64,000 nt of DNA from Chryseobacterium aquaeductus (lineage in GTDB: Bacteria > Bacteroidota > Bacteroidia > Flavobacteriales > Weeksellaceae). Of this stretch, positions 1 through 64,000 are shown piece by piece. The notes under the pieces are model-generated. The model did no database searches, was not told the origin of the DNA, and saw only the letters and a program-made list of their open reading frames with translations. Positions within the stretch are counted from its first letter, which is position 1, and each line of letters begins with the position of its first letter. The DNA is taken from contig NZ_CAJIMS010000001.1 in the NCBI RefSeq assembly GCF_905175375.1, positions 2,356,001-2,420,000 of the forward strand, read 5' to 3'. The translations under genes were made by a program, and so were the position numbers.

Positions 1-1
1 T

Positions 2-1333
2 GCCTTGGAAGTCGCAAAGGAAGAGCCGAAGGAAGAGGAATATTCTTCAATAGAAGATTCTTTTGAAACTGAAGGTACAGAAAGCATTGAAACAGATTTC
101 GATGTCAACGATTATATTTATGATGATGAACCTAACTATAAGACCGCATCTAGTAATTATTCTGCAGATGATGAGGATTTTGATAATGAAAGTCTTTTAA
201 CAGAGGGTCAGTCTTTATATGACTATCTTTTGGAACAAATAAATCTGATTAACATCGGGCCAGATGATCTGAAGATTGCGGAGTACATCATTGGTAATTT
301 GGATACTGATGGTTATCTGCGACGTGAAGTAAAATCTATTGTCGATGATTTAGCTTTTTCACAAGGAATTTACACCTCTGTAGATAAGGTTGAAGATATT
401 TTAGAAAATTATATCCAAAAGCTTGATCCTTCAGGTGTAGGTGCTCGAGGTTTACAAGAATGCCTTCTTTTACAGATTGAAAAGAAAGTAAGCTCCAATA
501 AGGCTGTTTCTTTAGCTGCAAATATTTTGAGATTCCAGTTTGATGCTTTAACGAATAAGCATTATAATAAAATCATTCAGAAATATGATATTGAAGAGGA
601 TGATCTTAAAGACGCATTAGAGGAAATTGCTAAATTATCTCCCAAAGTTGGAGGAAATTTTGATACGCAAACGATTACAATCAATCAGGAGATTATTCCG
701 GATTTTGTCATTTCTGTAAAAGATGGCGTTGTGATTCCAATGTTGAATAGTAAAAATGCTCCAACGTTAAGAGTTTCTGAAGAGTATAAAGATATTTTGA
801 CCACATATTCTCACGATAAAAATTCGTCTGAACATAAACAAGCTGCGTTGTTCATTAAGCAAAAGCTTGATGCTGCAAAATGGTATATTGATGCAATTAA
901 CCAACGCCAGAATACTTTGTTGCAAACAATAAACGCAATTGTAAAATTCCAACACAATTATTTCATCACGGGTGATGAAAAATCTCTAAGACCTATGATT
1001 CTTAAAGATATTGCTGATATTACCGGTTTCGATATTTCTACAATCTCAAGAGTGGTAAAAAGTAAATATGCTGATACACCAAACGGTATTCTTTACTTAA
1101 AGGATTTGTTTTCTGACAGCCTGACGAATGATGACGGTGAAGAAGTTTCTACTAAAGAAATCAAGATGCATCTGCAGGAAGTCATCAGTAAAGAGAATAA
1201 AAGAAAACCACTCACTGATGATGCCTTGGTTGTCATTTTGAAGGAACAAGGCTACAATATTGCAAGACGTACGATTGCAAAATATAGAGAACAACTCAAT
1301 ATTCCGGTCGCCAGATTAAGGAAAGAATTATAA
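2..1333 (+). CDS. rpoN: RNA polymerase sigma-54 factor RpoN (5' partial)
   Basis: Sigma-54 directs RNA polymerase to -24/-12 promoters and needs an AAA+ activator. The window opens inside the gene, so the start and the glutamine-rich region I are missing. About 443 codons remain. The acidic stretch at the visible start matches the variable region II. It is followed by the core-binding domain (DGYLRREV, LDPSGVGARGLQECL) and the C-terminal DNA-binding domain. The RpoN box is clear near the C-terminus as ARRTIAKYRE, about 20 residues from the end. The gene ends at a strong hairpin shared with the converging gene. Family assignment is certain; only the N-terminus is unseen. Confidence 0.96.
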   Translation, partial: ALEVAKEEPKEEEYSSIEDSFETEGTESIETDFDVNDYIYDDEPNYKTASSNYSADDEDFDNESLLTEGQSLYDYLLEQINLINIGPDDLKIAEYIIGNLDTDGYLRREVKSIVDDLAFSQGIYTSVDKVEDILENYIQKLDPSGVGARGLQECLLLQIEKKVSSNKAVSLAANILRFQFDALTNKHYNKIIQKYDIEEDDLKDALEEIAKLSPKVGGNFDTQTITINQEIIPDFVISVKDGVVIPMLNSKNAPTLRVSEEYKDILTTYSHDKNSSEHKQAALFIKQKLDAAKWYIDAINQRQNTLLQTINAIVKFQHNYFITGDEKSLRPMILKDIADITGFDISTISRVVKSKYADTPNGILYLKDLFSDSLTNDDGEEVSTKEIKMHLQEVISKENKRKPLTDDALVVILKEQGYNIARRTIAKYREQLNIPVARLRKEL

Positions 1334-1334
1334 A

Positions 1335-1371
1335 AAAAAAAGCATTTCAAATTTTGAAATGCTTTTTTTTT
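1335..1371. terminator. Bidirectional terminator after rpoN
   Basis: An inverted repeat (AGCATTTCAA / TTGAAATGCT, 1341-1362) is flanked by an A-run on the left and a T-run on the right. It can act as an intrinsic terminator for rpoN on the plus strand and for the converging membrane-protein gene on the minus strand. Confidence 0.85.
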
Positions 1372-1391
1372 GATTAAAAACCAACTAAAAT

Positions 1392-2066
1392 TTATTGATC
1401 ATGAGAATCAATTTCTTTCAGCTGTTTAAGATTTTTATCTAATCTCTTAATGAGGATTCCGTATACAAGTCTGTAATATGCCCAAATAAGCAGCACACAA
1501 AGTACAGTGCTTATGATAAAACTAACTATAAATGCCATTATTGAAGAGTTTGCCATTTCAGTATTTTGATTTTGGATAGCATAAATTCCCAAAATGATAA
1601 GGGTAGAAGTGAAAATAATGACAATAATGATATTGATTAATATAAATGCATTCACTGTCTTTTTAAACTTTATAATTTTTAAGATAAATTCTTTTAGGTC
1701 GTCTTCAATCTTAATTTTTCGATAATTCTGATAAAATTTAATGACAAAGTATCCGGTTACTACCAATGTAATAATTTTGATAACCAGGTAAATATTATCA
1801 AGAATATCTTGTAAATGCTCATTTTTTTCAACTCCTAATTTTTGTAGAGAAGTAAGAAATGTATTAGATTCTTTATTTTGTAATATATAAAATAATCCGA
1901 AAGCGGTGAACAGTACAAATTCTATAACACTGATCCAGAATATGTATTTCACATAATTGCGTGATTTTTTGTTCAACATCTGAAGGATTTCAGAATTGTC
2001 ATATTTTGCTTGTACAGGTTGTTCCTGCCAGGTTTTCTTAAAGCTATCTAAATCAAATTCAGGCAT
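1392..2066 (-). CDS. Four-helix membrane protein coupled to an ECF sigma factor
   Basis: A 224-residue protein of no family I can name with confidence. A soluble N-terminus of about 40 residues (with DSFKKTWQEQP) is followed by four hydrophobic segments at roughly 40-62, 92-112, 139-163 and 176-205, and a short charged tail. Its start overlaps the end of the sigma-factor gene by 8 bp, so the two are almost surely translated together. A membrane protein directly behind an ECF sigma gene is the usual place for an anti-sigma factor, so sequestering the sigma factor at the membrane is a reasonable inference. I see no recognised anti-sigma zinc motif. Confidence 0.75.
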   Translation of the reverse strand: MPEFDLDSFKKTWQEQPVQAKYDNSEILQMLNKKSRNYVKYIFWISVIEFVLFTAFGLFYILQNKESNTFLTSLQKLGVEKNEHLQDILDNIYLVIKIITLVVTGYFVIKFYQNYRKIKIEDDLKEFILKIIKFKKTVNAFILINIIIVIIFTSTLIILGIYAIQNQNTEMANSSIMAFIVSFIISTVLCVLLIWAYYRLVYGILIKRLDKNLKQLKEIDSHDQ

Positions 2067-2550
2067 TTTTCTCCATTTTTTCTTTAAGGACTTTCTTTAG
2101 TCTGTTCATCTTTACACGCGCATTGACTTCAGTTATTCCAAGATTTTCTGCAATGTCTTTGTAAGGAAGATCATCCAAGTACATCATCACAATTGCGCGT
2201 TCTACGTTAGGAAGGGTTTTTATCACAGTGTAGAGCAGCGATATTTGTTGTTGCTTATCGTCGTCATCTTCTATAAAGTCTCTGTGATTAATGTCAAGCT
2301 CGTTGGTAGGTAAGCTTTTGCTTTTCTTTCTGAAAAGCGTAATTGCAGTGTTAAGAGCTACACGATACATCCAGGTAGATATTTTTGAATTTCCTTTGAA
2401 TGAATCATAACTTCTCCATAATTGCAAAACAATTTCCTGAAAAAGATCTTCTTCATCCTCTAGAGAATTGGTGTATAGACGCGAGACTTTTATAATCAAA
2501 CCTTGATTATCTTTTATAAGTTGCGCAAATTCTTTCTCTTTAGAAATCAA
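2059..2550 (-). CDS. ECF-family RNA polymerase sigma factor
   Basis: A 163-residue sigma-70 family factor of the extracytoplasmic-function type. Region 2 spans about residues 15-75 with the core-binding and -10 reading segment (DLFQEIVLQLW, then STWMYRVALNTA). Region 4 is a helix-turn-helix at about 110-155 (LPYKDIAENLGITEVNARVKMNRLKK). Regions 1 and 3 are absent, as expected. No ATG lies in frame upstream, so the start is probably TTG at 2550, an uncommon codon that may keep expression low. It precedes and overlaps the four-helix membrane gene. An 8-bp tandem repeat lies just upstream. Confidence 0.93.
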   Translation of the reverse strand: MISKEKEFAQLIKDNQGLIIKVSRLYTNSLEDEEDLFQEIVLQLWRSYDSFKGNSKISTWMYRVALNTAITLFRKKSKSLPTNELDINHRDFIEDDDDKQQQISLLYTVIKTLPNVERAIVMMYLDDLPYKDIAENLGITEVNARVKMNRLKKVLKEKMEKNA

Positions 2551-2581
2551 AATGATAAATAATTGCCACGAAGATATGATA

Positions 2582-2659
2582 TAATTTAATAATTTAATAA
2601 TTTAATAATTTAATAATTTAATAATTTAATAATTTAATAATTTAATAATTTAATAATTT
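2582..2659. repeat. 8-bp tandem repeat, about 9.75 copies of TAATTTAA
   Basis: The unit TAATTTAA is repeated without interruption for 78 bp, beginning 32 bp upstream of the ECF sigma start codon on the minus strand. It is non-coding. Perfect short repeats like this change copy number by slippage, so the spacing upstream of the sigma gene may vary between cells. Confidence 0.97.
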
Positions 2660-2757
2660 GAAAATGAATAGAGTCACTGTCTAGACAAACGTTCTGGAAT
2701 ACAAAACGAAATAAAAATTTTCAAATTATCTCATTAGCAAATTTTCAAATTAACACG

Positions 2758-2765
2758 TATCTTTG
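2758..2765 (+). promoter_or_regulatory. -7 promoter element of rnpB
   Basis: TATCTTTG matches the Bacteroidota -7 consensus TAnnTTTG exactly and sits 5 bp upstream of the first paired base of the RNase P RNA. No convincing -33 TTG is seen at the usual distance. Confidence 0.8.
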
Positions 2766-2769
2766 CAGC

Positions 2770-3093
2770 CACGAGAAAGTCGGCTTGTTGATTCTTGTTT
2801 CGGCAAGGGTAGGAAAGTCCGGACACCATAGAGCAGCAAAGCGGATAACATCCGTCATCCGTGAGGATAGGACAAGTGCAACAGAAAGCAAGTACAGTTC
2901 GGCTGTAGTGAAACCAGGTAAACTCTTTGTGGTGCAATGATAAGTATATCGGTTCTTTTCAGCAATGAAAATAGGGGCGGCTCGTCCTGAAAACCGAGGG
3001 GTAATCAGCTCAAGTTTTGCAGCAATGTAAAGCGTAGATAAATAACAGGCACTTTTTAGGAAGTACAAAATCCGGCTTACAGATTTTCTCGTG
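2770..3093 (+). ncRNA. rnpB: RNase P RNA (bacterial type A)
   Basis: This is the catalytic RNA of RNase P, which removes 5' leaders from pre-tRNAs. The 5' conserved block (AGGAAAGTCCGGACACCATA, near 2810) and the 3' conserved block (AAAATCCGGCTTACAGA, near 3067) are both present on the plus strand. Helix P1 closes the molecule: CACGAGAAA at 2770-2778 pairs with TTTCTCGTG at 3085-3093. The sequence AGGGGCGGCTCGTCC lies in the middle part. A T-run follows directly and probably ends transcription. The open reading frames that cross this region on both strands are chance overlaps. The length, about 324 nt, fits the family. Confidence 0.95.
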
Positions 3094-3115
3094 ATTTTTT
3101 TAGTTGGAACTTTAA

Positions 3116-3167
3116 AGCTGGAAGAAGGAATTTTTTTAAAAAATAATCATAATTCCATTTACCAGCT
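3116..3167. terminator. Imperfect hairpin between rnpB and the PPK2 gene
   Basis: AGCTGG (3116-3121) pairs with CCAGCT (3162-3167), and GGAATT (3127-3132) with AATTCC (3151-3156), around a T/A-rich centre. It lies just past the 3' end of the minus-strand PPK2 gene and may end that transcript. No clean T-run follows, so the function is uncertain. Confidence 0.4.
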
Positions 3168-3182
3168 CTTATCTTTCCTTAT

Positions 3183-4052
3183 TTATTCACTTTCCAACTG
3201 CTTTTTCGAGTCTTCCAAACCCTTTTTTTCTTCCGCAGAAAGTTTTGGGTATTGTAAATTCATTTTCTCTAAAGTATCAATAATGATTTGTATTGCTGCT
3301 AACCTCGCAAACCATTTGTTATCTGCGGGAATTACGTACCACGGTGCTTCATCTTTTGATGTTTCATTGATGGCGGTTTCGTAGCAATCCATGTATTCAT
3401 CAAATAAAGCTCTTTCGGGTAGATCTGCGGCAGAAAATTTCCAATTTTTTTCCTGTTCGTCTATTCGATCTAAAAGCCTTTTCTTTTGTTCATCTTTTGA
3501 AACATGAAGAAATATCTTGATGATTGTGGTTCCGTTTTGAGATAAATGTTTTTCGAAATTTCTAATGCTTTCGTAACGGTTTTCCCAAAATCCTTTATCG
3601 AAATCTTTAACTGACGACCATGTTTTTTCACTTAAATTATATTCCGGATGCACTTTACAAACCAAAACACTTTCATAGTGAGATCTGTTGAAAATTCCAA
3701 TCATTCCTTTTTGAGGTAAAGCCAAATAATGTCTCCACAAAAAATCGTGCGAATACTCTTTTGAACTTGGCGTTTTAAAACTTGTAACATTACAGCCCTG
3801 CGGATTTACACCGCCAAAAACGTGTTCTATAAGACTATCTTTGCCTGCGGCATCCATTGCCTGAAGTATAACCAATAGAGATTTACTTCCATCAGCATAC
3901 AGTTTTTCCTGCAACTCACGAAGTTTTTCTTTTTCCTGAATAAGTATCTGAACTCCTTCTTCCTTGGTGAGTTTTCCATTATATTCAGTGGAGGCTTTTT
4001 TGATTGTAAAATTATCTTTTACTAAAAAATCGTCTGAGAAATTGTCTGCCAT
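3183..4052 (-). CDS. PPK2-family polyphosphate kinase
   Basis: A 289-residue polyphosphate:nucleotide phosphotransferase. PPK2 enzymes move phosphate between polyphosphate and nucleoside mono- or diphosphates in the cytoplasm. The Walker A motif is at about 66-72 (MDAAGKDS), followed by GGVNPQGCNVTSFKTPS. The Walker B-like GMIGIFNRSHYE is at about 116-127 and an arginine-rich lid segment (KKRLLDRIDEQEKNWKFS) follows. The length and the single domain fit one-domain PPK2 proteins. The GxNPxGxxVxSFKxPS form resembles class II/III enzymes; whether the acceptor is AMP, ADP or both cannot be read from sequence. It is a single gene facing rnpB. Confidence 0.93.
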   Translation of the reverse strand: MADNFSDDFLVKDNFTIKKASTEYNGKLTKEEGVQILIQEKEKLRELQEKLYADGSKSLLVILQAMDAAGKDSLIEHVFGGVNPQGCNVTSFKTPSSKEYSHDFLWRHYLALPQKGMIGIFNRSHYESVLVCKVHPEYNLSEKTWSSVKDFDKGFWENRYESIRNFEKHLSQNGTTIIKIFLHVSKDEQKKRLLDRIDEQEKNWKFSAADLPERALFDEYMDCYETAINETSKDEAPWYVIPADNKWFARLAAIQIIIDTLEKMNLQYPKLSAEEKKGLEDSKKQLESE

Positions 4053-4107
4053 TTGATCAAAAATTTATTTAAATACTAAAATGTTATTTAGATGAATTAA
4101 ATATAAT

Positions 4108-4134
4108 AAAAAAACCGCCTCAAATGAGACGGTT
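4108..4134 (-). terminator. Terminator of the DUF1573 gene
   Basis: On the minus strand, AACCGTCTC pairs with GAGGCGGTT across a 4-nt loop and is followed by a T-run. It lies 24 bp past the stop codon of the DUF1573 gene. Confidence 0.85.
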
Positions 4135-4157
4135 CGGCAATATTTTTAGAAATATTA

Positions 4158-4625
4158 TTAATTTCTTGCAGCTACTTTTTTAGCAGTCTTAGCAGCTTTC
4201 TTTTCAGCTTTAGCAGCAGCTTTTTGTTCAGCCGGAGTCAAAACTTTAGGCTCAGGTGCGTTTGCGTTCACATCACCTTTAATGTAAATTACGCTTCTGC
4301 TGTTTACAGGATCATTAGAAAATACTTCAATCATTTTGTTGAATGCTCCCGGAGTAGCTGTATTGTATCCAACTTTAATTTTAGCTGATTTTCCAGGTAA
4401 AATAGGATCTTGGCTAAATTCAGGAGTCGTACATCCACAAGATGGCTTTACATTTGAAATGATCAAAGGCTTATCACCTGTGTTAGTTACATTGAAAAAT
4501 CTATTACCGTCAGAACTAGGCTTTATTACGCCATAATCGAAAGTAGTTTTGTCAAATGTAATGGTCTGTGCAGATGCTAATGCAAATGTTCCGAATAATG
4601 CAATTCCTGCAATTAATGTTTTCAT
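4158..4625 (-). CDS. Secreted DUF1573 protein
   Basis: A 155-residue exported protein. The start at 4625 (MKTLIAGIALFGTFALASAQ) gives a normal signal peptide. A longer TTG-initiated reading from 4670 is unlikely because a TAnnTTTG promoter overlaps it. The mature part is a single DUF1573 Ig-like domain with the family's SCGCTTPEFSQDPI and PGKSAKIKVGYNT segments, typical of flavobacterial periplasmic proteins. The molecular role is unknown. The C-terminal 30 residues are almost all alanine and lysine, a low-complexity basic tail that may contact envelope or nucleic-acid polyanions; that is inference. It is divergent from valS. Confidence 0.9.
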   Translation of the reverse strand: MKTLIAGIALFGTFALASAQTITFDKTTFDYGVIKPSSDGNRFFNVTNTGDKPLIISNVKPSCGCTTPEFSQDPILPGKSAKIKVGYNTATPGAFNKMIEVFSNDPVNSRSVIYIKGDVNANAPEPKVLTPAEQKAAAKAEKKAAKTAKKVAARN

Positions 4626-4667
4626 ATTCTTGAATGTTAATATGTTTGTTAGATAAATTTTGAGAAA

Positions 4668-4675
4668 CAAAGTTA
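4668..4675 (-). promoter_or_regulatory. -7 promoter element of the DUF1573 gene
   Basis: Read on the minus strand this is TAACTTTG, an exact TAnnTTTG match 42 bp upstream of the ATG at 4625. It overlaps the alternative TTG at 4670 and so argues against that start. Confidence 0.75.
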
Positions 4676-4717
4676 AAAATTATTTTAATTATTACTTATA
4701 ATTTTTTTACTTTAAAC

Positions 4718-4725
4718 TATTTTTG
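4718..4725 (+). promoter_or_regulatory. -7 promoter element of valS
   Basis: TATTTTTG matches TAnnTTTG and lies 28 bp upstream of the valS start. It is back to back with the DUF1573 promoter in a 128-bp divergent spacer. Confidence 0.7.
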
Positions 4726-4753
4726 CAAATTATAAGCCAAAGAATTAGAATTT

Positions 4754-7384
4754 ATGCAGATTTCAGACAAATATAATCCACAGGAAACAGAACAGAAATG
4801 GTACAATTACTGGCTGGAAAACAAATATTTCCATTCAGAACCCAATGAGAAGCCGCCTTATACGGTTGTAATTCCTCCACCGAACGTCACAGGAATTCTT
4901 CACATGGGTCACATGTTGAATAATACCATTCAGGATGTTTTGGTACGTCGTGCAAGAATGCAGGGGTTTAATACCTGTTGGGTTCCGGGAACAGACCACG
5001 CTTCGATCGCTACTGAAGCGAAAGTTGTGGCTAAACTAAAGTCTGAAGGAATCAATAAATCTGATATCACTCGTGAAGAATTTCTGAAACACGCCTGGGA
5101 TTGGACTGATAAATACGGTGGAACCATCCTTGAACAGTTGAAAAAACTAGGTTGTTCTTGCGATTGGGACAGAACTCGTTTTACTTTGGAAGACAAAATG
5201 TCTCAGCAGGTAATCAAAAGTTTTGTTGATCTCTATAATAAAGGTCTTATCTACAGAGGATACAGAATGGTGAACTGGGATCCGGAGGCAAAAACCAATA
5301 TTTCTGACGAAGAAGTAATCTTTAAAGAACAAAACGGAAAATTATATTATTTAAAATATAAAATTGAATCTTCGACGGGCTCAGATACCGATGAATATTT
5401 GTCTGTTGCAACAACTCGCCCTGAAACGATTTTCGGAGATACTGCTGTTTGCATCAATCCAAATGACGAGAGATATGCTCATCTTAAAGGTAAAAGTGTA
5501 ATTGTACCGATCGTTAACAGAGTTATTCCGATTATTGAGGACGAATACGTTGATATTGAATTCGGGACGGGAGCATTGAAAATTACTCCGGCGCACGATA
5601 TTAATGATTATGAGATTGGACAAAAACACAATCTTCCGATGATTGATTCTTTGGACGATGATGGAAATCTGAACGATCACGGTTTACATTATGCCGGAAA
5701 AAATAGATTTGATGTAAGAAAGCAAATTGCAAAAGAATTAGAAGAAAACGATCTTTTATTAAAAGCAGAAGATTATGTAAATAAAGTAGGAACATCTGAA
5801 AGAACTGGTGCCGTGATTGAACCGAAAGTTTCTGTTCAGTGGTTTTTGAAAATGTCTGATATCGCAAAACCTGCATTGGATGTTGTGATGAATGACGAAG
5901 TAAAATTTTATCCTGAAAAATTTAAAAATACTTACAAACACTGGATGGACAACATCCGTGACTGGAATATTTCACGTCAGCTTTGGTGGGGACAGCAAAT
6001 TCCTGCCTTCTATTATGGTGACGGAGAAAATGACTTCGTAGTTGCAGAAAACATTGAAGAAGCTTTAAATTTAGCTAAAGAAAAAACCAACAACCAACAA
6101 CTAACAACTGACAACCTAAAACAAGACGAAGACGCTCTTGACACTTGGTTCTCATCATGGTTGTGGCCAATGTCGGTGTTTGACGGATTGCTTGATCCAG
6201 ATAATAAAGATATTAATTACTATTACCCGACTTCAGATTTGGTTACAGGTCCAGATATTATTTTCTTCTGGGTTGCCAGAATGATCATGGCGGGGTTAGA
6301 ATTTAAAGGTGAAGTTCCATTCAAAAATGTTTATTTTACAGGAATTGTAAGAGACAAGCAAAGAAGAAAAATGTCTAAACAATTGGGCAATTCTCCAGAT
6401 CCTTTAGATTTGATTTCTCAATATGGTGCAGATGGAGTACGTGTAGGAAGTTTATTGAGTTCTGCAGCTGGAAATGATTTGTTGTTTGATGAAGACTTAA
6501 TGGTTCAGGGAAGAAATTTCATGACAAAAATATGGAATGCTTTCCGCTTGACTCAAAACTGGAATAAGGAAGATAAACCACTGATTGCCTCAGATATTCA
6601 GGCAATTGAATGGTTTGAAAATCAATTAAATAAATCAATTGCTGAAATTAATGATCAGTTTGAAAAATTCAGAATTTCTGATGCGTTGCATTTGATTCAA
6701 AAATTAGTAAAAGATGATTTCTGCGGATGGTATCTTGAAGCGATTAAACCAAATTACGGAGAAGGAATTTCCAAAGAAGTATATGATCAGACGATTGTTT
6801 TCTTCGAAGAATTGATGAAGCTGTTGCATCCGTTTATGCCATTTTTGTCAGAAGAATTGTGGCAATTGATTTCAGAAAGAAAACCTGAAGAAGCATTGGT
6901 AATCGCTCAGCAAAAGAAAGCAGAAGAATTTGATCAAAACATTATTGAAAATTTTGAAACTGCAGAAGAGATCATTTCCGGAGTAAGAAATTACCGTCAA
7001 ACAAAGGGAATTTCGCCAAGAGAAGCCGTTGAAGTTTATACAAATGCTTCGAATTTTGAAAACGAAGCGGTAGTACGAAAGTTAGCCAGTATTTCTGAAA
7101 TTCATTTTAGCGAGAAAACAGATAAACCAAGCTTTACTTTCTTGGTAGGATCAACTGAACTTTCAATTCCTTTAAGTGAGAAACTAGATTTAGAAGAAGA
7201 AAAAAGCAAAACAGAAGAAGAAGTTAAATATCTGAAAGGATTTCTAATTTCTGTTGACAAAAAACTTTCTAATGAAAAATTTGTTGCCAATGCAAAACCT
7301 GAAGTGGTAGAGGTTGAGCGCAAGAAACAAAAGGATGCGCAGGATAAAATTGCTATTCTGGAAGAAAAATTGAAGAGTTTATAA
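4754..7384 (+). CDS. valS: Valine--tRNA ligase
   Basis: Cytoplasmic class Ia synthetase that charges tRNA-Val. The 876-residue length is normal. The signature PPPNVTGILHMGH at about residues 41-53 carries the HIGH motif in its HMGH form, and KMSKQ is at about 539-543. The CP1 editing domain lies between them (TTRPETIFGDTAV, with GTGALKITPAHD and the NDYEIG segment). The catalytic core includes DWNISRQLWWGQQIP and the DALDTWFSSWLWP block. The last 60 residues are a charged coiled coil typical of ValRS tRNA binding. The start MQISDKYNPQ is the usual one. It is transcribed from its own promoter, divergent from the DUF1573 gene. Confidence 0.98.
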   Translation: MQISDKYNPQETEQKWYNYWLENKYFHSEPNEKPPYTVVIPPPNVTGILHMGHMLNNTIQDVLVRRARMQGFNTCWVPGTDHASIATEAKVVAKLKSEGINKSDITREEFLKHAWDWTDKYGGTILEQLKKLGCSCDWDRTRFTLEDKMSQQVIKSFVDLYNKGLIYRGYRMVNWDPEAKTNISDEEVIFKEQNGKLYYLKYKIESSTGSDTDEYLSVATTRPETIFGDTAVCINPNDERYAHLKGKSVIVPIVNRVIPIIEDEYVDIEFGTGALKITPAHDINDYEIGQKHNLPMIDSLDDDGNLNDHGLHYAGKNRFDVRKQIAKELEENDLLLKAEDYVNKVGTSERTGAVIEPKVSVQWFLKMSDIAKPALDVVMNDEVKFYPEKFKNTYKHWMDNIRDWNISRQLWWGQQIPAFYYGDGENDFVVAENIEEALNLAKEKTNNQQLTTDNLKQDEDALDTWFSSWLWPMSVFDGLLDPDNKDINYYYPTSDLVTGPDIIFFWVARMIMAGLEFKGEVPFKNVYFTGIVRDKQRRKMSKQLGNSPDPLDLISQYGADGVRVGSLLSSAAGNDLLFDEDLMVQGRNFMTKIWNAFRLTQNWNKEDKPLIASDIQAIEWFENQLNKSIAEINDQFEKFRISDALHLIQKLVKDDFCGWYLEAIKPNYGEGISKEVYDQTIVFFEELMKLLHPFMPFLSEELWQLISERKPEEALVIAQQKKAEEFDQNIIENFETAEEIISGVRNYRQTKGISPREAVEVYTNASNFENEAVVRKLASISEIHFSEKTDKPSFTFLVGSTELSIPLSEKLDLEEEKSKTEEEVKYLKGFLISVDKKLSNEKFVANAKPEVVEVERKKQKDAQDKIAILEEKLKSL

Positions 7385-7389
7385 TATTA

Positions 7390-7444
7390 AAGGTTTAGGC
7401 TAAGGTTGAGTCTAAAAATTATCCTAAACCTTAATCTTAGCCTT
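7390..7444. repeat. Nested inverted repeat between valS and the DUF4241 gene
   Basis: AAGGTTTAGG (7390-7399) pairs with CCTAAACCTT (7423-7432), and GGCTAAG (7398-7404) pairs with CTTAGCC (7436-7442). The two stems overlap and would compete. There is no T-run, so it looks more like a mobile or intergenic repeat than a classical terminator. Confidence 0.6.
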
Positions 7445-7454
7445 AAAATTTAAA

Positions 7455-8096
7455 ATGACACATTTAGAAAACATAAAAAAACTATTCTCAAAAAACTTCG
7501 TAGAAAGTCCGCTGCTCGAAAGTTTTGACGTGGGAAAAATATATCTATCAACCGGGAAACTGGTTGCTTGCGATCCTTTAATTACAAATGATATGCAACC
7601 TTTTACTGATATTTTCCCTAAAGGAGACTTTGCTGTTTTGCTTCACAAAGAAAGAGAAAGTAATTGCGTGGCTTATGCTGAAATTATTTTCAAAGATGCA
7701 GAAATAACATCATGGAAATTGGCTACAACAGAAAGTCAAAACATAAAAGATTTAGCTGAGGGTGAAGTTTTCGGTTATCCCGTAGAAAGCGGAATGGGCT
7801 GTTTTATGGATGTTGAAACGCAGAAAAGTCTTAATGATTTAGAACAAAAATTATATCATAGAAAAGGAGATGATTTTATGGGAATTTACGAAGAATTCTT
7901 CCATGAGCATTTTTTTGATGAGAAAGGTGCGATAGATCAATATGCTTTTCTGAAACCTTCTGAAGAAATTCCGGGAACGATTTTCGGTTTTGAGACAGGT
8001 TATGGAGAAGGTTTTTACGCAAGCTATATTGCTTATGATCATAACGATAATCCTGTAAAAATTGTTACTGAATTTATTGAGATTTTGGTCAATTAA
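7455..8096 (+). CDS. DUF4241 protein
   Basis: A 213-residue cytoplasmic protein of the DUF4241 family; its function is unknown. The family features are the ending of the first half (TGKLVACDPLI) and the glycine-rich GYPVESGMGCFMDVET at about residues 117-132. The C-terminal FGFETGYGEGFYASYIAYD segment also fits. DUF4241 proteins occur widely in bacteria, often singly or near polymorphic toxin and immunity loci; no toxin gene is visible here. It follows valS after a 70-bp spacer with an inverted repeat. Confidence 0.85.
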   Translation: MTHLENIKKLFSKNFVESPLLESFDVGKIYLSTGKLVACDPLITNDMQPFTDIFPKGDFAVLLHKERESNCVAYAEIIFKDAEITSWKLATTESQNIKDLAEGEVFGYPVESGMGCFMDVETQKSLNDLEQKLYHRKGDDFMGIYEEFFHEHFFDEKGAIDQYAFLKPSEEIPGTIFGFETGYGEGFYASYIAYDHNDNPVKIVTEFIEILVN

Positions 8097-8157
8097 AAAT
8101 ATTTGTTTTTTGTAAGATTAAGTTGTTTAAATTTACCGAAAGCAAAAAGTATAAAAT

Positions 8158-9048
8158 ATGAATTTTTCTTCGACACAGCCCAAAATTGTCGTGGTTGGGA
8201 GTTGCTCATTAGATTTGGTTTTATATACCGAAAAAATACCATCTGCCAACGAAACGGTGATGGCAACTCATTGTGATAATTATTTCGGAGGTAAAGGTGC
8301 CAATCAAGCGGTTGGGACAGCAAGACTTGGTGCCAGCGTCTATTTTATCGGTTGTGTTGGCGTAGATCCATTGGGACAACAGATCATGCGGAATCTGGTC
8401 AATGAAAATGTGAATGTAGGTTTCGTGACAGAAACTGATAAGGAAGCTACGGGAACTGCTTATGTTACTAGTACAGCAGGTGAAGCGGCAATTGTGGTTG
8501 TTTCGGCTGCAAATAATTGTTTGACAACTCAGAATGTAGAAGAAGCCGACAAATATATTTTTGCTTCAGATATGCTTCTTTTACAGTTGGAAATTCCGAT
8601 GAATGTCGTGGAATTTACTATAAAAAAAGCGAAGAGTTACGGAAAGATGGTAGGTTTGTATGCTTCTCCCGGAAAATCTCTAAGTAACGAAATAATAGAA
8701 AATGTTGATTTTATTATTGCAAAAAGTAATGAGTTGGAAATTATTTTCGGTGAAGGTCAAAGAGAGGAAGTATTAAAAAAATATTTCAATAAAGTTTTTA
8801 TCCGTGACGAAACCAATTCTACGATTTACTTCGACGGAACTGAAATGAAATATTACAGAAACGAAGACGAAAGTATGGTGTATAAAATGGGAATGGGTGA
8901 TGCTTTTACTTCAGGATTTGCCATAGCACTCTGCCACGGAAATACTATTTCAGAATGTGTGAAATTCGGGAATGAGGTTTCCTCAAAAGTGTCATTGGGC
9001 AAAGGAGCTCAGACGGCGCTTCCAAAACTTTCAGAATTATTTCTATAA
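8158..9048 (+). CDS. Ribokinase-like PfkB-family sugar kinase
   Basis: A 296-residue PfkB-family kinase, predicted to phosphorylate ribose or a related sugar or nucleoside with ATP. The N-terminal KIVVVGSCSLDLVLYTEKIP and the substrate-binding YFGGKGANQAVGTARLGA (about residues 43-60) are classic ribokinase signatures. The C-terminal catalytic loop reads GMGDAFTSG with the base Asp at about 248, where most homologues have GAGD. There is no transporter or rbs operon around it, so the substrate is open. A strong terminator follows at 9099-9128, making it monocistronic. Confidence 0.9.
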   Translation: MNFSSTQPKIVVVGSCSLDLVLYTEKIPSANETVMATHCDNYFGGKGANQAVGTARLGASVYFIGCVGVDPLGQQIMRNLVNENVNVGFVTETDKEATGTAYVTSTAGEAAIVVVSAANNCLTTQNVEEADKYIFASDMLLLQLEIPMNVVEFTIKKAKSYGKMVGLYASPGKSLSNEIIENVDFIIAKSNELEIIFGEGQREEVLKKYFNKVFIRDETNSTIYFDGTEMKYYRNEDESMVYKMGMGDAFTSGFAIALCHGNTISECVKFGNEVSSKVSLGKGAQTALPKLSELFL

Positions 9049-9098
9049 AATTATTTGCTGCATATCAAAATTGAAAGAATTACTAAAAACTGATGATA

Positions 9099-9130
9099 AA
9101 AATATCCACTTTTGACAGTGGATATTTTAT
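9099..9130 (+). terminator. Terminator of the ribokinase gene
   Basis: A perfect 11-bp stem, AAAATATCCAC (9099-9109) with GTGGATATTTT (9118-9128), has an 8-nt loop and a T-rich tail. It sits between the kinase gene and the hydrolase gene. Confidence 0.85.
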
Positions 9131-9139
9131 TTTAATCCT

Positions 9140-9982
9140 ATGGAAAAACTGATTCTCTCAACGGATGACGGAATTCAAATTGTTGCCCATCATTTCAAGC
9201 CCGAAAAAAGCAATCACAAACTTTTATTGATCAATTCAGCGACTGGCGTGAAGCAACAAATTTACTTCTCATTTGCACAGTTTTTTGCTTTAAAAGGCTT
9301 TACCGTTATCACTTACGATTACAGAGGAATTGGACTGTCGAAGCCGCAAAAAATGAAAAATTTCAATGCATCAATGAGAATGTGGGGAAGTCGGGATTAT
9401 AAAGCTTTAACCCAATTTGTAATAAATAATTTTCCTGATTATCAAAAATATTGTCTCGGGCATTCCGTTGGCGCTCTGCTTCTCGGGATGAATAAAGATT
9501 CAGAAATATTTGAAGAATTTTTCTTTGTTGGAACCCAAAATGCATTCATCGGACATCTAAAATGGCGTACAAAAATTGAAGCTTTGCTGGGTTTTGGGAT
9601 TGTTCAGCCTTTATTTACGGAACTATTTGGCTATTTTCCAGCACATTGGTTTGGTCTTGGAGAAAGTCTGCCAAAAAATTGCGCTTATGACTGGAGAATC
9701 TTAATTTTGAACCGGAAATCCACTAATAAATTATTGCTTAAAACTGAGAATTTTTCGAAAGATTTAAAACAAAAAGTTTTTGTGATTCAGGCTGAAGATG
9801 ATGTTTGGTTAACTGAAAAAGGAGTGAAATCTTTATTAAATGAAACTTATCCGAATTTGAAACCGACATACAGATTGATTAAAACTTTCGAATCTCAAAA
9901 AGGAAAAATAGGACATATCAATTTCTTTAGAAGCTACAATAGAAATCTTTGGGAAATTATTTTGAATGAACTTAAGCATTAA
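9140..9982 (+). CDS. Alpha/beta-hydrolase fold protein
   Basis: A 280-residue serine hydrolase of the alpha/beta-hydrolase superfamily. The nucleophile elbow GHSVG places Ser at about residue 109. The oxyanion-side YDYRGIGLS is at about 59-67. The acid is probably Asp in VIQAEDDVW and the base His in GKIGHINFF near residue 258. There is no signal peptide, so it is cytoplasmic. It resembles the S33/serine-aminopeptidase-like group often annotated as predicted alpha/beta hydrolase; the natural ester or amide substrate cannot be inferred. Confidence 0.85.
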   Translation: MEKLILSTDDGIQIVAHHFKPEKSNHKLLLINSATGVKQQIYFSFAQFFALKGFTVITYDYRGIGLSKPQKMKNFNASMRMWGSRDYKALTQFVINNFPDYQKYCLGHSVGALLLGMNKDSEIFEEFFFVGTQNAFIGHLKWRTKIEALLGFGIVQPLFTELFGYFPAHWFGLGESLPKNCAYDWRILILNRKSTNKLLLKTENFSKDLKQKVFVIQAEDDVWLTEKGVKSLLNETYPNLKPTYRLIKTFESQKGKIGHINFFRSYNRNLWEIILNELKH

Positions 9983-9984
9983 AA

Positions 9985-10040
9985 TTCCCCTTCTTTGGAG
10001 GGGTGGCGAAAATTCAAAGAATTTTTGACGGGGTGGTTAA
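9985..10040. repeat. REP-like interspersed element
   Basis: A short GC-richer block with nested palindromes: CCCC-TTCTTTGGA-GGGG followed by an AAATTCAAAGAATTT palindrome and GACGGGGTGG. From memory, blocks of this kind recur in flavobacterial spacers. It lies between the hydrolase and HD-domain genes and could end transcription. Confidence 0.6.
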
Positions 10041-10069
10041 ATAAGCAAGATTAAAATCAAAAAATAAAA

Positions 10070-10714
10070 ATGAATAACATCATACAAAATACAATACAAT
10101 TCGTAAAAGAAAAACTGGAAGGTGCAGAAGCAGGACACGATTGGTTTCACATCGAAAGAGTCTGGAAACTTTCTAAAAAAATCGCAAAAAGTGAAAACTG
10201 CAATCTTGAAGTTGTAGAACTTTCTGCATTGCTTCACGATATTGCAGATCCAAAATTCCATAATGGAAATGAGACTTTAGCTTTAAAAATCTCAAGAGAA
10301 TTTCTTGAAAAGCAAAATGTAGACGAAGAAATCATTCGAAAAGTTTTATTTGTGATTCAGAATATTTCATTTAAAAATAGAGGAGAAGTGCCACAAGATT
10401 TGCCTATCGAATTGAAAATTGTTCAGGATGCGGATCGTATTGACGCTATCGGAGCGATCGGAATCGGAAGAACTTTCAATTTCGGAGGATTTAAAAATAA
10501 TCTGATGTATCACCCTGATCTCAAACCTCAGTTGAATATGTCGAAAGATGAATATAAAAAATCAAACGGAACGACGATCAATCACTTTTATGAAAAATTA
10601 TTACTGCTGAAAGATTTAATGAATACCGTAGAAGGAAAAAAAATAGCCGAAGAAAGACATGATTTCATGCTGATTTTCCTCGACCAGTTTTTTAAAGAGT
10701 GGAATGTTGATTAA
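10070..10714 (+). CDS. HD-domain phosphohydrolase
   Basis: A 214-residue metal-dependent phosphohydrolase of the HD superfamily. The metal ligands are visible as H27 (GHDWFHIERVW), H56-D57 (ALLHDIADPKF) and the distal D in VQDADRIDAIGAIGIGRTF at about 120-122. This form matches the YedJ-type uncharacterised HD hydrolases. Such enzymes usually act on nucleotides, but the substrate is unknown. No other domain is present and there is no signal peptide, so it is cytoplasmic. The start ATG at 10070 fits the family start with a short helix before the first His. Confidence 0.9.
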   Translation: MNNIIQNTIQFVKEKLEGAEAGHDWFHIERVWKLSKKIAKSENCNLEVVELSALLHDIADPKFHNGNETLALKISREFLEKQNVDEEIIRKVLFVIQNISFKNRGEVPQDLPIELKIVQDADRIDAIGAIGIGRTFNFGGFKNNLMYHPDLKPQLNMSKDEYKKSNGTTINHFYEKLLLLKDLMNTVEGKKIAEERHDFMLIFLDQFFKEWNVD

Positions 10715-10741
10715 CATTCTCTGAAAAACATCTCTAATGAT

Positions 10742-10749
10742 TATCTTTG
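10742..10749 (+). promoter_or_regulatory. -7 promoter element directly at a start codon
   Basis: TATCTTTG matches TAnnTTTG exactly and ends only 4 bp before the ATG at 10754. Transcription starting 4-7 nt past the element would give an almost leaderless mRNA. Confidence 0.7.
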
Positions 10750-10753
10750 CACT

Positions 10754-11347
10754 ATGGGATTTATCATTTCTGTCATTTTTTTTTCGCTGATCATTTCGCT
10801 TTTCCTGTACAAAGTGAAGTCCGGAGAGTTTGCCAAATGGGCAAAGATTTTCAGGATTTTTACTTTGGTTCTCTCAATTTCCCTTTTTACGTATTGGTTT
10901 ATCAAGAAAAGTTCGATTGGTATTGTGAGCAATTCTGTCTCATTACAAGTGATTAACAAACTTCCGCAGCCACTTGATTTTTATGTAATCAATGTCAATA
11001 ATCTTGATAAAAGCGGAACTTTTGAAACAAAGCATATTGGAAATGTACGTCCGGAATATTACAGGATTGAGCATCTGAAGCTCACAAAATCTGACCAGTA
11101 TTGGATTGTCGGTTATCTCGGTAAAAAAAATATGGTGTATTTTTCTCAACACGCCGTTCCCAATAAAAATATGGATCAGATTGTAGAAGTTCAAAACTAC
11201 ATTATTCAAAGTGAAAAGCTGTCCGAACAGGCGAAAAAACACGTAGAGACATATAATTTTGAAAATATTCAGCTAGGAATTTGGGTAACACTCTGTTTTC
11301 TTCTAATATTTTTGAATATTTCTTTAATGGTGAGAAAGAAATTATAG
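10754..11347 (+). CDS. Membrane protein of unknown function
   Basis: A 197-residue protein I do not recognise. There are two hydrophobic helices near the N-terminus (about 1-19 and 32-52), a central soluble segment of about 115 residues (LPQPLDFYVINVNNLDKSG) and one C-terminal helix (about 172-193) ending in a basic tail. The middle part probably faces the periplasm. The promoter at 10742-10749 is almost on top of the start codon. The minus-strand gene behind it converges. Confidence 0.75.
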   Translation: MGFIISVIFFSLIISLFLYKVKSGEFAKWAKIFRIFTLVLSISLFTYWFIKKSSIGIVSNSVSLQVINKLPQPLDFYVINVNNLDKSGTFETKHIGNVRPEYYRIEHLKLTKSDQYWIVGYLGKKNMVYFSQHAVPNKNMDQIVEVQNYIIQSEKLSEQAKKHVETYNFENIQLGIWVTLCFLLIFLNISLMVRKKL

Positions 11348-11364
11348 GAAAATATTTTTTTATT

Positions 11365-12255
11365 TTAAAACAAACTCGGCATCTTTTCCTGTCCCATTTT
11401 TGGAACAATAATCTCCGTTTTCCATTCTTTATTCATGTTTTCAATAAAATAAGAAGATAGAAGTGGTGAGGCTTTTTCAAGATTTTGGTGTACGAAAAAA
11501 TATAAGTTTTGTAAGCCTTCTTTTTTCCATATTGTGAGATGTTTCAACCAATCATCCAATCTTTCATAATCGCTTTCTGCATTGGCTCCGACGTATCTGA
11601 TGAAAGCATTTGGAGTAGTCAGCCTCATATGAAGCATATCTCTTCTTCCTGCCGTATCTACAATAATATTTGTAATGTCATTATCTTCAAAAAGCTGACA
11701 CGTTTTATCAAAAATTTCTTCATCAGTAAACCATTCTGTATTTCTGAGTTCTATTGCGAGAGGAACTTCTTTGGGCCATTTATTGACAAATTGCTCAAGT
11801 CTTTCGTAATCTTTCGGTTTGAAATTATCGTGAAGTTGCAGAAAAACCATACCTAATTTTTCATCAAAATTTAAAACTGCGGTAGCAAACTGAGTTACGA
11901 CATCATCAATATTCAAAAGTCTTCTGAAATGCGAAACCGTATTCGTGATTTTTGGGAAAAACTTAAAATCTGCCGGAGTTTTTTCTTTCCACGTTAAAAC
12001 CTGTTCGGAAGTAGGCATTCCATAAAATGTTGCATTCAGCTCGATTGAATTAAATTGTGTGGCGTAATACGTCAGTTCGTCTTTTGTTCCCTTTGGATAA
12101 AATCCTTTTAAGTCTGTTTTATTCCATTTTGCACAACCAATTGAGATATTTTCAAGCCCTTTTTTATTTTGCTTCAAAATTTCTTTGGTTCTTGAATGGT
12201 CTTTAGGTAAAGTGAAATCTATTTTTGACGGGTCTTCTACTTGTCCGAATTTCAT
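11365..12255 (-). CDS. DUF72 (YecE-like) protein
   Basis: A 296-residue TIM-barrel-like protein of the DUF72 family, whose function is unknown. The family markers are ISIGCAKWNKTDLKGFYP near the N-terminus, YATQFNSIELNATFYGMP, FKFFPKITNTVSHFRRL and the later VPLAIELRNTEWF. There is no signal peptide. It converges on the membrane gene to its left and is not tightly coupled to the gene to its right. The length is a little over the usual 240-290 because of a leading extension of about 35 residues. Confidence 0.92.
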   Translation of the reverse strand: MKFGQVEDPSKIDFTLPKDHSRTKEILKQNKKGLENISIGCAKWNKTDLKGFYPKGTKDELTYYATQFNSIELNATFYGMPTSEQVLTWKEKTPADFKFFPKITNTVSHFRRLLNIDDVVTQFATAVLNFDEKLGMVFLQLHDNFKPKDYERLEQFVNKWPKEVPLAIELRNTEWFTDEEIFDKTCQLFEDNDITNIIVDTAGRRDMLHMRLTTPNAFIRYVGANAESDYERLDDWLKHLTIWKKEGLQNLYFFVHQNLEKASPLLSSYFIENMNKEWKTEIIVPKMGQEKMPSLF

Positions 12256-12294
12256 AACAGTTGATTAAGTTTTGGATTAATAAAAATACTAAAT

Positions 12295-12864
12295 CTATTT
12301 AGATTTAAAAAGTTTTTCTGCCGTTTTGAGGTATTTAATCTTAACCTTGTTTTTACCAATTCGTGTAAAGAATTTTTCAGGATAGAAAGCATTAATAAGC
12401 CATTTTTTCTTTATTTTTTCTTGGAAAACAGTCTTTCCGATCGCAAGATTTTTTCTGATATCAAGATGTTCATAATGTATAATTTCATAATCATCATTGT
12501 TGTCAACTGAGCTATCAAAACCATACCATTTTCCGTTTTTCTTTAAAATTATTGGCGTATAATAAGTTCTTCTATGAATGAATTCACCCTTTTCATTTTT
12601 TACAAGATAAATGATGGCATAATCATAAACAGAGTATCTGATCTGATTCATGTGAGTATATGAATTGAAGACGAGAGTGTCAGTTTCAATCTCCTCATCA
12701 AAGGCTTGTTCCACTTTATAGACATTTCTATATTTTAGATTAAAACTGTCATCGGATTTTACTCTTTCAACAGAAATTTTCTTACCTACAAATGCGTAAA
12801 TTTTAGATTGAGAATACAAAATATGCATAACCAAAATCAGGAACATTGTAATTAAATTTTTCAT
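12295..12864 (-). CDS. Exported protein of unknown function
   Basis: A 189-residue protein that I cannot place in a family. It opens with a short basic start and a hydrophobic stretch ending in HILYSQ, a good signal peptide for Sec export. The mature part is rich in Lys, Tyr and Phe and looks like beta-structure (YTPIILKKNGKWYGFDSS). No lipobox is present, so it is probably periplasmic. It has its own start, 34 bp downstream of the XRE regulator's stop codon on the same strand, and could be the last gene of that operon. Confidence 0.7.
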   Translation of the reverse strand: MKNLITMFLILVMHILYSQSKIYAFVGKKISVERVKSDDSFNLKYRNVYKVEQAFDEEIETDTLVFNSYTHMNQIRYSVYDYAIIYLVKNEKGEFIHRRTYYTPIILKKNGKWYGFDSSVDNNDDYEIIHYEHLDIRKNLAIGKTVFQEKIKKKWLINAFYPEKFFTRIGKNKVKIKYLKTAEKLFKSK

Positions 12865-12898
12865 TAGATTTAATTGAAATTAATCAGTTAATGTACAA

Positions 12899-13099
12899 TT
12901 ACTCCCCATCTTCCAACTCAAAAATGTCCTCCACATTCTTCCCGAAATATCTCGCAATCTTCACAGCCAAAACCGTTGAAGGAACATATTTCCCCGCTTC
13001 CATAGCATTGATAGTCTGTCGCGAAACGTTGATTACTTTTGCTAAATCTTCCTGCGTGATGCCTTTCAAAGCTCTTTCAATTTTAATGGTATTTTTCAT
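12899..13099 (-). CDS. XRE-family HTH regulator
   Basis: A 66-residue single-domain DNA-binding protein of the Cro/CI (XRE) type. The helix-turn-helix is ITQEDLAKVINVSRQTINAMEAG at about residues 14-36 and the family's FGKNVEDIFELED follows. This small form commonly pairs with a membrane protein, and here its start overlaps the stop of the upstream membrane gene by 4 bp. It probably regulates that operon. No operator could be assigned. Confidence 0.93.
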   Translation of the reverse strand: MKNTIKIERALKGITQEDLAKVINVSRQTINAMEAGKYVPSTVLAVKIARYFGKNVEDIFELEDGE

Positions 13100-13545
13100 T
13101 TCTGTAGCAGTAAATAATTAAATCTGAAAATATACAAAACCAAAGGCAGAAACATAATAAGAATCATAACGGTAAGAAAAAGGCTGCCGAAAACAGAAAT
13201 AAATAATAGAAGAACAATAAAGTAGGAGACAATCAGGCTCCAAAAAACGGATTTTAAACGTAGACTCGAAATGTATTCATCCTCAATTTTTTCTTTAGAA
13301 AATCCTACCAGAATTCCTCCAATGATAATTAAAATACCAAATAAATTTGGGAATAAATCAATCTCGACAGTTTCCAAAAAACCATCTCGGCCATCATCGA
13401 AAAATCCGGAATTGTAAATAACGGGCAAAGAGATTTCAAAATTCATCACTCCCGAAAGAGAAATCAACCCAAGAATAAGTGACGGAATAAAAATAAACCA
13501 ACCGATTATTTTAAAGCGGTTTGGGAAAAGTTGTAATGTATTCAT
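13096..13545 (-). CDS. Small membrane protein in an operon with the XRE regulator
   Basis: A 149-residue protein with about four hydrophobic segments: near residues 12-32 (GWFIFIPSLILGL), 68-84 (LFGILIIIGGILVGF), 98-115 and 120-142. No known domain is recognised. Membrane proteins paired with small XRE regulators are common in Firmicutes and Bacteroidota, often with unknown roles. The gene overlaps the regulator by 4 bp (ATGA type), so the two form one unit. Confidence 0.78.
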   Translation of the reverse strand: MNTLQLFPNRFKIIGWFIFIPSLILGLISLSGVMNFEISLPVIYNSGFFDDGRDGFLETVEIDLFPNLFGILIIIGGILVGFSKEKIEDEYISSLRLKSVFWSLIVSYFIVLLLFISVFGSLFLTVMILIMFLPLVLYIFRFNYLLLQK

Positions 13546-13617
13546 GTTTGAAATTTTTAATTATTCAAATGTAAAGAATATTTTACAATTTGTAAAGTTT
13601 ATTTTACTTTTCAACAA

Positions 13618-13649
13618 AAATAAAAACCGCAGAATTTTTTTTTGCGGTT
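13618..13649 (-). terminator. Terminator after the 13680-14825 gene
   Basis: On the minus strand, AACCGCA (13649-13643) pairs with TGCGGTT (13631-13625) and is followed by a T-rich run. It lies 31 bp past the stop codon. Confidence 0.75.
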
Positions 13650-13679
13650 AAATTATGATTTTCCTTCAAGATTAAAACA

Positions 13680-14825
13680 TTATTCGGAAATTATAGAATT
13701 GGGATTTACTGCCCTTCTCAGAATCTTCATGTAAGTTTGTTCACTATTCTTATTTTTCCAAACAGCTGAAAAGTGTTCAGTTAGAGCAGGAACATCTTTA
13801 TCAACAGTGGATTTCCATAAATTTTGATCGTACTCATATACACGCAACATATTATCAACGTCAAAAATTCTTCCTGTATCCTTACTTTTAATGATAGCAA
13901 TTGGGAGATCATATGCCATTCTCAGCCCTAATTCAAAAAGTACATTTGGATTATGATCTGTCAAATCAGCAATAACTAAATCGGCTTCTAACAAGTCATT
14001 TATTATTGTAGATTGTATTACATCGGAACCTTGCTTATTCGCTGTTTCAATATTAAATCCAGCATTTATTCCTGCTGGGATCAATAAACTCTCTAAAACT
14101 TCTGAAAAGAACCCAGTTGACCTCTGTGGATTCCTTTCTACGAAAGGCATTATTACAAAAGCTTTTAAATTTCCATTTTTGCTTTTTTTAACTTCGCCAA
14201 CTGTAATTGTTGGGCTGGAATTTTCTGTTTTAGAGGTGTCATCTGATTCGACCCCACTCTTAATATTTAACTCTTGACAATTTTGACTGAAAATTCTTGA
14301 AAATTCCTCGTGAAACTCTTCAGGTAACTTAAATTTATCCTTCAAAGTATTACTTAAGTATTTCATTTCAGGAAGATTACTTCCTTTATAATATTCCAAA
14401 ACACTTTTGAAAATAGGAATATTTAGAAAAGCCTCAACTTTTTTCTTTTTTTCTGCATCAATATTTGGCGCATAAACAACACTTCTTCCAAAATCAGTTA
14501 GAGAAATTTCTTTTGCTTTAGTAGTTCCAACTGTGAAACCAAAATCTCTAGAAGCCTGAGCAATATAGAAGAATTTATTAGTACCAACACCAAGGGCTTT
14601 AACAACTTCACTTGTTACCCAAGGATTTCCAGCATTTATTTCTTTTAATTTTTCAGCTATAATCAAACATTCTTCTACTGTTACAATAGGAAAATTTCTA
14701 ATGTTTTTAACAACTTTCTTTTTTGCAGGAGTTTTTACTTTTTGTGTAGTCGCCTTAGATTTTATTGGTGTTTTGGCTACTACATTTTTTTTAGGTTCTT
14801 CAGATGTGTTTTCTAATGCTTCCAT
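13680..14825 (-). CDS. Nucleoside-deoxyribosyltransferase/TIR-like domain protein next to nrdA
   Basis: A 381-residue protein in three parts. Residues 1-45 are Lys/Thr/Ala-rich and disordered. About 46-190 resembles a winged-helix or DUF5343-like region (WVTSEVVKALGVGTNKFF, LTDFGRSVVY). About 220-355 is a Rossmann-like domain with KAFVIMPF, SDVIQSTIINDLLEADLVIADLTDHN and NPNVLFELGLRMA. That last domain resembles the nucleoside 2-deoxyribosyltransferase/TIR-like fold, with Glu298 a candidate catalytic residue. Such domains are found in nucleotide metabolism and in bacterial immune effectors. The start lies 12 bp behind the nrdA stop codon on the same strand, so co-transcription with ribonucleotide reductase is likely. 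Function is not proven. Confidence 0.7.
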   Translation of the reverse strand: MEALENTSEEPKKNVVAKTPIKSKATTQKVKTPAKKKVVKNIRNFPIVTVEECLIIAEKLKEINAGNPWVTSEVVKALGVGTNKFFYIAQASRDFGFTVGTTKAKEISLTDFGRSVVYAPNIDAEKKKKVEAFLNIPIFKSVLEYYKGSNLPEMKYLSNTLKDKFKLPEEFHEEFSRIFSQNCQELNIKSGVESDDTSKTENSSPTITVGEVKKSKNGNLKAFVIMPFVERNPQRSTGFFSEVLESLLIPAGINAGFNIETANKQGSDVIQSTIINDLLEADLVIADLTDHNPNVLFELGLRMAYDLPIAIIKSKDTGRIFDVDNMLRVYEYDQNLWKSTVDKDVPALTEHFSAVWKNKNSEQTYMKILRRAVNPNSIISE

Positions 14826-14837
14826 AATTATTTTATT

Positions 14838-16496
14838 TTAAGCTTCACAAGCCGAACAGCTCACAAAATTCACCATCATTTCTTTAGAAACAGACGAACT
14901 TCTTTGGTAATACAAAGTTTTCACACCCTTCTTCCAAGCTTCGATGTAAAGGTAATTCACGTCTTTCACAGGCATTGTAGACGGAATCTGTAAATTCAGA
15001 GACTGCGCCTGATCGATGTACTGCTGTCTTTGTGCAGCCTGAGAAATAATCTCCATCGGAGAAATTTCTTTGAAAGTTTTGAACACTGCTTTTTCTTCGT
15101 CAGTCAATTCATTCAAATGCTGTACAGAACCGTGGTTCAACATAATTGTTCTCCAGGTTTCTTCATTGTCAAGACCTTTTTCTTCCAACAATTTAGCAAG
15201 ATATTTATTCTTACGCATAAAGTTCCCTTTCGCCAAACCTGCTTTATAGTAATTTGAAGCAAACGGCTCAATTCCCGGAGAAGTCTGTCCTAAAATCGCA
15301 GAACTTGAAGTAGTAGGAGCAATCGCCATTACTGTGGTATTTCTCATTCCGTAACCTTTCAGAAGTTCAGGCTCACCGTAGATGTTTGCCAGTTCTTTAG
15401 ATGCAATATCGGCTTGAGATCTGATGTGTTTGAAAGCTCTTGCATTAAACTGCGTTGCCTCAAAACTCTCAAAAGGAATCATGTTTTTCTGAAGATAAGA
15501 ATGGTAACCCAAAACTCCCAAACCAAGCGCTCTGTGACGCATTGCGAAATCTCTCGCTCCTTGTAGGTAATAATTTCCTTCAGTTTTTTCGATAAATTCA
15601 GATAAAACAGCGTCAAGGAAATAGATTGCCAATTGTACAGCGTTGGTATCTTTCCACTCGTCGTATAATTCTAAGTTCATAGACGACAGACAACAGATGA
15701 AAGACTCTTCTCTAGTTGACGGAAGCATAATTTCCGAACAAAGATTACTTGCATTGATCGTCAATCCAAGGTCTTTATAAACCTGAGGTTTGTTTCTGTT
15801 CACGTTATCGGTAAAGAAAATGTACGGAAGACCTTTTTGCTGACGGCTTTCCAAAACTCTTGCCCAGATTTTACGTTTGTCTGCATCACCGTCGATCATA
15901 TCCTGCATCCAGTAATCTGGTACACAAATTCCGGTGAACAGGTTCTGAATCGGACTTCCGATATCTTTAATTGATAAAAATTCTTCAATATCACCGTGGT
16001 CAACATCAAGATACGCTGCAAAAGCACCTCTCCTTACACCGCCTTGAGAAACGACATCCATCGAAGTATCAAACAATTTCATAAACGAAACCGCTCCCGA
16101 AGATTTTCCGTTATCGGTCACCGCAGTTCCTCTGTTACGAAGTTCCCCGAAATATCCCGAAGTTCCGCCCCCGATTTTCGTCTGCATGATCACTTCACCC
16201 ATTTTGTGGGTAATTCCTTCAATGCTGTCCGGAATATGCACGTTGAAACAAGAGATTGGAAGACCTCTCTGCGTTCCCATATTCGCCCAGACCGGAGAAG
16301 AAAAACTGATCCATCCTTTCATGATCATCTCCTTGAAAGCCGGCTGCAATTCAGGTTTGTATAATTTTTTTGCTGCTGCAGTCGTGATTCTGTCGATTGC
16401 ACCGTCTACGGTTTCGCCTTTCAGAAGGTAACCTCTGTTCAGCATTTGCTCAGATTCTTCGTTGAGCCACCAGATATTATTTTTTTGTTCTTCCAT
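14838..16496 (-). CDS. nrdA: Ribonucleoside-diphosphate reductase, alpha subunit
   Basis: Large subunit of class I ribonucleotide reductase, which makes deoxynucleotides. It is 552 residues and lacks the N-terminal ATP-cone, so dATP overall-activity control through that domain is absent. Active-site residues are visible: C83 (PISCFNV), N251/C253/E255 (NLCSEI) and C268-C269 (FICCLSS). The radical-path Tyr pair is in KTLYYQRSS. The C-terminal redox cysteines are C547 and C550 in SCSACEA. It works with the beta subunit encoded at 17867-18841, from which it is separated by two small genes and a 413-bp repeat-rich spacer. Confidence 0.96.
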   Translation of the reverse strand: MEEQKNNIWWLNEESEQMLNRGYLLKGETVDGAIDRITTAAAKKLYKPELQPAFKEMIMKGWISFSSPVWANMGTQRGLPISCFNVHIPDSIEGITHKMGEVIMQTKIGGGTSGYFGELRNRGTAVTDNGKSSGAVSFMKLFDTSMDVVSQGGVRRGAFAAYLDVDHGDIEEFLSIKDIGSPIQNLFTGICVPDYWMQDMIDGDADKRKIWARVLESRQQKGLPYIFFTDNVNRNKPQVYKDLGLTINASNLCSEIMLPSTREESFICCLSSMNLELYDEWKDTNAVQLAIYFLDAVLSEFIEKTEGNYYLQGARDFAMRHRALGLGVLGYHSYLQKNMIPFESFEATQFNARAFKHIRSQADIASKELANIYGEPELLKGYGMRNTTVMAIAPTTSSSAILGQTSPGIEPFASNYYKAGLAKGNFMRKNKYLAKLLEEKGLDNEETWRTIMLNHGSVQHLNELTDEEKAVFKTFKEISPMEIISQAAQRQQYIDQAQSLNLQIPSTMPVKDVNYLYIEAWKKGVKTLYYQRSSSVSKEMMVNFVSCSACEA

Positions 16497-16909
16497 TTTT
16501 TATATTGTAAAATGTACCGAGTACATTGTTTTGTTAATTTTTTAGGAGCAGAAAATGTAGTCTTTCTTCTCACTTGTGTACCTGCTTTCCGCTGTATCTT
16601 TTTTCTGTGTGCCTTCGACTGCGCTCAGTCACCCAGAAAAAAGGATGCCGCTGCAATCAGGGCTAGAACGACGTTTTGTTTTTCTTTTCACTTTGTCAAA
16701 GTTTTAAATCTTTGACAAAGTTGTTCGATTCTTTTTGTCATTTTGACGACAGCTTGTCCCGACCCTTCGGGAAAGCAATATCTTACAATCATCTTGCTTT
16801 TTAATCAAACTTATCAAGGTTTTTGCGCAAAAACAGTCACGATAAGTTTTGGCTAAAGCCAAATGAATTTCTCTCTTTGAAAACGGGCTAAAGCCCGTTC
16901 CTATTGATA
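16497..16909. repeat. 413-bp repeat-rich spacer upstream of nrdA
   Basis: There is no gene here. The spacer contains several palindromes: CTTTTTTCTG (16598-16607) with CAGAAAAAAG (16634-16643) around a CTTCGACTGCGCTCAG core, ACTTTGTCAAAG (16690-16701) with CTTTGACAAAGT (16710-16721), TTTGGCTAAAGCCAAA (about 16848-16863) and AACGGGCTAAAGCCCGTT (16882-16899). The GCTGTATCTTTT...AAGGATGCCGCTGCAATCAGGG arrangement resembles repeats that I recall from other flavobacterial spacers. It separates nrdA from the small gene at 16910. Confidence 0.65.
16511..16527. promoter_or_regulatory. Inverted repeat upstream of nrdA
   Basis: AATGTAC and GTACATT form a perfect 7-bp dyad with a 3-nt centre (CGA), 15 bp upstream of the nrdA start. 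It could be an operator. It does not match the NrdR box as I know it. Confidence 0.4.
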
Positions 16910-17197
16910 TTAAACCGACTTCAAAAACTCTACTTTATGAGAATCATTCAGTCCGCTTTCGTCTCTTAATCTCTGAAATTCTTTGAAAGACGGAATGTTT
17001 AAAACCGCGTTCTGAACCTCCTCATTTTCATAATTTGAAAAATGAACAAACGTAACACCGTCTTCTTCCACAAAAACTTTATACTCAAATTTTGTCTGAT
17101 CCAATGTTTTAAAGTCATTCAAAAACTTCTGAATGTTGCTTTTGTTTTCAGAAACAAACTCAGGTTTTACGGTATAACTTACGATTACGCTAATCAT
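16910..17197 (-). CDS. Small ABM-like dimeric alpha/beta-barrel protein
   Basis: A 95-residue protein resembling the antibiotic biosynthesis monooxygenase (ABM) fold: beta strands at the N-terminus (MISVIVSYTVKPEF), a helix, FEYKVFVEEDGVTFVHFSNY, then SFKEFQRLRDESGL. Such proteins form dimeric ferredoxin-like barrels and may be monooxygenases, sensors or binding proteins. It lies between the beta- and alpha-subunit genes of ribonucleotide reductase, but there is no direct evidence that it takes part in that reaction. Assignment to ABM is by fold-like sequence pattern only. Confidence 0.75.
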   Translation of the reverse strand: MISVIVSYTVKPEFVSENKSNIQKFLNDFKTLDQTKFEYKVFVEEDGVTFVHFSNYENEEVQNAVLNIPSFKEFQRLRDESGLNDSHKVEFLKSV

Positions 17198-17298
17198 ATT
17201 TTCTATTTTTTGTCATTGCAAGGAGCGAAAAAATCTTATCAATATTTTTTTACAAACTATTCGCATTTAGGAGGAAATCTTAAAATATCATTTTTTAT

Positions 17299-17763
17299 TT
17301 AGTCTCGATTGTATAAATAATTAATGACATTTAAAATTTTGTTCTTCATTCCTGTTTCAAATAAAAAATCAAATGTATCGGTACCTGCAAAATTTCCGTT
17401 ATTCTGCAAACGATATTTTACTTCTATTAAGTCAATAATAATATCATTTAGATCTAAAATAACATTTTGAATTAAAACATCTTCAAGATTTGTTAAGTCT
17501 GATATGTTTTTGAAATTTTTAAAGTTTCCAAAATCTGGAAAATTCATTTCCAAATTTTCTTTGATATAAGAATATTGATTTCTATTAATGTCTGGATAAT
17601 TAATATCATCACATTCAAATTCATTATCTAAATGAAAAAATAGAATTTCAACAAGTGCTTTTTTTAAACTAGAAATACTTTTTCTATTGCTATAATTTGA
17701 ATCTAGTCCATACTTTATGGTCTGATCAATTAAACTATAAAGTTTATTAATCTTTTCTTCCAC
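17299..17763 (-). CDS. Hypothetical protein, possibly DUF5063-like
   Basis: A 154-residue cytoplasmic, acidic, mostly helical protein (INKLYSLIDQTIKYGLDS at the start, NVILDLNDIIIDLIEVKYRL later). No signal peptide or membrane segment is seen. The general layout recalls DUF5063 proteins, but I cannot confirm that. It is more AT-rich than the nrd genes on both sides and may be an insertion between nrdB and nrdA. Confidence 0.6.
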   Translation of the reverse strand: MEEKINKLYSLIDQTIKYGLDSNYSNRKSISSLKKALVEILFFHLDNEFECDDINYPDINRNQYSYIKENLEMNFPDFGNFKNFKNISDLTNLEDVLIQNVILDLNDIIIDLIEVKYRLQNNGNFAGTDTFDFLFETGMKNKILNVINYLYNRD

Positions 17764-17866
17764 TAAATATTTATTTTTTCGAGTAATTTTAATTTAGTAA
17801 AAAATCACCTTTTCTATTTATCAAATCAGGCGTAAATTGAATGCCATGCGATTTGATCATTGCATT

Positions 17867-18841
17867 TTAGAAAAGATCATTCGCCGTAATACTCTTATCA
17901 TGCTTCGTATAATCCACCGGTCTTTTTGCGAAGAAATCGTCCATAGAATTAGCGAAAACTTCTTCTTCAAACCACTTCATCGGGCTGTATTGTTCTGCAG
18001 TGGTGTTGTAACGTTTTTCCATGTTGATTTTGGTTAAACTTTCGTCAACACGGTATTTCATAAAGTTGATCAGATCTTGTTTAGAGAATTTATCCAGTTC
18101 ACCCATTTCAAAGATCCAGTCAAGAATTTCTCCTTCCAGTTCGATCGATTGGTCTACCAAAGTGTAAATATCTTCAATATCTGAATCGGTCAAAAGATCC
18201 GGCTGCTCTTCACGGATTTTATTGATCAGATAAATTCCGCCGTTTGCGTGAATTTGCTCATCAATAGACGTCCATGCAATAATGTTGGAAACATTTTTCA
18301 GGAAACCTTTAAATCTTGTAAATGATAAAATAATTGCAAACTGCGAGAATAAAGACACATTCTCAATCAGAATACTGAATAAAAGCAGAGAGGAAACATA
18401 TTCTTTTGGTGTTGCAGAATTGGCGTGTTTCAGCACGTTGGATAAGAAATCAATTCTCTTCTTCAACGCAGGAACTTCTACAACATGGGAAAATTCTTCG
18501 TTATATCCTAAAACTTCCAACAGACGTGAGTAGGCTTCAGAATGACGGAATTCACACTCAGCGAATGTAGATCCCAAACCATTCAATTCAGGTTTTGGAA
18601 GGTGATTGTAAAGGTTTCCCCAAAATGACTTTACCGAAACTTCAATCTGGGCAATCGCTAAAAGTGCATTTTTTACCGCATTTTTTTCATGCGGCTCCAA
18701 TTGAGACTGAAAATCCTGAACATCTGCCGTGAAATCAACCTCCGAGTGTACCCAAAATGATTTGTTGATTGCTTCTGTAAACTGAAGAACCTCAGGATAC
18801 TCAAATGGCTTGTAGCTTACTCTTTTGTCAAAAATTCCCAT
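17867..18841 (-). CDS. nrdB: Ribonucleoside-diphosphate reductase, beta subunit
   Basis: Small subunit of class I ribonucleotide reductase, holding the metal-radical cofactor. The 324-residue protein has the ferritin-like metal site: E97 and H100 in ECEFRHSEAY with the radical Tyr at 104, E160 in LIENVSLF, and E195 and H198 in DEQIHANGG. The expected spacing ExxHxxxY is kept, so a tyrosyl radical is likely. It partners with the alpha subunit at 14838-16496 and is divergent from the ABC exporter genes. Confidence 0.96.
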   Translation of the reverse strand: MGIFDKRVSYKPFEYPEVLQFTEAINKSFWVHSEVDFTADVQDFQSQLEPHEKNAVKNALLAIAQIEVSVKSFWGNLYNHLPKPELNGLGSTFAECEFRHSEAYSRLLEVLGYNEEFSHVVEVPALKKRIDFLSNVLKHANSATPKEYVSSLLLFSILIENVSLFSQFAIILSFTRFKGFLKNVSNIIAWTSIDEQIHANGGIYLINKIREEQPDLLTDSDIEDIYTLVDQSIELEGEILDWIFEMGELDKFSKQDLINFMKYRVDESLTKINMEKRYNTTAEQYSPMKWFEEEVFANSMDDFFAKRPVDYTKHDKSITANDLF

Positions 18842-19272
18842 ATTAAATTTGTAATGTCTTAAAAAATTAAAAAAGTATATAACATTGTATAAAATTCAGG
18901 AAATACATAACTTTTTGATTGGTTGAAAGTTATCTTTTACCCGATCATCCCAAACAGTTGTCTATTTCTTGTATCGTGCGAAGCACAAAGTTAGACAACG
19001 CAGACTGATTTTAAAAGGGGTAAAGAGTAATTGATTGACTTTTAAGCTTAAAAGTTTTCCACATTTACATGAAACTCGCTCTGATATTGGTTTAAAGATA
19101 GTTAACACTTGAAAATCTAAGTTATGTTAAGTTTGCAATTAAACACTTTGTTTTAAATCATTGATTTTCAGAGTTTATAGTATTAAACATTGGTTTTTTT
19201 AAAGATTTTTTTAATCTTGTAACAAAACGAAAATATATACTACTTATTGAGAATAAAAACAGTAATCGCTTC
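18842..19272. other. 431-bp divergent spacer between nrdB and the ABC exporter
   Basis: There is no gene. The left part, 18933-19026, can fold into a multi-stem structure described separately. The rest (about 19030-19270) is AT-rich with no clear dyad. It should hold the promoters for nrdB (minus) and the exporter operon (plus), but no exact TAnnTTTG could be assigned. Confidence 0.6.
18933..19026. other. Multi-stem structured element upstream of nrdB
   Basis: Three nested pairings are visible: TCTTTTACCC (18933-18942) with GGGGTAAAGA (19017-19026, one bulge), GTTGTCTA (18957-18964) with TAGACAAC (18992-18999), and GTGC (18976-18979) with GCAC (18983-18986) on a GAA loop. CAG in front of the second stem can extend to ACTG at 19004-19007. 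Such a compact fold could be a 5' leader of nrdB, a small RNA, or a REP-like element. No known riboswitch motif is recognised. Confidence 0.5.
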
Positions 19273-19962
19273 ATGTTAGTAATTCAGGATCTACATAAAT
19301 CATACGATACGGGAAAGAGTAAACTTCACGTTCTCAAGGGTATTAATCTTAATATTGCTGAAGGTGAATTCGTCTCTATTATGGGAAGTTCGGGTTCCGG
19401 AAAATCAACTTTATTGAATATTATAGGGATTCTGGATGAAAAAGACAGTGGTGTTTACGATCTCGACGGAATTCCGATTGAACATCTTAACGAAGTAAAA
19501 GCGGCTGAATATCGCTCGAAATTTCTTGGTTTTGTTTTCCAGTCTTTTAATTTGATTGGATACAAAACAGCTTTAGATAATGTTGCGCTTCCTTTGTACT
19601 ACCAAAATGTACCAAGAAAAGAACGTAACCAAAGAGCAATGGAGTATTTGGAAAAGGTTGGTTTAACACAATGGGCAACGCATCTTCCCAACGAGCTTTC
19701 GGGTGGACAAAAACAAAGAGTTGCAATTGCCAGAGCATTAATTACCAATCCAAAAGTAGTTTTAGCCGATGAGCCGACCGGAGCATTAGATTCAAAAACT
19801 ACTCACGATATTATGAAACTCCTTCAGGATATCAACAATGAAGGTAAAACAATCATCGTGGTAACCCACGAACCCGATGTTGCCGCACAAACTAAAAGAA
19901 ATGTCATCCTGCGAGACGGAATTATTGAGAGTGACGAGTTTATAAAGCAGATTGTGCTTTAA
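19273..19962 (+). CDS. MacB-type ABC transporter, ATP-binding protein
   Basis: A 229-residue ATPase of the LolD/MacB class, which drives exporters with MacB-like permeases. Walker A is GSSGSGKST (38-46), the Q-loop is FVFQSFNL, the signature is LSGGQKQRVAIARAL (142-156) and Walker B is VVLADEPTG, followed by the D-loop ALD. It is the first gene of a four-gene unit with two permeases and a periplasmic adaptor. It probably exports a peptide, lipid or toxic compound across the envelope; the substrate is unknown. Confidence 0.95.
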   Translation: MLVIQDLHKSYDTGKSKLHVLKGINLNIAEGEFVSIMGSSGSGKSTLLNIIGILDEKDSGVYDLDGIPIEHLNEVKAAEYRSKFLGFVFQSFNLIGYKTALDNVALPLYYQNVPRKERNQRAMEYLEKVGLTQWATHLPNELSGGQKQRVAIARALITNPKVVLADEPTGALDSKTTHDIMKLLQDINNEGKTIIVVTHEPDVAAQTKRNVILRDGIIESDEFIKQIVL

Positions 19963-20104
19963 TGGTGAATTGTGAATGGTCAATTTTGCTTCGCAAGTGA
20001 AGAATGAATTTTCCCACTTCATATAATTGACAACGAAGTTAATTGACTTCGCAGAAAATTCAAAGCGTAGCTGATTCACTTTTTATAAAGTAAAAAATAA
20101 AAAT
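19963..20104. repeat. Spacer repeat A of the exporter operon
   Basis: A 142-bp spacer starting with GAATTGTGAATGG and ending ATTCACTTTTTATAAAGT. It closely resembles the spacer at 21335-21488, also just before a permease gene. Both contain GTGAATTGTGAAT, AATTGACTT and a final ATTCACTTTTATAA-like block in the same order, so they are copies of one repeat. Confidence 0.75.
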
Positions 20105-21334
20105 ATGTTTGACCTAGATCGATGGCAGGAAATATTCAGTTCTATTCGCAGTAATGTATTGCGAACGGTGCTTTCGGGTTTTACGGTGGCTTTGGGATTG
20201 TATATCTTCATTGTGCTTTTCGGTATTGGAAATGGTTTACAGAATGCTTTTCAACAGGGTTTTACAAGAGATGCACAGAATCTGATTACCATCTTTACGG
20301 GTCGTACCAATATTGCCTACGGAGGTCTTCAAGCAGATAGAAATATCACTCTGAATAATTCGGATTATGAAGCTCTGATAAAATCTCAACCCGAAAAAGT
20401 GCAATATTCAACTCCCCGATATTCTACAAATTTTCTTGTCAAATATGGTAAAGAAAGTGGAAGTTACCAGATTTCCGGTGCCAATGACGAAGAAGCTTTT
20501 ATTGAAAACCGAAAGCTGATGAACGGAAGGTTTATCTCCAAAAGAGATATAGAAAATAATCAATATGTTGCTGTAATCGGAAGAATGGTACAGCGAGATT
20601 TGATAAAAAATGGAGATCCTGTAGGAAAAGATTTAGAAATCAACGGCAGCATTTTCAAAGTGATCGGAGTCTTTAGTGATGATGGAGGAGATTGGGATGA
20701 AAGAATGATCAGTGTTCCTGTATCTACGCTTCAGCAGGTTAAAAAAGGTTCAGACACGATCAATACTGTTTTTATTGCTTACGATGAAAAAATGCAGCCC
20801 GATCAGGCAATAAAATATGGAAAGGATCTTGAAAGAGAATTGAGAGCAAGGAAAAAAGTTTCCCCTGATGACCAAAACGCAGTAGGCGTTAATAATCGTG
20901 CAGAAGGATTACAAGATTCTTTTACTTTCCTTTTTGTGATTACGATTATTGTAGGATTTATTGGGATGGGTACTTTACTTGCCGGAATCATCGGAATCAG
21001 TAATATCATGGTGTACATTGTAAAAGAACGCACCAAGGAAATAGGAGTACGGAAAGCCATCGGAGCCAAACCAAGAAGTATCGTTGCGTTAATCATGCAG
21101 GAAAGTATTGTAATCACGGTAATTTCAGGGTTTGTGGGAGTAGGTGTAGGTGTACTTACTTTAGAATTAATAGGAGACAGTTTAGAAAAATATTTTATAA
21201 AAGATCCTAGTGTAGGTTGGGGATTGATCTTTGCGGCATTTATCAGTCTTGTAATTTCTGGGTTGATTGCCGGTTTTATTCCTGCGTACAGAGCCTCACG
21301 AATCAGGCCTATAGAAGCTTTGAGAACGGAATAG
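20105..21334 (+). CDS. MacB-like ABC permease (first)
   Basis: A 409-residue exporter permease. The N-terminal helix is at about 21-43 (TVLSGFTVALGLYIFIVLFG). A large periplasmic MacB_PCD domain follows (about 50-270). Three C-terminal helices form the FtsX-like domain, with the ERTKEIGVRKAIGAKPRSIVALIMQES motif at about 309-335 and the closing RASRIRPIEALRTE. It is likely to pair with the second permease and the ATPase in a MacAB-type or efflux complex. Confidence 0.92.
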   Translation: MFDLDRWQEIFSSIRSNVLRTVLSGFTVALGLYIFIVLFGIGNGLQNAFQQGFTRDAQNLITIFTGRTNIAYGGLQADRNITLNNSDYEALIKSQPEKVQYSTPRYSTNFLVKYGKESGSYQISGANDEEAFIENRKLMNGRFISKRDIENNQYVAVIGRMVQRDLIKNGDPVGKDLEINGSIFKVIGVFSDDGGDWDERMISVPVSTLQQVKKGSDTINTVFIAYDEKMQPDQAIKYGKDLERELRARKKVSPDDQNAVGVNNRAEGLQDSFTFLFVITIIVGFIGMGTLLAGIIGISNIMVYIVKERTKEIGVRKAIGAKPRSIVALIMQESIVITVISGFVGVGVGVLTLELIGDSLEKYFIKDPSVGWGLIFAAFISLVISGLIAGFIPAYRASRIRPIEALRTE

Positions 21335-21488
21335 CGAATGGTGAATTGTGAATTGTGAATTGTGAATTTTAAAACTGAATTTCATAATTAACAGGAAAAT
21401 TCAAAAAAGTATTAATAATTGACTTGCGGAGCAAAATTCATAGCAAAGCAAAATTCACTTTTATAAGATAAAAAATTGGCATTTAAAG
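21335..21488. repeat. Spacer repeat B of the exporter operon
   Basis: Contains four direct copies of a TGTGAAT-like unit (GTGAATTGTGAATTGTGAATT) and the inverted ATTCAC-type ends found in spacer A at 19963-20104. It sits between the two permease genes. Copies of the repeat in both places suggest a mobile or recombinogenic spacer rather than a promoter. Confidence 0.75.
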
Positions 21489-22760
21489 ATGAACATTTTA
21501 TTTAAAAAAGATACATGGCAGGAAATTTATTATTCATTGAAGAATAATAAACTCCGCACATTTCTTACCATGATCGGTGTGGGTTGGGGAATGTTTCTCT
21601 TTGTAAGTCTTTTGGGAGCCGCAAAGGGAATGGAGAATGGTTTTGATAAGCTGTTTTCGGGTTTTGCTACCAATTCTATCTTCCTTTGGGCACAAACTAC
21701 TACGATTCCTTACGAGGGTTTTCCAAAAGGAAGAGAGGTTAGTCTGCATTTACCCGACATGGATTTATTGCAACGAAGAATTCCACAGATCGACTATATT
21801 TCACCTCAAAATTCCAGAGGAAGCTTCGGAAATCCGGGTGAGCAGATGAACAGAAACGGAAAAACTGCCGTCTACACACTTACCGGCGATTATCCTGTAG
21901 GAAATAAAATTTCTGAGAAAAAACTGATTTTCGGACGGTATCTGAATGATGCCGATGTTACAGGCAACAAAAGCGTTGTCGTAATCGGAGAAGGAATTTA
22001 TAAAAACTTTTTTGATGCGAAAAAGAACGAAAATCCTATAGGAAAGTCGATCAATATCAAAGGTTTATTTTTTAATGTGATTGGAGTCTATAAAGTAGGA
22101 CAGGCTGGCGGACCAAACAACAATGATACAACAGCTTTTATCCCTCTTTCAACGTTTACCAAAATGTTTAATGATGGTGATAAAGTCGATTTTTTTGCAG
22201 TGGTAAGTAAACCCGATGCAGATCTTGCTGTGGTTGAAGATCTTGCCAAAACAGAACTTAAAAAGAAAAATAATGTCTCACCGGAAGATACGAATGCATT
22301 CGGAACCTTCAACCTTGGTAAAATGTTTGAAAAAGTAACAGGATTTCTTACAGGAATGCAGCTTTTAACGATCATTGTAGGAACATTAACTATCATTGCC
22401 GGAGTAATTGCCATATCGAATATACTTCTGATTACTGTAACAGAGAGAACCAAAGAAATAGGGATCAGAAGAGCATTGGGAGCAAAACCATCTGAAGTCC
22501 GAAATCAGATTTTGCTGGAAAGCGTGGTTATCACATTGGCATCAGGATTATTGGGTTTCATTTTCGGGATTTTACTCCTCATGATTATTGATATTCTCAC
22601 AAAAAATCAGGATGATTTTCCTTTTTACAATCCAAGCGTTAATTATTCTGAAGTATTTGCAGCCATGGGAATCATGATTTTACTAGGTTTGATTATCGGA
22701 ATGATTCCTGCGCAGCGCGCGGTAAAAATAAGACCTATCGAAGCTTTAAGAAGTGAATAA
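21489..22760 (+). CDS. MacB-like ABC permease (second)
   Basis: A 423-residue paralogue of the preceding permease, with the same order: a transmembrane helix at about 21-45 (LRTFLTMIGVGWGMFLFVSLLG), a periplasmic domain, then the FtsX region with RTKEIGIRRALGAKPSEVRNQILLES and the final RAVKIRPIEALRSE. The two probably form a heterodimer. It is in one operon with the ATPase, the other permease and the adaptor. Confidence 0.92.
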   Translation: MNILFKKDTWQEIYYSLKNNKLRTFLTMIGVGWGMFLFVSLLGAAKGMENGFDKLFSGFATNSIFLWAQTTTIPYEGFPKGREVSLHLPDMDLLQRRIPQIDYISPQNSRGSFGNPGEQMNRNGKTAVYTLTGDYPVGNKISEKKLIFGRYLNDADVTGNKSVVVIGEGIYKNFFDAKKNENPIGKSINIKGLFFNVIGVYKVGQAGGPNNNDTTAFIPLSTFTKMFNDGDKVDFFAVVSKPDADLAVVEDLAKTELKKKNNVSPEDTNAFGTFNLGKMFEKVTGFLTGMQLLTIIVGTLTIIAGVIAISNILLITVTERTKEIGIRRALGAKPSEVRNQILLESVVITLASGLLGFIFGILLLMIIDILTKNQDDFPFYNPSVNYSEVFAAMGIMILLGLIIGMIPAQRAVKIRPIEALRSE

Positions 22761-22813
22761 TTTCACCATTTCAATTTAAATCTTAATTAAAAATAAAAAA
22801 AATAAACTACTAT

Positions 22814-24010
22814 ATGAAAAAGAAGTTCACCTGGAAAAAAGCTGTTTACATCGTTTTAGGACTTTTGCTTGCCTTTGCATTGATTTCCGGGATCAGTTAT
22901 CTTGTGAAATCAAATTCTACAGAAAGTGAAGCTTTCCTTACCAGAAAACCAACCGTCCAGAATATGGATGACAAAGTGATGGCGACAGGTAAGATTGTTC
23001 CGAAAGAAGAAATTGAGATTAAACCGAATATCGCAGGAATTATTGATAAAATTTTAGTTGATGAAGGTGACAGAGTAGAAGCCGGACAGTTGATTGCTAC
23101 GGTTAGAATCATCCCGAATATCGCAGAAGTAAATAATGCACAGCAAAATGTTCAGAATTCACAGCTTCAGATTAGTAACGCTAGAACAAATGTTGCCAAT
23201 ATGCAGACTCAATTTGCGATGTCTGAAAAATTATTTAAACAGGGAGTGATCTCAAAACAAGAATATCTGACGGCTCAACAGCAGTTATATACCCAACAAC
23301 AAGCACTTAAAAACGCAAATCAACAATTGGTAACCGCGCAAAAGTCTTTACAAATTGTAAAAACAGGTGCTATTCCTGAATTGCAAGGTTTAGCAACCAC
23401 TCAAATTCGTTCAAAAGCTGCAGGAACAGTTCTTGAAGTTCCTGTAAAAGTTGGAAGTCAGGTAATTGAAGCCAACTCTTTCAACGCAGGAACAACGATC
23501 TGTTCGATTGCCGATTTGAATTCATTGATTTTCCAGGGTGAAATTGATGAAGCACAAGCAGGGAAGCTAAAACAAGGGATGGATATGAACATCGTAATCG
23601 GTGCTTTGCAAAATAAATCTTTCCCGGGAAGGCTTACGATGATCGCTCCAAAAGGAAAAGATACCAACGGAACCATAAAATTTCCTGTAGAAGGCGATGT
23701 CAATAATCCGAATAACGAGTACATCAGAGCCGGATTTTCAGCAAATGGAGAAATCGTCATGAGCTCGCAGAAAAATGCTTTATTGTTGGACGAATCTTTG
23801 GTGCAGTACGAAAAAAGCAACGGAAAAGACAAATCTTATGTTGAAGTAAAACAACCTGATGGGAAGTTCAAAAAAGTGTTTGTAAAATTAGGCGCAAGTG
23901 ATGGTATCAACGTTCAGATTCTTTCAGGAATCGATAAAAATGCTGAGGTAAAAGTATGGAATCCTTCAGATAAAGATAAAGAAGAATTGAAAGAGAAAGC
24001 GAAGAAGTAA
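22814..24010 (+). CDS. MacA-like periplasmic adaptor (HlyD family)
   Basis: A 398-residue membrane-fusion protein. An N-terminal membrane anchor spans about 10-32. A biotinyl-lipoyl-like part follows (ATGKIVPKEEIEIKPNIAGIIDKILVDEGDRVEAGQLIATV), then a coiled coil rich in Gln and Asn (about 93-180) and beta-barrel segments ending near 378. It should link the MacB-like permeases to an outer-membrane channel, which is not in this window. It ends at a strong terminator. Confidence 0.93.
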   Translation: MKKKFTWKKAVYIVLGLLLAFALISGISYLVKSNSTESEAFLTRKPTVQNMDDKVMATGKIVPKEEIEIKPNIAGIIDKILVDEGDRVEAGQLIATVRIIPNIAEVNNAQQNVQNSQLQISNARTNVANMQTQFAMSEKLFKQGVISKQEYLTAQQQLYTQQQALKNANQQLVTAQKSLQIVKTGAIPELQGLATTQIRSKAAGTVLEVPVKVGSQVIEANSFNAGTTICSIADLNSLIFQGEIDEAQAGKLKQGMDMNIVIGALQNKSFPGRLTMIAPKGKDTNGTIKFPVEGDVNNPNNEYIRAGFSANGEIVMSSQKNALLLDESLVQYEKSNGKDKSYVEVKQPDGKFKKVFVKLGASDGINVQILSGIDKNAEVKVWNPSDKDKEELKEKAKK

Positions 24011-24027
24011 TTTCGTCTTACTATAAA

Positions 24028-24062
24028 TGTAAAAAGTCCCGAATCTTTCGGGACTTTTTACA
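24028..24062 (+). terminator. Terminator of the exporter operon
   Basis: AAAAAGTCCCGAA (24031-24043) pairs perfectly with TTCGGGACTTTTT (24047-24059), extended by TGT/ACA. It has a 3-nt loop and A/T flanks on both sides. Confidence 0.9.
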
Positions 24063-24133
24063 TTTTAAAAATCAAAAAAACACCAGATTTATATTTTTCT
24101 AATAGTGTAAGTGAATTAGGCCGAAGCCTGAAA

Positions 24134-24448
24134 TTAACTCAAAAACTTAATTTCTTTATCCTTAAATTTATTTTTTACCACCAGTTTATTCATAGTTTTC
24201 AGCATTTTTCTGCGAAGTTTTGCCAATCTTCTTACATTTTTATCTTCGCTGTAGTCAAAAATATTATCCTTGAAACTGAATGTGTCACCATCTTTAAATG
24301 TGATATTGTTTTCTTTAAGTTCTTTTTGCAGCATAAGATTGGTCATGCTTTTCAGAATCAGATATTCAGATTCACCAAGAGATTTCAAAGAGTTAAGCAA
24401 TTGTTTTTTATATTTTTTCTTTCCCATAATTTCAGACGATTTTCGCAT
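24134..24448 (-). CDS. Small basic protein of unknown function
   Basis: A protein of 104 residues, or 97 if the second Met (MGKKKYKKQL) is used. It is Lys-rich and predicted helical (KNVRRLAKLRRKMLKTMNKLVVKNKFKDKE). No family is recognised and it has no signal peptide. It lies alone between the exporter terminator and the arsR promoter and points away from both. Confidence 0.6.
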   Translation of the reverse strand: MRKSSEIMGKKKYKKQLLNSLKSLGESEYLILKSMTNLMLQKELKENNITFKDGDTFSFKDNIFDYSEDKNVRRLAKLRRKMLKTMNKLVVKNKFKDKEIKFLS

Positions 24449-24568
24449 TTAAGATTTATGCAAATATATCTTTTTCATTGAAACTATCTTTTTTTAAAAA
24501 CCTAAATTTTCATAAATTTTAAAAATCATAGATGATATTCTAAAATTATTTTGTCGGATAAAGTTTAA

Positions 24569-24588
24569 TATCGTAATATTGCAATATT
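24569..24588. promoter_or_regulatory. Candidate ArsR operator upstream of arsR
   Basis: A 20-bp site with TATCGTAATATTGCAATATT, containing the perfect 16-bp palindrome TAATATTGCAATATTA (24574-24589). It ends 11 bp upstream of the arsR ATG. A site matching 16 of 20 bases lies at 24952-24971, so both units are probably controlled by the same repressor. Confidence 0.7.
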
Positions 24589-24598
24589 AAAATAAAAT

Positions 24599-24928
24599 AT
24601 GGGACTTACAAAGACCGAAATTTTTACCGAAAAACAAAACAGATTGGCAACACTTTTCAAGGTTTTGGGTCATCCGGCGAGAATTGCGATTTTACAGCAC
24701 ATCATCAATCAAAAAGCTTGCATTTGTAACGATCTGGTAGAAGAATTGGGTTTAGCACAAGCAACGATTTCGCAACATTTGAAAGAGTTAAAAAATATTG
24801 GCATCATTCGAGGGTCTATCGAAGGAAAATCTGTATGCTATTGTATTGATGATAAAATTTGGAAGAGTATTCAAATAGAATTAGGTTCTTTTTTTATCCA
24901 AGATGCGCAATCAGAATCGTGCTGCTAA
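24599..24928 (+). CDS. arsR: ArsR/SmtB-family metalloregulator
   Basis: A 109-residue winged-helix repressor that releases DNA on binding As(III) or similar thiophilic metals. The HTH is LAQATISQHLKELKNIGII at about 54-72. The metal-binding pair is C39 and C41 in KACICNDL, and the tail adds CC. It starts the arsenic cluster and has a palindromic operator in front of it. Confidence 0.93.
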   Translation: MGLTKTEIFTEKQNRLATLFKVLGHPARIAILQHIINQKACICNDLVEELGLAQATISQHLKELKNIGIIRGSIEGKSVCYCIDDKIWKSIQIELGSFFIQDAQSESCC

Positions 24929-24951
24929 AGGCATTTTTTTATGACATTCAG

Positions 24952-24971
24952 TATCGTTATATAGCAATGTA
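24952..24971. promoter_or_regulatory. Second candidate ArsR operator
   Basis: TATCGTTATATAGCAATGTA matches the upstream operator at 16 of 20 positions and sits 26 bp before the DUF6428 start. It suggests separate control of the five genes that follow arsR. Confidence 0.65.
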
Positions 24972-24997
24972 ACATTTAATTTAATAAAATTTATAAT

Positions 24998-25462
24998 ATG
25001 AAACTTTCAAGTATAAAAGAAATTTTACCTTCATTAGAAAATGTAGAATTTCAATTGGAAAACGGAACAATGGTTCCTGAGCATTTCCATGTGACAGAAG
25101 TAGGAATGATCACCAAAAATTTCATTGATTGCGGTGGTGTCATTCGTAAAGAAAAGGTTGTCAACCTTCAACTTTGGAATGCAAATGATTTGGAACATCG
25201 ATTGAAACCAGCAAAACTTCTAAACATCATCAGACTTTCAGAAGAGAAATTGGGAATCGAAGATGTGGAAATTGAAGTGGAATATCAAAGCAATACCATC
25301 GGAAAATATGATTTGGAATTCAATGGGAAGAATTTCGTATTAAAAAACAAAACAACAGCTTGTTTAGCCGAAGATGCTTGCGGAATTCCTATTGAAAAAC
25401 AAAAGAAAAATTTAGCTGAATTATCTGCCAATACTTGCACTCCAGGAGGTGGATGTTGCTAA
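24998..25462 (+). CDS. DUF6428 protein of the arsenic cluster
   Basis: A 154-residue protein of the DUF6428 type, seen next to arsenic genes in Bacteroidota; its function is unknown. It carries the EHFHVTEVG and FIDCGG segments and the C-terminal Cys-rich ANTCTPGGGCC. A Cys-rich end suggests binding of arsenite or a metal, but that is inference. It is the first gene behind the second ArsR-type operator. Confidence 0.88.
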   Translation: MKLSSIKEILPSLENVEFQLENGTMVPEHFHVTEVGMITKNFIDCGGVIRKEKVVNLQLWNANDLEHRLKPAKLLNIIRLSEEKLGIEDVEIEVEYQSNTIGKYDLEFNGKNFVLKNKTTACLAEDACGIPIEKQKKNLAELSANTCTPGGGCC

Positions 25463-25474
25463 AATCATAAAGTG

Positions 25475-26095
25475 ATGGAAGAATTCAACCGTAAAAAACA
25501 TTGGGAAAATATTTATCAAACCAAGTCTCTCAATGAAGTAAGCTGGTACCAACCAAAACCTGAAACTTCTTTAGATTTTGTTGAAAAATTTAACCTTCCC
25601 AAAACTGCCAAAATCATTGATGTTGGAGGCGGCGACAGCTTTTTTGTGGATTATTTATTAGAACTGGGTTTTCTAAACCTTACTGTTTTAGATATTTCCG
25701 AAGCTGCTATTGATCGTGTTAAAAATAGATTGGGTGAAAAAGCAACTATGGTAAAATGGATTGTGGAAGATATTTCGAAGTTTCAACCTGCAGATAAGTA
25801 CGATTTTTGGCATGACAGAGCCGCTTTTCATTTTTTAACAAACCAAGAAGACATTGAAAAATATGTAAAGATCGTCTCAAAAAATATTGAAAATAACGGA
25901 TTTTTAGTTGTTGGAACTTTTTCCTTAAATGGTCCTGAAAAATGCAGCGGTATTAAAATAAGGCAATATTCTGAACTTACTTTGACGAATGTTTTTGAAC
26001 CAAATTTCGTCAAAATAGGATGTTTTACAATTGACCACAGAACTCCTTTTGATACTACTCAGAATTTTGTGTTTTGCAGTTTCCGGAAAAAATAG
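25475..26095 (+). CDS. Class I SAM-dependent methyltransferase
   Basis: A 206-residue methyltransferase, started at ATG 25475; a GTG lies one codon earlier. The SAM motif I is IIDVGGGDSFFVDYLL at about 47-62, with DISEAA as motif II. The GPEKCSGIKIRQYS segment is common in TehB-like or thiopurine-type methyltransferases. It does not have the cysteine pattern of classical ArsM. It may methylate arsenic, tellurium or a thiol compound within this resistance cluster. Confidence 0.87.
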   Translation: MEEFNRKKHWENIYQTKSLNEVSWYQPKPETSLDFVEKFNLPKTAKIIDVGGGDSFFVDYLLELGFLNLTVLDISEAAIDRVKNRLGEKATMVKWIVEDISKFQPADKYDFWHDRAAFHFLTNQEDIEKYVKIVSKNIENNGFLVVGTFSLNGPEKCSGIKIRQYSELTLTNVFEPNFVKIGCFTIDHRTPFDTTQNFVFCSFRKK

Positions 26096-26104
26096 ATAAA
26101 GGAA

Positions 26105-27234
26105 ATGAGTAGCGAAGAAGTTGATAAAATTCCAATAAAAGAAATTGTCAAGCTTTTTCTAAAACTTGGTTTCATCGGTTTTGGAGGTCCTGCTGCACAT
26201 ATTGCAATGATGCAAAATGAAGTTGTCACCAAAAGGAATTGGATGAGCGAACAGCATTTTCTTGATTTGTTGGGTGCAACCAATCTTATTCCCGGACCCA
26301 ATAGCACCGAAATGGCGATACATCTCGGTTACGATAAAGGTGGTTGGAAAGGATTGATTGTAGCCGGATCGTGCTTCATTTTACCAGCTGTTTTCATCAC
26401 CGGAATTTTTACTTGGCTTTACAATACGTACGGAACATTACCTGAAATTCAACTTTGGATTTACGGCCTCAAACCCGCCATTATTGCAATCATTATGGGA
26501 GCGGTTTATCCTTTGGCAAAAAGATCAATCAAATCATTTTTCCTTGCATTCATCGGGAGTTTTGTGTTGGTTTCGTCTTTACTCGGCATCAGCGAAATTT
26601 ATCTGATGTTTGGAGCAGGTTTATTGGCGTTGTTTTTTTTCTACATTAAAAATCAGAATAGAAACACTATGCAAATCTTTGTTCCGCTTGTGTTTTTAGA
26701 AATTACCAACCAGAATCTCTTCTCCGAAATCAATATAAAACTGTTCTGGATTTTCCTGAAAATCGGTGCTATTTTATACGGAAGCGGTTATGTATTGTTC
26801 GCGTTTTTAGACACAGAATTGGTTGAAACCGGACTTTTAACAAGACAACAATTGATGGATGCGATTGCGGTTGGGCAATTCACTCCGGGACCGGTTTTTT
26901 CATCGGTTATCAAATCAATGGCGTTTCGGGAGCGGTTTTGTCTACGATTGCTATTTTTCTGCCTTCATTTCTTTTGGTGGCTTTGGTGAATCCGTTGATG
27001 AAAAAATTAAGAAATTCTAAAAGTTTATCTGCTTTTTTAGACGCAGTAAATGTTGCTTCAGTAGCTATTATTGCAGCTATTTGTATCACGATGGCAAAAG
27101 AAACCATCATTGATTGGCGAACTGTTTTAATTGCCATTACAAGTGCAGTTGTTGTTTTTCAATTTAAAAATATCAACAGTGCATTCATTGTATTGGGTGG
27201 TGCAATGTTGGGATATGTATTATTTCAAATTTAA
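26105..27234 (+). pseudogene. chrA: Chromate transporter ChrA, broken by a frameshift
   Basis: A CHR-family chromate efflux protein in two frames. The first part, from 26105, has the typical LGFIGFGGPAAHIAMMQNEVV and NLIPGPNSTEMAIHLGY and reaches GQFTPGPVF near residue 265. There the frame slips, giving a junk tail to 26989. In the other frame the sequence resumes with GYQINGVSGAVLSTIAIFLPSF and runs to 27234. ChrA proteins usually read TPGPVFTTATFIGY here; the loss of ATFI and the shift fit a 13-nt deletion at about 26900-26905. The intact length would be about 380 residues. Two transporter halves might still be made, but a null allele is most likely. Confidence 0.88.
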
Positions 27235-27396
27235 TTTAAAACCAATTTCATATCAACGATGTATTTACAAAAAGGCCGCTCCTACCGAGCTTTCGAAAAA
27301 CTGAAACAAACCAATCAATCAAAAAAAATATTTTTCGCTACGAAATCAAAAATCTTCGTGAATTCGTGGCAACTGAACAAATTAAATTAATCAAAT

Positions 27397-28008
27397 ATGA
27401 ACTCAATTATCAAAAACCGCTGCGAAATCCTCAGCAAAAATTTTAAAGAAATTAATGCTGAACGTAAAATTTTACTGGAAAAATTAGCCAATCACATTCA
27501 GGAAAAATTGAATTCTGCAAAAGAGATCAATTTGGTTTACGTTTGTACGCACAATTCTCGCAGAAGTCATTTAGGACAGGTATGGTCAAAAGTTGCTGCC
27601 GATTTTTATGGTTTCAATATCAATACTTTTTCTGCCGGAACAGAAGCCACGGCTTTCAATCAAAACGCTATCAATGCTTTGATTTTCGCAGGTTTTGAAG
27701 TTATAAAATTGGACGAAATTGCCAATCCGAAATATGAAGTAATTTTTGATGAAGGGAAATCTAATCCTTGTTTTTCTAAAACTATTGATGATCAAAGTTT
27801 ACCCAAAGAAAACTTTGTTGCAGTAATGACTTGTGGGGATGCAGATGAAAACTGTCCGTTTATTCCTGGCTGTGATTTGCGAATTGGAACAACTTATTTC
27901 GATCCCAAATCTTTTGATAATTCTGTTCTTCAGGACGAAAAATATACCGAAAGAAGCAACCAGATTGCAATGGAATGTCTTTATGTTTTTTCATTGATTA
28001 AAAAATAA
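27397..28008 (+). CDS. arsC: Arsenate reductase of the low-molecular-weight PTP fold
   Basis: A 203-residue arsenate reductase of the thioredoxin-linked LMW-phosphatase type. The P-loop has C50 in [12 protein letters not shown]. The resolving cysteines are C146 and C153 in [10 protein letters not shown], with an additional C159. It is longer than the classical enzyme by about 60 residues, with an N-terminal helical extension of about 45. It reduces arsenate to arsenite for export by the Acr3 protein encoded 2 bp downstream. Confidence 0.93.
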
Positions 28009-28010
28009 TT

Positions 28011-29039
28011 ATGCAACCAAAATTAAAATTTCTAGACCGTTACCTTACCCTTTGGATTTTCCTTGCTATGGCAATTGGTGTAGGATTAGGTTATTTATTT
28101 CCGAATATTTCAACATTTACCAACTCGCTTTCTGTGGGAAGTACCAATATTCCGTTGGCGATCGGTTTAATTTTAATGATGTATCCTCCGCTTGCAAAAG
28201 TGGATTATTCGCTTTTACCGATGGCATTTAAGGATAAAAAAGTAATGTCATTATCATTATTACTTAACTGGATTATCGGTCCGATTTTAATGTTTATTCT
28301 CGCAATAATTTTCCTGAAGAACGAACCTGATTATATGATTGGTTTAATTCTAATTGGGTTGGCAAGATGTATCGCAATGGTAATTGTTTGGAATGATTTA
28401 GCAAAAGGAAACCGTGAATATGCCGCACTTTTGGTAGCATTGAACAGTATTTTTCAGATATTTTCTTACAGTTTTTTCGTCTGGTTGTTCATTAATGTTT
28501 TACCACAAAAATTAGGTTTGGGAAATTTCAATGTTTCTATACCCATGCAAGATGTGACCGAAAGTGTTTTAATCTATCTCGGAATTCCGTTTTTAGCAGG
28601 ATTTCTCAGCCGATACTTTTTAGTGAGAACCAAAGGAATTGAATGGTATAATCGTAAATTTATCCCGAAAATTTCACCGATTACTTTATACGCTTTGTTG
28701 TTTACTATAGTTTTGATGTTCAGTTTAAAAGGTGATAAAATCGTAGAATTGCCGATGGATGTGGTGAAAGTTGCTATTCCGTTGATTATCTATTTTGTAC
28801 TGATGTTTTTCGTGAGTTTCTTCATTAATAAGTCGATGAATGTTCCTTATGACAAAAACGCTTCTATCTCATTCACTGCTACCGGAAATAACTTTGAATT
28901 AGCGATTGCGGTTGCCATTTCGGTCTTCGGAATCCATTCTGCACAGGCATTTGTTGGAGTAATTGGTCCTTTGGTGGAAGTTCCGGTGTTGATATTGTTA
29001 GTAAAGGCAAGTTTGTGGATGAAGAAAAAATTTTATTAG
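28011..29039 (+). CDS. arsB: Acr3-family arsenite efflux transporter
   Basis: A 342-residue inner-membrane arsenite/H+ antiporter with about ten hydrophobic segments. The key conserved cysteine is C120 in [14 protein letters not shown]. The final [16 protein letters not shown] region is characteristic of Acr3 rather than ArsB. It completes a route from arsenate through arsenite to export. It is the last gene of the ars unit. Confidence 0.94.
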
Positions 29040-29110
29040 ATTTAATTAAAACTCTTCATCCAAAATCCAAAAATCCTTGAAAGGAATACTTCAATCTGTA
29101 TGAAATTCCG

Positions 29111-29118
29111 TATTTTTG
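29111..29118 (+). promoter_or_regulatory. -7 promoter element of glyA
   Basis: TATTTTTG matches TAnnTTTG exactly, 29 bp upstream of the glyA ATG. No -33 TTG is present at the usual distance. Confidence 0.65.
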
Positions 29119-29147
29119 GGATTCAAAATCTTAAAATTTAAAAGTAA

Positions 29148-30413
29148 ATGGACATTATTTTTGACCTTATCGAAAAAGAAAAAGAAAGACAATCCCACGG
29201 ATTAGAGCTTATTGCTTCAGAAAATTTTGTTTCTGAAAATGTAATGAAAGCGATGGGAAGTGTGCTGACGAACAAATATGCAGAAGGATATCCCGGAAAA
29301 AGATATTACGGAGGTTGTGAAGTAGTAGATGAGGTTGAAACATTGGCAATCGAAAGAGCAAAGCAGCTTTTCGGAGTTGATTACGTAAATGTTCAGCCAC
29401 ATTCCGGTTCTCAGGCGAATGCAGCAATTTATTTGGCAGTTTTGAAACCTGGAGATAAAATCATGGGGATGGATCTTTCAATGGGAGGTCACCTTACTCA
29501 CGGTTCTGCAGTGAATTTTTCTGGAATTCAATATGATGTAGTTTCTTATGGAGTGCAGCGAGAAACAGGTTTGATTGATTATGATCAAATGAGAGAAGTG
29601 GCATTGAGAGAAAGACCAAAAATGATGATTGCAGGTTTTTCTGCGTACTCGAGAGATTTAGATTATGCAAAATTCAGAGAGGTTGCAGACGAGATTGGTG
29701 CTACGCTTTGGGCGGATATTGCACACCCTGCAGGTTTGGTTGCAAAAGGTCTTTTAAATAATCCATTTGAACATTGCCATGTCGTAACTACTACGACTCA
29801 CAAGACTTTAAGAGGTCCGAGAGGAGGAATGATCATGATGGGAAAAGATTTTGAAAATACGTATGGTCATAAAACTCCAAAAGGAGAAATCAAGCAGATG
29901 AGTCAGGTTTTAGACAGTGCGGTATTCCCTGGAATTCAGGGAGGCCCTTTAGAGCATGTAATCGGAGCAAAAGCTGTGGCGTTTGCTGAGGCAATTGATG
30001 ATCAGTTTTTGACGTATGCTAAACAAGTAAAATCTAATGCTCAGGCTCTGTCTAAAGCGATGGTAGGTTTAGGTTTTGACATTGTAAGTGGAGGAACAGA
30101 TAACCACCTGATGTTGGTAGACCTTAGAAATAAAGGCGTAAACGGAAAAGAAACCGAGAAAGCTCTGGTACTGGCAGATATTACTTGTAATAAAAATATG
30201 GTTCCTTTTGATGATAAATCTCCGTTCACAACTTCTGGTATCAGATTGGGAACTGCTGCGATTACCACAAGAGGTCTTAAGGAAAATGATATGAATACCA
30301 TTGCAGAATTAATTTCTGAAGTGGTGGATAATATTAAAAATGAAGAAGTAATTTCTGAAGTGAGAAAAAAGGTTAATGGATTGATGGAAGGTAAAGCCCT
30401 ATTCAATTACTAG
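29148..30413 (+). CDS. glyA: Serine hydroxymethyltransferase
   Basis: A PLP enzyme that converts serine and tetrahydrofolate to glycine and methylene-THF. It has 421 residues. The PLP lysine is K219 in [14 protein letters not shown]. Other signatures are [11 protein letters not shown] near the start, [28 protein letters not shown] and the [17 protein letters not shown] segment near the end. It is monocistronic, with its own promoter and a terminator at 30466-30498. Confidence 0.98.
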
Positions 30414-30465
30414 TTTACTTTGGATAAATAAAATGAAATGAATTTTTCTAATTCATGATACATAT

Positions 30466-30499
30466 AAAAAGAGGTGCAAAATTTTTGTGCCTCTTTTTA
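30466..30499 (+). terminator. Terminator of glyA
   Basis: AAAAAGAGG (30466-30474) pairs with CCTCTTTTT (30490-30498), with a partly paired TGCAAAA/TTTTGTG inside. It lies 52 bp past the stop codon. Confidence 0.8.
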
Positions 30500-30512
30500 T
30501 AAATTGTAATTT

Positions 30513-30561
30513 CATCAACCATCAACCATCAACCATCAATCATCAATCATCAATCATCAAC
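30513..30561. repeat. 7-bp tandem repeat immediately upstream of recX
   Basis: Seven copies of CATCAAY, where Y is C or T (49 bp), end 4 bp before the recX ATG. The first three and the last copy end in C; copies 4-6 end in T. The repeat covers the position where a ribosome-binding site would be expected. Confidence 0.95.
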
Positions 30562-30565
30562 TAAA

Positions 30566-31033
30566 ATGCAGCCGGAAAAAAAACTTTTTACTTTTGAAGA
30601 AACCAAGCAAAAACTAGTGAGTTATTGTGTTTATCAGGATCGTTGTCATCTAGAGGTAGAGCAAAAAATGAGAGAGTTTGTGCTGATTCCCGAGGCGAAG
30701 GAGGAAATTCTTTTGTATTTAATGAAAGAGAATTATTTGAATGAAGAACGTTTCACAAGAAGTTACATTCGAGGAAAATTTTATATTAAACATTGGGGAA
30801 AAATTAAGATTAAGATCACATTAAAACAAAAAGGGATCACAGAAAAGCTAATAACTAAATGTTTTGACGAAATTAACGATGACGATTATCTAAACATAAT
30901 TAAAAAAGTGTACGAAAATTACTTTTCAAAACTGAAGGGATTGCAATTATATCAAAGAAAATCGAAGACCATTAGTTATCTTTTAAGTCGAGGTTTTGAG
31001 TATGAAAATATTTTGCAAGTAGCTGATAATTAA
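30566..31033 (+). CDS. recX: Regulatory protein RecX
   Basis: A 155-residue three-helix-repeat protein that limits RecA filament extension. Family-typical segments are CVYQDRCHLEVEQKMREF, RFTRSYIRGKF and GKIKIKITLKQKGI, followed by a third helical repeat with KTISYLLSRGFEY. No recA gene is next to it, as is normal in flavobacteria. The tandem repeat in front of its ATG leaves no normal ribosome-binding site. Confidence 0.92.
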   Translation: MQPEKKLFTFEETKQKLVSYCVYQDRCHLEVEQKMREFVLIPEAKEEILLYLMKENYLNEERFTRSYIRGKFYIKHWGKIKIKITLKQKGITEKLITKCFDEINDDDYLNIIKKVYENYFSKLKGLQLYQRKSKTISYLLSRGFEYENILQVADN

Positions 31034-31051
31034 TATATATGTAATTTTAAG

Positions 31052-31085
31052 TTTGGTGTTTTTTTTTCAAAATGACATAGTTTTG
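31052..31085 (+). promoter_or_regulatory. Promoter of the T9SS cargo gene
   Basis: TTTG (31052-31055) and TAGTTTTG (31078-31085) match the -33 and -7 elements with a 22-bp spacer. The start codon follows at 31109. Confidence 0.7.
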
Positions 31086-31108
31086 TCTCACGAAAAAAAA
31101 ATATTTTT

Positions 31109-33322
31109 ATGAATTTAAAACTACAAAAATTATCAAAGGTGTCGATGGCATTTTTGATGACTACGTTCTCAGTTTGGGGATGGGGGCAAACTGCTTATTT
31201 AATGTCTTCAGGAGATAAAACGTGGGACTTGTCTGGAACTTGGACAGTAAATGGAAATACTTATACCGGAACAGATGCAAATAACTGGCAAAGTGTTGGA
31301 GTTGGTGGTACTGGTAACGAGGTGACATCAGGAACAAGAACAACAAAAACATCTGCGACAATCGCGACGACAACATCTGGAGGGCTTCAAAAACCCACGG
31401 GGACAATACAGTTCCTTTCTACTGGTTCAGGTGGCACTCCAGAAGCTGTAGCAATAGATTTGTTATTAAATTTTACAGGAAGAAAAGCAGAAACTCTAAG
31501 TTTCGATTGGGCAGCAATTGATAATAGCAATGGAACACGTCCGACTTCTCTTAGGGTTTTTTGGAGTACTAATGGTACTACATTTACTGAATTATCAGCT
31601 GCTCAGTTATTAGATAAGGTAAGTAACAACACAGGTTCTATTACATCTATTGCGCTTCCATCAGAATTTAATAATACTTCTACGGCTAGAATACGTTTTT
31701 ATAACCATGCAGGTACTACTGCTACGGGTTCAGGAGCTAGAGATAAGTTTCAAATTGATAATATTTCTATTACAAGTTCCATTTTACCTCCAACTTGGGA
31801 TGGATCTCAATGGGTAGGCGGAACACCAACGGCAAGCACAGATGCTGTAATTGCCGGTAATTATACAGGAGCAGGTTTTACCGCTCAGTCTGTTACGGTT
31901 AATCCTACTTTCACTTTAACTATTAATTCGGGTCAAACAGTAACGACAGGTAATTTTACAAATAACGGTGCTGTTATAGTAAATGACGGAGGTAATCTAA
32001 TTCAGTCAATATCTGGAACTTATTCAGGAACAGGTACATTTACGGTAAACAAAAACGGAACAAGTGCTTTGGATAAATATGCATTCTGGTCTTCTCCGGT
32101 AGTTGCTCAAAATCTTAATACAATATATGGTGCAGGAGTTACTCCGGCATTTATTACAGAATATGATACCGCAACTGATTATTTTGTAAATGCAGCTTCT
32201 TCAACTTCGGCTTTTGGTAAAGGTTACTCAATTAAAACTCCGGCTTCAGTTTCAGGTACAATTTTTACTGGAGTTCCTAATAATGGATCGCAGACCTATA
32301 CTTTAGCAACAACGGGAAGCGGACATAATCTGGTAGGAAATCCTTATCCTTCAAATTTAAACTTAAATACATTCTTTACAGCCAACCAAGGGAGAATTTC
32401 AAATACGTTTTACTTCTGGGATAATACAAGCAATTCTGTAACAGTACAGGGAGGAACAGCTTCTGTAAACATCGGATATGCAACATATAACGCATTGAAT
32501 CAGACTTGGGTTCCGGCGCCTAATATTGTAGCTGTACCCACCGGAAACATTGCCAATATCGGACAGGGTTTCTTTGTTCAGACTCTTGCAGCTCCTACAG
32601 ATACTTCATTGATTTTCAGTAATGATATGAGAGTCGCTACTACAGGAACATTTTTTAATAAAAACAATTCTTCAACAGAAGGTAAGTTTTGGTTAAGATT
32701 AAATTCTTCGTATAATACCAATAATACATTTGCTGTAAACTATTTGTCTCCGGCATCTGATGCTTATGATAATCATGATTCCAAAGCAATTGCTACAGGT
32801 TCAGATGCATTCTACACTATGGCAGATGCTCAAAAACTATTGATCCAAGGGAAGTCGTCATTTGATATTGATGACGTAGTTCCGGTAGGTACAAAGCATT
32901 TTCAAAGTGGTAGTTTCGTTATTTCGCTCGCTCAAAAAGAGGGATTATTCAATAACGGACAGGCAATTTATCTTCATGATAAAGTATTGGGAACGTATAC
33001 AAATCTTCAGAATCAATCTTACTCATTTACTGCAAATTCGGGAGAAATCACCAACAGATTTGAAATCGTGTATAAACTGAATTTGCTTGCTACAACGGAA
33101 GTTCAAAAAGATTCTTTTGAAATCTACCGGGAAGGTGAAGATTTCTATGTTAGAAATAATAAAAATATAGAGACAGTAGAAGTATATGATGCTACAGGTA
33201 GAAAAATCACCCAAATTAATGCTGATTCAAAATTGGTGCGTGTAAAATTAGATGCTAAAGGACTTTATATAGTAAAAGCAGTTTCTGCAGGTAAAGAATA
33301 TGCTAAAAAAATAATTAAATAA
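31109..33322 (+). CDS. Surface protein with a T9SS type A sorting domain
   Basis: A 737-residue secreted protein. The signal peptide covers residues 1-27 (ending in WGWGQ). The middle is Thr/Ser/Gly-rich, with a beta-sandwich-like part (about 100-225), a repeat-like NPTFTLTINSGQTV region, and a domain with HNLVGNPYPSNLNLN. The end (from about residue 665) is a type IX secretion C-terminal signal (VEVYDATGRKI, then GLYIVKAVSAGKEYAKKIIK). T9SS cargo is moved across the outer membrane and is often attached to A-LPS. The neighbouring genes make polysaccharide, which fits that picture. Confidence 0.9.
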   Translation: MNLKLQKLSKVSMAFLMTTFSVWGWGQTAYLMSSGDKTWDLSGTWTVNGNTYTGTDANNWQSVGVGGTGNEVTSGTRTTKTSATIATTTSGGLQKPTGTIQFLSTGSGGTPEAVAIDLLLNFTGRKAETLSFDWAAIDNSNGTRPTSLRVFWSTNGTTFTELSAAQLLDKVSNNTGSITSIALPSEFNNTSTARIRFYNHAGTTATGSGARDKFQIDNISITSSILPPTWDGSQWVGGTPTASTDAVIAGNYTGAGFTAQSVTVNPTFTLTINSGQTVTTGNFTNNGAVIVNDGGNLIQSISGTYSGTGTFTVNKNGTSALDKYAFWSSPVVAQNLNTIYGAGVTPAFITEYDTATDYFVNAASSTSAFGKGYSIKTPASVSGTIFTGVPNNGSQTYTLATTGSGHNLVGNPYPSNLNLNTFFTANQGRISNTFYFWDNTSNSVTVQGGTASVNIGYATYNALNQTWVPAPNIVAVPTGNIANIGQGFFVQTLAAPTDTSLIFSNDMRVATTGTFFNKNNSSTEGKFWLRLNSSYNTNNTFAVNYLSPASDAYDNHDSKAIATGSDAFYTMADAQKLLIQGKSSFDIDDVVPVGTKHFQSGSFVISLAQKEGLFNNGQAIYLHDKVLGTYTNLQNQSYSFTANSGEITNRFEIVYKLNLLATTEVQKDSFEIYREGEDFYVRNNKNIETVEVYDATGRKITQINADSKLVRVKLDAKGLYIVKAVSAGKEYAKKIIK

Positions 33323-33325
33323 TAA

Positions 33326-33562
33326 ATGATGAAAAAGTTAATAATAATAGGTTCGATCGTTCTTTCAGGTTTTGCCTTTGCTCAACAGAATTCGGATAAT
33401 CCGTATGTTTATGATGAACCAGAAGTTACAGAAGGAGATGTTTTTCCAGGTAATCCTGGTGACCCAAATGCAGCTCCAATTGATGAGTATATTCCGGCAC
33501 TTCTAATTATGGCAATAGCTATGATTGTTGTATATAAGAAAAGAGATGTAATTTCAGAATAA
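33326..33562 (+). CDS. PID-CTERM-type small surface protein
   Basis: A 78-residue protein. A signal peptide covers residues 1-20 (to FAFAQ), then an acidic Pro/Gly/Asp-rich linker, the motif APIDEYIP at 50-57, a hydrophobic helix (58-70) and a KKR end. This arrangement is the PID-CTERM sorting signal linked to exosortase-family XrtF in flavobacteria. No exosortase gene is visible in the window. It lies 3 bp behind the T9SS cargo gene and just before the polysaccharide locus. The alternative ATG one codon later would not change the picture. Confidence 0.75.
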   Translation: MMKKLIIIGSIVLSGFAFAQQNSDNPYVYDEPEVTEGDVFPGNPGDPNAAPIDEYIPALLIMAIAMIVVYKKRDVISE

Positions 33563-33583
33563 TCAAATTTTTATAATGTAAAT

Positions 33584-33620
33584 AATGAACCTCCTAATGT
33601 ATTTTTGAGGTTCATTTTCA
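33584..33620 (+). terminator. Terminator after the PID-CTERM gene
   Basis: AATGAACCTC (33584-33593) pairs with GAGGTTCATT (33607-33616) around a 13-nt loop, followed by TTTTC-type sequence. Confidence 0.75.
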
Positions 33621-33829
33621 TGTTTGAATTTTGGTAGTTTTGATCGTGTTTTGAGCTTTGAAATTATTTAAAGATAACGTTTTACAATTTAAAACAATGC
33701 ATTTTAAAATTAAAAATAGTGCTGAATTTTAATTTTAATATAATTATGATTGACGGTTTCGATTTGTGAAATGTTACGTGTTTTTTGTAAAATTTGCTTA
33801 TATCTCATTTTTAAATCAAATAATATGAT

Positions 33830-33837
33830 TATCTTTG
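33830..33837 (+). promoter_or_regulatory. -7 promoter element of the polysaccharide locus
   Basis: TATCTTTG matches TAnnTTTG exactly, 29 bp upstream of the first gene. It probably drives the assembly genes that follow. Confidence 0.75.
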
Positions 33838-33866
33838 CAGAAATAATAATACGTCAAAAATGCTGA

Positions 33867-35843
33867 ATGAAGAAGCTTAATGATGCTTTTACAACTCTCT
33901 ACAACGGGGACAACATCGTGAAACTCACAGAGCTAAGGTATATGCCAAGGTGGGCAGTACTACTTATCGATCTTTTGATTGTTTTAGTCTCTATCGTAAT
34001 ATCTTATCTCTTTCTAGAAAAACTTCACGTAAGAATAAATTTTCCAAATTATATTGTTTGGCAAAGGCTTTTACTTATTGTAGTGAATGTCTTTTTTATG
34101 TTTGTCTTCAAAACGTATGCTGGAATTATCAGGCATTCAACTTTCTTCGACTTTTTTAAGATAATACTTTCGTCAGGCAGTACCTTATTTACAATTTTGC
34201 TGCTTAATTATTGTACGGAATTTTGGCTTGGTAAATCTCTATATCTGTACCCTAATCTGTTTCTTTATTTCTTTATATCAGTTTCTGTAATGTTCTTTTT
34301 TAGAATGATTACGAAGCAGTTTTTTAATATTTTGATTGATGTTAAAGGTTCTGCATCAAAAACAAAAGTTGCAGTAATTGGTGTGGGCGATGCATCAGTA
34401 TCTTTAGCCAGAGCAATATTACATAATCCTAATTATCCTTACCGTTTAGAAGGATTTCTTACGAAAAGATCAGATTCTCATAAAGCTGTTCTATTAGGAC
34501 ATAAAATTTATAACAGCGACAAGTTTTTTAAGAACAGCGAATTGGTGAAACAATTTGATGCCGTTTTGATTATAAAAGAAATCATGTCAAAGCATGAGTT
34601 GGAAGAATGGATGACTTTGGCATTAGACCATGGATTGAAAGTTCTGAAAGCTCCCACTGTAAGTAAAATGAGAGATTCTGATTTAGTGGGTGGGATTCGT
34701 CAGCTACAGATTGAAGATTTATTAAACCGCAGACCAATTAAGATAGAAAATAAGGATGTCATCATAAGGCATGCAGATAAGGCTGTTTTGGTGACTGGTG
34801 GTGCAGGTTCTATCGGAAGTGAAATTGTGCGACAGGTTGCACAATTCAGTCCATCTCTGATCGTTGTATTAGATCAGGCAGAATCTCCTTTGTACGAATT
34901 AGAATTAGAATTATTAGAGAAATATCCAGAGCAAAAATTCAAATTTGTTCTTGCTGACATATCAAACAATTACAGACTCGAAAAATTATTTGAAATCTAT
35001 CAATTTTCGATGGTGTACCATGCTGCAGCTTACAAGCATGTACCATTGATAGAAGAAAATCCTCATGAAGCAATTTTTGTGAATGTTTTGGGAACGAAGA
35101 ATGTTGCTTTGCTTTCGAAGAAATATAAAGTTAACCGTTTTGTAATGATTTCTACGGATAAAGCTGTGAACCCTACCAATGTGATGGGTGCATCAAAAAG
35201 AACAGCAGAACTATTTGTGCAGTCTTTACAAAATTCTGAAGGTAATACAACAAAATTCATCACCACGCGTTTTGGGAATGTATTAGGCTCTAATGGTTCT
35301 GTAATACCGCATTTTAAAAAGCAAATAGAAAAAGGAGGTCCGGTAACGATTACGCATCCTGATATCATCAGATATTTTATGACAATTCCAGAAGCTTGTG
35401 AACTTGTTCTTCAGGCAGGAACAATGGGTTCAGGTGGTGAAATTTATGTCTTTGACATGGGAGATCCTGTTAAGATTCTAGATTTAGCTAAGAGAATGAT
35501 CAAATTGTCAGGATTTACTCCCGAGGTTGATATTAAAATCAAATTTATCGGATTGCGTCCCGGTGAGAAATTATATGAAGAATTGCTGAGTAATGATGCT
35601 ACAACAGTACCTACGCACCATGAAAAGATAATGATCTCAAAAGATCCGACAGTAAGATTTGATGAAATCGAAGTTTTATTTAAGCAAATCATCAAATCAG
35701 CGGTAAGACGAGATAAAGTACAGGTTGTTACCTTGCTCAAAAAGATTGTTCCGGAATTTATCAGCAACAATTCTGAATACGAAAGTTTAGATAAAGTGAA
35801 GATAGATGCTGTAGAAAGAGTTGCGACTGAAAATGAAGAATAA
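33867..35843 (+). CDS. UDP-GlcNAc 4,6-dehydratase-like membrane protein (PglF/WbpM type)
   Basis: A 658-residue polysaccharide-biosynthesis enzyme. The first 150 residues carry four hydrophobic helices. An intermediate Rossmann-like region with KTKVAVIGVGDASVSLARAI follows. The catalytic SDR part has TGGAGSIGSE at about 310-319 and STDKAVNPTNVMGASKR, where Met replaces the usual Tyr as in the large WbpM/PglF group. It makes a 4-keto-6-deoxy-GlcNAc nucleotide sugar. It is the first gene of the locus and is transcribed from the promoter at 33830. Confidence 0.93.
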   Translation: MKKLNDAFTTLYNGDNIVKLTELRYMPRWAVLLIDLLIVLVSIVISYLFLEKLHVRINFPNYIVWQRLLLIVVNVFFMFVFKTYAGIIRHSTFFDFFKIILSSGSTLFTILLLNYCTEFWLGKSLYLYPNLFLYFFISVSVMFFFRMITKQFFNILIDVKGSASKTKVAVIGVGDASVSLARAILHNPNYPYRLEGFLTKRSDSHKAVLLGHKIYNSDKFFKNSELVKQFDAVLIIKEIMSKHELEEWMTLALDHGLKVLKAPTVSKMRDSDLVGGIRQLQIEDLLNRRPIKIENKDVIIRHADKAVLVTGGAGSIGSEIVRQVAQFSPSLIVVLDQAESPLYELELELLEKYPEQKFKFVLADISNNYRLEKLFEIYQFSMVYHAAAYKHVPLIEENPHEAIFVNVLGTKNVALLSKKYKVNRFVMISTDKAVNPTNVMGASKRTAELFVQSLQNSEGNTTKFITTRFGNVLGSNGSVIPHFKKQIEKGGPVTITHPDIIRYFMTIPEACELVLQAGTMGSGGEIYVFDMGDPVKILDLAKRMIKLSGFTPEVDIKIKFIGLRPGEKLYEELLSNDATTVPTHHEKIMISKDPTVRFDEIEVLFKQIIKSAVRRDKVQVVTLLKKIVPEFISNNSEYESLDKVKIDAVERVATENEE

Positions 35844-35893
35844 CTGTAAATACATAACGAAATAAAAACAAATTTTGTTTAAAATAATAACCC

Positions 35894-35901
35894 TATTTTT
35901 G
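35894..35901 (+). promoter_or_regulatory. -7 promoter element of the Wza-like gene
   Basis: TATTTTTG matches TAnnTTTG and its last base is the first base of a GTG codon (35901). A TTG at 35875-35877 is a possible -33 element with a short spacer. Transcription would start past the GTG, which favours the ATG at 35919. Confidence 0.55.
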
Positions 35902-35918
35902 TGAAAAATTTATTAAGA

Positions 35919-36728
35919 ATGATTTTGAAAAAATACTACATATACGGTGCTTTAAGTTTAGCAGTATTTTCTTGTGCTCCAAGACAGGAAATTAATTACA
36001 TGAAAGATATTGAGAATATAGCTCTTGATAATTCAATTAAAAATAGCAGAAGTACTTTGCAGCCTGGAGATCAATTGGTGATCATAGTATCTGCTAAAGA
36101 CCTTGATGTAGTAAAACCTTTTAATCAAAATTACTCTTCTACGGCAACCGTAGCACAGTATTCTATACCAAGCGGAAATGCTCAGTTTCAGCCAATTCCA
36201 ACTTCAGGGCCAATATATCTTGTTGATACAGATGGAAATATAGACTTTCCGCAGATCGGCTTAGTTGAAACTAAAGGCGAAAATATTGAAACATTAAAGA
36301 CGAAGTTGGCAGGCTTAATTTCAACTTATGTAAAAAGTCCTGTTGTAGATGTGAAATTAATCAACTTCAAAGTGTCAGTATTGGGTGAGGTTGCTAAACC
36401 GGGAACTTATGTAATCCCTGATGGAAATACTACTTTACTTCAGACTTTAGGTTTGGCTGGAGATCTGACTGCTTTTGGTGTGCGAAATAATATTTTAATT
36501 GTCAGGAATGTGGATGGTAAATTTACACAACAAAGAATAGATATTACAAGTGCCCAATTTATCAATTCTCCATACTATTATTTGAAGCAGAATGACATGA
36601 TTTATGTGCAACCAAATACGGTGAGAGAGAAATCAGCGAGAGTTGATCCAAATACGGGTTTATATATTTCTGTTGCATCAGTAATTGCTTCTATAGCATT
36701 AGGGGTTTTGGCATTGACAAGAAATTAA
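35919..36728 (+). CDS. Wza-like polysaccharide export lipoprotein
   Basis: An outer-membrane export protein of the Wza/BexD family, about 269 residues from ATG 35919. A GTG start at 35901 would add six residues but is overlapped by a -7 promoter element. The lipobox is in SLAVFSCAPRQ. The body has the poly-export domain (LQPGDQLVIIVSAKD, then DTDGNIDFPQIGLVETKG) and an SLBB segment (KVSVLGEVAKPGTYVIPDGNTT). A C-terminal hydrophobic helix (SVASVIASIALGVLAL) is typical of Bacteroidota forms. It should form the outer-membrane channel of the export complex with the Wzc-like protein. Confidence 0.92.
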   Translation: MILKKYYIYGALSLAVFSCAPRQEINYMKDIENIALDNSIKNSRSTLQPGDQLVIIVSAKDLDVVKPFNQNYSSTATVAQYSIPSGNAQFQPIPTSGPIYLVDTDGNIDFPQIGLVETKGENIETLKTKLAGLISTYVKSPVVDVKLINFKVSVLGEVAKPGTYVIPDGNTTLLQTLGLAGDLTAFGVRNNILIVRNVDGKFTQQRIDITSAQFINSPYYYLKQNDMIYVQPNTVREKSARVDPNTGLYISVASVIASIALGVLALTRN

Positions 36729-36749
36729 CAATACGAATAATTCTATATA

Positions 36750-39134
36750 GTGGAGTATAATCAAATACAACAAGAGACTCAGGAAGAGTCTTTGAATATA
36801 AGAGATATTATAAAACCTTACATACACCGTTGGTATTGGTTCATTATTGGTGCAATCATTGCAGTTGCGCTAGCTTGGTTTTTTTTAAGATACAGCGTTC
36901 CCGTTTACAATACAGAGTCTACTTTGTTAATCAAAGAAGTTAAAAAATCATCTGCAGGTCAACCGGAGCTATCGGTAATATCAGAACTTGGCGGTATTGG
37001 CGGAATGGGAACCAACTCAGTAGATAATGAGATAGAGATTCTGAAATCGAAGAAATTGATGTTATCTGTGGTGCGTGAACTCGGATTAGAAACAAGTATT
37101 TTTGCTAAGGGTAAGCTTAAAGATGCAGAACTTTATAAGGAATCTTCTCCCTTTATTGTTAGAGTCATCAGCGAAAAACCAAAAGCAAAATATCCAGGAA
37201 AAGCAGTTTTTGCTAAAATAAAAGGCAATACAATCACTTTACAATCAGAAGATTTCAAAAAGAATGTTACTGCGAATTTCAACAAATCAGTATCTATGCC
37301 TTTTGGTGTTATCATGTTTCAAAAAAATCCCGATTATAAGACTGATAATAATGCACAGCATAATGAAGACGGTTATAGATTACAATTCATGTCTGGAATC
37401 AACCGGTCACGATATTATTTGAGCCTTTTAAATGTCACTTTAGTACAAAAAGAAGCGACCGTGCTGAAAATAGGAATGAATTATCCCGTTCCGGATAAAG
37501 CTGAGAAAATTCTAGAAAGACTTGCAGTAAACTACAACCGTGAAGCAGTCGCCGACAAAAATTCTGAAGCTCAGAAAACAGCTGAATTTATTGATGACAG
37601 AATAATTCTGATCGGAGAAGAACTAGGAAGAGTAGAATCTCAAAAGGAAGATTTTAAGGTTAAAAATAATATTGCAGATATTCAGACGGAAGCTGAATTA
37701 TCAATAGAAACTGCAATGACTACACGCCAAAAACAATTGGAGAATGAGTCTCAGCTAGAATTAATAAACAGTTTATTAAGTAACATTAACAGGCAGGGGA
37801 ACTATCAGGTTTTACCACTGAATGTGGGATTGTCTGATGAAGGAACTTCATCAAATATTGCGATGTACAACCAATTGGTTATTGAGAGGAGTAGATTACT
37901 GGAAAATTCAACAACTACAAACCCTGTAGTACAGGATATTACAAACCAGGTAAACAGTATGCGAAGTTCTGTATTGCAAAGTTTGCAGAAAAGCAGATCT
38001 GCACTTCAAATTTCTAGAAATAATATTTCAGGCGAACAAAACAGACTTTCTGGAAGAATTTCGAAAATCCCCGTTCAGGAAAAACTGTTTAGAAGTATTG
38101 AAAGACAGCAAAATATTAAAGAGCAACTTTATCTTTTGTTACTACAAAAAAGGGAAGAAGCTGCTATATCATTAAAAATTGCGGCTCCTAAGGCTAGAAT
38201 TGTAGATGATCCGCTGACAAATCCTGTGCCCGTTTCACCAAAAAGAATGATTATTTATTTGGCGGCATTGATCATTGGTATGTTGATTCCATTTGTAATA
38301 ATATATTTAGTAGAATTATTTAATAACAAAATACAATCGAAACATGATCTTGAAAAATTGGTTGAGGGAGCTACAGTGATCGGTGAATTACCATCATTGG
38401 AAAAAGGAGATCCGGAAATTGTCCAACTAAATGATCTTTCCCCATTAGCTGAAGCATTTAGAATATTGATTACGAATATTAATTTTATGTTGCCCAAAAA
38501 TAAAAAAGGTAATGTAATTTTTGTAACATCCACGGTAAAGGGTGAAGGTAAAACTTTTACATCAGTCAATTTAGCTTTGACATTGGCAACACCGCGTAAA
38601 AAAGTGGTTATCATCGGTTCGGATATTCGTAATCCGCAACTTCAAAGATATAACGAAAGTAGAAGAGGATTGATAGGTTTATCAGAATTTATGTATGATG
38701 ATGAGATGAAAACTTCTGAAATTATTCATCAAACTACATTTAATCCTTATTGTGATGTCATTTATTCCGGTGCTATTACGCCAAATCCTACTGAATTATT
38801 GTCTAATGGAAGATATCAGGAACTGATAGCAAGTCTTAAACCAATCTACGATTATATTATTTTAGATACAGCACCATTAATGTTGGTGTCAGATTCATTC
38901 TTGATTTCTGATGTCGCAGATGCTACGGTTTACGTAACAAGATCTGGTTATACAGAAAGAGAATTGGTTGGTTTTATCAATAAGCAGATTAAAGATAGAA
39001 AAATCAAAAACGTAGGTTTGGTATTGAATGATGTAAGTAAGATGAATAGTGGCTATGGCTATGGATATAAATACGGATACGGATATTCTGAAGATCAAAA
39101 GAAATCTTTTTTACAGAGAATTTTCAAAAAATAA
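36750..39134 (+). CDS. Wzc-like chain-length determinant and tyrosine kinase
   Basis: A 794-residue bacterial tyrosine kinase started at GTG 36750; no better start lies before the first helix. Transmembrane helices are at about 28-48 ([19 protein letters not shown]) and near 505-525. A periplasmic Wzz domain and long coiled coil lie between them. The kinase has Walker [10 protein letters not shown] at about 597-605, Walker A' [10 protein letters not shown] and Walker [12 protein letters not shown]. The Tyr-rich tail ([16 protein letters not shown]) is the autophosphorylation cluster. It controls polymer length and export. Confidence 0.95.
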
Positions 39135-39172
39135 TTAAGAAAAAATTTCACTAATTAATCTGAGTGAAAATA

Positions 39173-40510
39173 ATGATGGACAAAAAATATAAAATTGCAA
39201 TTATAGGTCTAGGTTATGTAGGCTTACCTTTAGCCAGACTTTTTGCAACGAAGTATCCGGTAGTAGGTTTTGATATCAACAAAAAAAGGATTCAAGAACT
39301 CAATTCAGGTTTAGACTCTACTCAAGAGATTTCTCAAGAATTACTGCTATCAGTATTAGTTAAGAAAAATCCATTGACTCTTAATGTCAATGATGAGAAC
39401 CGTGCGATTGAAATTTTGAACACAGGTTTATACTGTTCTTCAGATATGGAAGATCTATATAATGCCAATGTATATATCGTAACTGTTCCTACACCTATTG
39501 ATAAACATAATAGACCAGATTTAACTCCTTTATACAGATCAAGCGAAACGGTTGGCAAAGTTTTAAAGAAAAATGATATAGTGATTTATGAATCCACAGT
39601 ATATCCGGGAGTGACTGAAGAAGAATGCGTTCCAGTATTGGAAAAAGTATCAGGGTTGAAATTTAATGTTGATTTTTTTGTAGGCTACTCACCAGAAAGA
39701 ATTAATCCTGGAGATAAAGAACATACGGTAGAAAAAATATTAAAAGTAACGTCTGGTTCAACCCCTGAAATTGGAAAGGTTGTTGATGATTTATACAAGT
39801 CTGTTATTTCAGCAGGTACTCATTTAGCTCCAACAATTAAAGTTGCAGAAGCATCAAAAGTGATAGAAAACTCACAGCGTGATTTGAATATTGCATTTAT
39901 GAACGAGTTGGCAAAAATTTTCTCATTAATGGATATAGATACTCATGATGTTTTGGAAGCTGCGGGAACTAAATGGAATTTTTTAAAATTTAATCCTGGC
40001 TTAGTGGGGGGGCATTGTATTGGTGTAGACCCCTTTTATTTAGCACAAAAAGCGCAGGAAATTGGATATTATTCTGAGCTAATCTTAGCTGCTAGAAGAC
40101 TAAATGATTCTATGGGAGCATTTGTAGCATCTCAGGTTGTAAGATTAATGATAAAGAATGATATTAAAATCAAGGGTGCGAAGATTTTAAATTTAGGAAT
40201 AACGTTTAAGGAAAATTGTCCAGACATCAGAAATTCTAAGGCGATTGATGTTATTACCAATTTGCAGGATTATGGTGCAGAAGTTATCACGTGCGATCCT
40301 TGGGCAAGTTTAGAAGATGTACGAAACGAGTACGGAATCATATGTCATTCTGAGCTTGTTGAAGATTTTCACGAATTTGATGCTATAATTCTTACAGTGG
40401 CTCATGATGAGTTTATGAATATTGACTACTCAAAATATCTTAATAAAAGCGGCGTAATATATGACGTAAAAGGTGCTTTAGCAAAAGAGTCTGTCAATAA
40501 AAGATTATAA
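39173..40510 (+). CDS. Nucleotide sugar dehydrogenase (WbpA/TviB type)
   Basis: A UDP-sugar C6 dehydrogenase of 445 residues from ATG 39173 (another ATG is at 39176; a GTG is at 39164). It resembles WbpA/TviB enzymes that oxidise UDP-GlcNAc. The NAD site is IAIIGLGYVGLPLA, and the central helix has NSQRDLNIAFMNELAK. The catalytic Cys is in GLVGGHCIGVDPFYL, with the C-terminal GITFKENCPDIRNSK. It makes a uronic-acid sugar for this polymer. Confidence 0.93.
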   Translation: MMDKKYKIAIIGLGYVGLPLARLFATKYPVVGFDINKKRIQELNSGLDSTQEISQELLLSVLVKKNPLTLNVNDENRAIEILNTGLYCSSDMEDLYNANVYIVTVPTPIDKHNRPDLTPLYRSSETVGKVLKKNDIVIYESTVYPGVTEEECVPVLEKVSGLKFNVDFFVGYSPERINPGDKEHTVEKILKVTSGSTPEIGKVVDDLYKSVISAGTHLAPTIKVAEASKVIENSQRDLNIAFMNELAKIFSLMDIDTHDVLEAAGTKWNFLKFNPGLVGGHCIGVDPFYLAQKAQEIGYYSELILAARRLNDSMGAFVASQVVRLMIKNDIKIKGAKILNLGITFKENCPDIRNSKAIDVITNLQDYGAEVITCDPWASLEDVRNEYGIICHSELVEDFHEFDAIILTVAHDEFMNIDYSKYLNKSGVIYDVKGALAKESVNKRL

Positions 40511-40548
40511 TAAATTTTATTCAAATAATTTAATAAGAACATTACATT

Positions 40549-41571
40549 ATGTTTAAAGATAAAACACTCTTAATAACCGGTGGAACAGGTTCTTTCGGGA
40601 ACGCAATGCTAAAAGGTTTTCTTAATTCAGATTTAAAGGAAATAAGGATTTTTTCTCGGGATGAGAAAAAGCAAGAAGATATGCGTATTGAATACAAAAA
40701 TGATAAATTAAACTTTGTTATTGGAGACGTCCGTGATTTTAGTAGTATCAATGCCGCAATGAACGGAGTTGACTTTGTCTTCCATGCAGCGGCATTGAAG
40801 CAAGTACCTTCCTGCGAATTTTATCCTATGCAAGCAGTACAAACCAATATTTTAGGAGCCGAAAATGTTTTAGAAGCTGCCGCCAATAATAATGTTGAAA
40901 GAGTTGTAGTTTTAAGTACTGATAAAGCAGTTTACCCTATAAATGCAATGGGTATCTCTAAAGCAATGATGGAGAAAATGGCTGTTGCAAAAGCCAGAGA
41001 CCGAAGAGTAGAAAATATTAATGCAATATATACTGCAACTCGATACGGAAATGTAATGTGTTCTCGAGGTTCTATTATCCCTCTTTTCATCAAACAAATA
41101 AAAGAAGGAAAACCCTTAACCATTACCAACCCTCAAATGACACGTTTTATGATGTCATTAGACGATTCTGTAGAATTAGTAATGTTTGCTTTCAAAAATG
41201 GTAATCCTGGTGATATTTTTGTGCAAAAATCTCCTGGTGCTACGATACATGTTCTAGCTCAAGCATTGAAAGAATTGTTCTATGCAGATAACGAAATTAA
41301 TATCATCGGCGAAAGACATGCAGAGAAAATGTATGAAACATTATGTTCTAAAGAAGAAATGTCTAAAGCAGAAGATTTGGGTAGATTTTACCGTGTACCT
41401 GCAGATTTTAGAGATTTGAATTACACTAAATATGTTCAAGAAGATGGACCTAAATTAATTGATCAAGAATATAATTCCGACAATACAGAAAGACTGAATG
41501 TGGAAGATTTAAAAAAACTTCTCCTAACTTTAGATTACGTAAAAGAAGAATTAGCATCTCACACTAAATAA
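40549..41571 (+). CDS. CapE/WbjB-like UDP-GlcNAc 4,6-dehydratase
   Basis: A 340-residue SDR-family dehydratase of the CapE/WbjB type (inverting 4,6-dehydratase). TGGTGSFGNAMLKGFLNSD is the NAD-binding start, IRIFSRDEKKQ follows and FHAAALKQVPSCEFYP is highly typical of CapE. The active region has STDKAVYPINAMGISKAMMEK, again with Met for Tyr. It should make UDP-2-acetamido-2,6-dideoxy-L-arabino-hexos-4-ulose. Genes for the usual FucNAc completion (capF/capG) are not visible; aminotransferase genes follow instead, so a 4-amino sugar is more likely. Confidence 0.92.
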   Translation: MFKDKTLLITGGTGSFGNAMLKGFLNSDLKEIRIFSRDEKKQEDMRIEYKNDKLNFVIGDVRDFSSINAAMNGVDFVFHAAALKQVPSCEFYPMQAVQTNILGAENVLEAAANNNVERVVVLSTDKAVYPINAMGISKAMMEKMAVAKARDRRVENINAIYTATRYGNVMCSRGSIIPLFIKQIKEGKPLTITNPQMTRFMMSLDDSVELVMFAFKNGNPGDIFVQKSPGATIHVLAQALKELFYADNEINIIGERHAEKMYETLCSKEEMSKAEDLGRFYRVPADFRDLNYTKYVQEDGPKLIDQEYNSDNTERLNVEDLKKLLLTLDYVKEELASHTK

Positions 41572-41577
41572 TATACA

Positions 41578-42666
41578 ATGTTATCATTAATAAAAACTAG
41601 TATCCCTCCACGTGAACAATTAATGCCAAGACTGGAAGAAGTTTTGTATAGTGGATATGTGGCTCAAGGAGATATTGTTGAAGAGTTTGAAAGAAAATTC
41701 GAAAAATATATTGGAGGAGGGAATACATTATCTCTAAATTCAGGAACTGCCGCATTGCATATCGCATTAATCCTAGCCGGTGTTAAAGAGGATGACGAAG
41801 TAATTAGTACTCCTTTAACAGCAGAGCCCACCAACGTCGCAATCAAAATGGTTGGTGCAAAAGTACGATGGGCAGATGTAGATATAAATACGGGTAATAT
41901 ATCTCCTGAATCAATTGAAAAAGCGATTAATTCTAAAACAAAAGCAATTATTGTTGTAGATTATGCAGGAATTCCTGTGGATGTAAAAAGAATACAAGAG
42001 ATTTCTGAAAAATATAATATTCCCGTTATTGAAGATGCTGCACATGCTTTAGGAGCAAAATTCAAAGGTGAAAAAACTGGAAATCATTTTCCTTTTACCG
42101 TCTTTTCATTTCAAGCCATTAAGCATTTAACTACTATTGATGGTGGTGCTCTTCAAATTTTAGATAAAGAACTTTATGAAAAAGGTAAAATCATTCGATG
42201 GTTTGGTCTTGATAAAAAATTAACACGTCTTGAAAATGACATTACAATTCAAGGGTATAAATATCATATGAATAACGTGAATGCCACTATTGGACTAGTC
42301 CAGTTGGAAGGTATTAAAGAATTAGTACAAAAATATATAGAAAACGGAAAATACCTTGATGAAGAATTAAAAGGTATTGATGGAGTAGAAATGATACAGT
42401 ATTATCCTGATTCAGAGCCTTCATATTGGCTTTATACACTTAAAGTTGAAAATAGAGAAGGATTTGTAAAGCTAATGACCGACAACGGAATTATGGCTTC
42501 TGAACTTCACAAAAGAAATGATTTACATACATATTTGAATGATTATCCCACTGAATTACCTAATCTAGATTTATTTTATAAAAAAATGGTTCATATTCCA
42601 TGTGGTTGGTGGGTAACTAGAGAAGATTGCGATAAAATGATTTCATTAATAAAATCAGGTTGGTAA
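41578..42666 (+). CDS. DegT-family sugar aminotransferase (catalytic copy)
   Basis: A 362-residue PLP-dependent aminotransferase of the DegT/DnrJ/EryC1/StrS family. The PLP lysine is K182 in VFSFQAIKHLTTIDGG. The phosphate-binding segment is NSGTAALHI at about 54-62 and the PLP-ring Asp is in IEDAAHALG. It should aminate the 4-keto sugar made by the CapE-like enzyme encoded 6 bp upstream. The stop codon overlaps the start of a paralogue that lacks the lysine. Confidence 0.93.
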   Translation: MLSLIKTSIPPREQLMPRLEEVLYSGYVAQGDIVEEFERKFEKYIGGGNTLSLNSGTAALHIALILAGVKEDDEVISTPLTAEPTNVAIKMVGAKVRWADVDINTGNISPESIEKAINSKTKAIIVVDYAGIPVDVKRIQEISEKYNIPVIEDAAHALGAKFKGEKTGNHFPFTVFSFQAIKHLTTIDGGALQILDKELYEKGKIIRWFGLDKKLTRLENDITIQGYKYHMNNVNATIGLVQLEGIKELVQKYIENGKYLDEELKGIDGVEMIQYYPDSEPSYWLYTLKVENREGFVKLMTDNGIMASELHKRNDLHTYLNDYPTELPNLDLFYKKMVHIPCGWWVTREDCDKMISLIKSGW

Positions 42667-43739
42667 TGGTTCCAATATTTAAACCTTATATGCCGCAGGA
42701 AATAGATTCTGAAATAATGACAATCTTAAATTCTGGACAATTATCCTATGGGAAATATGGTCGTGAGTTTGAATCGTCTTTAGTAAATTTCATAGAAAAT
42801 AACAAGATTATCACAACTGCAACATACAATCAAGCTCTTCTGATGGTCTTGTCAATTTTAGATTTAAAACCCGGCGACGAAATTATTGCAAGTCCTGTCA
42901 GCTGTTTAGCCAGTAATCAACCATTTGCGGTGAAAGGTTTGATCATAAAATGGATTGATGTAGACCCGTTAACAAGCGCAATGGATGTTTCGCAACTTAA
43001 AAGATTAATAACCCCAAATACAAAAGCCATTTTTAATAATATATTTTGTGGTTTTGCTGGGGAATTGAAGGATGTTTATGAAATAGGAAAGGAATATGGA
43101 TTACCTGTAATTGATGATTGTATTGAAGGTTTCGGCACCAAATACAATGAAAAATATATTGGAAATACAGGTGCAGATTTAACTGTCTATTCTTTTCAAA
43201 CCGTTCGACTACCGAATACTATTGATGGTGGTGCCATTTCTTTCCGCAGTGAAAAATTGTATGAAAAAGCTAAATTAATACGCGATTATGGTATTGATCG
43301 CTCAAATTTTAGATTGAGTAACGGCGAAATAAATCCAGAGTGTGATATCTATTTAGAAGGATATGGAGCAACAATGTCTGAACTAAATTCATATATAGGA
43401 TTAAAACAAATGGAAGTTATCAACGATTTGTTTGAAATTCAAACAAAAAATGCAAAAAATTGGGATGAGTTTTGTTCTAATAAATCTGATGTAAATTCTC
43501 TAAAAATACATAAAGATTGTAAACCTAACTACTGGATTTACGGTGTTTTAGCTGAAAATAAATTAGATTTTATTGCAGAAATGAAGCAAGCTGGATATTA
43601 TGCAACAGGAGTTCATGTCAACAATAATATTTATTCTATTTTTAAAAATAAAATTGATTTATCAGGGGTAAATGAGTTTATGAAAAAATTTGTAGCAATA
43701 CCATCGGGTTGGTGGGTTGATACAGCAAAAGATGTATAA
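42666..43739 (+). CDS. DegT-family paralogue lacking the PLP lysine
   Basis: A 357-residue DegT homologue from ATG 42666, joined to the preceding gene by a TAATG overlap. The residue at the PLP-lysine position is Arg181 in VYSFQTVRLPNTIDGGA, aligning with FSFQAIKHLTTIDGGA of the partner. The phosphate-binding segment is also changed: TATYNQALL instead of NSGTAALHI. The Asp in VIDDCIEGFG is kept. Without lysine it cannot be a normal aminotransferase. It may be a structural partner of the first enzyme, or may do a different PLP or PMP reaction. The fold and length are intact, so it is not a decayed gene. Confidence 0.88.
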   Translation: MVPIFKPYMPQEIDSEIMTILNSGQLSYGKYGREFESSLVNFIENNKIITTATYNQALLMVLSILDLKPGDEIIASPVSCLASNQPFAVKGLIIKWIDVDPLTSAMDVSQLKRLITPNTKAIFNNIFCGFAGELKDVYEIGKEYGLPVIDDCIEGFGTKYNEKYIGNTGADLTVYSFQTVRLPNTIDGGAISFRSEKLYEKAKLIRDYGIDRSNFRLSNGEINPECDIYLEGYGATMSELNSYIGLKQMEVINDLFEIQTKNAKNWDEFCSNKSDVNSLKIHKDCKPNYWIYGVLAENKLDFIAEMKQAGYYATGVHVNNNIYSIFKNKIDLSGVNEFMKKFVAIPSGWWVDTAKDV

Positions 43740-43749
43740 AAATTTAATT

Positions 43750-44502
43750 ATGAGAAATAATGAAGATAACTCATTAGGGTTTATTGTAATTACTGGTGCC
43801 GGCTCTGGTATTGGTCTATCAATTGTAGAAACACTTTTATCAGCTGGATATATGAAGCTGGTTTGTCAATATAGAAGTCGAAATGAAGAATTATTCGGAT
43901 TATTAAAAAGGTTTAATCTTTCTCCAGAAGACTATGCTATAAAAGCAGAACTTACTGATGAAGAAGATGTAAAAAAAATAAATGATTTTGGTAAAAGAAA
44001 GTTCGGAAATAGTTACGCTTTAATAAATGTTGCTGGTGCATCAACCAATTCAATGAGTTGGAAAATGACCAAAGATAGTTTTACCAATGTTCTAAACGCA
44101 AACTTGTTATCTGCATTTCTTTGCTCAAAAGAGTTTATTCCAGAAATGAGAAGCCAATCTTTTGGCAGAATCATAAATTTTTCAAGTGTTGTAGCATTTA
44201 CTGGTACTGTTGGATCGGCGCACTATTGTGCTGCTAAGGCAGGAGTTGTGGGGCTGTCAAAAGCTTTATCCCTAGAATTAGCAAATAAAAATATAACAGT
44301 TAATACAGTAGCACTTGGATATTTTGATAGAGGTTTGATTAATGACGTTTCGTTACCATTACAAGAAGACATAAAAGCAAAAACACCTATAAAAAGATTT
44401 GGCCAAGCAAATGAAGTGGGTGGTTTAATTAAATATATTCTAGGTAAAGACGCCGAATTTACAACAGGACAGGTGTTTCATATAAATGGAGGATTATACT
44501 AA
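43750..44502 (+). CDS. FabG-like short-chain dehydrogenase/reductase
   Basis: A 250-residue SDR from ATG 43750; ATG 43732, overlapping the previous stop, would add six residues. The NAD(P) site is VITGAGSGIGLSI, the middle has NVAGAS, and the catalytic YxxxK is in HYCAAKAGVVGLSKAL. The sequence resembles FabG-type reductases (QSFGRIINFSSVVAFTG). With a FabH condensing enzyme two genes downstream it may reduce a 3-ketoacyl group rather than a sugar. A paralogue with the same FGRIINFSSVVA block lies at 59966-60640. Confidence 0.85.
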   Translation: MRNNEDNSLGFIVITGAGSGIGLSIVETLLSAGYMKLVCQYRSRNEELFGLLKRFNLSPEDYAIKAELTDEEDVKKINDFGKRKFGNSYALINVAGASTNSMSWKMTKDSFTNVLNANLLSAFLCSKEFIPEMRSQSFGRIINFSSVVAFTGTVGSAHYCAAKAGVVGLSKALSLELANKNITVNTVALGYFDRGLINDVSLPLQEDIKAKTPIKRFGQANEVGGLIKYILGKDAEFTTGQVFHINGGLY

Positions 44503-45446
44503 TGGGTGAAAATATAAAATTTCGATACAGGCTAGTTGATACAGTTAATACTGATCATGAAAAATATAAAGCACTACATAATTCTTTATTTAAAGGTGCA
44601 AATACATCATCCGAATGGATTCAATGGTATCATAAAGAAATAGGAGCGTTAAAAGCTTGGTCAGAGGGTATTCGTACATGGGGAGTTTTTGATGGAGAAG
44701 AATTAGTTGGTATTTGGAGTGTTGAGCCTAAATTATTAAAAAGTTCTGATAAAAACATATATGTAGGAAGGTGTTTTGCAGTTGGAATTCATGAAGGATA
44801 TCGCAGACATGGTCTTTTTGTTTCTTTAAGTGAGTATGCAATTCAACAAGAAAAAAAAATAGCTGAATATGAATATATTTTAGGGTTTCCACAAGTAGGA
44901 AGATCAGTTGTTGGCGGTCATTTTAAAGCAGGATGGGAAGAAGTGTTGACAATTGATATTTTTAGCCGAAAAAATGTACCTAGGATTTTTGGCGAAGCGC
45001 GATCGACTATAAATTTTATAACAAATTATGATGGAATTAAAATTGAAGCAAAATGTGACGGACTTATTGAAAATTCAGATTACAATACTTTACGATATAG
45101 TAAACATCCAGACCATCAGTATTTAACCTACCAGTATCAAGATGCTACAATTGTTTTAAAGCCTTATGGTAATTTTTGTCATATTTTGGATTTATCGGGA
45201 GCTTTAGAAAATGTGAAATTTTTATTAGATGTTGTTAAATCACTAGCCTTAAAGCATGGGTGGGCCGAAGTCAATGCGTGGTGTGCTGAAAATGAATTTT
45301 ATAAAGAAGCCTATTTAGCTAGCGGCTTTACCTCGGGAGCTGATTTCGGATTGCCAGTCACGCTTATAGCAGTAAGAATAAATGCTGAAACTCCCCTCAT
45401 GCTAAACAATGTAAGTTTGCAAATGGGAATTGAGGAAGGATATTAA
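44502..45446 (+). CDS. GNAT-like acyltransferase
   Basis: A 314-residue protein resembling a GNAT-fold N-acyltransferase. The acyl-CoA-binding beta-hairpin and helix (YVGRCFAVGIHEGYRRHGLFVSLSEYAIQQ) is at about 87-116. The C-terminal half is less conserved, with a second domain-like part ending in NAWCAENEFYKEAYLASGF. Its start overlaps the SDR stop by one base (TAATG). It may transfer the group built by the FabH and SDR encoded next to it onto an amino sugar; the acyl donor is inferred from context. Confidence 0.75.
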   Translation: MGENIKFRYRLVDTVNTDHEKYKALHNSLFKGANTSSEWIQWYHKEIGALKAWSEGIRTWGVFDGEELVGIWSVEPKLLKSSDKNIYVGRCFAVGIHEGYRRHGLFVSLSEYAIQQEKKIAEYEYILGFPQVGRSVVGGHFKAGWEEVLTIDIFSRKNVPRIFGEARSTINFITNYDGIKIEAKCDGLIENSDYNTLRYSKHPDHQYLTYQYQDATIVLKPYGNFCHILDLSGALENVKFLLDVVKSLALKHGWAEVNAWCAENEFYKEAYLASGFTSGADFGLPVTLIAVRINAETPLMLNNVSLQMGIEEGY

Positions 45447-45464
45447 AATTCTAAAAATAAAAAA

Positions 45465-46472
45465 ATGAAAAATGTTTCAAATAATATTATAAGATCTGTA
45501 AAAATATTAGGTACAGGTTCTTATGCTCCTGAAAGAATTGTAAAAAATCAAGAATTAGCAGAAACCCTAACAACTACAGACGAATGGATTTTTGAAAATT
45601 TAGGAATACGCGAAAGACATATTGCTGCAGATAATGAATTTACTTCTGATTTAGCTTTTAAGGCAGCTGAAAAAGCACTAGAAAACGCATCATTACAAGC
45701 TAATGATATTGATTTGATAATTGTTGCTACTGCAACGCCCGACAGATTGGCACCATCAACTGCGTGTATCGTTCAAGAAAAACTAGGAGCGGTGAATGCG
45801 GCAGCATTTGATGTTAATGCAGTTTGCTCAGGATTTTTATACGCCTTTGCTATCGGGTCACAATTTATAGCAGCTGGTATGTATCAAAATGTTATGGTTA
45901 TTGGAGCGGATACATTTTCAAAAATCACAAATTGGAACGACAGATCTTGCGTATTCTTTGGCGATGGAGCTGGTGCTACCATATTATCACATACCGAAAG
46001 CGGAAAAGGTCTATTGGCTGTGGATTTATATGCCGATGGTACTGGGAAATTTAATTTTACCGTTCCAGCAGGTGGATCAGAGATGCCAGCAACAGAGGAT
46101 ACGGTTGCAAAAGGCTTACACAAATTTCAAATGAATGGAAAAGCAGTTTATGATACAGCTACAAAAGTTTTACCTGAAGCTATAACTACGGTGTTACAAC
46201 GCTGTTCTCTTACTGTAGATGATGTTAATTTTTTGATTCCACATCAACCTAGTATACGAATTTTAAAGAAAACGGCAGAATTGTTAGGGTTACCTTTCGA
46301 AAAGGTCAAAACCAATATGGAACGATATGCGAATACTTCTGGAGGTACAATCCCAATTTTATTAGATGAAGTAAATCGTTCGGGTATTTTAAAAGATGGT
46401 GATGTTTTGGTATTTGCAGCAGTAGGTTCTGGTTGGACATGGGGTAGTGCTGTAATGAGATGGGTAAATTAA
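45465..46472 (+). CDS. FabH-like ketoacyl-ACP synthase III in the glycan locus
   Basis: A 335-residue thiolase-fold condensing enzyme. The full triad is C121 (NAVCSGFLYAF), H260 (LIPHQPSIRIL) and N290 (RYANTSGGTIP). It opens with VKILGTGSYAPERIVKN and ends in GSGWTWGSAVMRW, both typical FabH. It is very unlikely to be the housekeeping fatty-acid FabH because it sits in a polysaccharide operon next to an SDR and a GNAT. It probably condenses an acyl-CoA with malonyl-ACP to start a short 3-ketoacyl chain. A decayed homologue lies at 59587-59940. Confidence 0.92.
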   Translation: MKNVSNNIIRSVKILGTGSYAPERIVKNQELAETLTTTDEWIFENLGIRERHIAADNEFTSDLAFKAAEKALENASLQANDIDLIIVATATPDRLAPSTACIVQEKLGAVNAAAFDVNAVCSGFLYAFAIGSQFIAAGMYQNVMVIGADTFSKITNWNDRSCVFFGDGAGATILSHTESGKGLLAVDLYADGTGKFNFTVPAGGSEMPATEDTVAKGLHKFQMNGKAVYDTATKVLPEAITTVLQRCSLTVDDVNFLIPHQPSIRILKKTAELLGLPFEKVKTNMERYANTSGGTIPILLDEVNRSGILKDGDVLVFAAVGSGWTWGSAVMRWVN

Positions 46473-46606
46473 GGATGAGATCGTAAGGTTTTTTGAAAAA
46501 TTTCGCTTTTAAACTTAAATAATAATTTACCAATATTAATCGTTGCGTAACTATAAATTTAAACATTAGATTTCTAAAAATCAATAATTTTAGTTTATAA
46601 AAAAGA

Positions 46607-48106
46607 ATGAAAAAAAATATAATTGCTAATTTTATTGGAAGATTTTGGAGCATACTTTCAAATTTTTTGTTCATTCCACTGTACATTCATTATTTAGGTT
46701 TTGAAAGTTACTCGGTTATCAGTTTTGCATTGATGATTGCTGGAATAATGGCTGTTTTAGATTCAGGCTTAACGGCAACTTTGTCACGTGAGTTCTCTAG
46801 AAAAGACAATAATGATGAGGATAAACTAAAAGTGTACAAGAATTTGGAAACACTTTATTTTTTCATGATTGGCATTTGTATTCTTTCAATTTTCTTGTCC
46901 TCAAATATAATTGCCGAAAAATGGTTGAATGTTAATTCTTTTTCTCCCCAACAAATTTCTGTCTTTTTAAAAATAATCAGTTTTGAGATTGGATTTCAGT
47001 TACTTTTTAGATTTTATATGGGTGGACTTTTAGGATTAGAAAATCAAGTTGAAGCTAATTTTTTTCAAGTAGGTTGGGGTATTTTTAGAAATGGGTTAGT
47101 ACTTGTTGCAATAATGTATATTCCTACTTTAGAAGTCTTTTTTGCTTGGCAAACCATATCTACAATTGTATTTACATTTCTTATAAAGATTTTTCTTGAT
47201 AAAATTATTTTAGGAAAATATACAATACATTTTAATTTTAATATAGAAAAAAAAATAATTTCAAAAATTTGGAAATTTGCTTCGGGTATGATGTTAATTG
47301 CAATAGTTGCAGCGTTTAATACTCAGATGGACAAATTGGCAATCAGCAAATTATTATCTCTTGAAAATTTAGGATATTATACATTAGCAGTTTCTTTATC
47401 TCAAGTACTTATCGTTTTGGTTAACCCTATTGCAACCGCATTGCTACCCAGATTTACGGCATATTTTTCTGGAAATAAAATTATTGAAGCAAGAAATCTC
47501 TTTATGAAGACTAGTTTATTAGTTTCAGTAATGATATTTTCAATTATGATGGTAATGTCATTTTTTGCCAAAAATCTCATTTGGATATGGACTGGAAACA
47601 GTGAAATCGCAACAAAAACATTTCAATTAGTTCCTATCATTGCATTAGCTTATACGATGTTTGCTTTACAATTTTTGCCCTATAATATTGCTATAGCGAA
47701 TGGATACACGAAACTTAATAATATTTTAGGTATTGGAAGCTTAATAGTCACAATTCCTGGGTATTTTTTAGCAACTAAATATTTTGGTTCTATCGGTGCT
47801 GCGACCATCTTTTGTTTTGTGCAGGTGATAACGACATTTATTTATATTTTTCTTATCAACAAAAAGTTTATAAAAAGTAATATCATAAAAGATATTTATT
47901 GGAAACAATTTATTCTACCTTTTATATGTGCTGGTATTGTTGCATTATTATTTTCTAAAATACCATTGACATTCGACAATAATCGCATATTATCTTTGAT
48001 TTGGATTGGGTTTGTTACATTTGCAACGTTAGTTATTACTTTGGCAATTTTAGTGCCTGTTAAAGAAATAAAAAGCATTATAAATTTTAGAAAAAGTAAA
48101 ATTTAA
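46607..48106 (+). CDS. Wzx-like oligosaccharide flippase (first)
   Basis: A 499-residue polytopic membrane protein of the MOP/Wzx family with about 12-14 hydrophobic segments. The start (IIANFIGRFWSILSNFLFIPLYIHYLG) is typical. It should flip lipid-linked oligosaccharide units to the periplasm. A second flippase at 62669-63955 is dissimilar, which suggests two different glycan units. It is preceded by a 134-bp spacer. Confidence 0.92.
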   Translation: MKKNIIANFIGRFWSILSNFLFIPLYIHYLGFESYSVISFALMIAGIMAVLDSGLTATLSREFSRKDNNDEDKLKVYKNLETLYFFMIGICILSIFLSSNIIAEKWLNVNSFSPQQISVFLKIISFEIGFQLLFRFYMGGLLGLENQVEANFFQVGWGIFRNGLVLVAIMYIPTLEVFFAWQTISTIVFTFLIKIFLDKIILGKYTIHFNFNIEKKIISKIWKFASGMMLIAIVAAFNTQMDKLAISKLLSLENLGYYTLAVSLSQVLIVLVNPIATALLPRFTAYFSGNKIIEARNLFMKTSLLVSVMIFSIMMVMSFFAKNLIWIWTGNSEIATKTFQLVPIIALAYTMFALQFLPYNIAIANGYTKLNNILGIGSLIVTIPGYFLATKYFGSIGAATIFCFVQVITTFIYIFLINKKFIKSNIIKDIYWKQFILPFICAGIVALLFSKIPLTFDNNRILSLIWIGFVTFATLVITLAILVPVKEIKSIINFRKSKI

Positions 48107-48112
48107 GATTCA

Positions 48113-49246
48113 ATGAAACCATTATTAAGTATTGCCATAGCTACTAAAGACCGCGAAAAATATTGTATACAATCTATACAATCCATTTTGTCTTTAGAAT
48201 ATAAAAATATTGAAATTACATTATCCGATAATAGTGCAACTACTCAGGTAAGAGATTTTGTCGACAAATTGCAGTCAGACCAAATTGTTTACCGCTATGA
48301 CAATAGTGCAGTTTCATCAATAGAAAATTTTAATCGTGCGGTGGAGCTTACTACCGGTGAATATGTAATGTTAATTGGTGATGACGACACTATATTACCG
48401 AAAGCTATAGAAATGGCGCAATGGGCAAAAAATAACAATGTCGATTCTGTATGTTCCAAGGAGACTATTATATATTATTGGCCTAAAGCGTTAGAAAAAT
48501 ATCCTGATGGCGCAGTCATCATTCCAAAAACTACAAATAATTTAAAAAAAATCAACGTTAAAAATGAGTTGATCACTTTATTAAAAAGTGGTTTGCAAAA
48601 TTATTTATTGTACTCGCTGCCAAAAACCTATCACGGTTTGGTCAAAAGAAATGTACTTGAAGAAATAAAAAGAAGAACCGGTCATTTTTACGGAGGATTA
48701 AGTCCTGATTTGTATTCTGCTGTTGCTGTTGCTTGTGTTGGTACAAGTCATTATCAAATAGGTGAGCCTCTATCTGTGGCAGGAGTTTGTGCAACTAGTA
48801 CCACAGCAGATAATGTTACAGGAAAACACTCGGGAACATTGGAAAATATTCCTCATCTGCGTCATAGAACAGGATATGTATTTGATAAAAGGATTCCTAA
48901 ATATTACAGTGTAAATACAATTTGGGCAGAATCAGGTTTGAAAGCATTAGAAGAATTAAAAGAATTTGAATTATTAAAACAATTTAATATGTTTTATCTT
49001 TTGGCACAAGGCAAAATACACAATAACAAATTTATCCCTGAAATTATTAAAATAGAAACCGAGAAAATGCTTTCCGAAAATAATATTGATACATTTCAAT
49101 ATAAAATACAAAATGCAAAAGCACTTAGCATTATTTTTTACAGAAAATTTTTTAGTATTTTGAAAGCTAAGATGAATAAAGACAATCTCACAATTATAGA
49201 AAACGTATCAGATATTCAAAAAATATTTGAACTTTATAAATCATAA
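48113..49246 (+). CDS. Family 2 glycosyltransferase
   Basis: A 377-residue cytoplasmic GT-A fold glycosyltransferase. It opens with PLLSIAIATKDREKYCIQSIQSIL, and the metal-binding DxD is in LIGDDDTILPKA at about 90-101. The C-terminal 150 residues are variable and may give acceptor specificity. It is part of the repeat-unit assembly set between the flippase and the polymerase genes. Confidence 0.88.
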   Translation: MKPLLSIAIATKDREKYCIQSIQSILSLEYKNIEITLSDNSATTQVRDFVDKLQSDQIVYRYDNSAVSSIENFNRAVELTTGEYVMLIGDDDTILPKAIEMAQWAKNNNVDSVCSKETIIYYWPKALEKYPDGAVIIPKTTNNLKKINVKNELITLLKSGLQNYLLYSLPKTYHGLVKRNVLEEIKRRTGHFYGGLSPDLYSAVAVACVGTSHYQIGEPLSVAGVCATSTTADNVTGKHSGTLENIPHLRHRTGYVFDKRIPKYYSVNTIWAESGLKALEELKEFELLKQFNMFYLLAQGKIHNNKFIPEIIKIETEKMLSENNIDTFQYKIQNAKALSIIFYRKFFSILKAKMNKDNLTIIENVSDIQKIFELYKS

Positions 49247-49247
49247 T

Positions 49248-50300
49248 ATGCTGTATTATCTTGTGCCTTATATTTTCATCACCTTTCTGTCTCTTAATAT
49301 TTATTTTAAGAAACAGAAAATAAGTTGGCAAATTATTTTGTTTTTTTTACTACCGTCAATTTTGATAGTAGGATTACGCGGAAATGTGGGAACAGATACT
49401 GTACATTATTTAGCTTATTTAGAAGATATTCATCTATTCGGTGATAGTTTAGTAAAATTTGAACCTGGTTTTAAACTTTTAAACAAATTTATAATTTATT
49501 TGGGGGCTACACCTCGTTTAGGTGTTGCTATTATTGGGATGATCTCGATTTCAATATTATGTGCTGTCTACTCACGATCGAAAAATGAAATGATTCTATT
49601 TTCTCTGGTAGTATACCCATTATTCTTTTTTGATTTCACTATGAATGGAATGAGATATGGTCTGAGTTTTTGTCTGGCGACCATAGCTATTGATGCACTC
49701 TATAGAAAGAAATATTGGCATTTTGCGATTTGGGGCATCACTGCATTCACCATACAGTACTCATCCTTATTACTTATTTTATTATTTTTAAGTGTTTTGG
49801 TCAAAAAAAAATACATCATCATCTTTTCAATAATATTAGGAGGTTTCATCTTAATTTTCCCAAATATGTTTGCCTTTTTTATGGATAGTGTTGCTGATAA
49901 ACAGAATGCATATGGTGAAGTTTATGCACCTGGTTTTGTTTCTGGTCTTGCTCCGTTATTAGTAGTTTTGTTTTTGTATTCAAATTTTTTATACTTTAAA
50001 AAAAACAAAAACTATTCTAAACTTATTCATTTTGTTGTGATTTTCGAAATAGTATCTTTTATAATAGCAAAATTTACCTATGCAGGCTTACGATTACAAG
50101 GTGTTTTTTTGTATGGAATGATTTTATTCCTAAAAAACAATACAACAACATTACAAGTTCGTAGGCAATATATTTTTAATTTATCGATTGTAAGTGTCTT
50201 TTCAATCTTGTTATTTTTTAAAAATATTTCCAATATAGTAGAAGGTGATGTCTCGCCATTTTTACCATATAAATTTTTTTGGGAAGAAAATAATAAATAG
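49248..50300 (+). CDS. EpsG-family (Wzy-type) polysaccharide polymerase
   Basis: A 350-residue polytopic membrane protein from ATG 49248, directly behind the stop of the glycosyltransferase gene. EpsG/Wzy-like features are MLYYLVPYIFITFLSLNIYF at the start, RGNVGTDTVHYLAYLED near 43-59 and about ten membrane segments. It should polymerise repeat units in the periplasm. The TTG at 49227 sometimes read as a start lies inside the upstream gene and is not used. Confidence 0.87.
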   Translation: MLYYLVPYIFITFLSLNIYFKKQKISWQIILFFLLPSILIVGLRGNVGTDTVHYLAYLEDIHLFGDSLVKFEPGFKLLNKFIIYLGATPRLGVAIIGMISISILCAVYSRSKNEMILFSLVVYPLFFFDFTMNGMRYGLSFCLATIAIDALYRKKYWHFAIWGITAFTIQYSSLLLILLFLSVLVKKKYIIIFSIILGGFILIFPNMFAFFMDSVADKQNAYGEVYAPGFVSGLAPLLVVLFLYSNFLYFKKNKNYSKLIHFVVIFEIVSFIIAKFTYAGLRLQGVFLYGMILFLKNNTTTLQVRRQYIFNLSIVSVFSILLFFKNISNIVEGDVSPFLPYKFFWEENNK

Positions 50301-50303
50301 TCT

Positions 50304-50690
50304 ATGAAAAATTCAGTAATAACTCCGATGTTCAATGCAGAGAAAAATGTAAATATTACGACAAGCGGCACTTTGATTATTAATAAATCAACCATTGTTT
50401 TAGCTAACACCTTTATTACGGATATTGATCATCACTATCAGAAAATAGGAATTCCTATTCTTGACCAGAAAATCATAGTTAAGAAAACAGAAATTGGAGA
50501 AAATTGTTTTATTGGAATGGGTGTTGCAATCCAAACAGGGACAATATTAGGAAATCAATGTATAGTGGGGTCAAATTCTGTTGTGAGAGGTGTTTTTCCT
50601 GATTATTCAGTGATCGTCGGTTGCTCCTGCTAAAATAGTGGAAAAATTTAATCTGGAAACAAAAGTCTGGGAGAAGCTAGCAAATTAAAT
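50304..50690 (+). pseudogene. Chimeric acyltransferase relic
   Basis: A broken gene. Its first 16 residues (MKNSVITPMFNAEKNV) look like the start of a family 2 glycosyltransferase, as in the gene at 52417 (RISVVIPMYNAEKTI). The following part (IIVKKTEIGENCFIGMG, then GNQCIVGSNSVVRGVFPDYS) is a left-handed beta-helix acyltransferase. The frame ends at GCSC near 50633. One base less at about 50617-50624 would give the normal ending APAKIVEKFNLETKVWEKLAN, finishing at 50687. The gene therefore looks like a fusion of two gene pieces plus a frameshift, probably non-functional. Confidence 0.8.
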
Positions 50691-50700
50691 TATTTTAAAT

Positions 50701-52413
50701 TTGAAAAAATTAGGGTTCTTATTAATAATCACTTTTTTCTGCTGCGAAGTATATTCGCAGTCTTTAACGTTGGCAAATGCTGGAAATTCTAATTACAAAA
50801 TATTGATTCCCACAGATCCTGATCAAAATGAAGTTTTAGCTGCTTCAAAATTTCAAAATTATTTCAAAACCATCACGGGAGTTCAATTGCCTATTCAAAA
50901 TAAAGAAAATCTACAGCAAGAAAAATTTGCAATTTTAATAGCAAACTCCAGAAGGTTCAAGAATATAAAAAGCATTCAGCATGACGGCGTAGTTATTAAA
51001 ACAGAAGGTAGCAATCTCTTAATTTGCGGTGGTGAAAACAGAGGAGTTTTATATAGTGTATATACATTTTTCGAAAAGTATCTAGACTGTAAATTTTTTG
51101 CATTAGATGAAATTAAAACTCCAAAGAAAAGTAAAGTTGAAATTTCTCAAATTGATTATCAATACTCACCCTATTTTAGTTTTCGATCATATTATTCTTT
51201 AGAAAACGAAGAAAAAGAGTATGCCGATTTTAATAAACAAAATTATTTTTTTGAAAATCGTCTTTATCCAGCCCATTCATTAGCATGGCTTTTACCCGCA
51301 AGTAAGTATTTTGAAAGTAATCCAGAATTTTTCGCTCTTATTGATGGAAAAAGAAATCCAACTCAAATTTGTTTTAGTAGTGATGGAGCATTAAAAGAAT
51401 TAATAAAAATATTAAGATTAGAAATGTCCTTAACCCCAAATCAAGTTTGGTCTGTTAGTCACTTAGATTCACCGAATTACTGTCATTGCAATTTATGTGA
51501 AAATAAATATAAATCAGGAAATGGTTTTTGTGAAACATTAATTCCTTTTGTAAATAAAGTTGCAAGAGCATTTCCAGAAAAAACGATTAGTACTTTAGCA
51601 TACAATCAATCAATATTTCCATCAAAATTAGAAAAACCAGAGAAAAATGTTGAAATTATGTTTTGTTTAACTAATTTGGATAGAAGGTATAGTATTACAT
51701 TAGATAAAAGTAAAGGAGCAGAAAAACTTCTGAAAGCATTACAATCTTGGAAAAAGCAAACTAGTGATATTTTTATTTGGGATTATTCGGTTAATTATTT
51801 TCATTCACTGTCGCCATTTCCTAATATTTATACTTTTCCACAAAATATAAAATTTTTTAAAGATTTTGGTATAAAAGAAGTTTTTATGCAAGGGATTGGA
51901 CCGCAAAAAGGTGAATTCTCTGAGCTTAAATCTTATATTGCCTCTAAACTTCTTTGGAATCCCAATTTAGATTTTAATAAATTGCTAGATGAATTTTTAA
52001 TAAACTACTATGGAAACGGTTGGGAAGAGATGAAAAAATATATTCTGACAATTGATGCAGAATCAAAAAAATATCAATCTCCTTTAAATGAATATTCGAA
52101 TCCAACTTTATATAAAAATGGATTTTTAAGCCAAAATAATATTTTAAATTATAAAAAAATTATAGAATCAACGCTTTCAAAAGTACAAAAAGATGGGAAA
52201 TTCTATAATAGAATTAATAAAGAAATATTAACATTGGAATACGCTGAATTAGAAATACAAAGCCTTTATGATAAAAACAAGGATTTTAATACTAAAAATG
52301 ATTTTGTTAAAAAATTAAATAATTTTAAGTTAGAAACTCAAAAAAATAATATAAAAAATCTTAAAAATGGGGAGTTTACTGTTGACGAATTTATTAATCA
52401 GAAAGAGAAATAA
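50701..52413 (+). CDS. Exported DUF4838 protein
   Basis: A 570-residue exported protein, TTG start at 50701, with signal peptide KKLGFLLIITFFCCEVYSQ. It has an N-terminal alpha-glucuronidase-like domain (about 25-130; DPDQNEVLAASKFQNYF, GGENRGVLYSVYTFFEKYL) and a DUF4838 domain (about 180-440) with NPTQICFSSDG and SHLDSPNYCHCNLCENKY. DUF4838 proteins are related to glycoside hydrolases and are probably periplasmic or surface. Inside a polysaccharide-assembly operon it could trim or edit the product. The catalytic residues cannot be assigned. Confidence 0.86.
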   Translation: MKKLGFLLIITFFCCEVYSQSLTLANAGNSNYKILIPTDPDQNEVLAASKFQNYFKTITGVQLPIQNKENLQQEKFAILIANSRRFKNIKSIQHDGVVIKTEGSNLLICGGENRGVLYSVYTFFEKYLDCKFFALDEIKTPKKSKVEISQIDYQYSPYFSFRSYYSLENEEKEYADFNKQNYFFENRLYPAHSLAWLLPASKYFESNPEFFALIDGKRNPTQICFSSDGALKELIKILRLEMSLTPNQVWSVSHLDSPNYCHCNLCENKYKSGNGFCETLIPFVNKVARAFPEKTISTLAYNQSIFPSKLEKPEKNVEIMFCLTNLDRRYSITLDKSKGAEKLLKALQSWKKQTSDIFIWDYSVNYFHSLSPFPNIYTFPQNIKFFKDFGIKEVFMQGIGPQKGEFSELKSYIASKLLWNPNLDFNKLLDEFLINYYGNGWEEMKKYILTIDAESKKYQSPLNEYSNPTLYKNGFLSQNNILNYKKIIESTLSKVQKDGKFYNRINKEILTLEYAELEIQSLYDKNKDFNTKNDFVKKLNNFKLETQKNNIKNLKNGEFTVDEFINQKEK

Positions 52414-52416
52414 AAA

Positions 52417-53205
52417 ATGAGAATATCAGTTGTAATTCCTATGTATAATGCTGAGAAAACTATTGTGAATGTGCTAGATTCAGTTCAAACACAATCTTAT
52501 TTGCCTATTGAAATTATTATTGTAAATGATGGAAGTACAGATAATTCATTAAAAATAGTACAAGATTATATGAATAAGCATATTGCAATTCCTATACATT
52601 TAATAAATAAAAAAAATGGGGGAGTTTCATCTGCAAGAAATTTAGGTATGAAAAAAGCAAATGGAGATTGGATTGCTCTTTTGGACTCAGATGATGTTTG
52701 GCTTCCACATAAATTAGAAAGACAAAAACAAATATTAGAAGCAAAGCCTCATATTGATTTTTTAGGAACAACAAGAAATGATGAAATTATTAAAAGTATT
52801 TTATGGAAAAAACTTGGAAATCTCTCCAAAATAACCCCGAAAAATTTGATGGTGAAATTTGTTTTTGTTGTTCCAACGGTACTTTTTAAAAGAGAAATAG
52901 TAAGTAGTATTGGTTATTTTGATGAAAATCAAAAGCATGCAGAAGAAGGTAATTATTTCATTAGGATTGCAAACAAAAAAAATTGCTATTTATTAAACGA
53001 AAGCCTTGTAATTACTGGCGGAGGCAAAGCTCATTTCGGTGAAAGTGGTTTATCTGGGAATATTTTAGAAATGGAGAAAGGTGAGTTAAAAAATATAAAA
53101 TATGCATATATACATGAAATAATAAATTTTTTTGAGTATATAACTCTTTCTTCATTCTCATTATTTAAATTCTTAAGACGTTGGATAATTGTAAAAACAA
53201 AATAG
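52417..53205 (+). CDS. Family 2 glycosyltransferase
   Basis: A 262-residue GT-A glycosyltransferase. Its start RISVVIPMYNAEKTIVNVLDSVQ, the NDGSTDNS motif at about 36-43 and the DSDDVWLPHKLERQKQ block at about 90-105 are classic. It is extremely AT-rich in third positions. The gene stands 3 bp behind the DUF4838 stop. Confidence 0.92.
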   Translation: MRISVVIPMYNAEKTIVNVLDSVQTQSYLPIEIIIVNDGSTDNSLKIVQDYMNKHIAIPIHLINKKNGGVSSARNLGMKKANGDWIALLDSDDVWLPHKLERQKQILEAKPHIDFLGTTRNDEIIKSILWKKLGNLSKITPKNLMVKFVFVVPTVLFKREIVSSIGYFDENQKHAEEGNYFIRIANKKNCYLLNESLVITGGGKAHFGESGLSGNILEMEKGELKNIKYAYIHEIINFFEYITLSSFSLFKFLRRWIIVKTK

Positions 53206-53808
53206 ATGATTAAACGATATGGAATAAGAGGTATTTTTTCGTTATTTATTTCTTATATTTTCACAAAAATATTTTATAGAAAGTCTAGAATAATAAGACT
53301 GCCTTTTGATATTAGAAATAAAAACTGCATTGATCTAGGTGAGAATCTCACTACTGGAAATTCTTGTAGAATAGAAGCTTATCCTGTAAATATTGCAGAT
53401 CAAAACAAGAAAATTTTAATATTTGGTAAAAACATCCAAATAAATGATTATGTACATATTTCAGCTGGTTTAAAAGTCTCTATTGGTGATAATGTACTTA
53501 TTGCGAGTAAAGTTTTCATATCAGATATTTCTCATGGTTCATATTCAGGTGACGAATTAGACTCTTCTCCCAAAAGTATTCCGCAAGAGAGATTGCTATA
53601 TGCAAAAGAAATTAAAATAGAGGAAAATGTTTGGATAGGTGAATTTGTTTCAGTTCTTCCAGGAGTAACAATTGGTAAAGGATCAATAATTGGCTCAAAC
53701 TCAGTTGTTTCTAGAGATATACCGCCAAATGTAATTGCAGTAGGAACACCAGCAAAGCCTATTAAGAAATACAATTTTATTTCTGAAAAATGGGAAAAAA
53801 TACAATAA
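53206..53808 (+). CDS. WbbJ/LbH-type acyltransferase
   Basis: A 200-residue hexapeptide-repeat acyltransferase forming a left-handed beta-helix. A short N-terminal hydrophobic stretch precedes IGDNVLIASKVFISDISHG, with the active-site His in ISHGSYSG and VWIGEFVSVLPGVTIGKGSIIGS. It probably O-acetylates a sugar of the repeat unit. It starts immediately after the previous stop codon. Confidence 0.9.
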   Translation: MIKRYGIRGIFSLFISYIFTKIFYRKSRIIRLPFDIRNKNCIDLGENLTTGNSCRIEAYPVNIADQNKKILIFGKNIQINDYVHISAGLKVSIGDNVLIASKVFISDISHGSYSGDELDSSPKSIPQERLLYAKEIKIEENVWIGEFVSVLPGVTIGKGSIIGSNSVVSRDIPPNVIAVGTPAKPIKKYNFISEKWEKIQ

Positions 53809-53818
53809 ATTTTTAAAA

Positions 53819-54631
53819 ATGAAAGTTACAGCATCTATAGTATTATATAATAGTAATCCTAATGAAATTGAAAAATTATGTTTAAATATTTTTGAATATT
53901 TCGATACTATTTTATTACATTTAATAGACAATTCTCCAAATAATCAATTAAAATTTTTAGAAAATCTAAGTAAAAACATAAACTACATTCATTTACCTAA
54001 TAATCCTGGCTTTGGATCTGCGCATAACGTAGCTATGCAAAAGGCAATCGATATAGATTCAAAATATCATTTTGTTATTAATCCCGATATTATTTTAATA
54101 GAAGATGTTTTTACTCCCATGCTGAAATACATGGAAAACAACATAAAAATTGCAATGATGATGCCGAAAATTTTAAATTTAGATTTATCTAAACAATATT
54201 TACCAAAGCTTTTACCAACACCAATTGATCTATTTTTAAGAAAAATAAAAAAACCTGCTTTTTTATATGTCAAATTTATTAATCAATATGAATTAAGATT
54301 TGTAGATGATAAAAGGATATACGAAGCACCTGTTTTATCAGGTTGTTTTACCTTATTTAGAACTTCTGTTTTAAAAGAAAAAGGATTGTATGATGATGGC
54401 TTTTTTATGTATTTCGAGGATTGGGACATTTCAAGAAGAATTCATTCAGATTATAAAACCATTATTTTTCAAAAAGTATCAGTAATTCATGAGTATGAAT
54501 CTGGAGCAAACAAAAATAAAAAACTTTTCAAAATTTTTATAAAGTCGGCGGTGCGTTATTTTAATAAATGGGGATGGTTTTTTGACAAAGAAAGAAAAGG
54601 AATTAATAAAAAAACATTACAACAGTTTTAA
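53819..54631 (+). CDS. Family 2 glycosyltransferase (rhamnosyltransferase-like)
   Basis: A 270-residue GT-A enzyme of the WbbL/RfbF-like group. TASIVLYNSNPNEIEKLCLN is the start; IDNSPNN, LPNNPGFGSAHNVAM and FVINPDIIL are typical. The GT2-family acceptor block is GCFTLFRTSVLKEKGLYDDGFFMYFEDWD. The final 4 codons overlap the next gene by a single base (TAATG). Confidence 0.9.
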   Translation: MKVTASIVLYNSNPNEIEKLCLNIFEYFDTILLHLIDNSPNNQLKFLENLSKNINYIHLPNNPGFGSAHNVAMQKAIDIDSKYHFVINPDIILIEDVFTPMLKYMENNIKIAMMMPKILNLDLSKQYLPKLLPTPIDLFLRKIKKPAFLYVKFINQYELRFVDDKRIYEAPVLSGCFTLFRTSVLKEKGLYDDGFFMYFEDWDISRRIHSDYKTIIFQKVSVIHEYESGANKNKKLFKIFIKSAVRYFNKWGWFFDKERKGINKKTLQQF

Positions 54632-55524
54632 TGAAAATCATTATCACAGGAGCATCAGGTTTCGTTGGTCAAAACCTTGCAAAACATTTGCAAGACCAAA
54701 ACCATTCCGTTCAAGAATTATCATTGAGGAAATCTTGGGTTTTAGATAAAAAAAGCGATGCTGTCATTCATCTTGCCGGAAAAGCTCACGACACCGCAAA
54801 TACTTCCGCTGAAGAAGAATATTTTAAAGTAAATAGAGATTTAGCTATTCAGCTTTTTCATGAATTTTTAAATTCAGATATTAAAGATTTTTTCTATTTC
54901 AGTTCTGTAAAAGCGACTGCAGATATCATGGACGGTATTTTAGATGAAAATCATCTTTCTGCTCCAAAAACACCTTATGGGAAATCAAAATTGGAAGCCG
55001 AGAACTATTTGCTTTCTAAAGAATTACCTATAGGCAAAAGACTTTTCATCATTCGACCTTGCATGATTCACGGTCCAGGAAATAAAGGAAATTTAAATCT
55101 TTTGTATAAAATAGTTGAAAAAGGTTTACCTTGGCCTCTGGCTGCATTTAAGAATAGCAGATCATTTTTAAGTATTGATAATCTTAATTTTTTGATTAGT
55201 CAGATGTTGGTTAAAGAAAATTTGTCATCAGGAATCTATAATTTTGCAGATGATAAAGCTATTTCCACCAACGAATTGATTTCTACCGTGAATGTTGCTT
55301 TAGGGAAAAATGCAAAGCTTTGGAAAATATCTAAAAATTTAATTATAAAAACAGCTGCTCTAGGAGATAAATTACGTTTACCTTTGAATTCGGAAAGATT
55401 AAAAAAACTTACCGAATCATATATCGTATCAAACAAAAAAATAAAATCAGCTCTGCAAATTGAACAGCTTCCTTTATCAGTTGAGGAAGGTTTGATAAAA
55501 ACAATCAAAAGCTTTAAAAAATAA
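54631..55524 (+). CDS. NAD-dependent epimerase/reductase (WbpV-like)
   Basis: A 297-residue extended SDR. The NAD site is IIITGASGFVGQNLAKHL; other signatures are VIHLAGKAHDT, YFSSVKA and the catalytic YGKSKLEAE (YxxxK). It resembles the WbpV/WreQ group that reduces UDP-4-keto-6-deoxy-GlcNAc to UDP-QuiNAc. With the PglF-like dehydratase encoded at 33867 it would give QuiNAc for the initiating transferase that follows. GC content rises here compared with the preceding AT-rich genes. Confidence 0.88.
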   Translation: MKIIITGASGFVGQNLAKHLQDQNHSVQELSLRKSWVLDKKSDAVIHLAGKAHDTANTSAEEEYFKVNRDLAIQLFHEFLNSDIKDFFYFSSVKATADIMDGILDENHLSAPKTPYGKSKLEAENYLLSKELPIGKRLFIIRPCMIHGPGNKGNLNLLYKIVEKGLPWPLAAFKNSRSFLSIDNLNFLISQMLVKENLSSGIYNFADDKAISTNELISTVNVALGKNAKLWKISKNLIIKTAALGDKLRLPLNSERLKKLTESYIVSNKKIKSALQIEQLPLSVEEGLIKTIKSFKK

Positions 55525-55535
55525 AATCTCTGAGA

Positions 55536-55549
55536 ATTACAGCTGTAAT
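55536..55549. promoter_or_regulatory. Perfect 14-bp palindrome between epimerase and sugar transferase
   Basis: ATTACAGCTGTAAT is a perfect dyad with no spacer, 36 bp upstream of the transferase gene. It could be an operator or only chance; no other copy was noticed. Confidence 0.3.
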
Positions 55550-55584
55550 CGAAAGACATTGATTTAATCAATAAATATAAAACT

Positions 55585-56136
55585 ATGATTCGTATATTCG
55601 ACTTTCTTTTTTCATTCTTTGGGTTATTTTTTCTTTGGCCTATTCTTCTTGTGGTGTACATTATAGGTTTATTTGATACTGGCTCACCAATATTTATTCA
55701 AGAAAGAGTTGGACGTTTTAAAAAGCCATTCAAACTGATGAAATTTCGTACAATGCCGGTGAATACAAAATCTGTGGCAACGCATCTTTCTCAAAATGTT
55801 TCAATAACAAAATTCGGAAGTTTTTTGCGAAAATCTAAGCTGGATGAGCTACCTCAGCTGATTAATGTTTTAATAGGAGATATGAGTTTGGTGGGACCAA
55901 GACCCAATCTATTTAATCAGATTGAATTAATAGAAGAAAGAGATAAAAGAGGAGTTTACGAAGCAGTTCCAGGTATTACAGGACTTGCTCAGATCAATGA
56001 AATTGATATGTCAACTCCGGTTGAGTTAGCAGAAAAAGATGCGGAAATGCTTAAAAAATTAAAGGTATCCGACTATTTCAGTTATATATTTTCAACCATA
56101 GGAGGGAAAGGTCAGGGTGACCGAATCAAAAAGTAG
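55585..56136 (+). CDS. Initiating sugar-phosphate transferase (first)
   Basis: A 183-residue PglC/WcaJ-type transferase that places the first sugar phosphate on undecaprenyl phosphate. An N-terminal hydrophobic re-entrant helix (FSFFGLFFLWPILLVVYIIGLF) is followed by KPFKLMKFRTMP and SFLRKSKLDELPQL, then GDMSLVGPRPNL, all family-typical. It lacks the extra membrane domain of WcaJ, so it is a PglC-like short form. A second, different copy lies at 57484. Confidence 0.93.
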   Translation: MIRIFDFLFSFFGLFFLWPILLVVYIIGLFDTGSPIFIQERVGRFKKPFKLMKFRTMPVNTKSVATHLSQNVSITKFGSFLRKSKLDELPQLINVLIGDMSLVGPRPNLFNQIELIEERDKRGVYEAVPGITGLAQINEIDMSTPVELAEKDAEMLKKLKVSDYFSYIFSTIGGKGQGDRIKK

Positions 56137-56196
56137 TATTTTTTTCGGTGGCCATGATAATTTATTCTTATTTTTGATTTTCAATTTACACTATCG

Positions 56197-57333
56197 ATGA
56201 GAAATAAAATTTGGCTTTCATCACCTCATATGTCGGGAAATGAGCTCTGCTTCATTGAAGATGCTTTAAATAAGAACTGGGTGACGTCTCAGGGAGAAAA
56301 TATTGATGAATTTGAAAAATCTCTGTCGGTATTATTAAAGAATGATCTGAAGGTTTGTGCTTTAAATTCTGCCACTTCTGCAATTCATTTATCTTTAATA
56401 ATATTGGGTGTCACTTCTGGTGATGAAGTCATAACTTCCTCTTTCAGTTTTTGTGCCTCAGCAAATCCTATAACTTACTGCGGAGCAATACCTATTTTCA
56501 TAGACTCTGAAAAAGATACTTGGAATATGTGTCCGATTGCTTTGGAAGAAGCAATTGAAGACAGAATTTCAAAAGGTAAAAAACCGAAAGCAATCATTGT
56601 CGTTCATCTATATGGAATGCCAGCTAAAATGGACGAAATTACAGCTATTGCGCATAAATATGAAATTCCAGTTATTGAAGATGCAGCAGAAGCCTTAGGA
56701 TCTACTTATAAAGGAAAATTGTGCGGAACTTTCGGACGTTTTGGTATTTTATCATTTAACGGAAATAAAATTATCACAACTTCCGGTGGTGGTGCTTTAG
56801 TTTGTCATACGCAGGAAGATAAAGACAAAGCCGTGTTTTTGTCGACACAGGCAAGAGACAACGCTCCTCATTACCAACATTCGCATATTGGATACAATTA
56901 TCGTATGAGCAACATCGTAGCAGGTATAGGGCGTGGACAAATGGAAGTTTTAAACGATAGAGTTGAAGCCCGTAGAAAAATGCACGATTTCTATATCAGA
57001 ATTTTCAAAGATATTGACGGAGTTGAGGTGTTTTCAGAACCAACTCAGGATTATTATTCTAATCATTGGCTATCAGCAATTGTAGTTGACGAAAATAAAA
57101 CAGGCAAATCTCGTGAAGATTTGAGAATGGCATTTTTGGAAGATAATATAGAGTCCAGACCTTTGTGGAAGCCAATGCACTTACAACCTGTATTTGCTGA
57201 TGCTCCTTATTATGGTACAAATATTTCTGAGAAACTATTTGATAACGGTTTATGTTTGCCTTCAGGTTCTAATTTGTCAGACGACGACAGACTTAGAATA
57301 AAAAAAGTGATCAACGATTTTTTTTCTAAATAA
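56197..57333 (+). CDS. PglE-like sugar aminotransferase
   Basis: A 378-residue DegT-family aminotransferase. The PLP lysine is in SFNGNKIITTSGGG at about residues 184-197, the form seen in PglE and LegC. It should aminate the 4-keto sugar from the PglF-like dehydratase to a 4-amino-4,6-dideoxy-GlcNAc. It ends the first glycan unit; a terminator follows. Confidence 0.92.
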   Translation: MRNKIWLSSPHMSGNELCFIEDALNKNWVTSQGENIDEFEKSLSVLLKNDLKVCALNSATSAIHLSLIILGVTSGDEVITSSFSFCASANPITYCGAIPIFIDSEKDTWNMCPIALEEAIEDRISKGKKPKAIIVVHLYGMPAKMDEITAIAHKYEIPVIEDAAEALGSTYKGKLCGTFGRFGILSFNGNKIITTSGGGALVCHTQEDKDKAVFLSTQARDNAPHYQHSHIGYNYRMSNIVAGIGRGQMEVLNDRVEARRKMHDFYIRIFKDIDGVEVFSEPTQDYYSNHWLSAIVVDENKTGKSREDLRMAFLEDNIESRPLWKPMHLQPVFADAPYYGTNISEKLFDNGLCLPSGSNLSDDDRLRIKKVINDFFSK

Positions 57334-57365
57334 AAATATAACTTAACCTTTATTTATAGATCTAT

Positions 57366-57400
57366 AACTGTTTGCTTTTCATAAAGTAAACAGTTTTTTT
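57366..57400 (+). terminator. Terminator of the first polysaccharide unit
   Basis: AACTGTTT (57366-57373) pairs with AAACAGTT (57388-57395), followed by a T-run. Confidence 0.85.
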
Positions 57401-57457
57401 GCAAGATGGATTAAGTTTATTATCAAATATCTCAAACTGAGAATGAACATCTTTGCC

Positions 57458-57465
57458 TATCTTTG
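57458..57465 (+). promoter_or_regulatory. -7 promoter element of the second sugar transferase
   Basis: TATCTTTG matches TAnnTTTG. It overlaps a TTG codon at 57463 and so excludes that as start; the GTG at 57484 is 18 bp past it. Confidence 0.75.
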
Positions 57466-57483
57466 CAAACGAAAATAAAACAA

Positions 57484-58053
57484 GTGAAGAAATACCCTTG
57501 GTGGAAAGCATTGATGGACTACGGATTAAGTTTCGTAGCGATTGTTGTTTTGCTTCCTGTTTTTTTTATTTTGATGGTCATTGCATCTGTAGATACAGGA
57601 TTTCCGGGTATTTTTCGGCAGGCAAGAATTGGGAGAGGTGGCGAAGTTTTTATCATTTATAAATTCAGAACCTATCACCCGAAAAAATCTGATAAGTCTA
57701 AACTAGGGTGCTGGATGAGGAAAACTAAACTTGATGAATTGCCTCAACTGTTCAATATCATAAAAGGTGATATGTCTTTAGTGGGACCACGTCCCGATGT
57801 TCCCGGATATTATGATAATCTTAAAGGTGAAGAGCGCCTAATTTTAGAATTGAAACCGGGTTTAACAAGTGAGGCAGGAATAAAATTTAGAAATGAAGAA
57901 GAAATTTTAAATAAACAAAAAAATTCTTTAAAATTTAATGATGAAATATTGTTCCCTGAAAAGGTTAAAATGAACTTAAATTATTATTATCAGCTTTCCT
58001 TTAAAAAAGATGCACAGATTTTGCTTAAGACATTCTCAATTTTAAGTAAATAA
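57484..58053 (+). CDS. Initiating sugar-phosphate transferase (second)
   Basis: A 189-residue protein from GTG 57484, chosen because a TAnnTTTG element covers the TTG 21 bp upstream. It has a hydrophobic helix (GLSFVAIVVLLPVFFILMVI), VFIIYKFRTY and MRKTKLDELPQLFNIIKGDMSL, with LVGPRPDVPGY as expected for PglC-like enzymes. It is only moderately similar to the copy at 55585. A second transferase agrees with a second glycan pathway in this locus. Confidence 0.92.
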   Translation: MKKYPWWKALMDYGLSFVAIVVLLPVFFILMVIASVDTGFPGIFRQARIGRGGEVFIIYKFRTYHPKKSDKSKLGCWMRKTKLDELPQLFNIIKGDMSLVGPRPDVPGYYDNLKGEERLILELKPGLTSEAGIKFRNEEEILNKQKNSLKFNDEILFPEKVKMNLNYYYQLSFKKDAQILLKTFSILSK

Positions 58054-58068
58054 GATCATCAAAAAAAT

Positions 58069-58704
58069 ATGAAGTATACAATGCAGTGGTTTCCAAAAAC
58101 AATGATTGCGGTTTTTTCTTTTTTTCTTCTAAAGATTAATGCACAAACAGAATTGAAATTTAATGTTCTTTTTTTACCCTTAGGTACAGTTAATATAGCA
58201 GCGGAAAAATCTCTCAGTAAAAAAATCTCTTTGCAGGCAGAAGCTTTTGTATCTCCATGGAAGTCTTTTGGGGGCAAAAATTTTCAAATATATATGGGAA
58301 CCTTAGAAGGTAGATATTATTTTAAAGAAATGATGAGAGGTTGGTATGTTGGTGCGTACGGAAGTATTGCAGCCTACAATCTTCAAAAGTGGAATTATTT
58401 CAAAGCAAAGCCAGTTTTCAATGAAGATGGAACGCCACAATTGTTACCCGACGGAAATATACGTACAACTGAAAGATACCAAAAAGGATTAGCCTTTATT
58501 TTTGGAATAAGTGGCGGTTATCATTTTATCATTAATAATAAATTAGGACTTGATGTCTATGCAGGTGTAGGAACCACTCAGTCTATCTACAGAGGATATT
58601 TTAAGGATAACGATCAGCGGTATGATAAAGCTGACGAGTGGAATAAGAGCGGTGAGTTTATTCCTACGAGAGGTGGATTGATGTTTACTTATAAGTTGAA
58701 TTAA
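58069..58704 (+). CDS. DUF3575-type outer-membrane beta-barrel protein
   Basis: A 211-residue exported protein. The signal peptide runs to KINAQ (about residue 26). The mature part has alternating beta-strand-like segments, such as LKFNVLFLPLGTVNIAAEKS and WYVGAYGSIAAYNLQKWNYF, and ends with an aromatic terminal strand typical of small outer-membrane barrels of the DUF3575 group. It sits between two polysaccharide units and may help outer-membrane assembly, but the role is unknown. Confidence 0.8.
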   Translation: MKYTMQWFPKTMIAVFSFFLLKINAQTELKFNVLFLPLGTVNIAAEKSLSKKISLQAEAFVSPWKSFGGKNFQIYMGTLEGRYYFKEMMRGWYVGAYGSIAAYNLQKWNYFKAKPVFNEDGTPQLLPDGNIRTTERYQKGLAFIFGISGGYHFIINNKLGLDVYAGVGTTQSIYRGYFKDNDQRYDKADEWNKSGEFIPTRGGLMFTYKLN

Positions 58705-58732
58705 GTTTTCTTCTTTTTAATAAAAGATTAGA

Positions 58733-58740
58733 TATATTTG
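58733..58740 (+). promoter_or_regulatory. -7 promoter element of the second glycan unit
   Basis: TATATTTG matches TAnnTTTG, 22 bp upstream of the first FdtA-like gene. It probably starts the unit that runs to the window end. Confidence 0.7.
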
Positions 58741-58762
58741 TATACCTTTTCAGGATGTAATT

Positions 58763-59170
58763 ATGAATCATACTCGACCTCACCTTTTGTCACTTCCAAA
58801 AATTTTAGATAAGCGAGGAAACTTATCATTTTTTGAACATCCCAATCAATTGCCTTTTAAGATTGCAAGAACATATTGGATTTATGATGTTCCAGGAGGT
58901 GAAGCAAGAGGCAGCCATGCTTTTAAAGAGCAGCAAGAATTCATTGTTGCACTTTCTGGAAGTTTTGATATTGTGTTAAATGATGGTGAGAATGAGTTTA
59001 AATTTTCTTTAAATCGTTCTTATGAGGGGTTATACATTCCCAAAATGTATTGGAGAAGTTTGGAGAATTTTTCAACCAATTCGCTTGCATTGATAGTGTC
59101 GGACAGGTCTTTCGATGCTGATGACTATGTACGAGATTTTGAACAGTTTAAAACACTAAAAAATGGGTAA
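58763..59170 (+). CDS. FdtA-like sugar 3,4-ketoisomerase (variant copy)
   Basis: A 135-residue cupin of the FdtA/QdtA family. These enzymes convert dTDP-4-keto-6-deoxyglucose to the 3-keto isomer. The segment RGSHAFKEQQEF has His52 but Phe54 where the classical motif reads HAH. The next gene, a paralogue overlapping by 8 bp, has the full HAH. This copy may be inactive, structural, or have a different isomer outcome. It is a typical companion of a FdtB-like aminotransferase. Confidence 0.87.
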   Translation: MNHTRPHLLSLPKILDKRGNLSFFEHPNQLPFKIARTYWIYDVPGGEARGSHAFKEQQEFIVALSGSFDIVLNDGENEFKFSLNRSYEGLYIPKMYWRSLENFSTNSLALIVSDRSFDADDYVRDFEQFKTLKNG

Positions 59171-59600
59171 AATATCTGTATTTGATTGTTCGGTAATCGA
59201 TCTAGGAAAAATAAATTTTGAAGAAGGGAACTTAACAGTAGTTGAAAATAATTCAAATTTTCCCTTTAATGTAAAAAGAGTATTCTATTTATATGACATT
59301 GCGGGTGGGGAGAGCCGTGGTGCCCATGCTCATAAAGATTGTCATCAGTTTCTTATTGCTGCAAGTGGAAGTTTTGAAGTTAGTTTGGATGATGGAAAAT
59401 ATAAAAGGCAAGTTTTTCTGAATAGGCCCAATATAGGATTGCATATTTCTCCGGGAATTTGGGCTTCAGAAGTCAACTTTTCATCAGGAGCGATCTGCTT
59501 AGTTTTGGCATCCCATAACTATAATGAAAGTGATTATATCAGAGATTACAGTGATTTTTTAGAATTTGTAGATAGTGAAACAGTTAGTAAGAAACGTTAA
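59163..59600 (+). CDS. FdtA-like sugar 3,4-ketoisomerase (HAH copy)
   Basis: A 145-residue cupin paralogue of the preceding gene. The motif SRGAHAHKDCHQF keeps His55 and His57, the pair expected for the isomerase. It should supply a 3-keto-6-deoxy sugar for the FdtB-like aminotransferase at 61569. Its start overlaps the previous stop by 8 bp and its end runs into a fabH relic. Confidence 0.9.
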   Translation: MGKISVFDCSVIDLGKINFEEGNLTVVENNSNFPFNVKRVFYLYDIAGGESRGAHAHKDCHQFLIAASGSFEVSLDDGKYKRQVFLNRPNIGLHISPGIWASEVNFSSGAICLVLASHNYNESDYIRDYSDFLEFVDSETVSKKR

Positions 59601-59940
59601 GATTATAGGTAAAGGTTCTAAGGGAATTGAAGAAAGAAGAGTAGCTAGTGATTCAGTAGCTACAAGCGATTTGGCATGGAAGACTTGCGATAAAGCAATC
59701 AGTAATGCAGGGCGGCATTCAACCAAGTATAAAGATATTACAAAAAACTGCTAAGATTTCAGGATTACATTTTGAAAAGGTAATGGTCAAAATGGATAAG
59801 TATGCAAATACATGTGGTGGAACTTTGCCAATATTGTTAGATGAATTGCACCGAGCAGGAAAAATTAAAAAAGATAATATAATTCCTTTCGTTGTCTTAG
59901 GCAGTGGATGGACCTATGGAGCATCTATTATTAGGATGTA
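59587..59940 (+). pseudogene. fabH relic with internal deletions
   Basis: A decayed FabH homologue. From 59587, one frame reads VRNVKIIGKGSKGIEERR then SDLAWKTCDKAISNAG, matching the N-terminal part of the intact FabH (VKILGTGS, GIRERH, SDLAFKAAEKALENA) with about 27 residues missing inside. Near 59710 the frame changes and IQPSIKILQKTAKISGLHFEKV leads into KYANTCGGTLPILLDE and GSGWTYGASIIRM, the C-terminal part of FabH. The large middle, including the active-site Cys region, is gone. Remaining coding is about 118 of 335 residues. A short stand-alone reading frame from 59705 is only the C-terminal remnant. Confidence 0.85.
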
Positions 59941-59965
59941 GAATTTAAATAATAAGATATTAACA

Positions 59966-60640
59966 ATGATGATGATAATAATTGGAGCATCAAATATAGA
60001 TAATTTTCTTTACGAAAAATATAAATCTCCAAATTACAAATTTTTAGGCACTTACAACAATACTTATACAAATGCTGATGAACTTTCAAAAATAGATGTT
60101 ACAGATTACAAGCAAGTATCAGATTGGGTAGAAAATAATATAGATTTTTTAGAAAACATCACATTAATTAATTGTGCAGGGATAACATATAATTCTTTTG
60201 CTCATAAATCTGATCCAGATGCCTGGAAAAAAGTGATTGATGTAAACCTAGTAGGAACATTTAATTGTACAAGAGCAATATTACCCATTATGCGCTCTCA
60301 AAAGTTCGGCAGAATTATTAATTTTTCATCTGTTGTAGCCTCAAAAGGTACACCAAGAATAAGTGCTTATACAGCATCAAAATCTGCATTGTGGGGTATG
60401 TCTAAATCTTTAGCTCAAGAAAATGCAGGGCTTAATATCACAATTAATAATATTAATTTAGGATATAGTGAGTTGGGAATGATCAATCAGGTTTCACAAG
60501 AATTTCTGGATGCATTGGTTAAACAGATACCGGCCAAAAACTTATGTGAACCTATCGATATTTTTAGAACAGTTGATTACTTAATCAATTGCGATTATAT
60601 AAGCGGTTCATCAATCGACTTAAAAGGAGTATTGATATGA
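59966..60640 (+). CDS. SDR-family oxidoreductase with an altered nucleotide site
   Basis: A 224-residue SDR from one of three tandem ATG codons (59966, 59969, 59972). The N-terminal IIIGASNIDNFL lacks the TGxxxGxG pattern expected for NAD(P). The catalytic region (RIINFSSVVASKGTP, then YTASKSALWGMSKSL) has the usual YxxxK. It resembles the SDR at 43750 in the FGRIINFSSVVA block, so both may belong to the same acyl-building module. Cofactor binding may be weaker or atypical. The start of the GNAT gene overlaps its stop by 4 bp. Confidence 0.83.
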   Translation: MMMIIIGASNIDNFLYEKYKSPNYKFLGTYNNTYTNADELSKIDVTDYKQVSDWVENNIDFLENITLINCAGITYNSFAHKSDPDAWKKVIDVNLVGTFNCTRAILPIMRSQKFGRIINFSSVVASKGTPRISAYTASKSALWGMSKSLAQENAGLNITINNINLGYSELGMINQVSQEFLDALVKQIPAKNLCEPIDIFRTVDYLINCDYISGSSIDLKGVLI

Positions 60641-61572
60641 GTAGAGAATCAATCGAAAAACAGATAGAGTTTAGAAAAAATGAATTGATGCACTATGCAC
60701 CAACTAGTTTTTTTAGAAAAAGTGCGGAAAAGTCATTTGAATATTTTGTAAAAAATGATATAATTTCGCAAATAGAAGAGAATGATAGAGTCTTTAGTGT
60801 AAGTATAGAAGATTCCATTTATAATTTTTTTTATGAATTTTTAAAATGGGATAGTGATTTTTTTAAAATGCCAACATATAAGCTAAATTATGTACTCTAT
60901 GATGATACAAATTACCTTAGTTTACTCAAAGCAATTTCAGCGTTCAAAGAGAATATTGTAAAAAAAAGTTATATTTTTATTGAAATTCCTTCTGAAGATA
61001 TCTTTCTAATTCAGGCGTTGAATGAAAGCATGTTCAGAATGGTAGAAACAAGAATGACTTACTTTCTTGACCTGAAAACGTTTGAGAATGATAGATACCC
61101 TGTAAGAAAAGCTATTGAATCTGATATTTTAAATCTTAAAAAAGTATCTTCCGAAATGGTTAATCCATTTGATAGATTTCATGCAGATATATCTTATGAT
61201 CCAATTATTGCAGACATCTTCCTGGGTGTTTTTGCAGAGGAATCTGTTAAAGGGTTTGCAGACTATGTGATGGTTCCCAATGAAAAAGGTGTTGGTTCAG
61301 ATTCATTTTTAACAGCAAAATACAATAAAAGCTGGTGGGATCACATTGAAACTAAAGTTTCAAAAATGGTACTTAGTGCGGTGTCGTCAAAAACAAATAA
61401 AGGATGGTACGTAAAATTAATCTCCGAGATGGCATATCATTTAAGAGAGCAAGGAGCAGAGTTTGCATTGATGCATCCGGCATCTACAAATAAAGCGGTT
61501 ATTCATTCTTACGAGAAATTGGGATGCAAATTGGGTAAAGTTTCACATATTTTAACTTATATGAAAAGATGA
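60637..61572 (+). CDS. GNAT-like N-acyltransferase
   Basis: A 311-residue protein from ATG 60637, with a good ribosome-binding site AAAAGGAGT just before it and an ATGA overlap with the SDR stop. A longer TTG-started form would lie inside the SDR. The C-terminal part carries a GNAT-like fold ([20 protein letters not shown], then [12 protein letters not shown]). It probably acylates the amino sugar made by the aminotransferase encoded next. Its similarity to the other GNAT (44502) is slight. Confidence 0.78.
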
Positions 61573-62672
61573 TTAAATTTTTAGATTTACAGAAAATAAA
61601 CCTGGCTTATCAGGCTGAAATAGAAGAAAGAATTCTAAATACATTTCGTTCAGGATGGTATTTGCTGGGCACTGAGGTGAATACATTTGAGACTCATCTG
61701 GCTCAATATATTGGCTCCGGGCATGCCATTGGAGTTGCTAATGGTTTAGATGCTTTACGATTGATTCTCAGAGCATACATTGAGTTGGGTATTATGCAGA
61801 AGGGAGATGAGATTATAGTGCCTGCCAACACCTATATTGCTTCTCTTTTAGCAATTTCAGATAATGGATTGGTACCTGTTTTGGTGGAGCCGGATTTAGA
61901 AAATTATAATATTGATATTTCTAAAATCGAAGAAAAAATAAGATCCAAAACCAAGGCTATCATGATTGTTCATTTGTATGGTAGAGTTGTTTTTTCGAAT
62001 GCTTTAAAAGATTTGGCACAGAAGCATCAGCTAAAAATCATTGAAGATAACGCTCAGGCAATAGGAGCAGAATGGGAAGGCAAAAAAACAGGAAATTTAG
62101 GAGATGTAGCAGGTTTCAGTTTTTATCCTGGGAAGAATTTGGGAGCCTTGGGTGATGGCGGAGGGGTTACGACAAGTGATGATGATTTGGCAAAAACCAT
62201 ACGTGCGTTGGCAAATTATGGGTCAATGCAAAAATATGTAAACATTTATCAGGGTCTGAACTCACGATTGGATGAAATTCAGGCAGCTGTTTTGGATGTT
62301 AAACTAAAATATATTGATTCTGAAAACGATAGGAGAAGAGAGATAGCTGAAAGATATTTGTCAGAAATAAAAAATCCTGCGATTATACTTCCGAATGTTG
62401 CTAAGAATGGGAATGAGCATGTGTGGCATTTATTTGTGATCAGGATTCAGGAAAGAGAGAAGTTTCAGACTTATCTTACGGAAAAAGGTGTTCAAACGCT
62501 GATTCATTATCCTATTCCTCCTCATAAGCAGGATGCGTACAAAGAAATGAATGATTTGGTTTATCCTCTTACCGAGCAGATTCACAATGAGGTACTGAGC
62601 CTGCCGATAAGCCCTGTGATGACGGATGAAGAGGTGGGGAATGTGATTGAAATAATTAATAAAAAAGAGTGA
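61569..62672 (+). CDS. FdtB-like sugar 3-aminotransferase
   Basis: A 367-residue DegT-family PLP aminotransferase. The PLP lysine is in [19 protein letters not shown]. The start [20 protein letters not shown] and the [11 protein letters not shown] phosphate-site segment fit FdtB/QdtB, which make 3-amino-3,6-dideoxy sugars from the 3-keto sugar supplied by the FdtA-like isomerases. It overlaps both neighbours by 4 bp. Confidence 0.93.
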
Positions 62673-63955
62673 TTCGTCATTTTAAAAAAATTAAATCGAG
62701 TAGTCTGTTAAAAATATTTTCTTTAACAGGAATTTCGGTACTTATAAAATTGATTTCGAGTTATCTGATCGTTAAGTTATTAGCAATTTTAGTTGGTCCC
62801 GGAGGAATTGCTCTTATAGGTCAATTGCAGAATTTCACCTCAGTTTTTACAACTTTAGGTGCAGGTGGAATTAACAATGGAGTGGTAAAATATGTTGCAG
62901 AATACAAAAACGATAAAACTACCTTAAAGCAGACAATGAGTAATGGTTTTAAAATAACTATATATTTCTCATGCTTTGTGGGCATAGTAATATGTTTGTT
63001 CTCAAGTTTTTTAAGTAGGGTTATTCTTTTTGACGAGCATTATTATTACATTTTTATTTTTTTTGGGATTAGTTTGATTTTAATATCTGCTAATAATTTT
63101 TTTATATCTATACTTAATGGTTTTACAGAATTTAGAAAGTTTGTAATTGTTAATATAACTACGAGTATTCTGGGATTGATTTTTACAGTAGTTCTTGTTT
63201 TATGTTTAGATATTAGAGGGGCATTGATAGCGGTGGTAACTTATCAGGCAGTAGTTATATTTTTTACCTTATATTATATAAGAAAATTATTTTGGTTTAA
63301 GAAATCATATTTGTGGGGATTATGGGATAATAAAACAGTAAGAAAATATGCAACATATTCGCTCATGGCATTGGTGTCTGCTGTTACTTTACCAGTTTCT
63401 CAGCTCATAATTAGAGGTTTTCTGGTAGATTCTTATTCTTTAAAAATTGCAGGTTATTGGGAGTCTATGAATAAGATATCATCTTTATACCTACTCTTGT
63501 TTACCTCTACTTTCAGCGTATATTATCTGCCTAAACTTTCAGAAATAAAAGAAGAATCACAATTGAGACGTGAAATTTTTAAAACCTATAAAATCTTTAC
63601 TCCAATACTTTTGGTTGGCTTGTGTACAATTTTTTTTGCAAAAGAGTTTGTCATCAATATTCTGTTTACCAAAGATTTTAATCCAATGAAAGCTCTATTT
63701 TTTTGGCAGCTTCTTGGTGATTTTTTTAAAATATTTAGTTGGATTATTGCGTTTATAATGGTTGCCAAATCGATGAGCAGAATTTATATCTTCACTGAAA
63801 TTATTTTTTCAGTAATGTTGACGTTATTAACATACTTATTAGTCATTCAAAATGGATTAATAGGGTCAGTTCAGGCTTATTGTATTAATTATTTCATATA
63901 TTTTGTAACGATGTTATTGGTTTTCAAGAAGTTATTATTTAAAAAAATTGGATGA
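62669..63955 (+). CDS. Wzx-like O-antigen flippase (second)
   Basis: A 428-residue polytopic membrane protein, GTG start at 62669 overlapping the aminotransferase stop (GTGA). It has about 12 hydrophobic segments. The start [24 protein letters not shown] and [14 protein letters not shown] are typical of the WzxE-like O-antigen translocase subgroup. It is unlike the flippase at 46607 in sequence and belongs to the second unit. It ends in an ATGA overlap with the next gene. Confidence 0.92.
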
Positions 63956-64000
63956 AAATTATTATACCGGTAGTTGGTGTTTTTGTAAAATCCGGAGGTT
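63952..64000 (+). CDS. Probable glycosyltransferase (3' truncated by the window end)
   Basis: Only 16 codons are visible, from ATG 63952 overlapping the previous stop by 4 bp. The start [15 protein letters not shown] has the opening strand and Gly-Gly loop typical of GT-B (family 4) glycosyltransferases. The call is tentative because so little is seen. Confidence 0.5.
   Translation, partial: MKIIIPVVGVFVKSGG

What the first reader, a model, noticed from the sequence alone, without database searches (positions are those of the whole stretch)
41578..46472. Dedicated short-acyl module (FabH, SDR, GNAT) in an amino-sugar operon
A complete FabH-type condensing enzyme (triad C121, H260, N290) lies in one operon with an FabG-like reductase, a GNAT-like transferase and DegT aminotransferases. 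Fatty-acid genes are not normally put in polysaccharide operons. The simple reading is that the cell builds a short 3-hydroxyacyl chain on a carrier and puts it on a 4-amino sugar made by the CapE-like enzyme and the aminotransferase. From memory, the Flavobacterium psychrophilum O-antigen carries a 3,5-dihydroxyhexanamido group on a diamino sugar, which would fit two condensation and reduction rounds. The exact enzyme route here seems little described.
Basis: partly seen in the sequence, partly recalled or inferred. Interest (0 to 1): 0.75.

Follow-up and report, generated by a model that had tools for sequence, protein, structure and literature searches.

The report
Hydroxybutyryl cassette for an amino sugar
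A Chryseobacterium-type bacterium keeps a fatty-acid starter enzyme inside its surface-sugar genes, most likely to hang a short 3-hydroxybutyryl tag on an amino sugar; the idea has precedents, but one of its two 'aminotransferases' has lost the residue that makes it an aminotransferase, which is odd and testable.

Summary
FnlA-like dehydratase, two DegT proteins, a FabG-like SDR, a GNAT and an intact FabH (C121/H260/N290) lie in one tight run inside a Wzx/Wzy-type locus. FabH is accessory: the genome has another FabH of a type found in 99 of 120 family genomes. The grouping is not chance: 4 of 5 named-genome loci with a relative of this GNAT carry DegT-DegT-GNAT-FabH-SDR in a row. In 16 relatives with the DegT pair but no FabH, other acyltransferases fill that slot. 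Best reading: FabH and SDR make a 3-hydroxybutyryl thioester; GNAT puts it on the 4-amino group made by DegT1. The two-round 3,5-dihydroxyhexanoyl idea is not supported: one ketosynthase, no local ACP. The general idea is in print (Pseudomonas syringae Vio; Flavobacterium psychrophilum Wfp). New here: (1) the second DegT has Arg for the PLP lysine in 22 of 22 tandem pairs and lacks the SGT motif, yet is conserved; (2) the acyltransferase is a tandem GNAT resembling N-myristoyltransferase, and 113 of 116 sequences end in Tyr; (3) a second cassette 12 kb downstream, for a 3-amino sugar, has a broken FabH but open partner genes.

The parts
40549..41571 (+). FnlA/CapE-like UDP-GlcNAc 4,6-dehydratase/5-epimerase
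   Evidence: TIGR04130 517.8 bits, below its cut-off of 730; best PDB relatives 4j2o and CapE
41578..42666 (+). DegT1, sugar 4-aminotransferase with PLP lysine (SFQAIKH)
   Evidence: PF01041 286 bits; closest PDB AtmS13/CalS13; Lys in 22 of 22 tandem DegT1
42666..43739 (+). DegT2, DegT-fold protein with Arg183 for the PLP lysine and no SGT motif
43750..44502 (+). FabG-like SDR (ORF listed from TTG 43717; likely ATG 43750)
   Evidence: TIGR01830 193 bits, below its cut-off of 298; YxxxK and TGxxxGIG
44502..45446 (+). GNAT1, tandem GNAT acyltransferase resembling N-myristoyltransferase, C-terminus EEGY
45465..46472 (+). FabH1, beta-ketoacyl-ACP synthase III, triad C121/H260/N290
   Evidence: groups with glycan-locus FabHs, modest support
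46607..48106 (+). Wzx-type flippase that closes the acyl slot
   Evidence: PF01943 51 bits
58763..59170 (+). FdtA-like 3,4-ketoisomerase (second cassette)
   Evidence: PF05523 158 bits
59163..59600 (+). second FdtA-like 3,4-ketoisomerase
   Evidence: PF05523 177.5 bits
59575..59941 (+). FabH2 remnant: N-terminal piece and C-terminal piece in different frames; the middle with the catalytic Cys and the His is missing
   Evidence: full-length counterpart in L079
59966..60640 (+). SDR2, FabG-like reductase with atypical N-terminus
   Evidence: PF00106 118 bits; 83% identical to the L079 counterpart
60637..61572 (+). GNAT2, WecD-like acyltransferase (longest ORF from TTG 60589)
   Evidence: NF008212 35 bits, cut-off 219; no Pfam match at E 0.001; 79% to L079
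61569..62672 (+). DegT4, sugar aminotransferase with PLP lysine (second cassette)
   Evidence: PF01041 362 bits; SFYPGK

Best explanation
A dedicated N-(3-hydroxybutyryl)ation cassette for a UDP-linked 4-amino sugar. Inferred steps: the FnlA-like enzyme makes a UDP-2-acetamido-2,6-dideoxy-4-keto sugar; DegT1, probably together with DegT2 as a partner that does not itself transaminate, makes the 4-amino sugar; FabH1 condenses acetyl-CoA with malonyl-ACP (the cell's ordinary ACP) to acetoacetyl-ACP; the SDR reduces it to 3-hydroxybutyryl-ACP; the tandem GNAT transfers that acyl group (from ACP or after passage to CoA) to N-4; the acylated sugar enters the repeat unit that the neighbouring flippase exports. 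Shown here: gene content, catalytic residues, recurrence, the accessory status of FabH, and the variable acyltransferase slot. Not shown: chain length, stereochemistry, sugar identity, carrier.
For: Intact FabH triad and SDR motifs. Recurrent linkage: 4 of 5 named-genome loci with a GNAT1 relative have DegT1-DegT2-GNAT-FabH-SDR contiguous; FabH is directly adjacent to an SDR in 7 of 7 glycan-type FabH loci read outside the window, and one gene away from it in the window. In 16 relatives with the DegT pair and no FabH match in the stretch read, the gene after DegT2 matches a GNAT (11) or hexapeptide (3) acyltransferase family at E <= 0.01 (several below Pfam cut-off), and the second gene matches hexapeptide families in the other 2, so this position is the acyltransferase slot. 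Glycan FabHs group apart from the FabI-linked FabHs. Housekeeping-type FabH present elsewhere in the genome. Precedent: the vioR, vioA, vioB and vioT deletion flagellins lack modified viosamine (PMC3927599, passages). 3-Hydroxybutyryl is reported on several 3- and 4-amino sugars of surface polysaccharides (PMC3210612, passages).
Against: No structure of this strain's glycan is known to me. No ACP gene in the window. The WOR-3 locus L110 has FnlA, DegT, DegT, SDR and GNAT but no FabH in the 20.9 kb held, so FabH is not always local. GNAT1's closest folds include CoA-dependent enzymes, so ACP use is not supported. The four relatives have SDR2-type reductases after FabH; the window's SDR is of another type and lies before the GNAT. 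GNAT1 is rare: besides the window's own, only two matches near E 6e-4 in 296 family genomes. The glycan FabH grouping has modest support (86/35), the window's FabH is a long branch in it, and the tool warns that long branches meet in this tree.
Confidence: 0.72

Rival explanations
1. The chain is longer: two rounds give 3,5-dihydroxyhexanoyl, as on the F. psychrophilum O-polysaccharide.
For: Two FabG-like SDRs in the window; F. psychrophilum carries that group.
Against: Only one complete ketosynthase III found in the locus and no local ACP; Cisar et al. assign two ketosynthases, an ACP and a reductase to that product. The second SDR belongs to a separate cassette whose FabH is broken.
Confidence: 0.1
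2. FabH1 accepts a branched or other starter (for example isobutyryl- or isovaleryl-CoA), or the group is otherwise not plain 3-hydroxybutyryl.
For: FabH specificity was not tested here; flavobacteria make branched fatty acids (recalled); a Shewanella Qui4N carries 3-hydroxy-3-methylbutyrate beside 3-hydroxybutyrate, depending on medium (PMC3210612, passage).
Against: Nothing direct; 3-hydroxybutyryl is reported in several structures in the passages seen, but I searched that review for hydroxybut- terms, so this is not a count of frequency.
Confidence: 0.15
3. FabH1 is a misplaced or spare housekeeping fatty-acid gene with no glycan role.
For: It is a full FabH by NCBIfam cut-offs, and about 62% identical to FabI-linked FabHs of relatives.
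Against: A different FabH of the type found in 99 of 120 family genomes is present; the FabI-linked FabH lineage is separate; FabH recurs in the same glycan setting in other genomes.
Confidence: 0.04
4. The sugar is a pseudaminic or legionaminic acid precursor (PseB/PseC/PseH-like steps).
For: The FnlA-like enzyme also scores on PseB and DegT1 on PseC models, below cut-offs.
Against: No NeuB/PseI-family gene in a 99.9%-complete genome (PF03102, 0 matches; the control rings in 9 of 14 genomes).
Confidence: 0.03
5. DegT2 is not a passive partner but a PMP-dependent dehydratase of ColD/E1 type, so the sugar is also deoxygenated.
For: The DegT fold includes ColD and E1; the genome has a His-type DegT too (L121).
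Against: ColD and E1 have His at the site (mutant names in PDB titles); here it is Arg in every sequence examined and the SGT motif is gone.
Confidence: 0.07

Closest known systems
Pseudomonas syringae viosamine island (VioA, VioS, VioB, VioR, ACP)
   Same: Aminotransferase plus KAS III plus FabG-like reductase plus acyltransferase; proposed product N-(3-hydroxy-1-oxobutyl)-2-O-methylviosamine; flagellin of vioR, vioA, vioB and vioT mutants lacks it (PMC3927599, passages)
   Different: dTDP sugar on flagellin, own ACP gene, smaller acyltransferase (VioB, 213 aa); the island's seven listed genes include no second DegT; sequences of Vio proteins were not compared here
Flavobacterium psychrophilum O-polysaccharide R1-group genes wfpC-wfpG
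   Same: Proposed type II fatty-acid-like route to an N-acyl on a 4-amino sugar (PMC6519341, passages)
   Different: Two ketosynthases, own ACP, PglD-type acyltransferase, C6 dihydroxy product; window has one complete FabH, no ACP, tandem GNAT
CalS13/AtmS13 sugar aminotransferases
   Same: Closest solved relatives of both DegT1 and DegT2 by sequence
   Different: DegT2 has Arg for the PLP lysine and lacks the SGT motif
N-myristoyltransferase and other tandem GNATs
   Same: Overall two-domain GNAT fold; near-fixed C-terminus, as NMT uses its C-terminal carboxylate as base (PMC4964394, passages)
   Different: About 12% identity; likely sugar substrate; short hydroxyacyl group
FdtA/FdtB/FdtC-type 3-amino-sugar pathway (second cassette)
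   Same: Two FdtA-like proteins and a DegT aminotransferase
   Different: Acyltransferase place taken by FabH (broken here, full-length in L079), SDR2 and GNAT2

Membership tests
FabH / KAS III | KAS III family with Cys-His-Asn triad | tested here: met
   NF006829 and TIGR00747 above cut-off; C121/H260/N290
FabH / KAS III | condenses a CoA-primer with malonyl-ACP | not testable with these tools
   needs enzyme assay
VioS-VioR-VioB type N-(3-hydroxybutyryl)ation set | KAS III, FabG-like reductase and acyltransferase beside a sugar aminotransferase | tested here: met
VioS-VioR-VioB type N-(3-hydroxybutyryl)ation set | dedicated ACP gene in the set | tested here: not met
   no PF00550 match in the window; three elsewhere in the genome
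VioS-VioR-VioB type N-(3-hydroxybutyryl)ation set | 3-hydroxybutyryl on the sugar | not testable with these tools
   needs MS/NMR
F. psychrophilum R1 (3,5-dihydroxyhexanoyl) route | two ketosynthases and an ACP | tested here: not met
   one complete FabH and one remnant in the window, no local ACP; FabF-type ketosynthases were not searched for beyond the ORFs read
FnlA | TIGR04130 score above cut-off | tested here: not met
   517.8 against 730; hence called FnlA-like
DegT-type PLP aminotransferase (DegT2) | DegT fold | tested here: met
DegT-type PLP aminotransferase (DegT2) | PLP-binding lysine | tested here: not met
   Arg in 22 of 22 pairs and in 120 of 120 listed homologues of 1646 found, the window's own included
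N-myristoyltransferase | sequence membership (Pfam NMT) | tested here: not met
   only PF13527 reported for GNAT1 at E <= 0.001; fold likeness only
Pseudaminic acid pathway | PseI/NeuB-family synthase in the genome | tested here: not met
   PF03102 0 matches

The most novel reading that the evidence does not exclude
DegT1 and DegT2 form an obligate hetero-complex in which DegT2 is a pseudo-aminotransferase (no PLP lysine, no SGT motif, but its own set of invariant residues). It positions the UDP-sugar, or hands the amino sugar to whichever acyltransferase occupies the next gene slot. The slot in this strain is filled by a FabH-SDR-tandem-GNAT cassette whose acyltransferase uses its C-terminal tyrosine carboxylate as base, as N-myristoyltransferase does.
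Probability: 0.3. Interest if true: 0.78.

Novelty: new variant of a known kind. Interest (0 to 1): 0.58.

Why it matters
It gives a compact, recurring rule for predicting N-hydroxyacyl groups on surface sugars of Bacteroidota from gene order; in F. psychrophilum such groups affect LPS antigenicity (PMC6519341, passages). It also exposes a conserved kind of DegT protein (Arg at the lysine site in all 120 homologues examined, of 1646 found at E <= 1e-40; the rest were not examined and may include ordinary DegTs) that sources, where they name it, call aminotransferase, transaminase or perosamine synthetase. A protein without the PLP lysine is unlikely to transaminate by the usual route, so its role in amino-sugar synthesis is an open and testable question.

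Tried and rejected
Two-round chain: rejected as above. Pseudaminic/legionaminic route: rejected. Housekeeping role for FabH1: rejected. The FabH-FabI-like pair seen in 17 of 20 fetched FabH loci was looked for in the own genome and has no close relative there (best 30% identity); the FabI name is by best NCBIfam match below cut-off for one member and by eye for the rest. Of the 43 genomes with a FabH hit at E <= 1e-95 (own included), 20 others were fetched for context; 22 were not read. Of the own genome's six PF08541 matches, L006 was not studied. Of its 12 PF01041 matches, the six weak ones were not examined. GNAT1 in 296 family genomes: besides the window's own match only two, at E about 6e-4, which I treat as noise. 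A sequence search of GNAT1 in the PDB gave nothing usable. Paper searches for Lys-less DegT partners gave no relevant title in the lists shown (15 of 21 shown; 10 of 534 shown); this does not show that none exists. Searches for FabH with hydroxybutyryl amino sugars gave no further genetic precedent in the lists shown (15 of 123; 18 of 18; 12 of 36). PMC5601056 (term search of the text, no hit) and PMC10714938 (2 passages) did not help; PMC2829124 (2 passages) only shows the NMT C-terminal carboxylate at the peptide site. Promoter/terminator scan: 47 promoter-like sites against 38.2 (sd 5.9) expected and 3 terminator-like against 3.5; not used.

Recalled, not from a call: PseH and PglD roles beyond the passages seen, branched fatty acids of flavobacteria, the role of the SGT motif in PLP-phosphate binding, the names Wzx/Wzy for the flippase and EpsG-type polymerase, the chemical products of FnlA-type enzymes, FdtA/FdtB/FdtC roles. 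Gene labels in relatives not scanned with Pfam (formyltransferase-, ligase- or transposase-like) are by eye.
Full report
WHAT IS THERE. The window lies in a 3.49 Mb, 99.94%-complete genome. Its genus appears to be Chryseobacterium: the DegT2 homologue P0164, named Chryseobacterium populi, sits on a contig of 207,546 bases, the same length as contig C12 of genome G179, which is marked same genus (inference). On the + strand: FnlA-like 40549-41571, DegT1 41578-42666, DegT2 42666-43739, SDR 43750-44502, GNAT1 44502-45446, FabH1 45465-46472, then a flippase (PF01943), a family-2 glycosyltransferase and an EpsG-family protein. DegT1/DegT2 and SDR/GNAT1 overlap by one base. FabH1 is over both NCBIfam FabH cut-offs and has C121, H260 and N290. 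The FnlA-like protein is below the FnlA equivalog cut-off (518 against 730), so the name is by likeness; its best solved relatives are 4j2o and CapE.

IS THE FABH DEDICATED? The genome has six PF08541 matches, including FabH1 and the remnant in the window. One of the others, L001, is a full FabH by NCBIfam, 38% identical to FabH1, and of a type found in 99 of 120 family genomes, own included, at E <= 1e-120; I take it as the housekeeping enzyme. FabHs 60-67% identical to FabH1 occur in other family genomes: 43 of 296 genomes had a match at E <= 1e-95, own included. Of 20 fetched, 17 sit beside a FabI-like gene and 3 (L077-L079) sit in glycan loci beside an SDR2-type reductase. A tree of 30 FabHs puts the window's and seven other glycan-locus FabHs in one group (support 86/35, modest) apart from the 17 FabI-linked ones (95/93); the window's FabH is a long branch, and the tool warns of long branches meeting.

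RECURRENCE. A genome-collection scan with a GNAT1 alignment gave 5 loci. Four have DegT1-DegT2-GNAT-FabH-SDR contiguous: Tenacibaculum ovolyticum, an uncultured Tenacibaculum, an unclassified MAG and a Chitinophaga pinensis MAG; three of the four have the FnlA-like gene just upstream. The fifth, a WOR-3 MAG, has FnlA, DegT, DegT, SDR and GNAT without FabH. In relatives found by DegT2 (13 others of 296 family genomes at E <= 1e-60; 3 more in 395 phylum genomes at E <= 1e-75, besides own and one already known) DegT1 is adjacent in 16 of 16, and the FnlA-like gene is directly upstream in 10 of 16. No FabH match was seen in these 16 stretches. There the slot after DegT2 holds other acyltransferases: the first gene matches GNAT families in 11 and hexapeptide families in 3; in the other 2 (L030, L032) the first gene has no match and the second matches hexapeptide families. 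The cut-off for these matches was E 0.01, and several GNAT scores are below Pfam's own cut-offs. So the FabH cassette occupies an exchangeable acyltransferase slot, as expected if the slot sets which N-acyl group is used.

SECOND CASSETTE. At 58763-62672: FdtA, FdtA, FabH remnant, SDR2, GNAT2, DegT4. The remnant has an N-terminal piece with an internal gap and a C-terminal piece in another frame; the middle, with the catalytic Cys, and the His are absent. A congener (L079) has the same six genes in the same order with a full-length FabH ORF (330 aa, 63% to FabH1; its catalytic residues were not checked; SDR2 83%, GNAT2 79%, DegT4 78%). SDR2, GNAT2 and DegT4 of the window are open and show dN well below dS against L079 (0.09/0.95, 0.12/1.48, 0.16/1.92). 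A simple reading is that FabH1 now supplies both cassettes; not tested.

LITERATURE. PMC6519341 (abstract and passages): F. psychrophilum wfpC-wfpG proposed for a type II fatty-acid-like route to the 3,5-dihydroxyhexanoyl group, with ACP and two ketosynthases. PMC3927599 (passages): viosamine island with VioS, VioR, VioB and ACP; vioR-deletion flagellin lacks modified viosamine, as do those of vioA, vioB and vioT. A vioS mutant is not in the passages I saw. PMC3210612 (passages): 3-hydroxybutyryl on various 3- and 4-amino sugars, and 3-hydroxy-3-methylbutyryl on a Shewanella Qui4N. So the kind is known; the variant (no ACP gene, tandem GNAT, Lys-less DegT partner, exchangeable slot) I did not see in the listings, most of which show only part of the papers found.

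VERDICT. Observation confirmed; interpretation partly supported: C4 rather than C6 is the simplest product. New variant of a known kind; the conserved Arg-DegT is the most surprising part.

Noticed in passing
window 42666-43739: DegT-fold protein with Arg for the PLP lysine, next to a normal DegT in the loci read; probably mis-annotated as aminotransferase.
   Followed up: yes
window 58763-62672: Second short-acyl cassette for a 3-amino sugar with a truncated FabH but open SDR, GNAT and DegT.
   Followed up: partly
L034 14047-17156: Relative with both modules in one locus: DegT1-DegT2 and FdtA-FdtA-...-DegT4, with about 1.1 kb between FdtA and DegT4 and no match there to the window's FabH, SDR2 or GNAT2.
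   Followed up: no
window 50304-50633: 109-residue hexapeptide-repeat ORF, shorter than the acyltransferases seen in relatives; may be a fragment.
   Followed up: no
window 50701-52413: DUF4838 protein with a weak GH67 N-terminal match, encoded inside the polysaccharide locus.
   Followed up: no
L043 10252-11592 and 13978-15318: Two copies of a 446-residue ORF with the same listed translation, transposase-like by eye, just beyond the glycan locus.
   Followed up: no
L032 6024-10669: A relative whose slot after DegT2 holds a 223-residue protein without Pfam match, a PglD-like transferase, then by eye an acyl-CoA ligase-like gene and an SDR: perhaps another way to a non-acetyl N-acyl group.
   Followed up: no
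L037 10913-11407: Single-domain GNAT of the acyl slot with a weak, below-cut-off Pfam NMT match (E 0.005).
   Followed up: no
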